This document shows, one piece after another, positions 1 through 37,897 of a DNA stretch of 37,897 bases. The stretch is from positions 1-37,897 of IMG/VR virus record IMGVR_UViG_3300044845_000699. One strand, written 5' to 3'. Both the position numbers and the translations under genes were made by a program. Below the pieces are notes generated by a model. It did no database searches, was not told the origin of the DNA, and was given only the letters and a program-made list of their open reading frames with translations. This DNA is from a virus. Within the stretch, counting starts at the first letter, position 1. Every line of letters starts with the position of its first letter.

Positions 1-305
1 ATGCGAGCACAAACCAAGCGGTCAGCGGCTCGAGTAGCATCGGCAGCACTGGGACCATCATCGCGGGCCGGAGTGACGCCCAGGTGCGGTTCCGCATCCA
101 CACACCGCTCGCCTGCACAGTCGTCTATCAGATCGGCTCACAGTATACCCCACTCTATGGCGACGATGAACCGGAAGAAGAAGTCACTTGGGGTGGTGAG
201 ATGACCGTCATCGTCACCGAGGAAGCCATCGTCACCCTCCCCGTCGCGGAAGACTTCACCAAAACAATCCGACTCAGGCGCATCATCTGGCACCCGTGGA
301 CGTGA
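1..305 (+). CDS. Tail-tip protein, C-terminal part (cut by window edge)
   Basis: The reading frame is already open at base 3 and ends at the TGA at 303-305, giving about 100 C-terminal residues. It is a near-copy of the C-terminus of the 240-residue protein at 34730-35452: the first 126 bases are identical and the later part differs at about 12 positions, which change residues such as QYTPLYGDD to QYIPIYGDE. The paralogue lies at the end of a tail operon, and this copy sits just before a fibre gene, so a tail-tip or fibre-anchoring role is likely by position. I recognise no domain. The ATG at base 1 is out of frame with this gene and is not a start. Confidence 0.8.
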   Translation, partial: ASTNQAVSGSSSIGSTGTIIAGRSDAQVRFRIHTPLACTVVYQIGSQYTPLYGDDEPEEEVTWGGEMTVIVTEEAIVTLPVAEDFTKTIRLRRIIWHPWT

Positions 306-339
306 TCACCGTCCTCTCAATTGACACGCGACCCCTCGC

Positions 340-2793
340 GTGACCTCCACGATTTACCTCGACACCGTCAAGAAGGTGGCGCGTGCCTCCATCACTGGCA
401 CCGCCCAGCCCAGTGTCCCCGCCAAGCTGCTCGCGCACCTCAAGCTGATCATCAAATTTTTCGGCGCAGACGGCGTCATCGCGGTGGATGCAGACACGCC
501 CACCTGCGTCATCAAGCCGAAGCTCGCACCCACAGGTGCCCCCTCACTCATCGACACCACCGCTGTGCGCACCGGCACTGGAGCCACGTCTCAGTATGTG
601 TTTGAGTGGGCCAGCGCCGACAGCACCACGCTGCGTGCCCTCATGGATGCCACGGGCGACCCCACGCAGCCCGTCGAGCTGCGCTGCGAGGTCGAGTATG
701 AACTCGATGGCAACCTGGAGCGCATCGCGTTCCCGATCTTTTTCGAGACCTCCTACACGCGACCCGAAGACCCCGCACCCGAGGCCAACACCGACTCAAG
801 CTGGGAATGGCTCAAGCTCCGCGCTCCTGTCGCCAACGGCTTTTCTCACGACGATGCCGAGCGTGAATTGACCGTCGCCGGTGGCGCAGGCAGTGGCGAT
901 GTCGTCGGTCCAGCCTCCAGCGTGGACTCACGTCCTGCGCTGTTTAACGGCACCACTGGCAAGCTACTCAAGCAAGGCACCGCCGCGCTCGGTGATGCCG
1001 CCTACAAAAGCACCGGCACCACCGCAGGCACCCTCGCCGCGGGCGATGACGCACGCATGACCAATGCCCGCACCCCGACCGCGCATGCCAGCACCCACCT
1101 CACCGGAGGTGCGGACGCCATCCAAGCCGCCACCGCCGCGCAACCAGGCCTCGCCACCGCCGCGCAGATCACCAAGCTCGATGGCATCGAGGCCGGTGCT
1201 GATGTCACCGATGCAGGCAACGTCGGCACGGCCATCTCTGGCGCTGACGCGATCACGACCCTGGCAGATGCCGACAAGCTACCCGTCACCGCCTCCGGCG
1301 TGCTCAAGACTCTCGCCTACAGTGCGCTCAAGACCCTGCTCAATGCGCTCTATGCCATCAAAGGCGCGATCACCGGCAGCGGCCTCACCATGAGCACCGC
1401 GCGGCTCCTGGGCCGCAGCACCGCCAGCAGCGGTGCCATAGAGGAGATCACTCTCGGTAGCGGCCTCACACTCACCGCAGGCACCCTCTCCGCCACTGGC
1501 GGCGGCGGTAGTGGCGATGTCGTCGGTCCTGCCTCCAGTGTGGACTCACGGCCTGCCCTGTTTGACGGCACCACCGGCAAGCTGCTCAAGCAAGGCAGCG
1601 CCACTCTCGGCGATGCCGCCTACAAAAACACCGGCACCACCGCAGGCACCGTCGCTGCGGGCGATGACGCACGCATGACCAATGCCCGCACCCCGATCGC
1701 GCATGCCAGCACCCACCTCACCGGAGGTGCGGACGCCATTCAAGCCGCCACCGCCTCGCAACCAGGCCTCGCCACTGCCGCGCAGATCACCAAACTCGAC
1801 GGCATCGAAGCCCTAGCCGACGTGACCGATGCAACCAACGTGGCGGCGGCTGGTGCGGCGATGAAAAGCGTCTACGATTCACAAAATCTCGGCCTCATCA
1901 CCGGACTGCAAGGCAGTGGCGAATTTATTGGCTCCGCATTCTCGGGCGGTAGTGGCGGACAGCTCAACATGGCTGGTGGCAACGCGGGCGAATTTTTCGC
2001 TGGCTCTGCTGGCTCAATCAATACCAGTGGCGGCGCAGGCAGTGGTGTTATTCAAGCAGGCGGCAGTGGCGGCAACATCCTGACCTATGGTGGCGACGAT
2101 GGCCGGATGGGTGGCAGCATCGACACCAGCAATGGTGGCGGCAGCATCACTACCAACAATGGTGGCGGCTCGATCGCCACCGGCGGCACAGGTTCCATCG
2201 AGCTCGGCAACTCAGCGACCCGCACCACAATCCTTGGCACCGCAACAGCGGCCCGCACCGTCTCATTCCCAGATGCTTCTGGGACTTTGGTTATCACCCC
2301 CTCAACCTCCACTGCTCTGGGTGTCGGAAGTCTGGATATTGGTCACGCTTCTGATACAACCCTCGCCCGTAGTTCGGCTGGTAATTTAACCATCGAAGGT
2401 AATCTCATTTATCGAGCAGGTGGGAGCTTTGTAGGCATGCCATTTGAGTATTCAACGGCGGTGTCAGACGAAGCCACCGCACTCACCGCAGGCACCGCAA
2501 AGCTAACCTTCCGCATGCCCTGCGCGATGACGGTCACGTCTGTGCGGGCGAGCGTCGGCACCGCGCCCACGGGTTCGACGCTCATCGTGGACATCAACGA
2601 AAACGGGACCTCCATCCTGAGCACCAAGCTCTCCATCGACGCCACAGAAAAAACCAGCACCACAGCAGCCGCTCCAGCAGTAATCTCAGACTCAGCATTG
2701 GCGGACGATTCAGAGATCACTATCGACATCGATCAAATTGGAAGCACCATCGCGGGCGCGGGTCTCAAGGTAACCCTTATCGGCACTCGCTAA
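340..2793 (+). CDS. Long tail fibre / receptor-binding fibre protein
   Basis: This 817-residue protein is low in cysteine and very rich in Gly, Ala, Ser and Thr, as expected of a trimeric fibre. A globular N-terminal part (about residues 1-180) probably attaches it to the tail. Two copies of a module of about 110 residues follow, containing VVGPASSVDSRPALF and HASTHLTGGADAI. Then comes a Gly-rich stretch of short repeats (GGSIDTSNGGGSITTNNGGG) that looks like a beta-helix, and a beta-rich C-terminus. The start is GTG at 340, with TTGACA at 321-326, 13 bases upstream, and no Shine-Dalgarno sequence. The stop overlaps the next start (TAATG). It is inferred to bind the host surface. Confidence 0.85.
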   Translation: MTSTIYLDTVKKVARASITGTAQPSVPAKLLAHLKLIIKFFGADGVIAVDADTPTCVIKPKLAPTGAPSLIDTTAVRTGTGATSQYVFEWASADSTTLRALMDATGDPTQPVELRCEVEYELDGNLERIAFPIFFETSYTRPEDPAPEANTDSSWEWLKLRAPVANGFSHDDAERELTVAGGAGSGDVVGPASSVDSRPALFNGTTGKLLKQGTAALGDAAYKSTGTTAGTLAAGDDARMTNARTPTAHASTHLTGGADAIQAATAAQPGLATAAQITKLDGIEAGADVTDAGNVGTAISGADAITTLADADKLPVTASGVLKTLAYSALKTLLNALYAIKGAITGSGLTMSTARLLGRSTASSGAIEEITLGSGLTLTAGTLSATGGGGSGDVVGPASSVDSRPALFDGTTGKLLKQGSATLGDAAYKNTGTTAGTVAAGDDARMTNARTPIAHASTHLTGGADAIQAATASQPGLATAAQITKLDGIEALADVTDATNVAAAGAAMKSVYDSQNLGLITGLQGSGEFIGSAFSGGSGGQLNMAGGNAGEFFAGSAGSINTSGGAGSGVIQAGGSGGNILTYGGDDGRMGGSIDTSNGGGSITTNNGGGSIATGGTGSIELGNSATRTTILGTATAARTVSFPDASGTLVITPSTSTALGVGSLDIGHASDTTLARSSAGNLTIEGNLIYRAGGSFVGMPFEYSTAVSDEATALTAGTAKLTFRMPCAMTVTSVRASVGTAPTGSTLIVDINENGTSILSTKLSIDATEKTSTTAAAPAVISDSALADDSEITIDIDQIGSTIAGAGLKVTLIGTR
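892..1842 (+). repeat. Internal duplication in the fibre gene (two units, 618 bases apart)
   Basis: The stretch at about 892-1224 is repeated at about 1510-1842 with modest divergence. Both encode the SGDVVGPASS...ITKLDGIEA module. The offset is constant at 618 bases, so there are no net indels between the copies. The bases between them encode a different linker. Confidence 0.85.
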
Positions 2794-3389
2794 TGAATCT
2801 TGTAAATCCATATTTTTATGCGGCAACCCCAATCTTTGTTGGCGTATCTGCGATAGCAAATGACGCCAACGTAGCTGTTCCAAGTGGAACAGCTAATGGC
2901 GATCTATTACTATCATTCATAACAAATGCTAACCCCGTTTTTATCACAACGCCATCAGGTTGGACGAGAATTGGATCAATTTACACATGGTCGTCATTGG
3001 GATATGGGACGGCAGCATTTTACCGTGTAGCATCGTCTGAACCTGCCAATTATTCTTTCGGAAGTGGAACTCGCATTGGTTACATGGTCGCATATCGTAA
3101 CGCCTCGACAATCAATGCAAATGGCAGCTACCAGCAAAGATCTGGAACCAGCATGACATTTACCGGAATATCATCAACTTCTGGATCACTATTATTATCT
3201 TTTATTCATGATCGAGATCAGACCATCTCATTAACACAACCAACCGGAATGACCACGCGGTTAAACAGCTCTGGAACGTATTTCCGCTGTGGACTTGCGG
3301 AGCTACTATCTGCCGATAACTCGAACCGAACATGGACGGCAGCCTCCAGCACCTTTGACGCAGTGGGTATTCTTGTCGCGATCAAATAA
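2793..3389 (+). CDS. Probable fibre-tip or adhesin protein, AT-rich
   Basis: This 198-residue protein starts at the ATG sharing its A with the TAA stop of the fibre gene, so translation is probably coupled. It is rich in Ser, Thr, Gly, Asn and aromatic residues and reads like a beta-sandwich (alternating hydrophobic strands such as GDLLLSFIT and GSLLLSFIHD). No known domain is recognised. Base composition is clearly more AT-rich than both neighbours, with codons such as ata, tta and aat that the surrounding genes avoid. That fits a recently exchanged host-range module. A receptor-binding role is inferred from position and composition. Confidence 0.65.
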   Translation: MNLVNPYFYAATPIFVGVSAIANDANVAVPSGTANGDLLLSFITNANPVFITTPSGWTRIGSIYTWSSLGYGTAAFYRVASSEPANYSFGSGTRIGYMVAYRNASTINANGSYQQRSGTSMTFTGISSTSGSLLLSFIHDRDQTISLTQPTGMTTRLNSSGTYFRCGLAELLSADNSNRTWTAASSTFDAVGILVAIK

Positions 3390-3394
3390 CCTCC

Positions 3395-3847
3395 ATGAAA
3401 CGACTCTACAACACCGTCACGCAGACCTTCCTTCCGTCCTATCCTCGCGACGACGACGCTGAGATTGTTGGCCTCGACTCAACTCTGCAAGTTTATCAAG
3501 TCGTCAAAATCCCACAGCCAGACATCGCGACCAACCAATACCTCACCCGCACCGAGGTGGCAGACCATGAGGCCAACACGCTCACACTCGGTTGGCAGGT
3601 CAATGAGACTCCACCGCAGCCTGTAGTCGTCAGCTTCCGCGCCCTCGCCTTCGCCCTCCTTGAAGCCGGACTCTACGAGCAGGTCAAAGCCGCCGCGCTA
3701 GCGACACCGCAAGGCGAGATCTGGTGGAACACGGCACAAAGCACCACCGTGCAACGAGACCATCCCTTCGTCATCGCCCTCGCCACGGCCATCGGCCAAA
3801 CCCCCGAACAAATCGACGCCCTCTTCGCCACCGCGCAAACGCTCTGA
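3395..3847 (+). CDS. Tail fibre assembly-like protein
   Basis: This is a 150-residue protein directly after the fibre-tip gene. The N-terminus (MKRLYNTVTQTFLPSYP) is followed by an acidic middle region and a helical C-terminus ending in TPEQIDALFATAQTL. Size and position match fibre-assembly chaperones or small fibre-associated proteins, but no diagnostic motif is seen. There is no Shine-Dalgarno sequence. The next gene begins three bases after this stop, so the genes are cotranscribed. Confidence 0.45.
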   Translation: MKRLYNTVTQTFLPSYPRDDDAEIVGLDSTLQVYQVVKIPQPDIATNQYLTRTEVADHEANTLTLGWQVNETPPQPVVVSFRALAFALLEAGLYEQVKAAALATPQGEIWWNTAQSTTVQRDHPFVIALATAIGQTPEQIDALFATAQTL

Positions 3848-3849
3848 CC

Positions 3850-4125
3850 ATGGACCCCTCGCTCATTGCCAAAGCATTCGAAGTCATCGTCTCAACTGGT
3901 CCCGTGGCCATGATCCTGGTCATCGCAGTGTGGTGGCAAACCAAAGGCAACCAAGCACTCGTGACCGAGCTCAACAAAGAGCGAACTGATCGCCTCAATG
4001 CCATGGATCGCGAACTCCAGCGCCTCCGCGAACGCAGTGACCGCTGCGAGGCCGACCGCATCGAGCTGCACAAGCAACTCGCCAATCTACTGTCCAACGC
4101 CTCGCACGATCGCCATCATGCGTGA
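3850..4125 (+). CDS. Small membrane-anchored coiled-coil protein (inner-spanin-like)
   Basis: This 91-residue protein has one N-terminal membrane segment (about residues 14-29, VSTGPVAMILVIAVWW) and then a charged, heptad-like helix (LNKERTDRLNAMDRELQRLRERSDR). A signal anchor followed by a periplasmic coiled coil is the layout of Rz-type inner-membrane spanins, which fuse inner and outer membranes at lysis. The gene lies directly before the holin-like and amidase genes. Other small phage membrane proteins share this layout, so spanin is an inference. The ATG at 3850 was chosen because it is the first start after the previous stop. Confidence 0.5.
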   Translation: MDPSLIAKAFEVIVSTGPVAMILVIAVWWQTKGNQALVTELNKERTDRLNAMDRELQRLRERSDRCEADRIELHKQLANLLSNASHDRHHA

Positions 4126-4151
4126 GGCATTGACACGGGTTGAGTGGTAAC

Positions 4152-4520
4152 ATGAAAAACTACCGCACCACCCTCATCGGAGCCTCGCTTGCTGGCCTGT
4201 CCTTCCTCGCCATTTATCAAGGCAACGGCGGCGACCTCGCCCACTGGCAGCAGTGGCTCATCCCCGTCACCATTGCCATCCTGGGCTACGTCGCCAAAGA
4301 CGCAGGTATCACCGGCTCCCTCAAGCTGCTCCTCGCCAGTCTCTGCCTGCTCACGCTGCCGAGCTGCACGACCACCGCCAATGGCAGCAAGGCATTCCTG
4401 GGCCTCAGCTCACCCCAGTGGCTCGGCATCGGCCAAGACGCTGCCCGCTCTGCCATGCAGAGTGCCGTCATCAGCTACGGCCAGCGTCGGCTCGTGGTGG
4501 ATGTGACCAGCGGTAAATGA
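4152..4520 (+). CDS. Holin-like membrane protein with an internal lipobox
   Basis: This 122-residue protein opens with MKNYRTTLIGASLAGLSFLA, typical of small phage holins, followed by a second hydrophobic segment and AKDAGITG, a sequence common near the end of such holins. Here the chain continues with LLLASLCLLTLPSC followed by TTTANG. This looks like a lipoprotein signal with lipobox LPSC and then a short soluble tail. Taken at face value it is a holin fused to an outer-spanin-type lipoprotein. TTGACA lies at 4130-4135, 16 bases before the ATG. A TTG at 4140 would add four residues but is less likely. Confidence 0.6.
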   Translation: MKNYRTTLIGASLAGLSFLAIYQGNGGDLAHWQQWLIPVTIAILGYVAKDAGITGSLKLLLASLCLLTLPSCTTTANGSKAFLGLSSPQWLGIGQDAARSAMQSAVISYGQRRLVVDVTSGK

Positions 4521-4530
4521 GCCAACGCCC

Positions 4531-5094
4531 ATGAGCATTACCGGCGACCACTGGCTCGACTCCGCCCTGCGTCGCCCCATCCAAGGCGGCGCAAAAATGC
4601 CCGTGCGTCGTTTCCTCGTCATCCATTTTACGGCTGGAGCCAGTGCCGAAAGCAGCATCGAATTTTGGCGAACGCCCGCCGCCAAAGGTGCCTCCGCTCA
4701 CCTCGTCATCGACCGCGACGGCACCGTCTATCAGACGCGCCCGTTTGATCGCACCTGTGGCCATGCAGGCGTGTCCCAATGGCAGGGGCACAAAAACCTC
4801 AATGCCTGCACCATTGGCATCGAACTCGCGAACGCTGGCGATGACGAGCGGCTCACGAAGCGTTGGTCAAAGCATCCAACCATCGAAGCTCGGCACAAAA
4901 ACGGCGGCCCAGAAAAGCAGTGGGAAGCCTACCCACTGGCCCAACTCGCCGCCTGCGAGCAAGTCGCCAAAGCCCTCGTCACTCGCTACCAGCTCGACGA
5001 CATCGTCGGCCACGACGACATCGCTCCAAGCAGAAAAAACGACCCCGGCCCGGCGTTCCCTATGGCCTCACTGCGGCAGTCGTGTGGCTTTTGA
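4531..5094 (+). CDS. N-acetylmuramoyl-L-alanine amidase (phage endolysin)
   Basis: This 187-residue amidase_2-type enzyme cuts the bond between N-acetylmuramic acid and L-alanine in peptidoglycan. The zinc ligands can be placed from the family pattern: His32 in FLVIHFTAG, His161 in IVGHDDIAP and Asp171 in KNDPGPAF. The ten-residue spacing of the last two matches AmpD. ASAHLVIDRDGTVYQ (about 55-69) is also typical. There is no signal peptide, so it would need the upstream holin for release. It is the last gene before the attachment-site region, the usual place for lysis genes at the right end of a prophage. Confidence 0.9.
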   Translation: MSITGDHWLDSALRRPIQGGAKMPVRRFLVIHFTAGASAESSIEFWRTPAAKGASAHLVIDRDGTVYQTRPFDRTCGHAGVSQWQGHKNLNACTIGIELANAGDDERLTKRWSKHPTIEARHKNGGPEKQWEAYPLAQLAACEQVAKALVTRYQLDDIVGHDDIAPSRKNDPGPAFPMASLRQSCGF

Positions 5095-5109
5095 GCTGGG
5101 TGTGTAAAC

Positions 5110-5304
5110 AGGGTGTAATCACACCCACCGCCACATTCCCCCAGTAAATGCAAGGCTTCGAATCCCCTTATCTCCACCACCTCAATTTGGGGCTGGAGGC
5201 TTGATTTCACTAGGGCGGGAGGCTCAAAGGAGGGTTTGGGCTTTGAAAGCTGTTTTGGGCTGTTTTTGGCCTTTTATGGCCTAAAAAAGGGTGTAAAAGG
5301 GTGT
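5110..5304 (+). repeat. AGGGTGTAA repeats flanking the att-like site (possible integrase arm sites)
   Basis: The 9-mer AGGGTGTAA occurs at 5110-5118 and 5288-5296, and AGGGTGT again at 5298-5304. ACACCC at 5121-5126 forms a small hairpin with 5111-5116. The copies bracket the att-like core and reach the integrase start codon. Integrases of this class bind short arm-type repeats beside the core, so that role is plausible but unproven. Confidence 0.35.
5157..5179 (+). other. Attachment-site core: 3' end of a tmRNA or tRNA gene
   Basis: The sequence reads as a T-loop (TTCGAAT), the 3' strand of a T-stem (CCCCT), the 3' strand of an acceptor stem (TATCTCC), discriminator A and CCA. U at position 70 would allow the G3-U70 pair of tmRNA and alanine tRNA, and ssrA is a common phage target. 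The bases before the loop (AAGGC) do not pair properly with CCCCT: the 50-64 and 53-61 positions mismatch. So this is only a copied 3' end, not a working RNA gene. It lies between the lysis genes of one phage unit and the integrase of the next, as expected of an att site. Confidence 0.65.
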
Positions 5305-5305
5305 C

Positions 5306-6550
5306 ATGGGAAAGACGATTCAGAGTGTGAAATATGGCGGGGTGGAGGCGCGAGTTTCGCGCCGGGGGGATGGGCGTTTTGTCGTGCGGTGGCGGGAGGC
5401 GCGGCAGGGACGCTCGACGACGGCAATGACGCGGGAGGGGGCGCTCAAATTGGCGCAGTCCAAGGTGCGGGAGTTGGCCGGCAAAGCGGGATCGCGCATG
5501 GTCTCGGTGATCGAGGCGGAGGCGGTGCAAGGACTGCTGGAGATTGCGGGGTCGAGGTCGTTGCATTCGGTGGTGGAGGCGGTGCGCGATGCGGTGCGCA
5601 GGTGTGATGGGTTGGCGAATGTTTCGCGGGCGGTGGATGCTTGGCTAAAGGCGGGGCATGGGGCGCTGGATCGCTCATCGATGGCGGTGGCGGTGCCTCG
5701 TTTTTTGGCGCTGCATGCGCGGTCTTCGTGGGAGCATCTGGCGGGGCTGCGCAAGGAGCTGGAGGCGTTTGTGATGCGCTATGGTGAGGTGTCGGTGTGT
5801 GACCTCGACGTGGAGATGCTAACGACGTGGATCGGGCGGCCGCGTGAGGATGGTGCGGAGATCGGAGCGCGATTTTTTAACAATCGCTTGGCGTCGTGGA
5901 AGACGTTTTTGAATCGGTGTCGCGAATGGGGAATGCGTGCGCGAGGTGAGCCGCATCCGGCGGAGGTGATCAAAAAACGAAAGGAGGCGGACCCGGTGCC
6001 GGAGATTTTTAGCGTTGACCAGGCGCGGAAGATTTTGGCGCTGATTCGTGCGAAGGAGCCGCAGTGTCTCAATTACTTTGTGATTGGCTGTTGGATGGGT
6101 CTGCGTCCGTTTGAGATGCGCCGCATCACCTGGGCGATGTGGGACTGGGAGCGCGGTTATTTGGACCTGGGGCCGCAGGTGGCGCTCAAGACGATGCAGC
6201 AGCGTTATGTGCCGATCCCTGACAATGTGCGGGCGATGCTGCGCGGTGCCAATGCTGACGCACGCTGGGGCAAAAAGTGCAAACGTGCGGCTAAGCATTG
6301 TGTGCGGACGACGGATCAACCGCACCTCATGCGACTGCTCAAAGCAGCGAAGATGATGAGCGTGTGGCCGCAGGACATCATGCGGCACTCGTATATCTCG
6401 TATCGCCTAGCGCAGGGGCATGGACGTGGCCAAGTGGCGGAGTGGGCGGGCAATTCGGAAGGGGTGATCCGGAAGCGGTATCGCAGGCCGTTACGAAAGG
6501 AGGATGGCGACGCGTGGTTTGCCATCGGGGTTGAGACGCGGACGAATTGA
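5306..6550 (+). CDS. int: Tyrosine recombinase (phage integrase)
   Basis: This 414-residue integrase inserts and excises the prophage. An arm-binding-like N-terminus is followed by a core-binding domain (about 105-225) and a catalytic domain (about 232-395). Visible catalytic residues are Arg267 (GLRPFEMRR), Lys295 (ALKTMQQRYVPIP), Arg360 (DIMRHSYISYR) and Tyr392 (IRKRYRRP). Two usual histidines are replaced: the first of the HxxR box is Asp357, and the later one is Asn383 (WAGNSEG). The LRHS-like form is familiar to me from Verrucomicrobia and Planctomycetes integrases. The gene follows the att core directly and ends in a strong terminator. Confidence 0.92.
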   Translation: MGKTIQSVKYGGVEARVSRRGDGRFVVRWREARQGRSTTAMTREGALKLAQSKVRELAGKAGSRMVSVIEAEAVQGLLEIAGSRSLHSVVEAVRDAVRRCDGLANVSRAVDAWLKAGHGALDRSSMAVAVPRFLALHARSSWEHLAGLRKELEAFVMRYGEVSVCDLDVEMLTTWIGRPREDGAEIGARFFNNRLASWKTFLNRCREWGMRARGEPHPAEVIKKRKEADPVPEIFSVDQARKILALIRAKEPQCLNYFVIGCWMGLRPFEMRRITWAMWDWERGYLDLGPQVALKTMQQRYVPIPDNVRAMLRGANADARWGKKCKRAAKHCVRTTDQPHLMRLLKAAKMMSVWPQDIMRHSYISYRLAQGHGRGQVAEWAGNSEGVIRKRYRRPLRKEDGDAWFAIGVETRTN

Positions 6551-6555
6551 TCAAT

Positions 6556-6586
6556 AAAAAAGCCGCTCGATTGGAGCGGCTTTTTT
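6556..6586 (+). terminator. Bidirectional intrinsic terminator after int
   Basis: A perfect 7-bp stem (GCCGCTC at 6562-6568 with GAGCGGC at 6574-6580) is flanked by six A on the left and six T on the right. It can therefore end both the rightward integrase transcript and the leftward transcript arriving from 6613. Confidence 0.92.
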
Positions 6587-6612
6587 GTGGGCGGATTGAA
6601 AGTAGATCGCGC

Positions 6613-6984
6613 TCAAAGTGTGCCTAGCATCCAGCGTCGCAACAGGATGCCACCGATGACCACGAGCGCGATCAGGCCTAGGCTGAGCAGCCTGTTGGGC
6701 CACGGGCTGGGTGGTGGCTCGAGCGTGATGTGGCAGGTGGGGCAGAGGGTGCTGGTGCTGGCGACGTGATTGCCGCAAGCTCCGCAAGCTCCGCAAGTGT
6801 GCTCGACGGTGCGAAATGCATCGACCACGAGACCCAGCAGCATGGCGAGCAGGCCGAGGGGCGGAGAAAGAAACAGAAGAAGGTAGATGCCACCAAAGAA
6901 GAAACAGAAAGCGACGGTCTGCGCGGTGCCGTTTTTAACGCGGCGTTTGATCAGGGCGGTGGGGCGTTCAGTTGAGGTGTTCAT
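6613..6984 (-). CDS. Small membrane protein with a zinc-ribbon motif
   Basis: This 123-residue protein (from ATG at 6984) has two membrane regions: a hydrophobic N-terminal part (about residues 22-56) and a C-terminal segment (LLSLGLIALVVIGGILL). Between them lies a CxxCxxC cluster (CGACGAC) and a later CPTC, which looks like a zinc ribbon. It is the second gene of a leftward pair and is probably expressed in the lysogen. Position beside the control region makes superinfection exclusion a reasonable guess, but no family is recognised. A TTG 12 bases upstream is an alternative start. Confidence 0.6.
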   Translation of the reverse strand: MNTSTERPTALIKRRVKNGTAQTVAFCFFFGGIYLLLFLSPPLGLLAMLLGLVVDAFRTVEHTCGACGACGNHVASTSTLCPTCHITLEPPPSPWPNRLLSLGLIALVVIGGILLRRWMLGTL

Positions 6985-6998
6985 TGGTGGAAACAAAT

Positions 6999-7442
6999 TT
7001 ATGCTTTACGGCGTTTTTTTTCGTAGCGTGCTTCGCTGCGGGGCTCGGTGACAGGTGAGGGGTTGGACGTCTCGGCTACCATGTCGTGCAGTAGTGTGGC
7101 TATGACGGGCGGCGGAGGCAGCCGCACAATGTTCGCAGTCGTTGGCACCGGTCCGGTGCTGGGGGAACGCTTTCGCGAAGGCGCAGGTGGAGCACATTCC
7201 TGGGATTCCAACAGATTGGCGTTTTTTTGTCCAGCTATCTTTTCCTCAGTGGGAGTGGCTGGGGATATTTGCAGCGGTAGCGATAGCGATCCGGTGGCGT
7301 CGAAGTAATCGAGCGCGGCAAGCAGGGAAGCCCTGGCTAAGGAGACGGCTTCGATGTGGGTTTTCTGTTCGAAAACAGCGATGCGGGCGGTGGTTTTTTC
7401 ATCCAGCCGGACACCAAGAATGCGGGCGTTTTTGATGCTCAT
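6999..7442 (-). CDS. Putative ribbon-helix-helix-like regulator
   Basis: This 147-residue protein runs leftward from the GTTAAC operator region. The first 45 residues (MSIKNARILGVRLDEKTTARI...) fit a beta strand followed by two helices, as in small ribbon-helix-helix DNA-binding proteins. The rest is Pro- and Ser-rich with a basic end (RYEKKRRKA) and looks disordered. It is transcribed divergently from another putative ribbon-helix-helix protein and away from the early operon, which is the position of a prophage repressor. Repressor is an inference; the C-terminus resembles nothing I know. Confidence 0.55.
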   Translation of the reverse strand: MSIKNARILGVRLDEKTTARIAVFEQKTHIEAVSLARASLLAALDYFDATGSLSLPLQISPATPTEEKIAGQKNANLLESQECAPPAPSRKRSPSTGPVPTTANIVRLPPPPVIATLLHDMVAETSNPSPVTEPRSEARYEKKRRKA

Positions 7443-7457
7443 CCCTACAAATACATC

Positions 7458-7522
7458 ACAAAGTTAACTTTGTCATCAAAAAGCGCTTGCGCGATAAGTT
7501 AACTTTGATAACAAAGTTAACT
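7458..7522. promoter_or_regulatory. Divergent operator region with three GTTAAC palindromes
   Basis: Site 1 (7458-7473) is a perfect 16-bp palindrome, ACAAAGTTAACTTTGT. Sites 2 and 3 form a larger perfect inverted repeat: GTTAACTTTG at 7498-7507 and CAAAGTTAAC at 7512-7521 around ATAA. All three sites share AAAGTTAAC or its complement. They fill the 82 bases between two divergent putative regulator genes, and site 3 ends three bases before the rightward start codon. This is the expected layout of a lysogeny switch operator. No clear -10 or -35 pair could be assigned. Confidence 0.8.
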
Positions 7523-7524
7523 CG

Positions 7525-7713
7525 ATGAAGAAACCAAACCGAATTACGATCACCCTGCCACCTGAGTTGGACGGCGAAGCGAGTGAATGCTGCGACAGAA
7601 CCGGCGTGAGCCTCAGTGACCTGGCCCGCCAAGGCCTAGTGCGAGTGCTGTTGGAGCTGAGACAGACGGGATCTGTGAAGCTGATGCAACTCCCTGTGAA
7701 GCAAGCCGCCTGA
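7525..7713 (+). CDS. Small CopG/Arc-type ribbon-helix-helix protein
   Basis: This 62-residue protein fits the ribbon-helix-helix fold: a strand (RITITLPPEL), helix A (DGEASECCDRTGV) and helix B (SLSDLARQGLVRVLLEL). Such proteins bind DNA as dimers through the strand. It is the first rightward gene beyond the operator, so it is a candidate Cro- or antirepressor-like early regulator. The start codon lies almost against the operator, leaving no room for a Shine-Dalgarno sequence; a leaderless or very short-leader mRNA is possible. Confidence 0.75.
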   Translation: MKKPNRITITLPPELDGEASECCDRTGVSLSDLARQGLVRVLLELRQTGSVKLMQLPVKQAA

Positions 7714-7815
7714 GTGAGGACCGACCCTGGCGCTACCAGATGGCGCGGATCGCGGCCTGAATTTTTGAACCGGCGGGACACCGGGGACGGGCAACAACCA
7801 AACACAAAACAACGC

Positions 7816-8061
7816 ATGAAGACCAACAATAACAACGAAGTGCTGCGGGCTGAAAAACTGCCGGAGCAAGTGAACGTGAGAAGACCCTTCGGGGCACCCC
7901 GGCGCAGTGCGCTGGGGCGCGGCCTGGGCGCACTGCTGCTGCGGCAGCAGCTCCAGGCGAGCGTGAGGCAAATGCCGAAGCTGCAACTGCCTGCATGGGC
8001 GGCGGACTTTGAGCCGGAGCACCAAAGCTGGCTCAAACGGGTGTGGCAGCGGGTGCGGTGA
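7816..8061 (+). CDS. Small protein with ParB-like LGRGLGALL (ParA-activating) peptide
   Basis: This 81-residue basic protein has LGRGLGALL at residues 33-41, encoded at 7912-7938. That string is the hallmark of the N-terminal peptide of chromosomal and plasmid ParB proteins, where its Arg or Lys stimulates the ParA ATPase. No ParB nuclease/CTPase domain follows; the rest is helical and ends WLKRVWQRVR. No ParA gene is visible in the window. It may therefore act on a host ParA, or supply this function to the separate ParB-like protein at 12396-13775. The ATG at 7816 was chosen because it gives a plausible N-terminus; an in-frame GTG exists at 7714. Confidence 0.6.
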   Translation: MKTNNNNEVLRAEKLPEQVNVRRPFGAPRRSALGRGLGALLLRQQLQASVRQMPKLQLPAWAADFEPEHQSWLKRVWQRVR

Positions 8062-8072
8062 AGCAACCCCCA

Positions 8073-8101
8073 CCCGGCGGGGCAACGCCGGGAACTTTTT
8101 T
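8073..8101 (+). terminator. Intrinsic terminator or attenuator
   Basis: A 7-bp stem (CCCGGCG at 8073-8079 with CGCCGGG at 8086-8092) is followed after three bases by six T. It lies between two genes of the early operon, so it may be a partial terminator that lowers or times downstream expression. Confidence 0.6.
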
Positions 8102-8124
8102 CCAACAACTCAGGAGGCTACAAT

Positions 8125-8562
8125 ATGACGAACGGATTTGATCGAGTCTTTGCAATACTGACGACACCGAGTGTGCCGCTGGTGCTGGCGCTGACCTCAC
8201 TGGTGGCGTGCGTGCTCATTTGGTGGGCCGCTGCGGCGGTGTATCGGAATGAGCAGTGGCTTGAGGCGGAGCGCCTGCGGCGTGCGCAGGAGCGCAGAGA
8301 ACGCTGCTGGGACGAGGTGACCGGCGAGGAATGGCGGTGGGACAACGAGCCGGACGCGGAGCAGGCCGACACTGAACAGACTGGCAGCCTGACTCACGCG
8401 GAGCTGAGACGCATCGTGGGTGCGATGGTGGTGGAGACGTGCGAGGCACGTGAGCATGTGCGCCAAGGGCGCAGGCAGGAGGCGGAGGAAAGCTTGCACC
8501 TAGTCATCGGCTGCCAGCATGGGCTGCTGGATCGCTGTGATGGAAAGGGGGGCGCGGTATGA
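8125..8562 (+). CDS. Single-pass membrane protein, function unknown
   Basis: This 145-residue protein has one N-terminal membrane segment (about residues 17-40, VPLVLALTSLVACVLIWWAAAAV), followed by a long charged helix rich in Arg and Glu and a mixed C-terminus. A good Shine-Dalgarno sequence (AGGAGG) stands upstream of the ATG. It opens a chain of genes whose start and stop codons overlap by four bases. No domain is recognised. Confidence 0.7.
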   Translation: MTNGFDRVFAILTTPSVPLVLALTSLVACVLIWWAAAAVYRNEQWLEAERLRRAQERRERCWDEVTGEEWRWDNEPDAEQADTEQTGSLTHAELRRIVGAMVVETCEAREHVRQGRRQEAEESLHLVIGCQHGLLDRCDGKGGAV

Positions 8563-9203
8563 CCCGGATGCAGATGGGTAGGCACTATAAGGTCGAGAAG
8601 CCAACGGCGCGACATGTGACGCCTGGCGCGGCACTGGTGCCGGAGCTGGAAGATGCAGGCTGGCTGCTGGGCGCGGCGATGCTGGAGAGTCTGGCGCAAG
8701 ACCTGGCGCTGACGCATGCAGCGGGCTGGTGGAGTCACGATCCGCAAGAGATGGCGGGCATGCACGCTGAGGCCAATGGACTGTTGCGTGAGCTTTATTC
8801 GCCTGGGGTGCAGGGGATTTTTGACCTGATCACGGCTGCGACTGGTGGGCGAGTGCAGGTGGAGCGGCCCTGGCTGCTACGCCAAGCACGCTGGCATGCG
8901 AAGGCGGTGCTGGCGAGTCAGGCGAGCCTGAGTCTGGCTCGGGTGTGTGAGCGACTGCGACTGAGTCAGCGGGCAGGGGAGGGCAACAAAAAGTATGCCA
9001 ATTTGCCACCGAGTCGTCTGCCGGATGGTCGGGCTAACCCGGCTTATTTCACGGCGCGGGCGTCAGTGCTGAAGGGCCAAGGAAAGTGCCGGGACTGTCG
9101 CCGTCCACTGAGCAATCACTCACCTCGGTGTGCTAGTTGCCGTGAGGACAACAATCGACGCATGAGAGAGTGGAATGCGAAGCATAAGGAGGTGGCAGCA
9201 TGA
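8559..9203 (+). CDS. Hypothetical protein with C-terminal zinc-finger motif
   Basis: This 214-residue protein starts at an ATGA overlap with the previous stop. The first 150 residues are helical and unrecognised. Near the C-terminus, CRDCRRPLSNHSPRCASC gives two CxxC pairs 12 residues apart, a compact zinc finger, followed by the basic tail REDNNRRMREWNAKHKE. Such endings occur in phage DNA-binding or HNH-related proteins, but no HNH core is seen. A DNA- or RNA-binding role is an inference from the finger alone. Confidence 0.65.
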   Translation: MTRMQMGRHYKVEKPTARHVTPGAALVPELEDAGWLLGAAMLESLAQDLALTHAAGWWSHDPQEMAGMHAEANGLLRELYSPGVQGIFDLITAATGGRVQVERPWLLRQARWHAKAVLASQASLSLARVCERLRLSQRAGEGNKKYANLPPSRLPDGRANPAYFTARASVLKGQGKCRDCRRPLSNHSPRCASCREDNNRRMREWNAKHKEVAA

Positions 9204-9553
9204 GTGCTGGGCTTTACACGGTGGCGCAGGTGGCGCGGTATTTTGGCTCCAGGCCGCAGGAGGTGGCACGCATGATCCGTGACGATGGTCTGCCGGTGGT
9301 GGAGCTGCCGTGCGAAAAGAAGCTGGTGCGAAAGATCACACTGCATGGCCTGCATGGTTGGCTCTCGGCTCGGCACAGCGGCAAGGCTTTTATGACGGTG
9401 CCGCAACTGGCGGCAGAGATCGAGGCGGCGCAGTCGGACACGACGGGACCGGGACTGCTGCAACTGCGCTGCGCGGTGGAGACGGTGTTTGAGGCGATCT
9501 CGCGTGAGATGGGGCGGGCAGTGATTTCCAATCATGAAAGGAGAGCAGCATGA
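9200..9553 (+). CDS. Excisionase/MerR-like helix-turn-helix protein
   Basis: This 117-residue protein begins YTVAQVARYFGSRPQEVARMIRDDGLPVVEL, which matches the small winged helix-turn-helix of excisionases and HTH_17 proteins: helix, turn, recognition helix, then a beta wing. A second similar element may start at FMTVPQLAAEIEAA. Excisionases bend DNA at att sites and steer the integrase to excision, though related proteins are regulators. It has a strong Shine-Dalgarno sequence (GGAGG) and overlaps both neighbours by four bases. Confidence 0.6.
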   Translation: MSAGLYTVAQVARYFGSRPQEVARMIRDDGLPVVELPCEKKLVRKITLHGLHGWLSARHSGKAFMTVPQLAAEIEAAQSDTTGPGLLQLRCAVETVFEAISREMGRAVISNHERRAA

Positions 9554-9822
9554 GCGATGACTTGAAGAATGGCGTGACGATCCTGCAACCGGCGAAGCAT
9601 GGCTTTGTGGTGGATGTTGAAGTCGGGACACGTCGCACGCAGGTGCGAGTGTTTGAATTTGAGGTGCTGCCTTATCGCGATGGCATGTGTGAGATGCCGA
9701 AGGCGCTCGCGATTCCCGAGGCGATCGCGCGACTTCGCGAGGCGATGGAGGCCCTGCGTGAGTCTGCCTTTGCCGAAGCGCTAGCTGGCAGCCTGTCTCA
9801 CGATGGGAGGGCTGCGAGATGA
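9550..9822 (+). CDS. Hypothetical early protein
   Basis: This 90-residue acidic protein has a beta-rich first half (VTILQPAKHGFVVDVEVGTRRTQVRVFEFE) and a helical second half (AIPEAIARLREAMEALRESAFAEALAG). It has a Shine-Dalgarno sequence (AAAGGAG) and four-base overlaps on both sides. No family is recognised. Confidence 0.65.
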   Translation: MSDDLKNGVTILQPAKHGFVVDVEVGTRRTQVRVFEFEVLPYRDGMCEMPKALAIPEAIARLREAMEALRESAFAEALAGSLSHDGRAAR

Positions 9823-10094
9823 GTCTGACGCAACAAATTGCGACGCACCCGGAGCATTTACGGGCGGAGTTTCACGCGGGCCTGGTGAAGTGGGCGGGTG
9901 TGATCGACGGCATCGGCAAGCTGCTGGCGATGGAGCCGAGTCTGGTGAGCCTGGAAGACAAGCGGCAACTGCTGAGTGAGCTCAAGACAGCGACGTGCAA
10001 TGCGACGGCCTGCGTGAATGGCATCCAGGTGTGTGAGCTGAGCGCGAAGGCGGCGAGCAAGCAACTGCAAACGAAGTGGGGGTGGCTGCTGTGA
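9819..10094 (+). CDS. Hypothetical early helical protein
   Basis: This 91-residue, all-helical protein has three cysteines (TCNATACVNGIQVCEL). It is coupled to the previous gene by an ATGA overlap and to the next by GTGA. No function is suggested by the sequence. Confidence 0.6.
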   Translation: MSLTQQIATHPEHLRAEFHAGLVKWAGVIDGIGKLLAMEPSLVSLEDKRQLLSELKTATCNATACVNGIQVCELSAKAASKQLQTKWGWLL

Positions 10095-10852
10095 GTAACG
10101 AGCATCACGACATCGCTGCGCTGCGCGGCCAGGGCGGATTGAGCTTTGATGCGCTGCATCAAGGGCGTCGTGATGACGAAGAAACTTTGGCGAAGGACTC
10201 GCTGTTTGCGGTGGTCACGAATAACGCGGTGGCGGGTCGGCCACCCATCACCGAGATGGGGTATCGCGTCTGGATCATGGCGCTGCGCTTTTTTGTGGCC
10301 TGTCCACCCATGACTGCGGCGATGGTGCGGGAGATGCAACGGATCGCGGTGCGGTGCAATGGTGGGCTGGCACTGCCGAGAGCGGCGGACGCCGAGGCGG
10401 TGTTTGAACTGCTGATGCTGGGGACGCAGACGCCGTGGGAGACGGGGCGCCGCGTGACGCTGCTGGCCTATGCGCTGAATCGCGGCGTGGTGGTGCGTGA
10501 GGTGCTGCCGAGTTTTGAGAGCATCGGCCTGCTGTGGCAACTTAAGGCCGAGAACAAGCGGAGTGCGGTGTGTGCCGCGATGAACAAGCTGCGTGAGGAG
10601 ATGATGCGCACGGGCAAGCTGCCGCGAGGCTTTCGTTTTTGGTTTGAAAAATCGGACGAAGCGCGGGCTGTGTATGAGTCGGTGCAACTCGGGAACCACA
10701 ACCGCACCGGCGGCAGTAAGGAGACAGCGGAGACCTATGAGGGGGTGCCGATGAAGCAGGCATTTGCGCGGCTCGATGAGCGGCAAAGGAGACGTGTGCT
10801 CAATGAGCTGCACGAGGCGGGCGAGGCAAGACGGCTGGGGCTTACATTATGA
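10091..10852 (+). CDS. Hypothetical early protein
   Basis: The GTG at 10091 was chosen because its GTGA overlap with the previous stop matches the pattern of this operon; it gives 253 residues. The middle is helical and hydrophobic (YRVWIMALRFFVACPPMTAAMV) without being a clear membrane segment. The C-terminus (FARLDERQRRRVLNELHEAGEARR) is a charged helix. No known domain was seen, and its place before the replication genes suggests nothing firm. Confidence 0.65.
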   Translation: MSNEHHDIAALRGQGGLSFDALHQGRRDDEETLAKDSLFAVVTNNAVAGRPPITEMGYRVWIMALRFFVACPPMTAAMVREMQRIAVRCNGGLALPRAADAEAVFELLMLGTQTPWETGRRVTLLAYALNRGVVVREVLPSFESIGLLWQLKAENKRSAVCAAMNKLREEMMRTGKLPRGFRFWFEKSDEARAVYESVQLGNHNRTGGSKETAETYEGVPMKQAFARLDERQRRRVLNELHEAGEARRLGLTL

Positions 10853-11811
10853 AAACACGATCTCAAAATCCAGACCTGCGCGAGAAACAGACGTATCTCA
10901 TCCATGCTGTTATTTGTTCACCTTCACCAAATGCAAAGAGGCACTGCAACTGCGATGTTTACATCGTGATGTCTGATCTCTGTAAGCCGGACATTTTTAT
11001 TTGTGAGGCTAGAAGATGGACTCGAGGCGGATGGAATTCACCAATGCCCAATTTAGGCATTACTTGGGAGTTAGAGAGGAGTGATCTTGCAGAGTATTGG
11101 GCCAAGAAGATAAGGAATGAAAAACAGGCGGATGTGATGAACTTGAATGAAGTCCGGCAAGAGATGCGGGACTTTGTGAACGAATGCTTTAGCAATAAAA
11201 ATGTTTTATTTGCTAATGACTGTCTTTACAGATTTACCTGGGCACAACAAGCCAACCCATGGGATGGTTATTTTTGTGGATGGGGTAGGTGCAGTAGCGA
11301 CGAATACACCTGTGAATTGTTAGAGCCGGGGAACTGTTTTGATTCAAGTTTTGATGATTTTTCTTTCGGAATGTTCAGAGAGAGAACACGCCGAGAAACG
11401 GGCAAATTTTATGACATGGAATGGTGGGTGCGGAAGTTTAGGCCCCAGATCGCTGCATGGCATGTGATGCCGATCCGTTATGTGCAGCACTGGAAACCAA
11501 GAAATACATTACAGGAAGACCACCATCGCATGTGGCCCTCACATGACGTATTTGGTTACCCATCACCCAAACTGGGAGTCAGTGACTACACTAATTTTTT
11601 TGTGACTATTGAGCAGATTAGAAAACCTCTAAGTAAAAAACAAATAGAGTTGCAGCCGGTAGTTAAAGCAATCGAGCGGGCAGTGGCAAAGGGGAAGCTC
11701 AGCACGCGCATGGCACGGGCGTGGTTTAAAAAACAGCACATTTTGAACCGTCTCAATGACGGCATCAAGGCACGGAAAACACAACAACCAATAGAAGAAA
11801 TAGCAGCATGA
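10849..11811 (+). CDS. Unrecognised 320-residue protein, AT-rich cargo candidate
   Basis: This protein is rich in Trp, Tyr, Phe and Cys, with clusters such as CNCDVYIV and DDFSFGMF. It reads as a soluble protein with a basic helical C-terminus (KAIERAVAKGKLSTRMARAWFKKQHILNRLNDG). I recognise no family and no catalytic signature. Its DNA is much more AT-rich than the genes on both sides (frequent aaa, ttt, att and gat codons), yet it keeps four-base overlaps with both neighbours. That fits an imported accessory gene that was fitted into the operon, for example an anti-defence or host-interaction gene. The function remains open. Confidence 0.7.
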   Translation: MKTRSQNPDLREKQTYLIHAVICSPSPNAKRHCNCDVYIVMSDLCKPDIFICEARRWTRGGWNSPMPNLGITWELERSDLAEYWAKKIRNEKQADVMNLNEVRQEMRDFVNECFSNKNVLFANDCLYRFTWAQQANPWDGYFCGWGRCSSDEYTCELLEPGNCFDSSFDDFSFGMFRERTRRETGKFYDMEWWVRKFRPQIAAWHVMPIRYVQHWKPRNTLQEDHHRMWPSHDVFGYPSPKLGVSDYTNFFVTIEQIRKPLSKKQIELQPVVKAIERAVAKGKLSTRMARAWFKKQHILNRLNDGIKARKTQQPIEEIAA

Positions 11812-12377
11812 AAACGATTGTAAAAAAGACGGACAAGTTAGCTGAAATCAAAGACGCACTCACGGCGGGGTGTTTGGAATTTGTCAGGGCCGGAGAACTT
11901 ATCGTCGAGGCGTTGGAGGAGGGTGGACTGTCTTTGGCGGGCATTTCTGACGCCATCGACATTCCGCTCGATGTGCTGTCTCAACTGGAAAAAATCGGCC
12001 GGCACCAGTTGTCGCCTCAGCTACTGTTAGCAGAGTATCCCGCCGCTCGGAAACTGGAGCGTCTGCCAATGAGTGAGCAGGAGCGGGTGATGATCGAGCC
12101 GATTGAGGTGCTGGTGCTGCGGGATGGGCAAACGGACACACTGTTGGTGAATGTGCAGCACATGACGCCAGCGCAGACGCGGCAGGTTTTTGCAGCGAAC
12201 CACATCCGAGGACTATCAGAACAAAGGCAGTGGCTGGAGTCGCAGGTAAAAACTGGCGACACAGTGAAGATCGAGACGCCCTACGTGCTGACGAGAAAGA
12301 GCACGGTCATTTTCCACCAAGGCTGCGAGATGACTGCCAAGGAACTGCTGCGGATCGCGGCGCAACTCCAAGACTAA
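11808..12377 (+). CDS. Hypothetical early protein
   Basis: This 189-residue protein starts at an ATGA overlap, with a weak upstream GAAGAAA. The N-terminal 75 residues are helical (AEIKDALTAGCLEFVRAGELIVEAL, then a helix-turn-helix-like SLAGISDAIDIPLDVLSQLEKIG), which might contact DNA. The rest is mixed alpha/beta. It sits directly before the ParB-like gene. No family is recognised, so a regulatory role is only a guess. Confidence 0.6.
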   Translation: MKTIVKKTDKLAEIKDALTAGCLEFVRAGELIVEALEEGGLSLAGISDAIDIPLDVLSQLEKIGRHQLSPQLLLAEYPAARKLERLPMSEQERVMIEPIEVLVLRDGQTDTLLVNVQHMTPAQTRQVFAANHIRGLSEQRQWLESQVKTGDTVKIETPYVLTRKSTVIFHQGCEMTAKELLRIAAQLQD

Positions 12378-12395
12378 CACTGAACCAACGAATCT

Positions 12396-13775
12396 ATGAC
12401 TGAAACAAAAAACGAAGTGGTGGTGCGCTCTTTGGAGCGTGTGAAATTTTGGGAATGGAACCCACGCGGCTCGAATTATCGTGGCATGCCGGAGCTGGTG
12501 TCGTCGCTGGCCCGTGAGGGTCTGCAAGACGCGATCCATGTGTGGGAGCGGGTGGATGGTGACTATCTGCTCAAAGGGCACCGCCGCTTTGAGGCGATGA
12601 GCACGCTGGGCTGGACGGAGTGTGCGCAGGTGGTGCACCACTACGAGGACGAGGCGGCGGCGTATCGTTTCCTGCTGGAAGATCACGGGCACAATGATCC
12701 GCTGGATGCGGAAGAGAAGATCGTAGCGGTGGAGAACGGTGTGAAGCTGGGCATGCGAACGGACGAACTGGCTCCGAGTCTGGGTGTGTCTGCCGAGCGT
12801 GCGCAGCTATGGTTCGAACTGGGTGAGCAACTGCCGCAGGCGGCGAGAGCGGCGCTGAGCGATGGGAGGCTGAGCATGAACACGGCAGAGCTGCTGCTGG
12901 AGGTGCTGGACGCGAAGGACCGACGTGCAGCGACGCAGATGATCCTCAAGGATCTGGAGACCGGGGAGCCGATGGCGCATGGACAGGCAAAGGCCTACAT
13001 CCAGGCGCATTATGTGTTGCCAGAGAAGCGGCGGAAGGAGTGGCTGGCGCGTGAGATCGTCCTGCGCAAGAAATACAAAGTGGCGAAGGGTTATCACTTC
13101 GTGGAGTGGGCGGGGCGACGTGAATTTGCGATGGGTGAAAGCGGGCAACCGCAGCCGGAGTTTGAGTTTGGCGATGTGATGATGCCGAAGGATCGCGAAG
13201 GCCGCACCTGGGAACAGGTGGCACTGGAGATCGGGGTGCCGGTGTATGTGGTGGCGGCTCCGCTGCATGCGGAGGGGCATGTGCGGCTGGTGAACTCGTC
13301 CATGATGCGCGATGCGCTGAGTGTGAAGCCGCCGACCGAGGTGAGCGATGACGACGCCGATAACGAGCAGGAGACCACGATGGAGGTGCTGTCGCCGCCG
13401 GTGAGCACGATGCCGATCAAGACTGATGCCATGGAGGAGGTGGAGCAACTGCGGCAATGGCTGCGCACCAACCTGGGCGCAATTTATGACGAGCTGCTGG
13501 AGAACCCAACGCTGGTGATGACGAGTGCGCCGTGGGAGCCGCTGCGGGATTTCCTGGCGCATCTGACGACGGATGTGGACGCCGGAGCACTGGAGGCCTG
13601 GCGTGGTATCACCGACCGCGAGGCGGCGATGGAATGGATGCGCGGCGACAAGAAGCAACGCGCCCCGATGCGCTGCGCTCTGATGCTGCTGCTGTGCGCG
13701 GAGAGCGACTCGAGCGACGAGCCGATGAAGGTGATCAGCGAGGTGGCGAAGGCGATCGGGGTGGGGCCGATTTGA
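12396..13775 (+). CDS. ParB/Srx-fold (ParB-like nuclease/CTPase) domain protein
   Basis: This 459-residue protein has a ParB N-terminal domain in its first 110 residues: NPRG (22-25), PELVSSLAREGLQDAIHVW, then the phosphate-binding box GHRRFEA (61-67). A helical region follows (about 100-190) like the helix-turn-helix part of ParB, then an unrecognised C-terminus of about 260 residues. It lacks the LGRGL-type ParA-activating N-terminus of true ParB; a separate small protein at 7816 carries that motif. It could act in partition, in DNA modification or as a clamp on the repeats at 16954-17235. No Shine-Dalgarno sequence is evident. Confidence 0.75.
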   Translation: MTETKNEVVVRSLERVKFWEWNPRGSNYRGMPELVSSLAREGLQDAIHVWERVDGDYLLKGHRRFEAMSTLGWTECAQVVHHYEDEAAAYRFLLEDHGHNDPLDAEEKIVAVENGVKLGMRTDELAPSLGVSAERAQLWFELGEQLPQAARAALSDGRLSMNTAELLLEVLDAKDRRAATQMILKDLETGEPMAHGQAKAYIQAHYVLPEKRRKEWLAREIVLRKKYKVAKGYHFVEWAGRREFAMGESGQPQPEFEFGDVMMPKDREGRTWEQVALEIGVPVYVVAAPLHAEGHVRLVNSSMMRDALSVKPPTEVSDDDADNEQETTMEVLSPPVSTMPIKTDAMEEVEQLRQWLRTNLGAIYDELLENPTLVMTSAPWEPLRDFLAHLTTDVDAGALEAWRGITDREAAMEWMRGDKKQRAPMRCALMLLLCAESDSSDEPMKVISEVAKAIGVGPI

Positions 13776-13835
13776 CGGGCGGTCATTGAGGCAGGGAGAA
13801 AACAACCAAAATTCAACGACGGGAGACGATCTAGC

Positions 13836-14927
13836 ATGACTGGAGGGGACATCATCGGCAGGGCGCGGAAGTATGTGGCGGCGTGTCCGCCTGCCATCGC
13901 TGGCAGTGGCGGACATGGGACGACGTTTGGCGTGGCGTGTGCGCTGGTGCATGGCTTTGCACTCAATGAGGTGGATGCGATGATGCTGATGCAGGAATAC
14001 AACCAAGCCTGCGCACCGCACTGGACGGAGCGTGACCTGCTACACAAGATCCAATCGGCGGCGCGGGCCGCGCACTCGAAGCCGCGTGGCTGGATGCTGG
14101 ACGGATCAAGCGACGAGAATGCGCCGGTGTATGTGCCAGCGAAGAAGAAGGAGAAACTGCTGTATGATGCGGAGATCCTGAAAAAGGTGCAGTGCGCGGA
14201 CTGGACGTGTGATCATGCGTGGCTGCGGGCGAGATCGAGCGTGGACCCGTGGACGGTGGACACGGGCGATTTCATCGACGCGATCTATGCGCCGACGCAG
14301 ATGGTGATGTGTTTCACCTCGATGCGCAGCATGGGTGACTACATGCGCTACAAGGGCGCGTGGTTCGCCCTGGGTAAAGACCCGCAAGTGAAGGCGCAGC
14401 GGGTGAAGGACGGGCCACGTGGCAGCCGTGAGGGCTGTGTGATGATGATCCAGCCCGTGGATGGCAAGTGGCATGCGGTTCAAGGGACGACGCCACCGCG
14501 ACTGAGCCGACGGACGATCCAGAGTGTGGCGGCGTTTCGCTACATGCTATGGGAGTCTGACGAGGCACCGGAGGCGATGTGGCTGAATGCGATCGCGCAA
14601 GTGCGGCTGCCTGTTGTAGCGATCACGAGTAGCGCAGGCCGCAGTCTGCATGCACTGGTGCGGGTGGATGCGCGAGACTATGATGAGTGGAGTGCGATGC
14701 GGACGGCGGCACGTGATGTGATGACGATGCTAGGCTTCGACCCTCAAAGCCTCAGCAACCCAACGGCGGCGATGCGGATGCCGAACACGCTTCGCGAAGG
14801 GAAGATGAAGGAGGGGCGCTTTGTGCCGTTTGAGCACGGAGCGAAGAAGCAGCGGTTGCTGTATTTTAATCCAGGTGCGACAATCAACGGTGGCTGCATC
14901 GGTGAGGAGGCCGTGAGAGCATGGTGA
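13836..14927 (+). CDS. Primase-like replication protein
   Basis: This 363-residue protein begins with a PriCT-like helical domain (residues 5-80: HGTTFGVACALVHGFALNEVDAMML...HWTERDLLHKIQSAA), a form I associate with primase-helicase proteins of phages and plasmids. The second half contains VVAITSSAGRSLHALVRVDA and FDPQSLSNPTAAMRMPN, resembling the catalytic core of archaeo-eukaryotic-type primases. It is followed with a small overlap by an ATPase, so the pair probably acts as a split primase-helicase. A GGGAG sequence precedes the ATG. Confidence 0.7.
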   Translation: MTGGDIIGRARKYVAACPPAIAGSGGHGTTFGVACALVHGFALNEVDAMMLMQEYNQACAPHWTERDLLHKIQSAARAAHSKPRGWMLDGSSDENAPVYVPAKKKEKLLYDAEILKKVQCADWTCDHAWLRARSSVDPWTVDTGDFIDAIYAPTQMVMCFTSMRSMGDYMRYKGAWFALGKDPQVKAQRVKDGPRGSREGCVMMIQPVDGKWHAVQGTTPPRLSRRTIQSVAAFRYMLWESDEAPEAMWLNAIAQVRLPVVAITSSAGRSLHALVRVDARDYDEWSAMRTAARDVMTMLGFDPQSLSNPTAAMRMPNTLREGKMKEGRFVPFEHGAKKQRLLYFNPGATINGGCIGEEAVRAW

Positions 14928-16786
14928 TCGCGAGTGATGGAGCGCAACGGATCGCGGCGGCGTTTGAGCCGCTGGCACGGACGGCCGGCGTGGAGGTGCC
15001 GGACGCGGCGGCGAGACTGGCCTTCTCGCTGTATGTGGGCAAGGAGAAGTCAAGACCAGTGCCGCAGAAGCTGGTGCTGCGGGTGATCGAGGTGCTGCGT
15101 GGGCGTGATCTGATCTTTCGCAGTGGAGGTGAGGTCGTGACGTGGAGTGAGAGCGAGGAGGGCTTCCAAGTCATGAAGCCACTGGCGTTTTGCACCTGGC
15201 TGCCATCGAGCCAAGGAGGGCAGGTGGTGCTGCATGCGGGGACGAAAAAGGAGACGGATGCGGCGGGTGCGCTGACGGGCAAGGAGATCCTGGTCGAGAG
15301 TGATCTGAGTATTCACCAAGCGTCGATCATCCTGGCGAGCGAGGACTTTAAGCGGAGTCTGCCGGAGGTGGAGCATGTGGCACCAGTGTGCCTGCCGACC
15401 TTTACCGATGAGCAGGACGAGCGCGGTCTGCCGATGATACGACTGTGCCGGAAAGGCTACGACGCGCACTCGAAGACGTGGACGACGGGCGAGGTGATGT
15501 ATGACGAGAACATGGAGGTGACGGACGCGGTGATGTGGCTACACGACCTGGTGCAGTATTTCGCGTGGAGACAGAAGGAGCGTGACTTTGCGATCTGGCT
15601 GGCTGCCCTGGTGACGATGTTTGGGCGCGGTCTGTTTGGGGGGCGTGCTCCGGCGTTTTTTGTGAATGCGAACATTCAAGAGAGTGGGAAGACGAATCTG
15701 ACGTGGCTCATCACCTGGGCGATCCATGGGAGCAGAGCGGTGAAGACGCTCGAGGACGAGAAGGAGGAGGAGTTAGCGAAGTATCTCGACACGGTATGTC
15801 GCACCCACTCGCCGTATGTGAATTTTGATAATATCGACTGGGGTGGCAAGCCGATCAAGACGGCCCTGCTCGATACCTTTATCCAGGAGGACGAGCATGA
15901 GCTGCGCAAGATGGGCAACAACACGGAGCTGGGCCGCTATGTGAACCGCACGACGGTGATGGGCAGCGGCAACAACATCACGCTGAGTCGCGACTTGCAG
16001 CGTCGTGGTTTGCTCGTTGATTTGTGGAACCCGATGACGGGGACGGATCGCGTGCTGCCTGCGACGGCGACGCTGATCGACGATGATTTTTTTCGCAACG
16101 AGGGTAACCGCAAGATGGTGCTGTCAGCCTGCTGGGCGATGGTGCGTGAGTGGGACAAGTCTGGGCGACCGCTGAAGCCTGGGCGATTGCTGGGGAGCTT
16201 CGAAAGCTGGGCGCGGTTCGCACCGGCGGTGGTGTGGCACACGGGTGGACTTTTTAAGCAGCAATGGGACTGCATGATAGCGAGTGGTAACGATGAGATC
16301 GGCGACAAGCAGAGCCGGGACTTTGCGCGACTGGCGCAGATCGCGGTCGAGGAATACACCAAGGACGGTGATGGTAAGCCACGCGATCGATTCGAGGTGC
16401 TGGTGCGGCAATTTGCGGGTATCGCGAGACGGCATGGGCTGGACGCGGTGACGGGCTACCTGTGGCCCGAGACGAGCATCGAGGCGGTGCTGGCGTGCAA
16501 GGACTTCAAAGCACCGGCGAAGTCGGCGGAAAAGGCAGCGGCGGAGGATGTCGATGCACTGTGGACCGAGGACGGTGGGCAGGGCACGGTGGATGCGGCC
16601 ACGATGGCAGCGGCGGCGGAATTCATGGGGAGCAAGAGCACCGCGAGCTTTGGCAAGGCGCTCAAGACGCAGATGCACGAGCGGCACTTCAAGGCCAGCG
16701 ACGGCAGCGTGTGGGCATTCAAGAACCTCGCAGGGTCGAACCCTCGCAGGCTCCTGGTCGAGAAGGTCCGCGATGCGGAGGGGTGA
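14921..16786 (+). CDS. P-loop replicative helicase-like ATPase
   Basis: This 621-residue protein has a nucleotide-binding core. The Walker A region is FVNANIQESGKTNLT (Gly256, Lys257, Thr258), with Asn in place of the first glycine of the usual motif. Walker B is YVNFDNIDW (about 299-307), followed by a sensor-like VMGSGNNITL and arginines in RDLQRRGLLVDLW. This order matches helicases associated with phage and plasmid primases. Its start overlaps the primase gene by seven bases after a good GAGG sequence. The C-terminal 100 residues are Ala-rich and linker-like with a basic end. A replicative helicase is most likely, though activity is unproven. Confidence 0.75.
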   Translation: MVIASDGAQRIAAAFEPLARTAGVEVPDAAARLAFSLYVGKEKSRPVPQKLVLRVIEVLRGRDLIFRSGGEVVTWSESEEGFQVMKPLAFCTWLPSSQGGQVVLHAGTKKETDAAGALTGKEILVESDLSIHQASIILASEDFKRSLPEVEHVAPVCLPTFTDEQDERGLPMIRLCRKGYDAHSKTWTTGEVMYDENMEVTDAVMWLHDLVQYFAWRQKERDFAIWLAALVTMFGRGLFGGRAPAFFVNANIQESGKTNLTWLITWAIHGSRAVKTLEDEKEEELAKYLDTVCRTHSPYVNFDNIDWGGKPIKTALLDTFIQEDEHELRKMGNNTELGRYVNRTTVMGSGNNITLSRDLQRRGLLVDLWNPMTGTDRVLPATATLIDDDFFRNEGNRKMVLSACWAMVREWDKSGRPLKPGRLLGSFESWARFAPAVVWHTGGLFKQQWDCMIASGNDEIGDKQSRDFARLAQIAVEEYTKDGDGKPRDRFEVLVRQFAGIARRHGLDAVTGYLWPETSIEAVLACKDFKAPAKSAEKAAAEDVDALWTEDGGQGTVDAATMAAAAEFMGSKSTASFGKALKTQMHERHFKASDGSVWAFKNLAGSNPRRLLVEKVRDAEG

Positions 16787-16854
16787 GAGGTGAGTGAGCG
16801 CGAGCGCCATGATGCGCTCGCGGGGTGCGGGGTGAGCGAGGGGTGAGAGGTGAG
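16781..16854 (+). repeat. 14-base direct repeats around a 9-bp hairpin
   Basis: GGGTGAGAGGTGAG occurs at 16781-16794 (overlapping the helicase stop) and 16841-16854. Between them is a perfect inverted repeat, CGCGAGCGC (16799-16807) with GCGCTCGCG (16814-16822), around CATGAT. No T-tract follows, so it is not a standard terminator. A related CTCACCTCTCACC lies at 27860-27872 in the opposite orientation. Confidence 0.7.
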
Positions 16855-16953
16855 GCAAGAACGCAACGCCGCGAACGGCGCACCATAGCTATCGCTGCGC
16901 GTGTGCGGCAGCATCGCCGGAGGCGGAATGCAGACGGCTCGCCGCCGCCGCCC

Positions 16954-17235
16954 GACCCTCTTTTTATTCCCACCAATCAACAGACGACCCTCTCGACCCT
17001 CTCGGCTTTTCAGGCTGTTTTGAACGATTGCGGAGGAAGTGGGTGCCATTTCAAGAGGCTACCCTCTCGAATGCAGCTTTTGAATGGCCACCCTCTCGCG
17101 CTGGAACCCTTGATTTTCCAAGGAAGTGAGAGGGTTTTGAGGGTCTATGAGGGTTTTGAGGGATTGTGTGACTGAGGCGACTTCTGGAGTAGGTGGCTGT
17201 GGGTGTGGGTTTGAGCGTCGCGACCCTCATAGGGT
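16954..17235. repeat. ACCCTCTCG iteron-like array with inverted copies
   Basis: Copies on the plus strand: GACCCTCT at 16954, GACCCTCTCG at 16986 and 16995 (sharing one base), ACCCTCTCG at 17061 and 17090. Inverted copies: GAGAGGGT at 17128, GAGGGTC at 17139 and GAGGGT at 17149. GAGGGTTTTGAGGG is repeated exactly at 17130-17143 and 17149-17162. ACCCT-CAT-AGGGT at 17223-17235 is a small palindrome. Spacing is irregular, so this is not a CRISPR. Binding by an initiator or by the ParB-like protein is possible. Confidence 0.65.
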
Positions 17236-17316
17236 GGGGGGGGGTGGTAAGGAATCTTTTTCCAGCCACCCCTATCCAGTCGGGTTTAATGTCTCACGGC
17301 CTTTGTGCGAGCGGAC

Positions 17317-17334
17317 GCGCAAACGTGTTTGCGC
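17317..17334. repeat. Palindrome GCGCAAAC-GT-GTTTGCGC
   Basis: Two perfect 8-base arms flank GT, 65 bases before the terminase start. Its symmetry and location suggest a protein-binding site controlling the late operon or replication. Confidence 0.55.
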
Positions 17335-17398
17335 ATGGTTTGGGCGCATGCGTTGCGTTTTGCGCGGTTTCGGTGCGCTTTGACACCGCAAACGCATC

Positions 17399-18055
17399 AT
17401 GGCGCGGTCGCATGCAGAATCGGGGCTGGTGAAGCTCTACATGGCTGCGAAGGGGGTGGCCCTTCGCACGGCGCAACTCCATGCCAAGAACCGGCACCCG
17501 GATTATGTGGCGTTTTTGGCGACGCAGGGAGCGAAGGCGCTCGAAGTCGCCGACCCAAGTGAAGAGCAAAAACGCGCCCTGGTCGCCGTGATGGGTGGGC
17601 AGACACCACCCGGAGATCGGCTGGTGCATGTGGCCCCACCCGCGATGGAGAAACCACAGGACCAGTGGACGCCCGAGGAATACGCCGAGTGTCAGTGCTG
17701 GGCGGGCATGGTGGCTGCCAATGCGCAGCGGCAGGTCGCACTGGATCGCGGTGATCCCATGGCCGCCATCGGCTTCGTGAAAATCGCCGCCGACTCCCTC
17801 AAGTCCTACCACCTCGCCCGCCAGCGTCGCGTCCAGGCCGAGCTGGAAAGCGGCCGACTCCAGCCCATGTCCGCCTGGCAGGACGCCAAAGCCGCGCTCA
17901 TGAAATTCGTCTCGCTTTTCGCCTCCTTTGAAGGCCGCATCGCCCAGCGGGCGAACCCTGACAACCCCCAGCATGCCATGCGGGCCATCAGCCAGTGGCG
18001 CGAGGAGGAATTCAATCCCGCGCTCGAAAACGTCCTCGCCGAGCTGGCCTTGTGA
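17399..18055 (+). CDS. Putative terminase small subunit
   Basis: This 218-residue protein is the first gene of the late operon, upstream of the large terminase with only a methyltransferase between. The N-terminus (SGLVKLYMAAKGVALRTAQLHAKNRHPDYVAFLATQG) looks like a helix-turn-helix, as in DNA-recognition domains of small terminases, and the rest is helical and suited to oligomerisation. TTGACA lies 13 bases before the ATG and there is no Shine-Dalgarno sequence. No strong family signature is visible, so the call rests on domain layout and position. Confidence 0.6.
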   Translation: MARSHAESGLVKLYMAAKGVALRTAQLHAKNRHPDYVAFLATQGAKALEVADPSEEQKRALVAVMGGQTPPGDRLVHVAPPAMEKPQDQWTPEEYAECQCWAGMVAANAQRQVALDRGDPMAAIGFVKIAADSLKSYHLARQRRVQAELESGRLQPMSAWQDAKAALMKFVSLFASFEGRIAQRANPDNPQHAMRAISQWREEEFNPALENVLAELAL

Positions 18056-18059
18056 TCCC

Positions 18060-19292
18060 ATGACCGAAAAACACGCCAACCTCGAACTCTGGAAATCCGC
18101 CCCCCTCGCGGAGATCAACCATCCTCATCCCAAAAATCCCCGCGTCATTCCAGACGCCGACAGCGAGGAAGTCCGCACCCTGGATGCCAGCCTGGAGCAC
18201 GACTACTTTGATCCGCTCATCTGGAACAAACGAAACCGCATGTGGGTCTCCGGTCACGTTCGCGCCTGGCGCATGACCGCCCTCGGCTTCACCCATGCCG
18301 ATGTCGTCGTCGTCGATTATGATGAAGAGACGCACCTCGCCCGCATGCTGGCAGCCAATGCCCACTCCGGCAAAAACGACGAAGATAAGCTCGATGCCCT
18401 GCTTGCCAGCCTTCGCGATGCCTCGGTCGATCCCGTTTTGGCGCTTCTCTCCGCGCTGCCACCCGCGCCGCCACCACCCGTAGGCGATGCCGACGCCGAG
18501 CCCGACCTCGACCGCGCCGCCGAGCTCAATAAAATCTGGCAGGTGGAAACCGGCCAGATATGGCAGATCGGCCCCCACCGCCTCATGTGCGGATCGAGCA
18601 CCGAAGCTACCGATGCCGCTCGCCTGCTCAACGGCGCAAAGCCCCGCCTCATGATCACCGATCCGCCCTATGGCGTCGAGTATGATCCAGACTGGAGGCT
18701 TGAAGCTGGAATAAATAAACCAGGACAGATCCTAGCAAGTGGGAAAGTCATGAATGATGACATCTGCGATTGGACGGGAGCCTGGCAACTCAGTCCGTCG
18801 TCGGTCTGTTACATCTGGCATGCGGGCCGTTACGCGGGCACGGTTCAGACGTCCATGGAGACAGCCGGATTCACTACTCGCTCCCAGATTATTTGGGCAA
18901 AGCCATCCCTCGTGATGGGACGTGGAAACTATCATTGGCAGCACGAGCCCTGCTGGTATGGCGTCCGCAAAAACGCCACCGCTGAGTGGATAGGAGACCG
19001 GAAGCAAACCAGCCTTTGGCAAATCGCCAACATGCACCGGACGCAAGGTGATGTGGACGATGGCAAAACCGTTCACTCCACCCAAAAGCCCGTCGAGTGC
19101 ATGGCTCGTCCGATGCGCAACCACTCCGGCGACGTTCATGATCCCTTCCTCGGCTCCGTCACCACCATGGTCGCTGCCCAAAACCTGCACCGCATCTGCT
19201 ACGGCATGGAGCTCAGCCCCGACTACTGTGCCGTCATCCTCGACCGCATGCAACGCGCCTTCCCTGATCTTGAAATCAAGCGCGTCGCATGA
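18060..19292 (+). CDS. ParB-domain DNA methyltransferase (beta-class, N6-adenine or N4-cytosine)
   Basis: This 410-residue fusion has an N-terminal ParB-like domain (about 15-125: HPHPKNPRVI, SGHVRAW) and then a methyltransferase. Motif IV DPPY is at 201-204. A variable target-recognition region lies in the middle, and motif I-like DPFLGSVTTMVAA (from about 361) lies near the end. DPPY before the FxGxG motif is the beta-class order. Motif I has Val where Gly is usual (GSVTT for GSGTT). It probably modifies phage DNA against host restriction or marks DNA for packaging, as it sits between the terminase genes. Bases 18685-19060 differ in composition from the flanks. The ATG at 18060 follows the terminase stop by four bases. 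Confidence 0.85.
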   Translation: MTEKHANLELWKSAPLAEINHPHPKNPRVIPDADSEEVRTLDASLEHDYFDPLIWNKRNRMWVSGHVRAWRMTALGFTHADVVVVDYDEETHLARMLAANAHSGKNDEDKLDALLASLRDASVDPVLALLSALPPAPPPPVGDADAEPDLDRAAELNKIWQVETGQIWQIGPHRLMCGSSTEATDAARLLNGAKPRLMITDPPYGVEYDPDWRLEAGINKPGQILASGKVMNDDICDWTGAWQLSPSSVCYIWHAGRYAGTVQTSMETAGFTTRSQIIWAKPSLVMGRGNYHWQHEPCWYGVRKNATAEWIGDRKQTSLWQIANMHRTQGDVDDGKTVHSTQKPVECMARPMRNHSGDVHDPFLGSVTTMVAAQNLHRICYGMELSPDYCAVILDRMQRAFPDLEIKRVA

Positions 19293-21340
19293 CCGCCCCG
19301 CCCCCAGACCTCACCGCCGCCGCCAGTGCGCTCAATCGTCGGCGTCTTGCCGCGTTGCTCGACAAATACGGTCGCGGCAGCGCCAGCAAGGCCGAGATCG
19401 ACGAACTCTACGCCGACGCGCAGATCGCCGCCCTGCTGCCTCCTCGCGCCGTCGCTGTCACGCCCGAGGCCGCGCCCACGGCACCCGCCCCGCAGATCAT
19501 CTACACGCCCTCGCGTGTGCCCTACACCCCGCAGCAGCGCCGTGCCGCCGCCGTGCAGAGCGAAGTGCTCGGCATGTTTCGCACCCAGCGGCGCAAGGCC
19601 GTCGTGCCCTGGCTGGAGGAAAACATCATCCTCCCGCGCAAGATGGCCCCAAACTCCGCCGGGCCGTTTCGCACCGCCTCGCGCCCGTTTCAGCGTCCCA
19701 TCTTGGAATGCTTCAACCCCGAGGCCGGCATCAATGAATGCGGGGTCTCCGCCGGGGTGCAGATCGCAAAAACGACCATGCTCACCCTCGGGGCCGCGTA
19801 TCGCCTGGTGAACGCCCCCATGCCCATCCTCATGATCGGCAGCTCACGCGATTGGACCAAGACCGAACTCAGCGAAAAGCGCATGCAGGTGCTCATCGAC
19901 GAAAATCCCATCCTCTCCGCCTGCAAGCCTGCGAACGCCGACCGCTACCGCTCCATGTCCATGGACCTCTCCGGCGGCATGGTCAACCTCGTCGGCGGCA
20001 ATTCCCCCGGCGCTCTCTCCGGCGGCTCCTACGGCATCACCCTTTGCGACGAAGCCTCAAAGCTCATCCAAAGCGAGAGCGAGCAAGCCCCCGAGGCCCA
20101 CCCCTTCCACCTCATCGCGAAGCGCACCGATGGCTTCGGTGCGCTGGAGTTCCACTATTACAGCAGCACGCCAAACAGCCCCACGCATCCTTTCTGGCGC
20201 TACATCCTCGCCGGCGACCAAACGCATTTTTACGTCGAGTGCCCGCACTGCCACGGCTGGTTTTATCTCGATTTCATTGGCCGCCCCGAGGATGTCGAAG
20301 ACTACAACACCCACCTCGGCCTCACGCTTCCCAGCGACTATCAATCGCTCACCTGGGACAAGTCCGCGCGTGAAGCCTCCGGCCAATGGGACGAGACCCG
20401 CGTGCGTGAATCCGTGCGCTACCTCTGCCCGCATAACGGCTGCCAGATCACTGAGCTGTACAAGCAAGCCATGGTCGAAGGCTGCCTCGAAAAACGCCAC
20501 AACCTGCTCGCCGCGAAAAACCGCCGCACCTTCATTCTGCCCTCGTTTTACTCACCCACCAAGAGCTTCGGCACAATGGCCTGGGACTTCCTCGACTCAC
20601 TCAAGGACATGTTCGGCTTGCAGGACTATCACAACAGCCGCCTGGCTCGCCCGTGGACCGAGTTCAACGTCAACCTCAGAATGGACGACGTGGTCAAAGC
20701 CATCGCCGACGGCAAAAACGGACGCCCCTTGTATCGACGCGGCACGCTGCCATTCAAGCCCCTCCGCCTCCTCCTCAATGCCGATCCCGGCGAAGCCACC
20801 ACGCACTGGGAACTCGCCGCCCTCGCCCACGACGGCGGCGTTTGGGTTTGCGACTGGGGCACCGTCGTCTCATCGAGAGACCTGCTCACCACCGACTTCC
20901 TCCGCGCCCGTCACATCATCGTCGAGGGCACCGGCGAAAAAATCTTCCCCGTCCGCGGCTACCTCGACACCGGGTGGCAGCAGGACGATCAGCTCGACGT
21001 GTGCGCCGCGTCGAAAGGCTTTTTCATCCCTGTCAAAGGCTCCGATGCCAAGCATGGTCAACTCCACGAGACCCGCGTCGCCACGCGTCCGCAGATGTCC
21101 CTGCTCGTTTTCAACGATCGCGAGATCAAAAACATGCTCTACGCCAACCGCATGATGAAGCGCATCGACGGAGCCTTCCACCTCCCCACCGATGCCGATC
21201 CCGAAGTCAAACTCGGCCACACAGGCCAAAAACGCGACGCCGACGGCGAATGGCAACGCGTCCCCCACGACCACTTCGGCGACTGCTCCAAATACACCTG
21301 CATCGACTACCAGCTCCTCCGCGCTGGTGGGATGCTGTAA
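19289..21340 (+). CDS. Terminase large subunit, GpA family
   Basis: This 683-residue protein is the packaging motor, with ATPase and nuclease activity. FRTASRPFQRPILECFNP and VSAGVQIAKTTML (about 153-165) form the Walker A region; the usual GKT is AKT here (Ala160, Lys161, Thr162). Walker B is TLCDEASK (251-258). STPNSPTHPF resembles the coupling motif and CPHCHGWFYLDF is a zinc-binding pair with a later CPHNGC. The C-terminal nuclease region includes LLNADPGEATTHWELAALAHDG, and a late acidic and His-containing stretch (HDHFGDCSKYTCIDYQLL) is typical of GpA proteins. The start overlaps the methyltransferase stop. Confidence 0.9.
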   Translation: MTAPPPDLTAAASALNRRRLAALLDKYGRGSASKAEIDELYADAQIAALLPPRAVAVTPEAAPTAPAPQIIYTPSRVPYTPQQRRAAAVQSEVLGMFRTQRRKAVVPWLEENIILPRKMAPNSAGPFRTASRPFQRPILECFNPEAGINECGVSAGVQIAKTTMLTLGAAYRLVNAPMPILMIGSSRDWTKTELSEKRMQVLIDENPILSACKPANADRYRSMSMDLSGGMVNLVGGNSPGALSGGSYGITLCDEASKLIQSESEQAPEAHPFHLIAKRTDGFGALEFHYYSSTPNSPTHPFWRYILAGDQTHFYVECPHCHGWFYLDFIGRPEDVEDYNTHLGLTLPSDYQSLTWDKSAREASGQWDETRVRESVRYLCPHNGCQITELYKQAMVEGCLEKRHNLLAAKNRRTFILPSFYSPTKSFGTMAWDFLDSLKDMFGLQDYHNSRLARPWTEFNVNLRMDDVVKAIADGKNGRPLYRRGTLPFKPLRLLLNADPGEATTHWELAALAHDGGVWVCDWGTVVSSRDLLTTDFLRARHIIVEGTGEKIFPVRGYLDTGWQQDDQLDVCAASKGFFIPVKGSDAKHGQLHETRVATRPQMSLLVFNDREIKNMLYANRMMKRIDGAFHLPTDADPEVKLGHTGQKRDADGEWQRVPHDHFGDCSKYTCIDYQLLRAGGML

Positions 21341-21419
21341 CGAGACCTAATTAACCCAACCCACGTTGCGCTAATCATCCCTGCCTCATGCTCGGCCCCT
21401 TTGACATGCGGGTCGCTGC

Positions 21420-21758
21420 ATGGCCGCAGTCACCATCGCCGACCTCACCTCGGACTTCCGTTTTCACGCCCGCATCTTGTATGCGGGCGATCCGAGCGCA
21501 CAGCGGCAATGGCTGACGGAGCAATACCTCCTCCTGGCCGAGGATCGCAGTGGTGCCGAGATCACGGCGCAGGCTTTTGAAGGCTCCTCGCACTCGGCGC
21601 AGTTTCGCGATTCCTCGCCGGAGCAGCGGCGGCAGGCCGTGCAGGCCGCGATTGAAGATCTCGAGGCCGAGATTGCCGGCCAAGTCGCCAAGTCGCTCTC
21701 CCGTCCCTTCGGCTTCCGCTTCCGGCCTGGCTACGAGCCTGCCACCCTGCTCGGCTGA
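21420..21758 (+). CDS. gpW-like head-tail joining protein
   Basis: This 112-residue protein lies between the large terminase and portal genes, where lambda has gene W. The part EITAQAFEGSSHSAQFRDSSPEQRRQAVQAAIEDLEAEIAG shows the strand-strand-helix pattern of gpW, which ends in a similar helix of the type ADLKKYIAELE. The N-terminal 40 residues are extra. TTGACA is 13 bases before the ATG. Confidence 0.6.
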   Translation: MAAVTIADLTSDFRFHARILYAGDPSAQRQWLTEQYLLLAEDRSGAEITAQAFEGSSHSAQFRDSSPEQRRQAVQAAIEDLEAEIAGQVAKSLSRPFGFRFRPGYEPATLLG

Positions 21759-21799
21759 TCTCTGACATCTCACGTCTCACCTCTTACTTTCGCCGCCCG

Positions 21800-23419
21800 A
21801 TGTCACGTCGCAAAACACTCAAGCCCACCGCACCCGCGCCCATCACCAACGCCGCGACCACGACCACCACCTCCGGTGGCAGCTATCGCTCCACGCCGCA
21901 TTACACCGCCTGGAACTCGAAAAGCGTCGAGCGCATGCAGCGGTCGAAGGACATCGTGCAAATCTCCCGCTTCCTGCAAAGCGAGGAAGGCATCCCCCAG
22001 GTGCGTTACGGCATCCAGCAACTGCCGCGTGAGGCCGTCGGCAAAGGCATCGGCTGCAAGTCCATCTCGCAAGATGCCGACTTCCGCCGCGAGGCCACCG
22101 CGCTCTTCAAAAAATGGGCCGACTCCCCCGCCATCGACATCCGCAAAGAGCACAACCTCTTCGCGATCCAGCCCATGCTGCTCTCCGCCATGCTGGGCGA
22201 TGGTGAACTCTTCATCTTGCCCGTCTATGAGCCGACCGGCGCTTCGTGGTCACTCAATGATCGCAGCAAGCGAGCCTTTCAAATCCAGCTCGTGAGCCGT
22301 GACCAGCTCACCAATGGCGACGTGCAAAGCGTCGCTGCCCGCAAGCTGCGCTGGTTTGACGGCCTCCAATACAACGGTCTCGACCAGCTCCAGCTCCTGC
22401 GCCTGAATCAAGACCCCGACGCGAGTGGTTACCTCCTCTCCAAAGCATTCACTGACATCCCAGCGGTCAATGCCATGGGACACCGAAACATTTTCCATCT
22501 CAAAGACCCGACACGAATTCATCAGTATCACGGTGATCCCGTGATCTTCGCGAGTGGTCGCGACCTACTCGACTCGCTCGACCTCAAAGCCCTGCGCAAG
22601 CACTCGGCCAAGGTCCGCGCCTCGCTCCTCGGTGCCACCACCACCCGCGACGGCAAGATGCTCAATGCCATGCAACAAATCGCACTCGCCGAGCAAGGTG
22701 GCAATCCCACCGCCGACACGGGTCGCCGCTTTGTCGAGGTCGCCGAAGGCGCAGTATTTTTGCCGATGTCGGACAACGAGAGTTTCAACTTTTTCAACAA
22801 CCCGCAGGAAGGCATCCCGTTTCGCGAGATTCTCGCCGATCTCCTCCACCCCTTCATGTTCGAGCTGAAGTATCCGCCCGAGTGGATCTTCACCCGTGGC
22901 AAAGTCGGTGGCGTTGAGTATCGCGGACTCCTCCAGCAGGTCGCCCGCGCCCATGAAGGCCTCCGCGCCCGCTTGTATCCCTTCCTGGAATGGTTGTGGG
23001 AAAAAGTCATTGGCACCGCCATGATGCCTGGTGGCCCACTGTTCCAGTATGCGAACATCGCCGACTGGAACCAGATCGACTTTGTCACGGATCCCGACCC
23101 CACGGTCGATGCCGGACGCGACAAACGCGCCGACCTCGAAAGCCTCGGCGAAAACCTCATCACGCCCGACGACCTCATCGAGCGCAGCACCGGCCAAGAT
23201 GGCGAAGCCGTGCGCCATGCTGCGATTGATCAAAAGCTCGACAGCATCCGCTACGCGATCGCCCGCGCCAAAAACCTGCCCCTCGACCAGGTCGAAATCC
23301 CCGCCTCTGTCGCCCTAGCCATCGGCATGGGCCTCAAGACATTGCAGCCCGCCTCCGGCATCCTCACCGCCCTGAATCCCGCCACCCTCGCCGCCGACAT
23401 TGCCGCGCTTGATGCATAG
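21800..23419 (+). CDS. Phage portal protein, lambda gpB family
   Basis: This 539-residue protein forms the dodecameric portal ring through which DNA enters and leaves. Typical features are SKSVERMQRSKDIVQISRFLQ near the N-terminus, RYGIQQLPREAVGKGIGCKS, GDGELFILPVYEP (the wing), GDPVIFASGRDLLDSLDLKALRK and FMFELKYPPEWIFTRGKVGGVEYRGLLQQ. An unstructured Pro/Thr-rich start (about residues 1-30) precedes the core. A complex inverted repeat follows the stop. Confidence 0.88.
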   Translation: MSRRKTLKPTAPAPITNAATTTTTSGGSYRSTPHYTAWNSKSVERMQRSKDIVQISRFLQSEEGIPQVRYGIQQLPREAVGKGIGCKSISQDADFRREATALFKKWADSPAIDIRKEHNLFAIQPMLLSAMLGDGELFILPVYEPTGASWSLNDRSKRAFQIQLVSRDQLTNGDVQSVAARKLRWFDGLQYNGLDQLQLLRLNQDPDASGYLLSKAFTDIPAVNAMGHRNIFHLKDPTRIHQYHGDPVIFASGRDLLDSLDLKALRKHSAKVRASLLGATTTRDGKMLNAMQQIALAEQGGNPTADTGRRFVEVAEGAVFLPMSDNESFNFFNNPQEGIPFREILADLLHPFMFELKYPPEWIFTRGKVGGVEYRGLLQQVARAHEGLRARLYPFLEWLWEKVIGTAMMPGGPLFQYANIADWNQIDFVTDPDPTVDAGRDKRADLESLGENLITPDDLIERSTGQDGEAVRHAAIDQKLDSIRYAIARAKNLPLDQVEIPASVALAIGMGLKTLQPASGILTALNPATLAADIAALDA

Positions 23420-23475
23420 ACAAAAAAATAACAGACAAAAAAATCAGCATGTTTTTGTCTGTCATCTTTTTGTCT
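23418..23475. repeat. Nested inverted repeats after the portal gene
   Basis: The inner perfect arms ACAGACAAAAA (23431-23441) and TTTTTGTCTGT (23452-23462) are enclosed by outer arms AGACAAAAA (23418-23426) and TTTTTGTCT (23467-23475). The left arms are also direct repeats of each other, as are the right arms, so several hairpins can form. The pattern could stop transcription in both directions or stabilise mRNA ends. Confidence 0.75.
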
Positions 23476-23508
23476 TCCATTCTTGTCCTTTGACATGCGC
23501 CCGCCAGC

Positions 23509-24564
23509 ATGTCCCGCAAGACCTGGTTCACCATCCGCAATGCCGCCTCCGCCGAAGCCCCCGCTGAAATCTCCATCCACGACGAGATCGGCGCATGGGG
23601 TGTCAGCGCCAAAGATTTTCTCTCCCAGCTCCGCAGCATCGCGGCTGCGACTCCGATCACTCTCTCCATCCACTCGCCTGGCGGTGAGGTCTTTGATGGT
23701 CTTGCCATCTACCATGCCCTGAAGGCACGTGGGAACGTCACCGTGCGCATCGAAGGCCTTGCCGCCTCCATGGCCTCCGTCATCGCCATGGCAGGCACGC
23801 GGATCGAGATGCCACGCAATGCGTTCATGATGATTCACAACCCCAGCGGCTTTGCGGTGGGTGACTCTGCTGACATGCGCCAGCTCGCCGACCTGCTCGA
23901 CAAGATCAAAGGCAGCCTCCTCGCCGCTTATCGTGAGCGCACGAAAAAGAGCGACGAAGACCTCACCGCGATGATGGACGCCGAGACCTGGCTGACAGGT
24001 GAAGAAGCCGTCGAGCACGGTTTTGCCGATGCCACCAGCGACGAAGTCGCCCTCAGTGCCTCCGCTTTCAAGACTGCCCGCATCACCGCCGCGCTGCGTC
24101 ATGTGCCGAGTGCCCTCTTTGACATCGCGCCGCCACCGTCGCCATCGCGCAATCCCACCCCAATGAAAGCACTCCTCGCCCTCGCCTCACTCGTCGGCAT
24201 CACCGTCAAGGGTGATGAAACTGAAGACCAGCTCACCGCTGCCATCACCGCGCACAAGCCGCAGTCTCCGAACGTCGTCATCGACTTCGAAGACGCCGCT
24301 GTGAAAGCCGCCTTCGCTGCCAGCATCACCGAAGCCACGAAGGACGACAAAGCCAAGATCACCGCGCTGGAAACTGAGCTCGCCAAAATCACCGCCTTGC
24401 TCACCAACGGAGCCGCCGGTGCTGCCGGTGGCAACGCTCCCATCCAGGGCGCTCAAGGTGGCAGCGGCACCCCCGTCAACACCATGACCCGCGCTGCCTT
24501 CAACCAGCTCCCCCACGCCGAGCGAAACGCCTTCATGGCAGCCAAAGGCAAGCTCGAAGAATGA
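23509..24564 (+). CDS. ClpP-type (S14) head maturation protease with scaffold-like C-terminus
   Basis: This 351-residue protein has a ClpP-like protease in residues 1-180. Visible features are SIHSPGGEVFDGLAIYHAL, the catalytic serine in GLAASMAS (Ser87), His110 in MMIHNPSG and an acidic residue in MMDAETWL (probably Asp157), then EEAVEHGFAD. The C-terminal 130 residues are Ala/Lys/Glu-rich and helical, like a scaffold. An in-frame Met219 (ATG at 24163) opens exactly at this part, as lambda Nu3 does inside gene C. The protease trims the scaffold during head assembly. TTGACA is 13 bases before the ATG. Confidence 0.88.
   Translation: MSRKTWFTIRNAASAEAPAEISIHDEIGAWGVSAKDFLSQLRSIAAATPITLSIHSPGGEVFDGLAIYHALKARGNVTVRIEGLAASMASVIAMAGTRIEMPRNAFMMIHNPSGFAVGDSADMRQLADLLDKIKGSLLAAYRERTKKSDEDLTAMMDAETWLTGEEAVEHGFADATSDEVALSASAFKTARITAALRHVPSALFDIAPPPSPSRNPTPMKALLALASLVGITVKGDETEDQLTAAITAHKPQSPNVVIDFEDAAVKAAFAASITEATKDDKAKITALETELAKITALLTNGAAGAAGGNAPIQGAQGGSGTPVNTMTRAAFNQLPHAERNAFMAAKGKLEE
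24163..24564 (+). CDS. Possible nested scaffold protein (internal start)
   Basis: This would be a 133-residue product in the same frame as the protease gene, beginning MKALLALASLVGITVKGDETEDQL and ending KGKLEE. It covers just the helical region after the protease domain. Lambda makes its scaffold Nu3 from such an internal start. No Shine-Dalgarno sequence or TTGACA is found before it, so expression is uncertain. Confidence 0.3.
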   Translation: MKALLALASLVGITVKGDETEDQLTAAITAHKPQSPNVVIDFEDAAVKAAFAASITEATKDDKAKITALETELAKITALLTNGAAGAAGGNAPIQGAQGGSGTPVNTMTRAAFNQLPHAERNAFMAAKGKLEE

Positions 24565-24619
24565 TCGCAGATTGACACCTCAAACCCAACACACCCCCAA
24601 CTCTCACTGATCCAAACAT

Positions 24620-25786
24620 ATGGCTAACGACATCTCACTCACTGGACTGACTGAAATCCTTTATCAAGCTCGCGACATGGTCGCCCGCGAACCCACCGGC
24701 TTCGCCCAAGGCGTCATGGTCAACGGCGGCTCCGAAGGCATCTCTGCTGGCGGCACCGTCACCTCCCTGCGCACGCAGGAGCCGACGCTCGAAACGTCCT
24801 ACACGCCCGCGATGACGGCACCCGATGCCGCTGACATCACCACCTCCGTGGAGACACTGACGCTCGGCTCTTATGTCGGTGCCAGCATCCCGCTCAAAGG
24901 TGAGCAGTTTGCCCAGCTCTCCGCCACCGTCGGCGCAGAGCTCGCCCTCCAGCAGCTCTACAAGCAAGCCATCCGCAAGATGATCAACCAGATCGAAGGC
25001 AGCCTCGGCACGGCCGCCTATCAGGGTGCCTCCCGCGCCACTGGCACCGCAGGCACCACGCCCTTCGCGTCCAACTTCAACAGCATCAACCAGCTCCGCC
25101 AGATCCTGGAGGACAATGGTTGCATCATGGACGATGGCGATCTCTCGCTCATCATCAGCTCCGCCGCTGGCACGAACCTGCGCAACTTGAGCACCCTCAC
25201 CAAGGTCAACGAATCCGGTGCCGACGCCACGCTTCGCCGGGGTGAGCTGCTCAACGTCTCCGGCTTCTCCATCCGCACTTCCGCCGGGGTGCAGCTCCAC
25301 ACCAAAGGCGCAGGCACTGGCTACGACTTCAGCGGCGCTGAAGCCATCGGCCAGACCACGCTTTCGTTTGAAGGCGGCACCGTGAACACCACCGGCATCA
25401 AAGCCGGTGACGTCATCGCGATGGACACCGACACCGCGAACAACTACGTGGTCCGCACTGGCAGCACCGCCACCAGCGGCGACATCATCATCAATCACCC
25501 CGGTCTCCGCGTCGCGGGCACCACGGCTTCCGAGATCACCATCGGCAACAGCTACACCGCGAACGTCGGCTTCCACAAGTCGGCCATCGAGTTGGCCATG
25601 CGCCCCCCAGCGCAGCCGCCTGGTGGCGACGTCGGTGAAGAGATCGCCGTGCTGGTCGATGAAAAGACCGGCCTCAGCTTCTCTGCCCGCCTCTACAAAG
25701 GCTACGGCATGAACCAGATCAAGCTCATGGCCTTCTTCGGCGTCAAAGTCTGGAAGCCCGAGTTCGTCGCCACGCTCCTCGGCTAA
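24620..25786 (+). CDS. Major capsid protein, P22 coat-like
   Basis: This 388-residue protein has the usual start of P22-type coat proteins (a short helical N-terminus, AREPTGFAQGVMVNGG, then TTSVETLTLGSYVGASIPLKGEQFAQL). A helical spine follows (LALQQLYKQAIRKMINQIEG). The end, NVGFHKSAIELAMRPP...VDEKTGLSFSARLYKGYGMNQIKLMAFFGVKVWKPEFVATLLG, is characteristic of this family. An insertion-like beta domain lies at about 235-310. The gene is followed by a repeat hairpin and a strong terminator. TTGACA lies 42 bases before the ATG. Confidence 0.88.
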   Translation: MANDISLTGLTEILYQARDMVAREPTGFAQGVMVNGGSEGISAGGTVTSLRTQEPTLETSYTPAMTAPDAADITTSVETLTLGSYVGASIPLKGEQFAQLSATVGAELALQQLYKQAIRKMINQIEGSLGTAAYQGASRATGTAGTTPFASNFNSINQLRQILEDNGCIMDDGDLSLIISSAAGTNLRNLSTLTKVNESGADATLRRGELLNVSGFSIRTSAGVQLHTKGAGTGYDFSGAEAIGQTTLSFEGGTVNTTGIKAGDVIAMDTDTANNYVVRTGSTATSGDIIINHPGLRVAGTTASEITIGNSYTANVGFHKSAIELAMRPPAQPPGGDVGEEIAVLVDEKTGLSFSARLYKGYGMNQIKLMAFFGVKVWKPEFVATLLG

Positions 25787-25792
25787 TCGTGA

Positions 25793-25811
25793 GACAGGCT
25801 GCCAGCCTGTC
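25793..25811 (+). repeat. ACAGGCT-GCC-AGCCTGT hairpin, copy 1
   Basis: Perfect 8-bp arms (GACAGGCT and AGCCTGTC) flank GCC, immediately after the coat protein stop codon. It is the best-formed of four related copies, all just after late-gene stops. Confidence 0.85.
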
Positions 25812-25821
25812 CGACCACTCA

Positions 25822-25852
25822 ACGGCCCACCCTCACCGGTGGGCCGTTTTTT
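25822..25852 (+). terminator. Intrinsic terminator after the coat gene
   Basis: A 10-bp stem (ACGGCCCACC at 25822-25831 with GGTGGGCCGT at 25838-25847) has a six-base loop and six T. It should end most transcripts that pass the coat gene. Confidence 0.93.
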
Positions 25853-25866
25853 CTACACTCGATCCC

Positions 25867-26049
25867 ATGGCTAAAACCAATCTTCCCAAACCACCAACGA
25901 CGAGCGTCATCGCTCACACCGTTAAGCTCGCACATCCCGAGGACCTGCCGTTGATCCTCACCAGCATGGAATGCGACGGCTGGCAGCTCCTGCACATCGT
26001 GCCCTGTCGGCACAGCAATGAGCATGCGGCCTACTTCCGCAAAGTTTGA
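25867..26049 (+). CDS. Small hypothetical protein
   Basis: This 60-residue protein (MAKTNLPKPPTTSVIAHTVKLAHPEDLPLILTSMECDGWQLLHIVPCRHSNEHAAYFRKV) lies between two strong terminators. The second half (LPLILTSMECDGWQLLHIVPCR...YFRK) resembles short DUF4177-like sequences in which a Trp-x-Leu strand precedes an aromatic strand. The stop TGA lies within a TTTGACAT sequence that has no start codon close behind it. Being isolated by terminators, it must have its own promoter or rely on read-through. Confidence 0.55.
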   Translation: MAKTNLPKPPTTSVIAHTVKLAHPEDLPLILTSMECDGWQLLHIVPCRHSNEHAAYFRKV

Positions 26050-26108
26050 CATCCGCCTCTCATTGCTCTCACCCGGCGCGGTTATTCTTCGCCCGCCGGT
26101 GTCCCCTG

Positions 26109-26147
26109 CGCCGCGTCCCTTTTGGTTGGGGGACGCGGCGTTTTTTT
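26109..26147 (+). terminator. Intrinsic terminator before the connector genes
   Basis: An 11-bp stem (CGCCGCGTCCC at 26109-26119 with GGGACGCGGCG at 26130-26140) is followed by seven T. It is the second strong terminator within 300 bases. Confidence 0.93.
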
Positions 26148-26179
26148 GTGCCTTCACGCTTTGACATTTCCACCCCGGC

Positions 26180-26539
26180 ATGTCGTCCGCCCTCGTCAGC
26201 AGTGAAAAGCTGCACCTCGCCACACTGTTGCAGCGGAATCCCTGCACCATCCTGCTCAACAATCGGCGTCTGCCTGCGGCCTTCATCGCGAGGCGTGGCG
26301 TGAGGTATGAGAACGACGGCGGCGTCATCCAATCGCGCACCATCAAGATCGTCGTGGCCTGTGCCTTGCTGCCCGCCACCGACCTCATCGACGCCACCAC
26401 CGACAGCACCCGCGCCGTGCGTTTCACCCACGTCGAAACGGGTCGCGTCTATCAGCTCGCCACCGACGCCGGAGCACCCAACGAGTCTCCGCACAGCGTC
26501 TTCTGGACACTCACCGGCCAGCAGATCACCACCCGATGA
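26180..26539 (+). CDS. Putative head-completion or connector protein
   Basis: This 119-residue, beta-rich protein (IKIVVACALLPATDLIDAT, VRFTHVETGRVYQLATDAG) directly follows the coat region. Size and place match the small head-completion or stopper proteins of siphoviruses, but no signature residue is visible. TTGACA lies at 26161-26166, 13 bases before the ATG. Its stop overlaps the next start. Confidence 0.45.
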   Translation: MSSALVSSEKLHLATLLQRNPCTILLNNRRLPAAFIARRGVRYENDGGVIQSRTIKIVVACALLPATDLIDATTDSTRAVRFTHVETGRVYQLATDAGAPNESPHSVFWTLTGQQITTR

Positions 26540-27312
26540 TCAGCGCGAACGTCCAACTCGGCCCGCTGCTCAAAAAGCTCAAACAAGTTCCGCGTGAGGC
26601 CGCCGCGATCATGGCGAAGGCCATCGAAGACGACGCACGCGGCTTTGTGCGCGACATCACCGACATCACGCCACCGAGCATGGGCAAAGCCAATCCGGCC
26701 TCAAAGAAACGCGGCGAGTCTGCCGTCATGCGCGACGTGTGGAAAGTCTATGCCACCCCTGGCAAACTTTACGCAATCATCAAGGCGCGTGACGAAAAAC
26801 TCGCCGCCGCATTTTGGGCAGCGGTAAAACACAAAAACTGGCCGCAGGCTGCCCGCATTTGCAAAACGCTCGGACTTAAAGAGCTTATCGACTTCGGCAG
26901 CGACGACGGAGCCGCTCATGAAAAACGCCGAGGAAGCAATGGTCGCGTCACCGGCACCAAACCAAGCGAGCATGTCCGCGATGCCCGCTATGTGCGAAGC
27001 TACATCAAGCAGCAACAATCCCGCGTCGGCCTGCTCGCCTCCGGCTTCGCACCCGCCGCCGCCCGTTTGAAGACTTCGCTTCCGACCTGGATCACACGTC
27101 ACCAGCAAACCGTCGGCAGCATCACCGTCATCCCTCGCCCGGATCAATTCACGATCATCATCACCAATCGCGCCCGTCATGGTCGCGCCAATGATCTCTC
27201 CCGCCGCATGCAGTTTGTGCTGCGCTCCGGCAAGCGGCAAAAGCGTCTGCAAAACTCCATCCGCTACAGCATCCGCGCCGCCCTGAAAAAGTCCCGCCTC
27301 CAAGTCGCGTGA
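26536..27312 (+). CDS. Putative minor tail / head-tail connector protein
   Basis: This is a 258-residue, strongly basic protein. The N-terminus (LGPLLKKLKQVPREAAAIMAKAIEDDARGFVRDITDITPPSMGKA) resembles HK97 gp10-type connector proteins, which begin with a helix of the same kind and a T-P-x-x-x-G turn. The middle (about 90-180) is an insertion-like Lys/Arg-rich stretch that is unusual for that family. The C-terminal helix (MQFVLRSGKRQKRLQNSIRYSIRAALKKS) is very basic. It starts at an ATGA overlap. The gp10-like call is tentative. Confidence 0.45.
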   Translation: MISANVQLGPLLKKLKQVPREAAAIMAKAIEDDARGFVRDITDITPPSMGKANPASKKRGESAVMRDVWKVYATPGKLYAIIKARDEKLAAAFWAAVKHKNWPQAARICKTLGLKELIDFGSDDGAAHEKRRGSNGRVTGTKPSEHVRDARYVRSYIKQQQSRVGLLASGFAPAAARLKTSLPTWITRHQQTVGSITVIPRPDQFTIIITNRARHGRANDLSRRMQFVLRSGKRQKRLQNSIRYSIRAALKKSRLQVA

Positions 27313-27322
27313 GAGCGTGACC

Positions 27323-27337
27323 CAGGCTGCCAGCCTG
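27323..27337 (+). repeat. CAGGCT-GCC-AGCCTG hairpin, copy 2
   Basis: This is a 6-bp-arm copy of the element at 25793, located 10 bases after the stop of the preceding gene and just before a TTGACA motif (27346-27351). Confidence 0.75.
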
Positions 27338-27367
27338 TGCCGTCTTTGACATCCTCTCACAGTTACC

Positions 27368-27778
27368 ATGGCAGACATCTCCATCACCGCTTCCAACGTC
27401 ATCGGCTCCGCCCTCGCACGGCGAGTCAGCAAATCCGCCTCCAGCACCATCACCGCTGGCCAGCCCGTCTATCTCACCAGCACCAACCTCGTCGCACCTG
27501 CGGACGCCAACGCCTCCGCCACCACTGCCAACGTCTTCGGCATCGCCGAAAACGGTGGGGCCACCGGTCAACGCATCAGCGTCATCACGCAGGACCCTGC
27601 GCTCGTGATCGGTGCCACCGTCGCCATTGGTGACGTGCTCGTTCTCTCCGCCACTGCCGGTGGCATCGCCCCCGCTGCCGACCTGGCCACTGGTCATTTC
27701 TGCACCGTGCTCGGCGTCGCCATCAGCACCACGGCCATCAACTTTGCACCGGTCGCCGCAGGCGCCGCCAAAGCCTAA
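27368..27778 (+). CDS. Capsid decoration-like protein
   Basis: This 136-residue protein is made of Ala, Thr, Val and Gly with alternating strands (ITAGQPVYLTSTNLVAPADANAS...GIAENGGATGQRISVITQDPALVIGATVAIGDVLVLSATAGGIAP). The pattern of a small beta-barrel with GDVLVLSA and TVLGVA resembles head decoration or DUF2190-like phage proteins. It starts 16 bases after TTGACA and is followed by its own terminator, consistent with high separate expression. The function is inferred. Confidence 0.5.
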   Translation: MADISITASNVIGSALARRVSKSASSTITAGQPVYLTSTNLVAPADANASATTANVFGIAENGGATGQRISVITQDPALVIGATVAIGDVLVLSATAGGIAPAADLATGHFCTVLGVAISTTAINFAPVAAGAAKA

Positions 27779-27800
27779 ACCCTGTCCCCTCATGCGTTGG

Positions 27801-27838
27801 AGCGCCGGTGACCGTGCAAACGGCACCGGCGCTTTTTT
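27801..27838 (+). terminator. Intrinsic terminator after the decoration-like gene
   Basis: A 10-bp stem (AGCGCCGGTG at 27801-27810 with CACCGGCGCT at 27824-27833) ends in six T. Confidence 0.92.
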
Positions 27839-27877
27839 CTGCCCTGTCAGCACTCACCGCTCACCTCTCACCACCAG

Positions 27878-28360
27878 ATGCCCTCCACCTCCCCCGCCGC
27901 TCATTTCAGCACCGTCTTCGCCGACTACTCTGCCAGCGCCGCCGCCCTAGCCCTTTCCGGCGTCCCTAGCGCGTCGCAGCTCCCTCGCCGCACACATTCC
28001 TCATCCAGCGCCCTCACGCATCCACACGCGTTGTTTGAGGTCGAGGTCGACCCCGAGTCTGCCGACACCCTACTCACCCTCACGCTCAACCTGCGGCTGC
28101 AAATCAATGTTGGCACCGAGACCGGCCAGACCACCCGCATTCAAGCCCACGCCTGGCTGCAAGCCCTCCGCCGCCTGCTCGACGATGATCAGCGCAGCAC
28201 CTGGCAGACCTTCATCCAGGCGCAGAGCAACGCCTACCGCGAAGGCTGGGACATCCAGGCCATCTATCCAGGGACCATCACCGACGACTACAACGAGGAA
28301 AAAACGCTCCTCACCCTCACTGCGCCTTTCCAGGTCGTGACCTTCTGGAACAACGTGTGA
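27878..28360 (+). CDS. Putative tail terminator-like protein
   Basis: This is a 160-residue protein. A disordered Ser/Ala-rich start precedes FEVEVDPESADTLLTLTLNLRLQINVGTETGQTTRIQAHAWLQALRRLLDDD and a C-terminal strand pair (TLLTLTAPFQVVTFW). The alternation of strands with a central helix pair and its position before the tail-tube candidate fit tail-terminator proteins. No sequence signature proves it. The leader is a G-poor CTCACC-rich stretch without Shine-Dalgarno sequence or TTGACA. Confidence 0.4.
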   Translation: MPSTSPAAHFSTVFADYSASAAALALSGVPSASQLPRRTHSSSSALTHPHALFEVEVDPESADTLLTLTLNLRLQINVGTETGQTTRIQAHAWLQALRRLLDDDQRSTWQTFIQAQSNAYREGWDIQAIYPGTITDDYNEEKTLLTLTAPFQVVTFWNNV

Positions 28361-28379
28361 CACAGGCTGCCAACCTGTG
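28361..28379 (+). repeat. CACAGGCT-GCC-AACCTGTG hairpin, copy 3
   Basis: This variant of the 25793 element starts directly after a stop codon. One arm position is mismatched (C-A), so it is the most diverged copy. Confidence 0.75.
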
Positions 28380-28419
28380 GTTCGCACATCGCTCAGTTTG
28401 ACACCGCCCGCTCGGTGTC

Positions 28420-28830
28420 ATGACTCCCCTCTTCACTTCTGGCACGCGCCCCAGCTCCCTCAAATCCGAGTCCGGTCTTTTCGTCACCGACTTCTCCGTC
28501 AAGCCCACCCGCACCTATGACGACGTGCTCGGCGTCGCCGCAGGCGGTGCCGTCCCCGAGCTGCTCTACACCGAGGCCTACGGCCTCGTGACCGATGTCA
28601 CCCTCACCGGGATGCCGATCCCCACCAGCGGTGGAGCCCTGCAAGGCCTCGCCGCCCTGGAGGATGCCGACACCCTCGCCAGCCTCGCCAACCTCATCGA
28701 CGACGAGGTCTTCGGCCTCACCCTCAGCACCGGCACGATCCAAAGTCGTGAGCCTGAATTCAAAAAGGCCCGCAGCGGCACTGGTCGCGAGTTCAGCCTC
28801 AACCTGAAGCACTGCCACGCGATGAACTGA
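28420..28830 (+). CDS. Putative tail protein (tube candidate)
   Basis: This 136-residue protein (SGLFVTDFSVKPTRTYDDVLGVAAGGAVPELLYTEAYGLVTDVTLTGMPIP...FGLTLSTGTIQSREPEFKKARSGTGREFSLNLKHC) has strand patterns like a tail-tube fold. The position is right for a tube protein: after the terminator-like gene and before the chaperone-like and tape measure genes. It has TTGACA 16 bases before the ATG and ends with a hairpin and a strong terminator, as expected for a highly made protein. No family signature was recognised. Confidence 0.4.
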   Translation: MTPLFTSGTRPSSLKSESGLFVTDFSVKPTRTYDDVLGVAAGGAVPELLYTEAYGLVTDVTLTGMPIPTSGGALQGLAALEDADTLASLANLIDDEVFGLTLSTGTIQSREPEFKKARSGTGREFSLNLKHCHAMN

Positions 28831-28835
28831 GTGTC

Positions 28836-28852
28836 ACAGGCTGCCAGCCTGT
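28836..28852 (+). repeat. ACAGGCT-GCC-AGCCTGT hairpin, copy 4
   Basis: Perfect 7-bp arms flank GCC, five bases after the tail-tube candidate's stop and ahead of a terminator. Confidence 0.85.
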
Positions 28853-28881
28853 CCAGTCCCCCAAACGATCACCCCACACGC

Positions 28882-28917
28882 AGCGCGTGATCGTCTCCCA
28901 ACGATCACGCGCTTTTT
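28882..28917 (+). terminator. Intrinsic terminator after the tube candidate
   Basis: A 13-bp perfect stem (AGCGCGTGATCGT at 28882-28894 with ACGATCACGCGCT at 28901-28913) is followed by a T-tract. An additional ACGATCAC at 28865-28872 could pair alternatively. Confidence 0.93.
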
Positions 28918-28925
28918 GTTTCCGG

Positions 28926-28959
28926 CCATCAACCATCAACCCTCAACCATCAACCTCCC
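28926..28959 (+). promoter_or_regulatory. G-free CATCAACC-repeat leader
   Basis: The 34 bases before the ATG at 28960 repeat CCATCAACC and contain no G. A similar leader (CCATCAACCATCCACC...) stands at 32620-32648. Such unstructured A/C leaders can promote ribosome entry without a Shine-Dalgarno sequence. Confidence 0.4.
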
Positions 28960-29739
28960 ATGATTGCCTGGCAAACCACCCGCAACACTTACGAGGCTGC
29001 CGCCCTCGCCTCGCTCGACATCGCCCTGCGTGCCGTCAAGATGACGCACTACAAAAGCGGGGCCGAATACACCGACTGGAACCTCGCACGCACCAGCAGC
29101 GTCGATCCAGATCGGCAGGGCCGCGCCTTCATCACCGGCGTCCTCCGGCGCGACTTCAACAACGGCACCTTGCAGGGAGAACTCGCCACCCAGCCGCTGC
29201 ATCCCTACCTCATCGCACTGCGCACCATGCACAATCGCTCTCGCCTGCTCGATGCGCAGAAAGGCAAGTCCATGCGCCTCGTCGAGGCCGCGCCTGGCAG
29301 CTACCTCCTCGAGCACGGGACATCCTCCATGCCTACCGAGGCCACCCTCACCACCGCAGATCAAGACCTTGCGCTTGCCCTCATCGGCGTTGGTCATGCG
29401 CTCCTCACCCTCACACACAACGGCACCGCGCACGTCTATACCCTGGCTCGTTATGCGCTCGCCCCCGAGCTCACCCCACACGCTCCGCGTGCCGACGCCC
29501 AGGTCAACATGACCGCACTTCGCAGCAACGCCCTCTTTCCTGCTCGTCGCTGGGAACCCTTCGCGATCGCCATCCACGCCCTCCATTGTCTGCGTGAGTT
29601 GCGCAAGCACCAGCAGTCGGCCGGTTGGATCACCGTCGCCCACAAAACCTACCTCGACAAAGGGGCCGCGTTCCGCGCCGACGCCCCTGGTCACACCCTC
29701 GCCAAAGTCCAGCAACGCCTCGGCCTCCGCATCGCATGA
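28960..29739 (+). CDS. Hypothetical late (tail-module) protein
   Basis: This 259-residue protein starts MIAWQTTRNTYEAAALASLDIALRAVKMTHYKSGAEYTDWNLARTSS. A central beta region follows (GSYLLEHGTSSMPTEATLTTADQDLALALIGVGHALLTL). The C-terminus is helical and basic (IHALHCLRELRKHQQSAGWITVAHKTYLDKG). No family is recognised. It lies between the tube candidate and the chaperone-like genes, so a structural or tail-assembly role is likely. Confidence 0.6.
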   Translation: MIAWQTTRNTYEAAALASLDIALRAVKMTHYKSGAEYTDWNLARTSSVDPDRQGRAFITGVLRRDFNNGTLQGELATQPLHPYLIALRTMHNRSRLLDAQKGKSMRLVEAAPGSYLLEHGTSSMPTEATLTTADQDLALALIGVGHALLTLTHNGTAHVYTLARYALAPELTPHAPRADAQVNMTALRSNALFPARRWEPFAIAIHALHCLRELRKHQQSAGWITVAHKTYLDKGAAFRADAPGHTLAKVQQRLGLRIA

Positions 29740-30170
29740 GCATCACCGACCAACACCGCGCCATCGTCACCATGACCGACGAAGAAAGCACCTCACTCCA
29801 GCAACAAGGCTGGCAGACCGAAGTCATCCAAAGCCTGCACCAGCGCGGCTTCCGTCCCTGTCGGCCCGACTACACCGCCGCACGTTTTGACGGCATCGAC
29901 ATCGACGACACCCTCGGCTTCATCCGTCAGACCACACTGCCGCACCTGCACATCACCGTCGAAAAAGACACCTCGCACCGCGTCGTGTTAGAGCGCATCG
30001 ACACCGCCATCTTTGAGGCCGGTCTCAGTGCAGGTCATCAGTCTCTCGCCGCCTCCTTCATGAGCTTCTTCGACCGCTGCAAAAAAGTGCGCGTCATCCC
30101 AGATCAAAGCCTCGAATCCCGCCTCGCCAAACTCGAAGCGGCTAACGCAACGATCACCTCTCCCCTCTAA
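29736..30170 (+). CDS. Hypothetical late protein
   Basis: This 144-residue protein starts at an ATGA overlap. The N-terminal half is polar and includes GFRPCRPDYTAARFDGIDIDDTLGFIRQTTLPHLHITVEKD. The C-terminal half is helical, ending SLESRLAKLEAANATI, a short coiled-coil-like stretch. The place before the tape measure region suggests a tail-assembly factor. No domain is recognised. Confidence 0.55.
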   Translation: MSITDQHRAIVTMTDEESTSLQQQGWQTEVIQSLHQRGFRPCRPDYTAARFDGIDIDDTLGFIRQTTLPHLHITVEKDTSHRVVLERIDTAIFEAGLSAGHQSLAASFMSFFDRCKKVRVIPDQSLESRLAKLEAANATITSPL

Positions 30171-30181
30171 CACCCACCCCC

Positions 30182-30649
30182 ATGCACCTCCCCACCGACC
30201 CCACACCCACGACCTCACCGCCGCCGGTGAACCTCACCGACACCGCGCCACTGATCACCGCCGAGCAGCGCGAGACCGACTTCAATCGCCTCTTCGCTTG
30301 GCATGGCGTCGAGATCGCCATCACGCTCGCCAACGAGCTGTATTACCGCGAACTCCGCGTCCACATGAATGCGCCCGCCTTGGCCTCATATGATACCATG
30401 GGCGACTTCGCCCCCGAGGCCGCCCGCGTCATCTACTGTGCGCACCTCGAAGCCGCTGCCATCCGCCAGCTCCGGCTCATGAGTGCCGAGCTGCAAATCG
30501 CCATGCACGATGCTTGGGTCCTGAAAAACATCGCGCTCCATGAGATCGCCGCCGTGTCGCGTCTCGCCCAAGAAATGCAGGAATGCGTGGCGCGTGCCCG
30601 TGCCTCCGTTCTGCCCACCGGTGACAGCGTTGACGGCTCGGGAAACTAG
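30182..30649 (+). CDS. Putative tail assembly chaperone-like protein
   Basis: This 155-residue protein has a Pro/Thr-rich start and then an all-helical body (RETDFNRLFAWHGVEIAITLANELYYRELRVHM, IYCAHLEAAAIRQLRLMSAELQIAMHDAWVLKNIALHEIA). It is the first of two genes before the tape measure gene, the position of the G/GT chaperones of siphoviruses. No slippery heptamer linking it to the next gene was found. The call rests on position and fold. Confidence 0.4.
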   Translation: MHLPTDPTPTTSPPPVNLTDTAPLITAEQRETDFNRLFAWHGVEIAITLANELYYRELRVHMNAPALASYDTMGDFAPEAARVIYCAHLEAAAIRQLRLMSAELQIAMHDAWVLKNIALHEIAAVSRLAQEMQECVARARASVLPTGDSVDGSGN

Positions 30650-30651
30650 CC

Positions 30652-30804
30652 ATGCCACCCGTGACCTGCGAGATCATCTCTGATCTCGCCCAGCTCACCG
30701 GGTGGCAGGAAGCCACCATCCAAAACATGCCGCTGCACCGCGCCCTCTACTATCAGCTCAAAGCCGCCAACATTCGCGGTGTGATGTGTCAGTGGTCGCT
30801 TTGA
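30652..30804 (+). CDS. Small (50-residue) tail assembly-like protein
   Basis: This short gene starts two bases after the previous stop. The protein reads MPPVTCEIISDLAQLTGWQE and continues ATIQNMPLHRALYYQLKAAN, ending QWSL. The helical pattern LAQLTGWQEATIQNMPLHRALYY resembles the small second chaperone-type proteins of phage tails, in which a GW-containing turn is followed by an aromatic helix. Its TGA lies within TTTGACAC, and the tape measure gene starts 33 bases later. Confidence 0.6.
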   Translation: MPPVTCEIISDLAQLTGWQEATIQNMPLHRALYYQLKAANIRGVMCQWSL

Positions 30805-30837
30805 CACGCGGACCTCGTCAACCTCTGACGATCCCCC

Positions 30838-32619
30838 ATGGCAAACGACGCAACAGTCAAATTTGGCTACGACGGCACCGCGCTCAATCGCGGTCTCGCG
30901 CAGCAAGAAACCAAGCTCAAAGGCTTCGCCTCCACCACCGAACGCAGCTTTCGCGGTGCCCAGGCAGCCATCGGGGGCCTCGGCCTCGGCATTCTGGCCC
31001 GCGAAGGCGTGCGTGTCGTCGCCACCTTCGACCGCATGACGCGTGGCATGACCTCACTCGAAGGCAGCGCCACGGGGGCCAAATTCCGCATGGACGAACT
31101 ACGCGAGGCCTCGAAGCTCCCTGGCCTCGACTTTGAACAAGCGGTGCAGGGGGACATCCGCCTCCGCAGCGTCGGTGTCAGCGCTGAGCTTTCCAAGAAG
31201 GCGCTCATCGAAATGGGCAACGCCCTCAGCCTCGCCGGTGGCACCGCCGCCGATCTCGACGGCGTGGTGCTGGCCCTCACGCAAATCATCAGCAAAGGCA
31301 AAGTCAGCGCAGAGGAAATCAACCAGATCGCTGAGCGCGTGCCACAGGTCCGCGCTGTGATGCAGGATATGTTCGGCACCGCCGACACCGAGACGCTGCA
31401 AAAGATGAACATCGACGCAGAGACCTTCGTCACCACGCTGGTTGAAGGCTTCGGCAAGCTCGAGCGAGCGCAAGCTGGACTCGATGAAAAGATGAATGAC
31501 TTCAGCACCTCCTTACGCGGTGCCACCAACGCCCTGCTCGAAGGTCTCGTCGGCAAGGGGGCTGAAGGTCTGTCCCGCCTCGGGGGTCTGCTAGATGACA
31601 ATAACGACAAGTTGCGCGAGTCTGGGCAATTCCTCGGCAACGCCGCCAGTGGAGCGGTGGAATTCTTTGCAGGCACCGCCTCCTACATTGGTGAGCAGAT
31701 TGGTTATGTGAAACTCTTCACCGACTCTTTGCTCGAAACAGGCAGCATCAATCAGTTCGAAGCATCCATCAAAGGGATCGCGGAGATGGTGATCGCTGAA
31801 AGAGAAAGCCTCGAATTGGAAAAGCAGCGCACCGAGCAGATCACCGCCAGCACTGAGGCACGCGCAGCAGAGATCAAAAGCATGGACCTGCCCAAGTCCG
31901 TCTTGGAAGACGATCCCATCCGCAAAGCAGGCGAGGAAGCCAACAAACCCGTCAGCAAAGAGCAGGCCCGACTCGATGAGCGGAAACGCAAACTCGCCGA
32001 AGCTGAACTGCCACTCAAAGAGCAGATCGCCGCCGCCGAAGATCGCTTATTGGAGCAGCAGCAAAAAATCGAAGAGAGTGCTGCAAACATCAATCAGACC
32101 GAAAAGGAAAGCATCGAGAACCAGCACAAGCTGCTCGACATCCAGCAAGAAATCTCCGCACTGAAGCGGCTGGACGAACAAGCAGAAGCCGAGAAAAAGA
32201 CCCCGGTCGCCACTCCGTCTCTGCCCAGCGTCCCCACCGCCACTCAGACCTCATTCACGCCTCGCGACGAGGCCCCGATGAGCGAGACCAAAACCTACAA
32301 AGGCTACGATGAACAAAACCGCCGCCTCACCGATGGACGCCGCAAAATCCTCGGCGTGCAAACCCCCGACACATACACCGGTGGCAGCATCGCGGGTCCA
32401 TTCCGCCCACTCTCAGCGCGTCGCGGCTCACTGACACCTGGCGGTGGCCTGGATGGATTTTACGCCCGTCAAAACGTCGGCAGCGGCAGTGGCAGCATGA
32501 GCATCAACACCAGCGGTGCGCGCACCCAGCAGACGGTGAATGCCGCCCGCAAAGACGACCTAAGCGCCAAGATCGACCGCACCAATGAACTCCTCTCCCG
32601 TGGTCTGCTCGGCAGTTAA
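30838..32619 (+). CDS. Tail tape measure protein
   Basis: This 593-residue protein has the typical tape-measure N-terminal domain. Key stretches are FGYDGTALNRGLAQQETKLKGFASTTERSFRGAQAAIGGLGLG, GKVSAEEINQIAERVPQVRAVMQDMFGT and ETFVTTLVEGFGKLERA. A long helical, coiled-coil region follows (about 290-450: EQARLDERKRKLAEAELPLKEQIAAAEDRLLEQQQKIEE). The C-terminus is Ser/Gly-rich. The tape measure sets tail length; at about 590 residues it predicts a fairly short siphovirus tail. The leader is G-poor, without a Shine-Dalgarno sequence. Confidence 0.88.
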   Translation: MANDATVKFGYDGTALNRGLAQQETKLKGFASTTERSFRGAQAAIGGLGLGILAREGVRVVATFDRMTRGMTSLEGSATGAKFRMDELREASKLPGLDFEQAVQGDIRLRSVGVSAELSKKALIEMGNALSLAGGTAADLDGVVLALTQIISKGKVSAEEINQIAERVPQVRAVMQDMFGTADTETLQKMNIDAETFVTTLVEGFGKLERAQAGLDEKMNDFSTSLRGATNALLEGLVGKGAEGLSRLGGLLDDNNDKLRESGQFLGNAASGAVEFFAGTASYIGEQIGYVKLFTDSLLETGSINQFEASIKGIAEMVIAERESLELEKQRTEQITASTEARAAEIKSMDLPKSVLEDDPIRKAGEEANKPVSKEQARLDERKRKLAEAELPLKEQIAAAEDRLLEQQQKIEESAANINQTEKESIENQHKLLDIQQEISALKRLDEQAEAEKKTPVATPSLPSVPTATQTSFTPRDEAPMSETKTYKGYDEQNRRLTDGRRKILGVQTPDTYTGGSIAGPFRPLSARRGSLTPGGGLDGFYARQNVGSGSGSMSINTSGARTQQTVNAARKDDLSAKIDRTNELLSRGLLGS

Positions 32620-32654
32620 CCATCAACCATCCACCATCAACCAATCACCACGCC

Positions 32655-33740
32655 ATGACCCCCGCATTCTCCGTCGGCACCCTCCCACTCTGGCGACACC
32701 CCATTCGCGAGCGCACCGCGTTTCGTGGCGTTGACACGCTCGACGGTGCCTACAAAACCGACCGCAACACCACGCTCGCCGTCGGCGATGTCGTGCCTGG
32801 CTATCCCGGCATGATCATCATCGCACTCGATAAAATCGACAGTGGCATCAGTCGTGAGTGGCAGATCTCCGCCGAAGGCTCACTCGATCAAAGCTACCCC
32901 ACCAAAACCCTCAGCCGTGGCAAACGCCGCACCATTGAAGCCGGGTGGGACGAGCGCACCGTGCGTTACCTCTCCTGGCATGCCGCCTGGAAATCCTGCA
33001 CCGGCGATGCTGACAGCAACGTCATCACCTGCGCTGCCCACGGCTTCCCGAATGGCAAACGCGTTTACTTCGCTCGCCTCACCGGCGGTGCAGGCCTGAC
33101 AGCGCAATCCGCCAGCTCGCTTGGCGTTGGCTATTACGTCATCAACCGCACAAGCAACACCTTCCAAGTGTCCACCACCCTCGGTGGTAGCGCGGTGGAT
33201 TTCACCACCACGATGACCGCAGGCGAAGTCATCGCAGGCGAGTTCGCTCTCGGCTCACCGCACCCCAGCTATCCCTACATGCACCTGTGCGAGCTAACTG
33301 TGCAGGACGAAAACAATGACTGGGCGGTCGCTGACTGCGTCTATCGCGGTTACGAAGAGGCCAAGCCCTACCACCGCATGATCAGTGTGAATGGTCAGCA
33401 GTTCAGCAGCTCGGAAAAGCTCACCATCTCCATCCTCGGCGGTTGGGAGGACCCACGTTACACCAATTTCCATCTGCCCGAGGTCGTCGTCACCGACACC
33501 TACCTCGTCGGCTCCGGCACACTCCCCACAATGTCGGTGCCCTCGTTCAGCACACCCGCCAATGCGCCAGGCATCCCAAGCTACGTCATCACCAGCGGCG
33601 ACATCAACAACCTCACCTACAATTTCCCCTACGGTTGGACCATCGTCGGCACTCCACACCAGGCCACGCTCAACAACCAGATCTCCGCCATGGTCTATCA
33701 AGTCGTCTATCGCTACATCTGGCCAGTCATGTTCCGCTAA
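32655..33740 (+). CDS. Minor tail / distal tail protein
   Basis: This 361-residue protein follows the tape measure. It contains beta-rich stretches (GMIIIALDKIDSGISREWQISAEG, YLSWHAAWKSCTGDADSNVITCAAHGFPNGKRVYFARLTGGAGL, YYVINRTSNTFQVSTTLGGSAVDFTT). The last of these is a short repeat found in virion proteins that display a small sandwich domain. The C-terminus has many aromatic residues. A tail-tip role is inferred from position. The leader has CATCAACC-like repeats. Confidence 0.55.
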   Translation: MTPAFSVGTLPLWRHPIRERTAFRGVDTLDGAYKTDRNTTLAVGDVVPGYPGMIIIALDKIDSGISREWQISAEGSLDQSYPTKTLSRGKRRTIEAGWDERTVRYLSWHAAWKSCTGDADSNVITCAAHGFPNGKRVYFARLTGGAGLTAQSASSLGVGYYVINRTSNTFQVSTTLGGSAVDFTTTMTAGEVIAGEFALGSPHPSYPYMHLCELTVQDENNDWAVADCVYRGYEEAKPYHRMISVNGQQFSSSEKLTISILGGWEDPRYTNFHLPEVVVTDTYLVGSGTLPTMSVPSFSTPANAPGIPSYVITSGDINNLTYNFPYGWTIVGTPHQATLNNQISAMVYQVVYRYIWPVMFR

Positions 33741-33765
33741 CCTTTCACCTATCAACCCTCACACC

Positions 33766-34122
33766 ATGACCCCCGGCACACTCGAAATCGAACTCCGCTC
33801 CTTCGCCGCACACCTACTCTCACCGCTGCTGGAAGAAGGCAAAAGCCCCATCGTCAAACATCAGACGATCAAAGACCGCCCGCTCACGATCCGCCTCGGC
33901 ATGCGTGTCGCTGGGGTCGATCCCGAGCAAGTGCGAGCCTTGGCCAGTGACGGCAAAGCAGTCAGTGATGCCTGGCTCAAACAATGGCCACTGAACACCC
34001 CTGGTCTCCGCGATCCGAAATCTGTGAGCATCGCCAGCGACGACAAGCACGTGATCATGGACCTCATGTTTTTCTCGATGCAGCTCGACACTCCTGACTC
34101 ACTCACACCCGTCCAAGCATGA
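33766..34122 (+). CDS. Hypothetical tail-module protein
   Basis: This 118-residue protein (MTPGTLEIELRSFAAHLLSPLLEEGKSPIVKHQTIKDRPLTIRLGMRVAGVDPEQVRALASDGKAVSDAWLKQWPL) has a mixed fold. No family is recognised. Its stop overlaps the next start by ATGA, and the leader contains TATCAACC. The context is tail tip. Confidence 0.55.
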   Translation: MTPGTLEIELRSFAAHLLSPLLEEGKSPIVKHQTIKDRPLTIRLGMRVAGVDPEQVRALASDGKAVSDAWLKQWPLNTPGLRDPKSVSIASDDKHVIMDLMFFSMQLDTPDSLTPVQA

Positions 34123-34733
34123 GACAAGAACGTCCCCGCTCTCGCGCCCCACGCTGGCCCTCTGGCCTGGTCCCGTGGAAAAAAACCGTCGAAAGTTTTC
34201 TCGAAAAACTAGCGGCTGCCGCAGGCATCGAGATCGAGATCATTGGTGCCACGCGCTCACAAGGTGGCTCTGCGCTCAGCTTTGACCTGCCCAGCAGCGG
34301 CACAGGTGCCACAGCCTTGCCGCTCGATGTTTCCAGCAACGGCATCGTCACCCCTTCCACGATCTTTGGCGTCATGCCCACCATCGGAGGCACACCCCTC
34401 AATGGTTCACCACCGCCCACCTTATCGATTCCCTCCTCCGGCACGCGGCACGTCGTCATCTCCATCAGCGGCACACCGCTCACGACCACCTTGAGTGGTC
34501 GCATCTTCATCCACAACCTGAACTCCATCTCGGTGACCATCTCACTCCAGACGACTGCGCCGAACTCGTCCGACCAGGTGAGCTCCACCGGCACCTACAA
34601 GTTACTCCTCGCCACCTTCGTCAACGGGGCAAAAACCGCCCAAATCGGCCACGGCCCCATCACCGCCGGAATCAGCGACGACCTCAATGGCACCGGCACT
34701 GGAATTTTAAGCGTCGGTTACACATCGCCATGA
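34119..34733 (+). CDS. Hypothetical tail-tip protein, beta-rich
   Basis: This is a 204-residue protein. After a basic helical start (RPRSRAPRWPSGLVPWKKTVESFLEKLAAAAGIEIEI) it becomes a Ser/Thr/Gly-rich beta protein (HVVISISGTPLTTTLSGRIFIHNLNSISVTISLQTTAP), like a virion surface domain. It is coupled by ATGA overlaps at both ends. The role in the tail tip is inferred from context. Confidence 0.55.
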   Translation: MRQERPRSRAPRWPSGLVPWKKTVESFLEKLAAAAGIEIEIIGATRSQGGSALSFDLPSSGTGATALPLDVSSNGIVTPSTIFGVMPTIGGTPLNGSPPPTLSIPSSGTRHVVISISGTPLTTTLSGRIFIHNLNSISVTISLQTTAPNSSDQVSSTGTYKLLLATFVNGAKTAQIGHGPITAGISDDLNGTGTGILSVGYTSP

Positions 34734-35452
34734 TTTACGGGAAACTAGTCATCGACGTGCGCAGCTCCTACGTCAGCGTAGAGACCTGCCCCATGTTCGT
34801 GGATAGTGAGGTCACTGATAAAATTTACGGCAGCAGAGCTACCGAATACACATTCGAATTTGGCTCCTACACCGACACCTCCACGGTCGCGGCGGAGAAT
34901 GTCGGCGACTCTGAATCCTGCCCCACATTCGAAGGCAGCACCACCTTTGACCCTGACTATAATGAGCCAGATGGCTACGGAGAGATCATCTCCAGCACCA
35001 CCACCTACAGCGCACCCGTCACCCGCTCCACCGTGCGAGGAGACCTCCCCGCAATAGACTGGAGCGAGTGGGGCTTCAGTGGCCTAAGTTACGAAGCGTC
35101 CAACGGAGGGCTGTTCGAGCACCTCTATAACTACGACGCCGTGATCTATGCGAGCACAAACCAAGCGGTCAGCGGCTCGAGTAGCATCGGCAGCACTGGG
35201 ACCATCATCGCGGGCCGGAGTGACGCCCAGGTGCGGTTCCGCATCCACACACCGCTCGCCTGCACAGTCGTCTACCAGATCGGCTCACAGTATATCCCGA
35301 TCTATGGCGACGAAGAACCAGAAGAAGACATCACTTGGGGTGGTGAGATGACCGTCATCGTTACCGACGAAGCCATCGTCACCCTCCCCGTCGCGGAAGA
35401 CTTCACCAAAACAATCCGCCTCAGGCGCATCATTTGGCACCCGTGGACGTGA
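34730..35452 (+). CDS. Tail-tip protein, paralogue of the truncated gene at the left edge
   Basis: This 240-residue acidic, Ser/Thr/Tyr-rich protein ends IRLRRIIWHPWT. Its last 100 residues match the gene at 1-305 closely, and the nucleotide match runs through the stop codon. The N-terminal part (MIYGKLVIDVRSSYVSVETC...) has no recognised domain. In the left copy a long fibre gene follows; here only a fragment of that gene's start region survives. The gene is probably the last structural gene of the second prophage's tail operon. Confidence 0.7.
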   Translation: MIYGKLVIDVRSSYVSVETCPMFVDSEVTDKIYGSRATEYTFEFGSYTDTSTVAAENVGDSESCPTFEGSTTFDPDYNEPDGYGEIISSTTTYSAPVTRSTVRGDLPAIDWSEWGFSGLSYEASNGGLFEHLYNYDAVIYASTNQAVSGSSSIGSTGTIIAGRSDAQVRFRIHTPLACTVVYQIGSQYIPIYGDEEPEEDITWGGEMTVIVTDEAIVTLPVAEDFTKTIRLRRIIWHPWT

Positions 35453-35476
35453 TCACCGTCAAAAAGGTGGCGCGTG
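35453..35476 (+). pseudogene. Remnant of a fibre-gene start fused by a 56-base deletion
   Basis: After TCACCGTC (35453-35460), shared with the left copy at 306-313, the sequence jumps to a match with 370-385 (AAGAAGGTGGCGCGTG, one mismatch). The left copy carries CACCGTC at 307-313 and again at 363-369. Recombination between these 7-base repeats would remove bases 314-369, including TTGACA and the fibre start codon. What remains encodes TVKKVAR, then all similarity ends. Confidence 0.65.
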
Positions 35477-35487
35477 AATTTACACGC

Positions 35488-35515
35488 TTTCATCTGCATC
35501 GGAATTTGTTATCAT
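35488..35515 (+). promoter_or_regulatory. Possible promoter for the gene at 35542
   Basis: TTTCAT (35488-35493) and TATCAT (35510-35515) are 16 bases apart, with TTG just before the latter. This lies in an AT-rich patch directly after the module junction. It is a weak but plausible vegetative promoter. Confidence 0.35.
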
Positions 35516-35541
35516 CAACGCAACTACCAAAGGAAAAACTT

Positions 35542-36909
35542 ATGATCCGACCCGTCTTCAGCACTGACCCCACGCAGCCCAACCAGACGCGGGTGACGCC
35601 CGTTTACAGCAGCGGCCCCATGCAGCCGCGCCAAGACGTGCAGAGCTTCGACCTGACGCGGAACTCCGGCCCCTCGCGCAGTCTCGTCACGGGAGATCGC
35701 AGGCTTAGTGGCCCCACGCGCAGTCTCGTCACGGGAGACCGCAGCCTCACGCGCAACCCCAACGGACGCATGGGAGCGCCACAACTGGACGCCATGGGCG
35801 AGCGCATCGGCAGCCGGGGCATGACGCCGCTGCGCCGCATGGAGATCGCCGCACGGCGGGGCGACATGCGGGCGAATGAAACGCTGCTGCGCGCCCAAGC
35901 AGGCCTGGGCGGCATGGGCATGGGCGGCATGGCACCGCGTGGCTACGGCCAGCCGCAAGCCGCACCCCAAGGCTACGGCCAGCCGCAAGCCGCACCCCAA
36001 GGCTACGGCCAGCCTGCGCCAGGGATGCCCGCCAACAACACCCAACCGCTGCCTGCGCCGCTCGATCCCCTGGCCAATCTGCCACCCCCCGCCACTACCG
36101 AGCAGGCCCTGGGCATGCCCAGCTATGGCCCCCCCGCCGCCGCCGAAGCCAACACCGAGCAGCCCCTGCTGCCGCCCCTGAACCTGCCCTGGACAGGCCA
36201 GTCCCTGCCCGGCGGCATGCCGCAAGTGCCTGGGTTGCCAATTGGATTTGCTCCTCGTGCTGCAACACCTCTCGTTCCATACAGGCCCGGTTCCTCTTCC
36301 AGTATGAGTGGAGGGACCAATGACACAGGCTACAAAATAGATATTATGAGTGCCATTCCAAACGTGATGTATGGCGCATCAAGTTTGGACACCACAAAGC
36401 CGCTGCCCCCCAGCACGATGAATGGTGCCACCGGCCTACCCCCACTGCCGCGTTTCAGTGAAATGCCAGCGGGCGGCATGAACATAATCGTGGACAACCA
36501 GACGGGCAAGCAAGTGGCAGCCTTCAAGCCGGAAAGTGCTCCCAGCATTGAAATGACCCAGGTGCCCAACACCTCTTTCCGTGTGCCGACTCTGGGCGGC
36601 ACGCCGGTGGCAGGCCTGCCCACGTTCCAGGAGCAGCCGCTCGATGCCCCGCCCGTGGGCGGCATGGGGCCGACGCGCCCCGGCACGAAGCTCACACCCA
36701 TCGAGCAGGACAAAGCCCCCCGCATTCAGACTGTGAGCGAAGGCGATGTGAAAACCAACGTGCAATGGAATGCTGCCAAGAACCGCTGGGAACGCGTCCA
36801 GATTTACAATCCTGGTGACCCTGATGACAACGGCATCCCTGGGGATCAACGACCTGTTGCTGCTGCTGCCACGCCTGGTGCTGCATGGCGTGGTCTTGGG
36901 GGCCGCTAA
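35542..36909 (+). CDS. Pro/Gly/Gln-rich repeat protein, possibly virion-associated
   Basis: This 455-residue low-complexity protein has a clear AAAGGA ribosome site before the ATG, unlike the late genes upstream. Repeats include RSLVTGDR twice, APQGYGQPQA in tandem, and many PLP and GGM segments. The middle (about 230-350) is less repetitive and more AT-rich. The C-terminus includes TNVQWNAAKNRWERVQIYNPGDPDDNG. No family is recognised. It is followed closely by a large virion-like gene, so a structural or ejection role is possible. It is not homologous to the left prophage's genes at this place. Confidence 0.55.
   Translation: MIRPVFSTDPTQPNQTRVTPVYSSGPMQPRQDVQSFDLTRNSGPSRSLVTGDRRLSGPTRSLVTGDRSLTRNPNGRMGAPQLDAMGERIGSRGMTPLRRMEIAARRGDMRANETLLRAQAGLGGMGMGGMAPRGYGQPQAAPQGYGQPQAAPQGYGQPAPGMPANNTQPLPAPLDPLANLPPPATTEQALGMPSYGPPAAAEANTEQPLLPPLNLPWTGQSLPGGMPQVPGLPIGFAPRAATPLVPYRPGSSSSMSGGTNDTGYKIDIMSAIPNVMYGASSLDTTKPLPPSTMNGATGLPPLPRFSEMPAGGMNIIVDNQTGKQVAAFKPESAPSIEMTQVPNTSFRVPTLGGTPVAGLPTFQEQPLDAPPVGGMGPTRPGTKLTPIEQDKAPRIQTVSEGDVKTNVQWNAAKNRWERVQIYNPGDPDDNGIPGDQRPVAAAATPGAAWRGLGGR
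35675..36014 (+). repeat. Short in-frame repeats within the 35542 gene
   Basis: A 22-base sequence encoding RSLVTGD occurs at 35675-35696 and 35717-35738 (42-base offset). A 30-base unit encoding GYGQPQAAPQ is exactly tandem at 35941-35970 and 35971-36000, with 14 bases of a third copy at 36001-36014. Confidence 0.9.
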
Positions 36910-36926
36910 TCTTATTTCATCCTCCC

Positions 36927-37897
36927 ATGCCACAAGACCTTCTTTCACCCGACGAGTTCGGGCAAATGCTGGACGATCCAGAGTTTGCCAAGCTGCCTTT
37001 CGACACGCGGAAAACGTATGTGGAAAAGGGCATTGGCGAGGCCAGTCGCTTTATTGCGGAACGTGATGGGGGCTGGACGCCGGAACTCTGGCAGAATTTT
37101 GGCGCGGCAGCGCAGCAGGCCCGCCAGTTTGTGAGTGAGAGCGAGACCCTCGGCGAAACCGCCATGCGCTATGCGGGCGTGGCGGGGCAGACCATCAAGG
37201 ATCTGCCCGCCATCATCGGCACGGGCGTGGTTGGTCTGAGTCCCGTGCTGCCGGATGGTCAAGGCGGAGTCACCGGCCAGGTGCCAGGGGAAACCCTTGG
37301 CCCAGCGCTGGGCCGCAACATCGTGGGACTTGCCGCCAGCGGCGCGGCCATGCTGAGCGATGCGGAGCAACCTCTGGTGCAGAAGCTCGGTGCGCTGAAA
37401 CAGCAGATCGACCAAGGCGATTTCTTGGCCCACCAGCAAGGCTTTGGTGGGTGGATCGACGAGCAGAATCAAGCGGTGCGCGACACCCAAAAACAATTTT
37501 ACGGCAACGCAGACTGGGCTGATCAAAACAGCCTGCTCGGCAATGAGGAAAACGTGAAGCTCATGCAGAGCTACCTCACCACGCGCTCCCCGCAAGCCTG
37601 GGAGGCGCTGCAAGCCAACCTGCTGCGCACGCCTTTCCGTGCCAAGCTGCAAGCAGACAAACAAGCCCTGGAGAACGACACCACGCTGGGGCGTGCGCTT
37701 GCACCCGAAGCGCGGCCTTTGATTTCCGAGGCGGCAGATCCAGCGGAACTACTGCCCGGCATGCTGGCGGTGAAGAAGGGGGTGCAAATCGCCACCAAGG
37801 GGGCCAGTGCTGGCAGCCGTGCGCTCGATGCCGCCAAAGGCATTGCCGGAGAAATGCTCGGAGAGCAAGTCAGCGCCACCATTGACAACCCCTATCT
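36927..37897 (+). CDS. Large virion-like protein, N-terminal part (runs off the window)
   Basis: The ATG at 36927 opens a frame with no stop through the window end, giving 323 residues. It begins MPQDLLSPDEFGQMLDDPEF and continues with AKLPFDTRKTYVEKGIGEAS. The middle is helical and Ala/Gln-rich, with a hydrophobic glycine-rich stretch (IKDLPAIIGTGVVGLSPVLP). AVKKGVQIATKGASAGSRALDAAKGIAGEMLGEQ near the edge is a glycine-rich helix pattern seen in large internal virion or ejection proteins. That identity is tentative. Confidence 0.6.
   Translation, partial: MPQDLLSPDEFGQMLDDPEFAKLPFDTRKTYVEKGIGEASRFIAERDGGWTPELWQNFGAAAQQARQFVSESETLGETAMRYAGVAGQTIKDLPAIIGTGVVGLSPVLPDGQGGVTGQVPGETLGPALGRNIVGLAASGAAMLSDAEQPLVQKLGALKQQIDQGDFLAHQQGFGGWIDEQNQAVRDTQKQFYGNADWADQNSLLGNEENVKLMQSYLTTRSPQAWEALQANLLRTPFRAKLQADKQALENDTTLGRALAPEARPLISEAADPAELLPGMLAVKKGVQIATKGASAGSRALDAAKGIAGEMLGEQVSATIDNPY

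Follow-up and report, generated by a model that had tools for sequence, protein, structure and literature searches.

A conserved ParB-type peptide in a small accessory protein of a temperate phage, and its possible action on host ParA

The window, by which we mean the whole stretch of DNA that was analysed, is a single virus record of IMG/VR, 37,897 bases long, and its plus strand encodes at 7816-8061 an 81-amino-acid product (translation: MKTNNNNEVLRAEKLPEQVNVRRPFGAPRRSALGRGLGALLLRQQLQASVRQMPKLQLPAWAADFEPEHQSWLKRVWQRVR) that is given the working name P81 here. The gene lies in an early region, to the right of a pair of divergent genes at 6999 (-) and 7525 (+). Between these two genes a AAGTTAACTTTG-like sequence occurs three times in overlapping palindromes, likely forming the operator of the phage switch (Table 1). 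The 35-nt element that precedes P81 recurs as GAATTTT(T)GAACCGG..CCGGGGACGGG in L013 (from position 4886), L015 (from 6336), L012 (from 7190) and L028 (at about 5500), where the gene behind it is an unrelated one in the case of L013 and L015, and a truncated P81 gene in L028; the element thus stands upstream of differing early genes among related phages. The element matched no RNA family and folded no better than random sequence, which leaves a structured RNA unsupported. The terminator-like hairpin on the 3′ side of P81 is kept in L006 and L011; chance alone would yield 1.5 matches of this type over the 1.65 kb that were scanned.

Table 1. Coordinates of the features discussed in the text.
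Feature	Position	Strand	Remarks
Integrase-like gene	5306-6550		Weak match
Operator-like palindromes AGTTAACTTTG ... CAAAGTTAACT	7459..7522	.	Between divergent genes 6999 (-) and 7525 (+)
Ribbon-helix-helix-like protein, 62 aa	7525..7713	+	Weak RHH_5 match, E 0.0019; first gene right of switch, directly upstream of P81
Conserved DNA element CTGAATTTTTGAACCGGCGGGACACCGGGGACGGG, 35 nt	7757..7791	+	Before P81
P81 gene	7816..8061	+	81 codons; second gene right of switch region; net charge +9, calculated pI 11.8
Conserved segment L(R/K)AEKLPE, residues 10-17	7843..7866	+	Variable-length linker to core
Invariant 13-residue block ALGRGLGALLLRQ, residues 32-44	7909..7947	+	Alignment of relatives
LGRGLGALL, ParB-type ParA-binding motif	7912-7938	+	Inside invariant block
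Conserved C-terminal part MPxLxLPxW...FEP....WLK.V, residues 53-81	7972..8058	+	Alignment and predicted helices
Terminator-like hairpin, 7 G-C pairs then T run	8073..8092	+	Directly 3′ of P81; consensus match only
Phage ParB-fold protein without ParA-binding peptide	12396..13775	+	Foldseek, family searches

The start of the P81 gene is supported by its most distant relative (58% identity), carried by a record that appears here as both L007 and L012, because an AAAGGAG ribosome site precedes the homologous ATG in L012. In agreement with the preliminary description, which had presented P81 as an 81-residue protein without a ParB domain, no family in Pfam, PHROGs, NCBIfam or PADLOC matched it, and the ParB N-terminal (CTPase) domain was not found in Pfam, NCBIfam and PHROGs searches at E values up to 1. 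A fold search with the P81 model returned no match, comparison with solved structures gave insignificant matches only, tblastn against known phages found nothing, and neither the family searches nor the fold search connected P81 to ParB. The model itself consists of helices only and has a mean pLDDT of 65.8, a low confidence that also applies to its details: the stretch preceding the peptide described below is predicted to be unstructured, the motif runs into a helix, and C-terminal helices are predicted at residues 60-64 and 67-80. No dimerisation domain was identified. P81 is best pictured as a small, basic and, as far as such a model can indicate, largely unfolded accessory protein.

Residues 32-41 of P81 read ALGRGLGALL. 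The ParA-binding motif of ParB has been defined as (L/F/I)G(K/R)G(L/F/I) (PMC12704722) and as LG(R/K)GL (PMC9712426), and the LGRGL at residues 33-37 is an instance of the former. True ParB sequences contain GLGRGLEALL (Thermus Spo0J, 1vz0) and GLGRGLSALL (Caulobacter ParB, 6t1f), while AKGLGRGLGALL occurs in two contigs with a bacterial parB (L036 and L050). P81 agrees with the ParB motif at all positions, the xALL extension included, so that the identification of residues 33-41, LGRGLGALL, as a ParB peptide in the preliminary description is borne out by the sequence and the published motif. The peptide is internal in P81 rather than N-terminal.

Viral contigs contained six relatives of P81, with aligned identities of 100, 99, 98, 95, 91 and 58%, making this a narrow family of seven records with the window included. 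Further profile scans of viral contigs and genomes for distant relatives yielded no new members, and a scan of Akkermansia phage Moulinsart, the closest named phage, for LGRGL-like motifs found none with the full motif. LGRGL is invariant in 7 of 7 sequences, the relative at 58% identity included, and its loss among homologues, which the preliminary description had named as counter-evidence, is not seen. The string sits within ALGRGLGALLLRQ, the longest invariant run of the alignment (p = 0.011 for a run of that length by column shuffling). Between P81 and L012 the codons of this block comprise 8 identical, 5 synonymous and 0 non-synonymous pairs, as against 21, 21 and 30, respectively, over all aligned codons; outside the block, non-synonymous differences affect 30 of 59 codons. 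This codon pattern indicates that selection maintains the motif block even in the most distant relative, and that P81 is a real gene selected at the protein level. An overlapping minus-strand frame of 210 codons (7476-8108) was considered as the coding alternative and rejected, the plus-strand P81 frame being the one under protein-level constraint. Conservation reaches beyond the ParB motif, through LLRQ, and into the C-terminal part of the protein, and so the residues that would contact ParA are not singled out.

How much the bare string can tell depends on the collection in which it is sought. In shuffles of the P81 residues the pattern LG[RK]G[LI]x[AS]L[LIF] has an expectation of 1.8e-6 per shuffle, and the match is beyond chance for P81 taken singly. 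Among 2.9 million viral contigs, the codon pattern for [AG]LGRGLxALL gave 15 matches: 6 from the P81 family, 2 from ParB and 7 apparently non-coding, most of these seven having a longer open reading frame in another frame. A sister codon pattern gave 27 in viral contigs, again with 6 from the P81 family and 2 from ParB, together with 1 in another open reading frame (L051, a long and apparently coding phage frame) and 18 apparently non-coding, which seem to overlap phage genes, those for tape-measure proteins among them, on the opposite strand or in another frame. Coding and non-coding frames were distinguished here from frame lengths and by eye. Because the exact string, LGRGLGAL or LGRGLxALL, appears in seemingly non-coding frames about as often as in P81 and ParB together, a single family that carries it in a coding frame by chance would not be surprising in the viral collection. 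P81 might then be an early accessory protein of another kind, such as a regulatory peptide or one for host takeover, in which a conserved helix rich in Leu, Gly, Arg and Ala binds some other partner. This explanation, to which we assign a considerable likelihood clearly short of even, gains from the extension of the conserved block past the motif and from the lack of a structural or family tie to ParB in the searches above; it is weakened by the rarity of such a match in any one given protein and by the selection that acts on the whole motif in the most distant relative. Beyond the bare string, that selection on the block is the chief evidence.

The distribution of P81 among related phages is that of an exchangeable gene. 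In L013 and L015 (records of 38.8 and 39.4 kb) the downstream genes are near-identical and P81 is absent, while L028 retains at 5565-5621 an 18-codon remnant (MTTQQTKELKAELRKEAA) in which the LGRGL core is gone but the gene start and some of the LKAE segment survive, with the homologue of the 9550 gene coming straight after. This pattern of absence and decay implies that P81 is dispensable in this phage group, and by such comparisons it is an accessory early cassette. The window also encodes a 320-aa early protein (10849-11811) that is intact in L009 and matched over its last 49 residues only in L010, L013 and L016, and that looks like a swapped cassette too. The position of P81 directly behind the ribbon-helix-helix-like gene, near the operator-like palindromes and before the terminator-like hairpin, could also mean that it has nothing to do with partition and serves as a co-regulator or antirepressor together with the 7525 protein and the divergent 6999 gene. 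We think this unlikely, since the small gene upstream varies among P81 carriers (L006 and L012) and L013 has the 7525 protein at 97% identity without P81, so that the two proteins form no fixed pair.

The preliminary description had further noted a ParB-like protein at 12396 that lacks the peptide, and the absence of a visible ParA; both observations stand. In Foldseek searches the 12396 protein matched M. xanthus ParB (E 9.5e-10) and also Noc and KorB. Its model is good in the N-terminal half only and places the beginning of the fold close to residue 8, so that a ParA peptide would have no space ahead of it; the relatives likewise lack one. A genome scan for ParB-like proteins of the 12396 type found none. 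No ParA of the AAA_31 family was detected in 12 records, of which some are fragmentary, and the stretches examined contained no deviant Walker A motif; in none of these records was P81 seen to be encoded beside parA. A ParB/Noc/KorB-like fold without a peptide, and a peptide without such a fold, invite the idea of a split partition system, raised in the preliminary description, in which P81 would supply the ParA-activating peptide to the phage's own 12396 protein. The comparison of genomes speaks strongly against it. L008 combines an identical P81 (100%) with a ParB-like protein of 34% identity, and L013 and L015 combine ParB-like proteins of 98-100% identity with the absence of P81, which shows that the two genes are inherited independently. 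In addition, a survey reports that phage and orphan ParB-fold proteins mostly lack the ParA-binding motif (PMC12704722), and therefore a split need not be invoked to account for a 12396 protein without the peptide. With an integrase-like gene (a weak match) in the phage and no ParA found, we consider a split system very improbable. A separate observation concerns the DNA methyltransferase at 17928-19292 (weak methyltransferase matches only), whose N-terminal region looks ParB/Srx-like by eye; fusions of ParB folds to methyltransferases are reported to be enriched in prophages (PMC12704722).

Among named phages the closest terminase is that of Akkermansia phage Moulinsart (31% identity), which suggests a host in the Verrucomicrobiota, and the phage, a temperate one, probably infects members of this phylum. 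Near the ends of the record, window positions 1-313 are a 96% copy of 35148-35460, with different genes following each copy; the explanation could be a tail-gene cassette that is duplicated or that switches, or else an effect of assembly.

Because no phage ParA was found, any ParA target of P81 would be the host's. We favor, over coincidence, a reading in which P81 is a mimic of the ParB peptide that works in trans on host ParA, and we hold its chances to be close to even. In its support are the motif match with the xALL extension and a block that is invariant down to 58% identity, with synonymous changes only; moreover, P81 presents a ParB-type peptide in the absence of a ParB fold, in a position that the low-confidence model suggests is exposed. 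A ParB domain is not required for the activity, since a synthetic ParB peptide of 20 residues is enough to stimulate the ParA ATPase with DNA (PMC12462528). The same study reports that the basic and hydrophobic residues of the peptide act at the ParA dimer surface and that full stimulation is achieved best with two juxtaposed peptides (PMC12462528). Weighing against mimicry are the internal position of the peptide, the failure to identify a dimerisation domain, the narrowness of the family and a chance rate of the string in the viral collection that allows for one unrelated family.

In the mechanism that we propose, the constrained core of P81 would copy the ParA-activating peptide of ParB, with a ParA-type ATPase of the host as its target in trans. 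The interface of the ParA dimer would receive the LGRGLxALL helix, whose arginine would favor ATP hydrolysis on DNA; ParA would leave the nucleoid, and host chromosome segregation or ParA-linked replication control would be perturbed, early in infection or in lysogeny. We infer host ParA as the target, and likewise the binding, the stimulation of its ATPase and the benefit to the phage. The full proposal, that a swappable early protein of a temperate phage mimics the ParB peptide and drives host chromosomal ParA off the nucleoid, is offered tentatively, at somewhat less than an even chance. In the literature searched we found no description of host ParA being targeted by a phage protein. If the proposal holds, the ParA-activating peptide would be able to act as a short linear motif, portable and open to capture by viruses, a ten-residue motif would give a virus a route to host chromosome segregation or replication control, and P81 would provide a natural minimal tool for observing the effect of ParA activation alone on the cell. 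If it does not, P81 would warn against deducing a function from nine matching residues, even where these are conserved.

With ParB/Spo0J (TIGR00180), P81 has in common the 9-10 residue ParA-binding peptide (A/G)LGRGLxALL. It differs in its size of 81 residues, in the internal location of the peptide and in lacking the CTPase fold, the helix-turn-helix and the C-terminal dimer domain. PomX, PomY, McdB and TlpT are other ParA/MinD-activating proteins (PMC13170346, PMC7993993, PMC12204374). They are unrelated proteins, and they stimulate ParA-type ATPases by way of short, unstructured and often basic stretches. Their role is to position cell structures, unlike what is proposed for P81, and the likeness to P81 is one of description. 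The nearest precedent is ParZ of Borrelia, a non-ParB protein, possibly derived from a phage, that controls ParA through a ParB-type peptide, while the ParB homologue of the same genome is without it (PMC9712426). ParZ, however, is a bacterial chromosomal centromere-binding protein that is encoded with parA and carries its peptide at the N-terminus, whereas P81 is found on a phage, with no parA and no known DNA-binding domain, and is likened to ParZ by description. Finally, the 12396 protein belongs with the orphan and phage ParB-fold proteins (PMC12704722), having a ParB fold, no ParA partner and no motif, and P81 is the reverse of these proteins: the motif without the fold.
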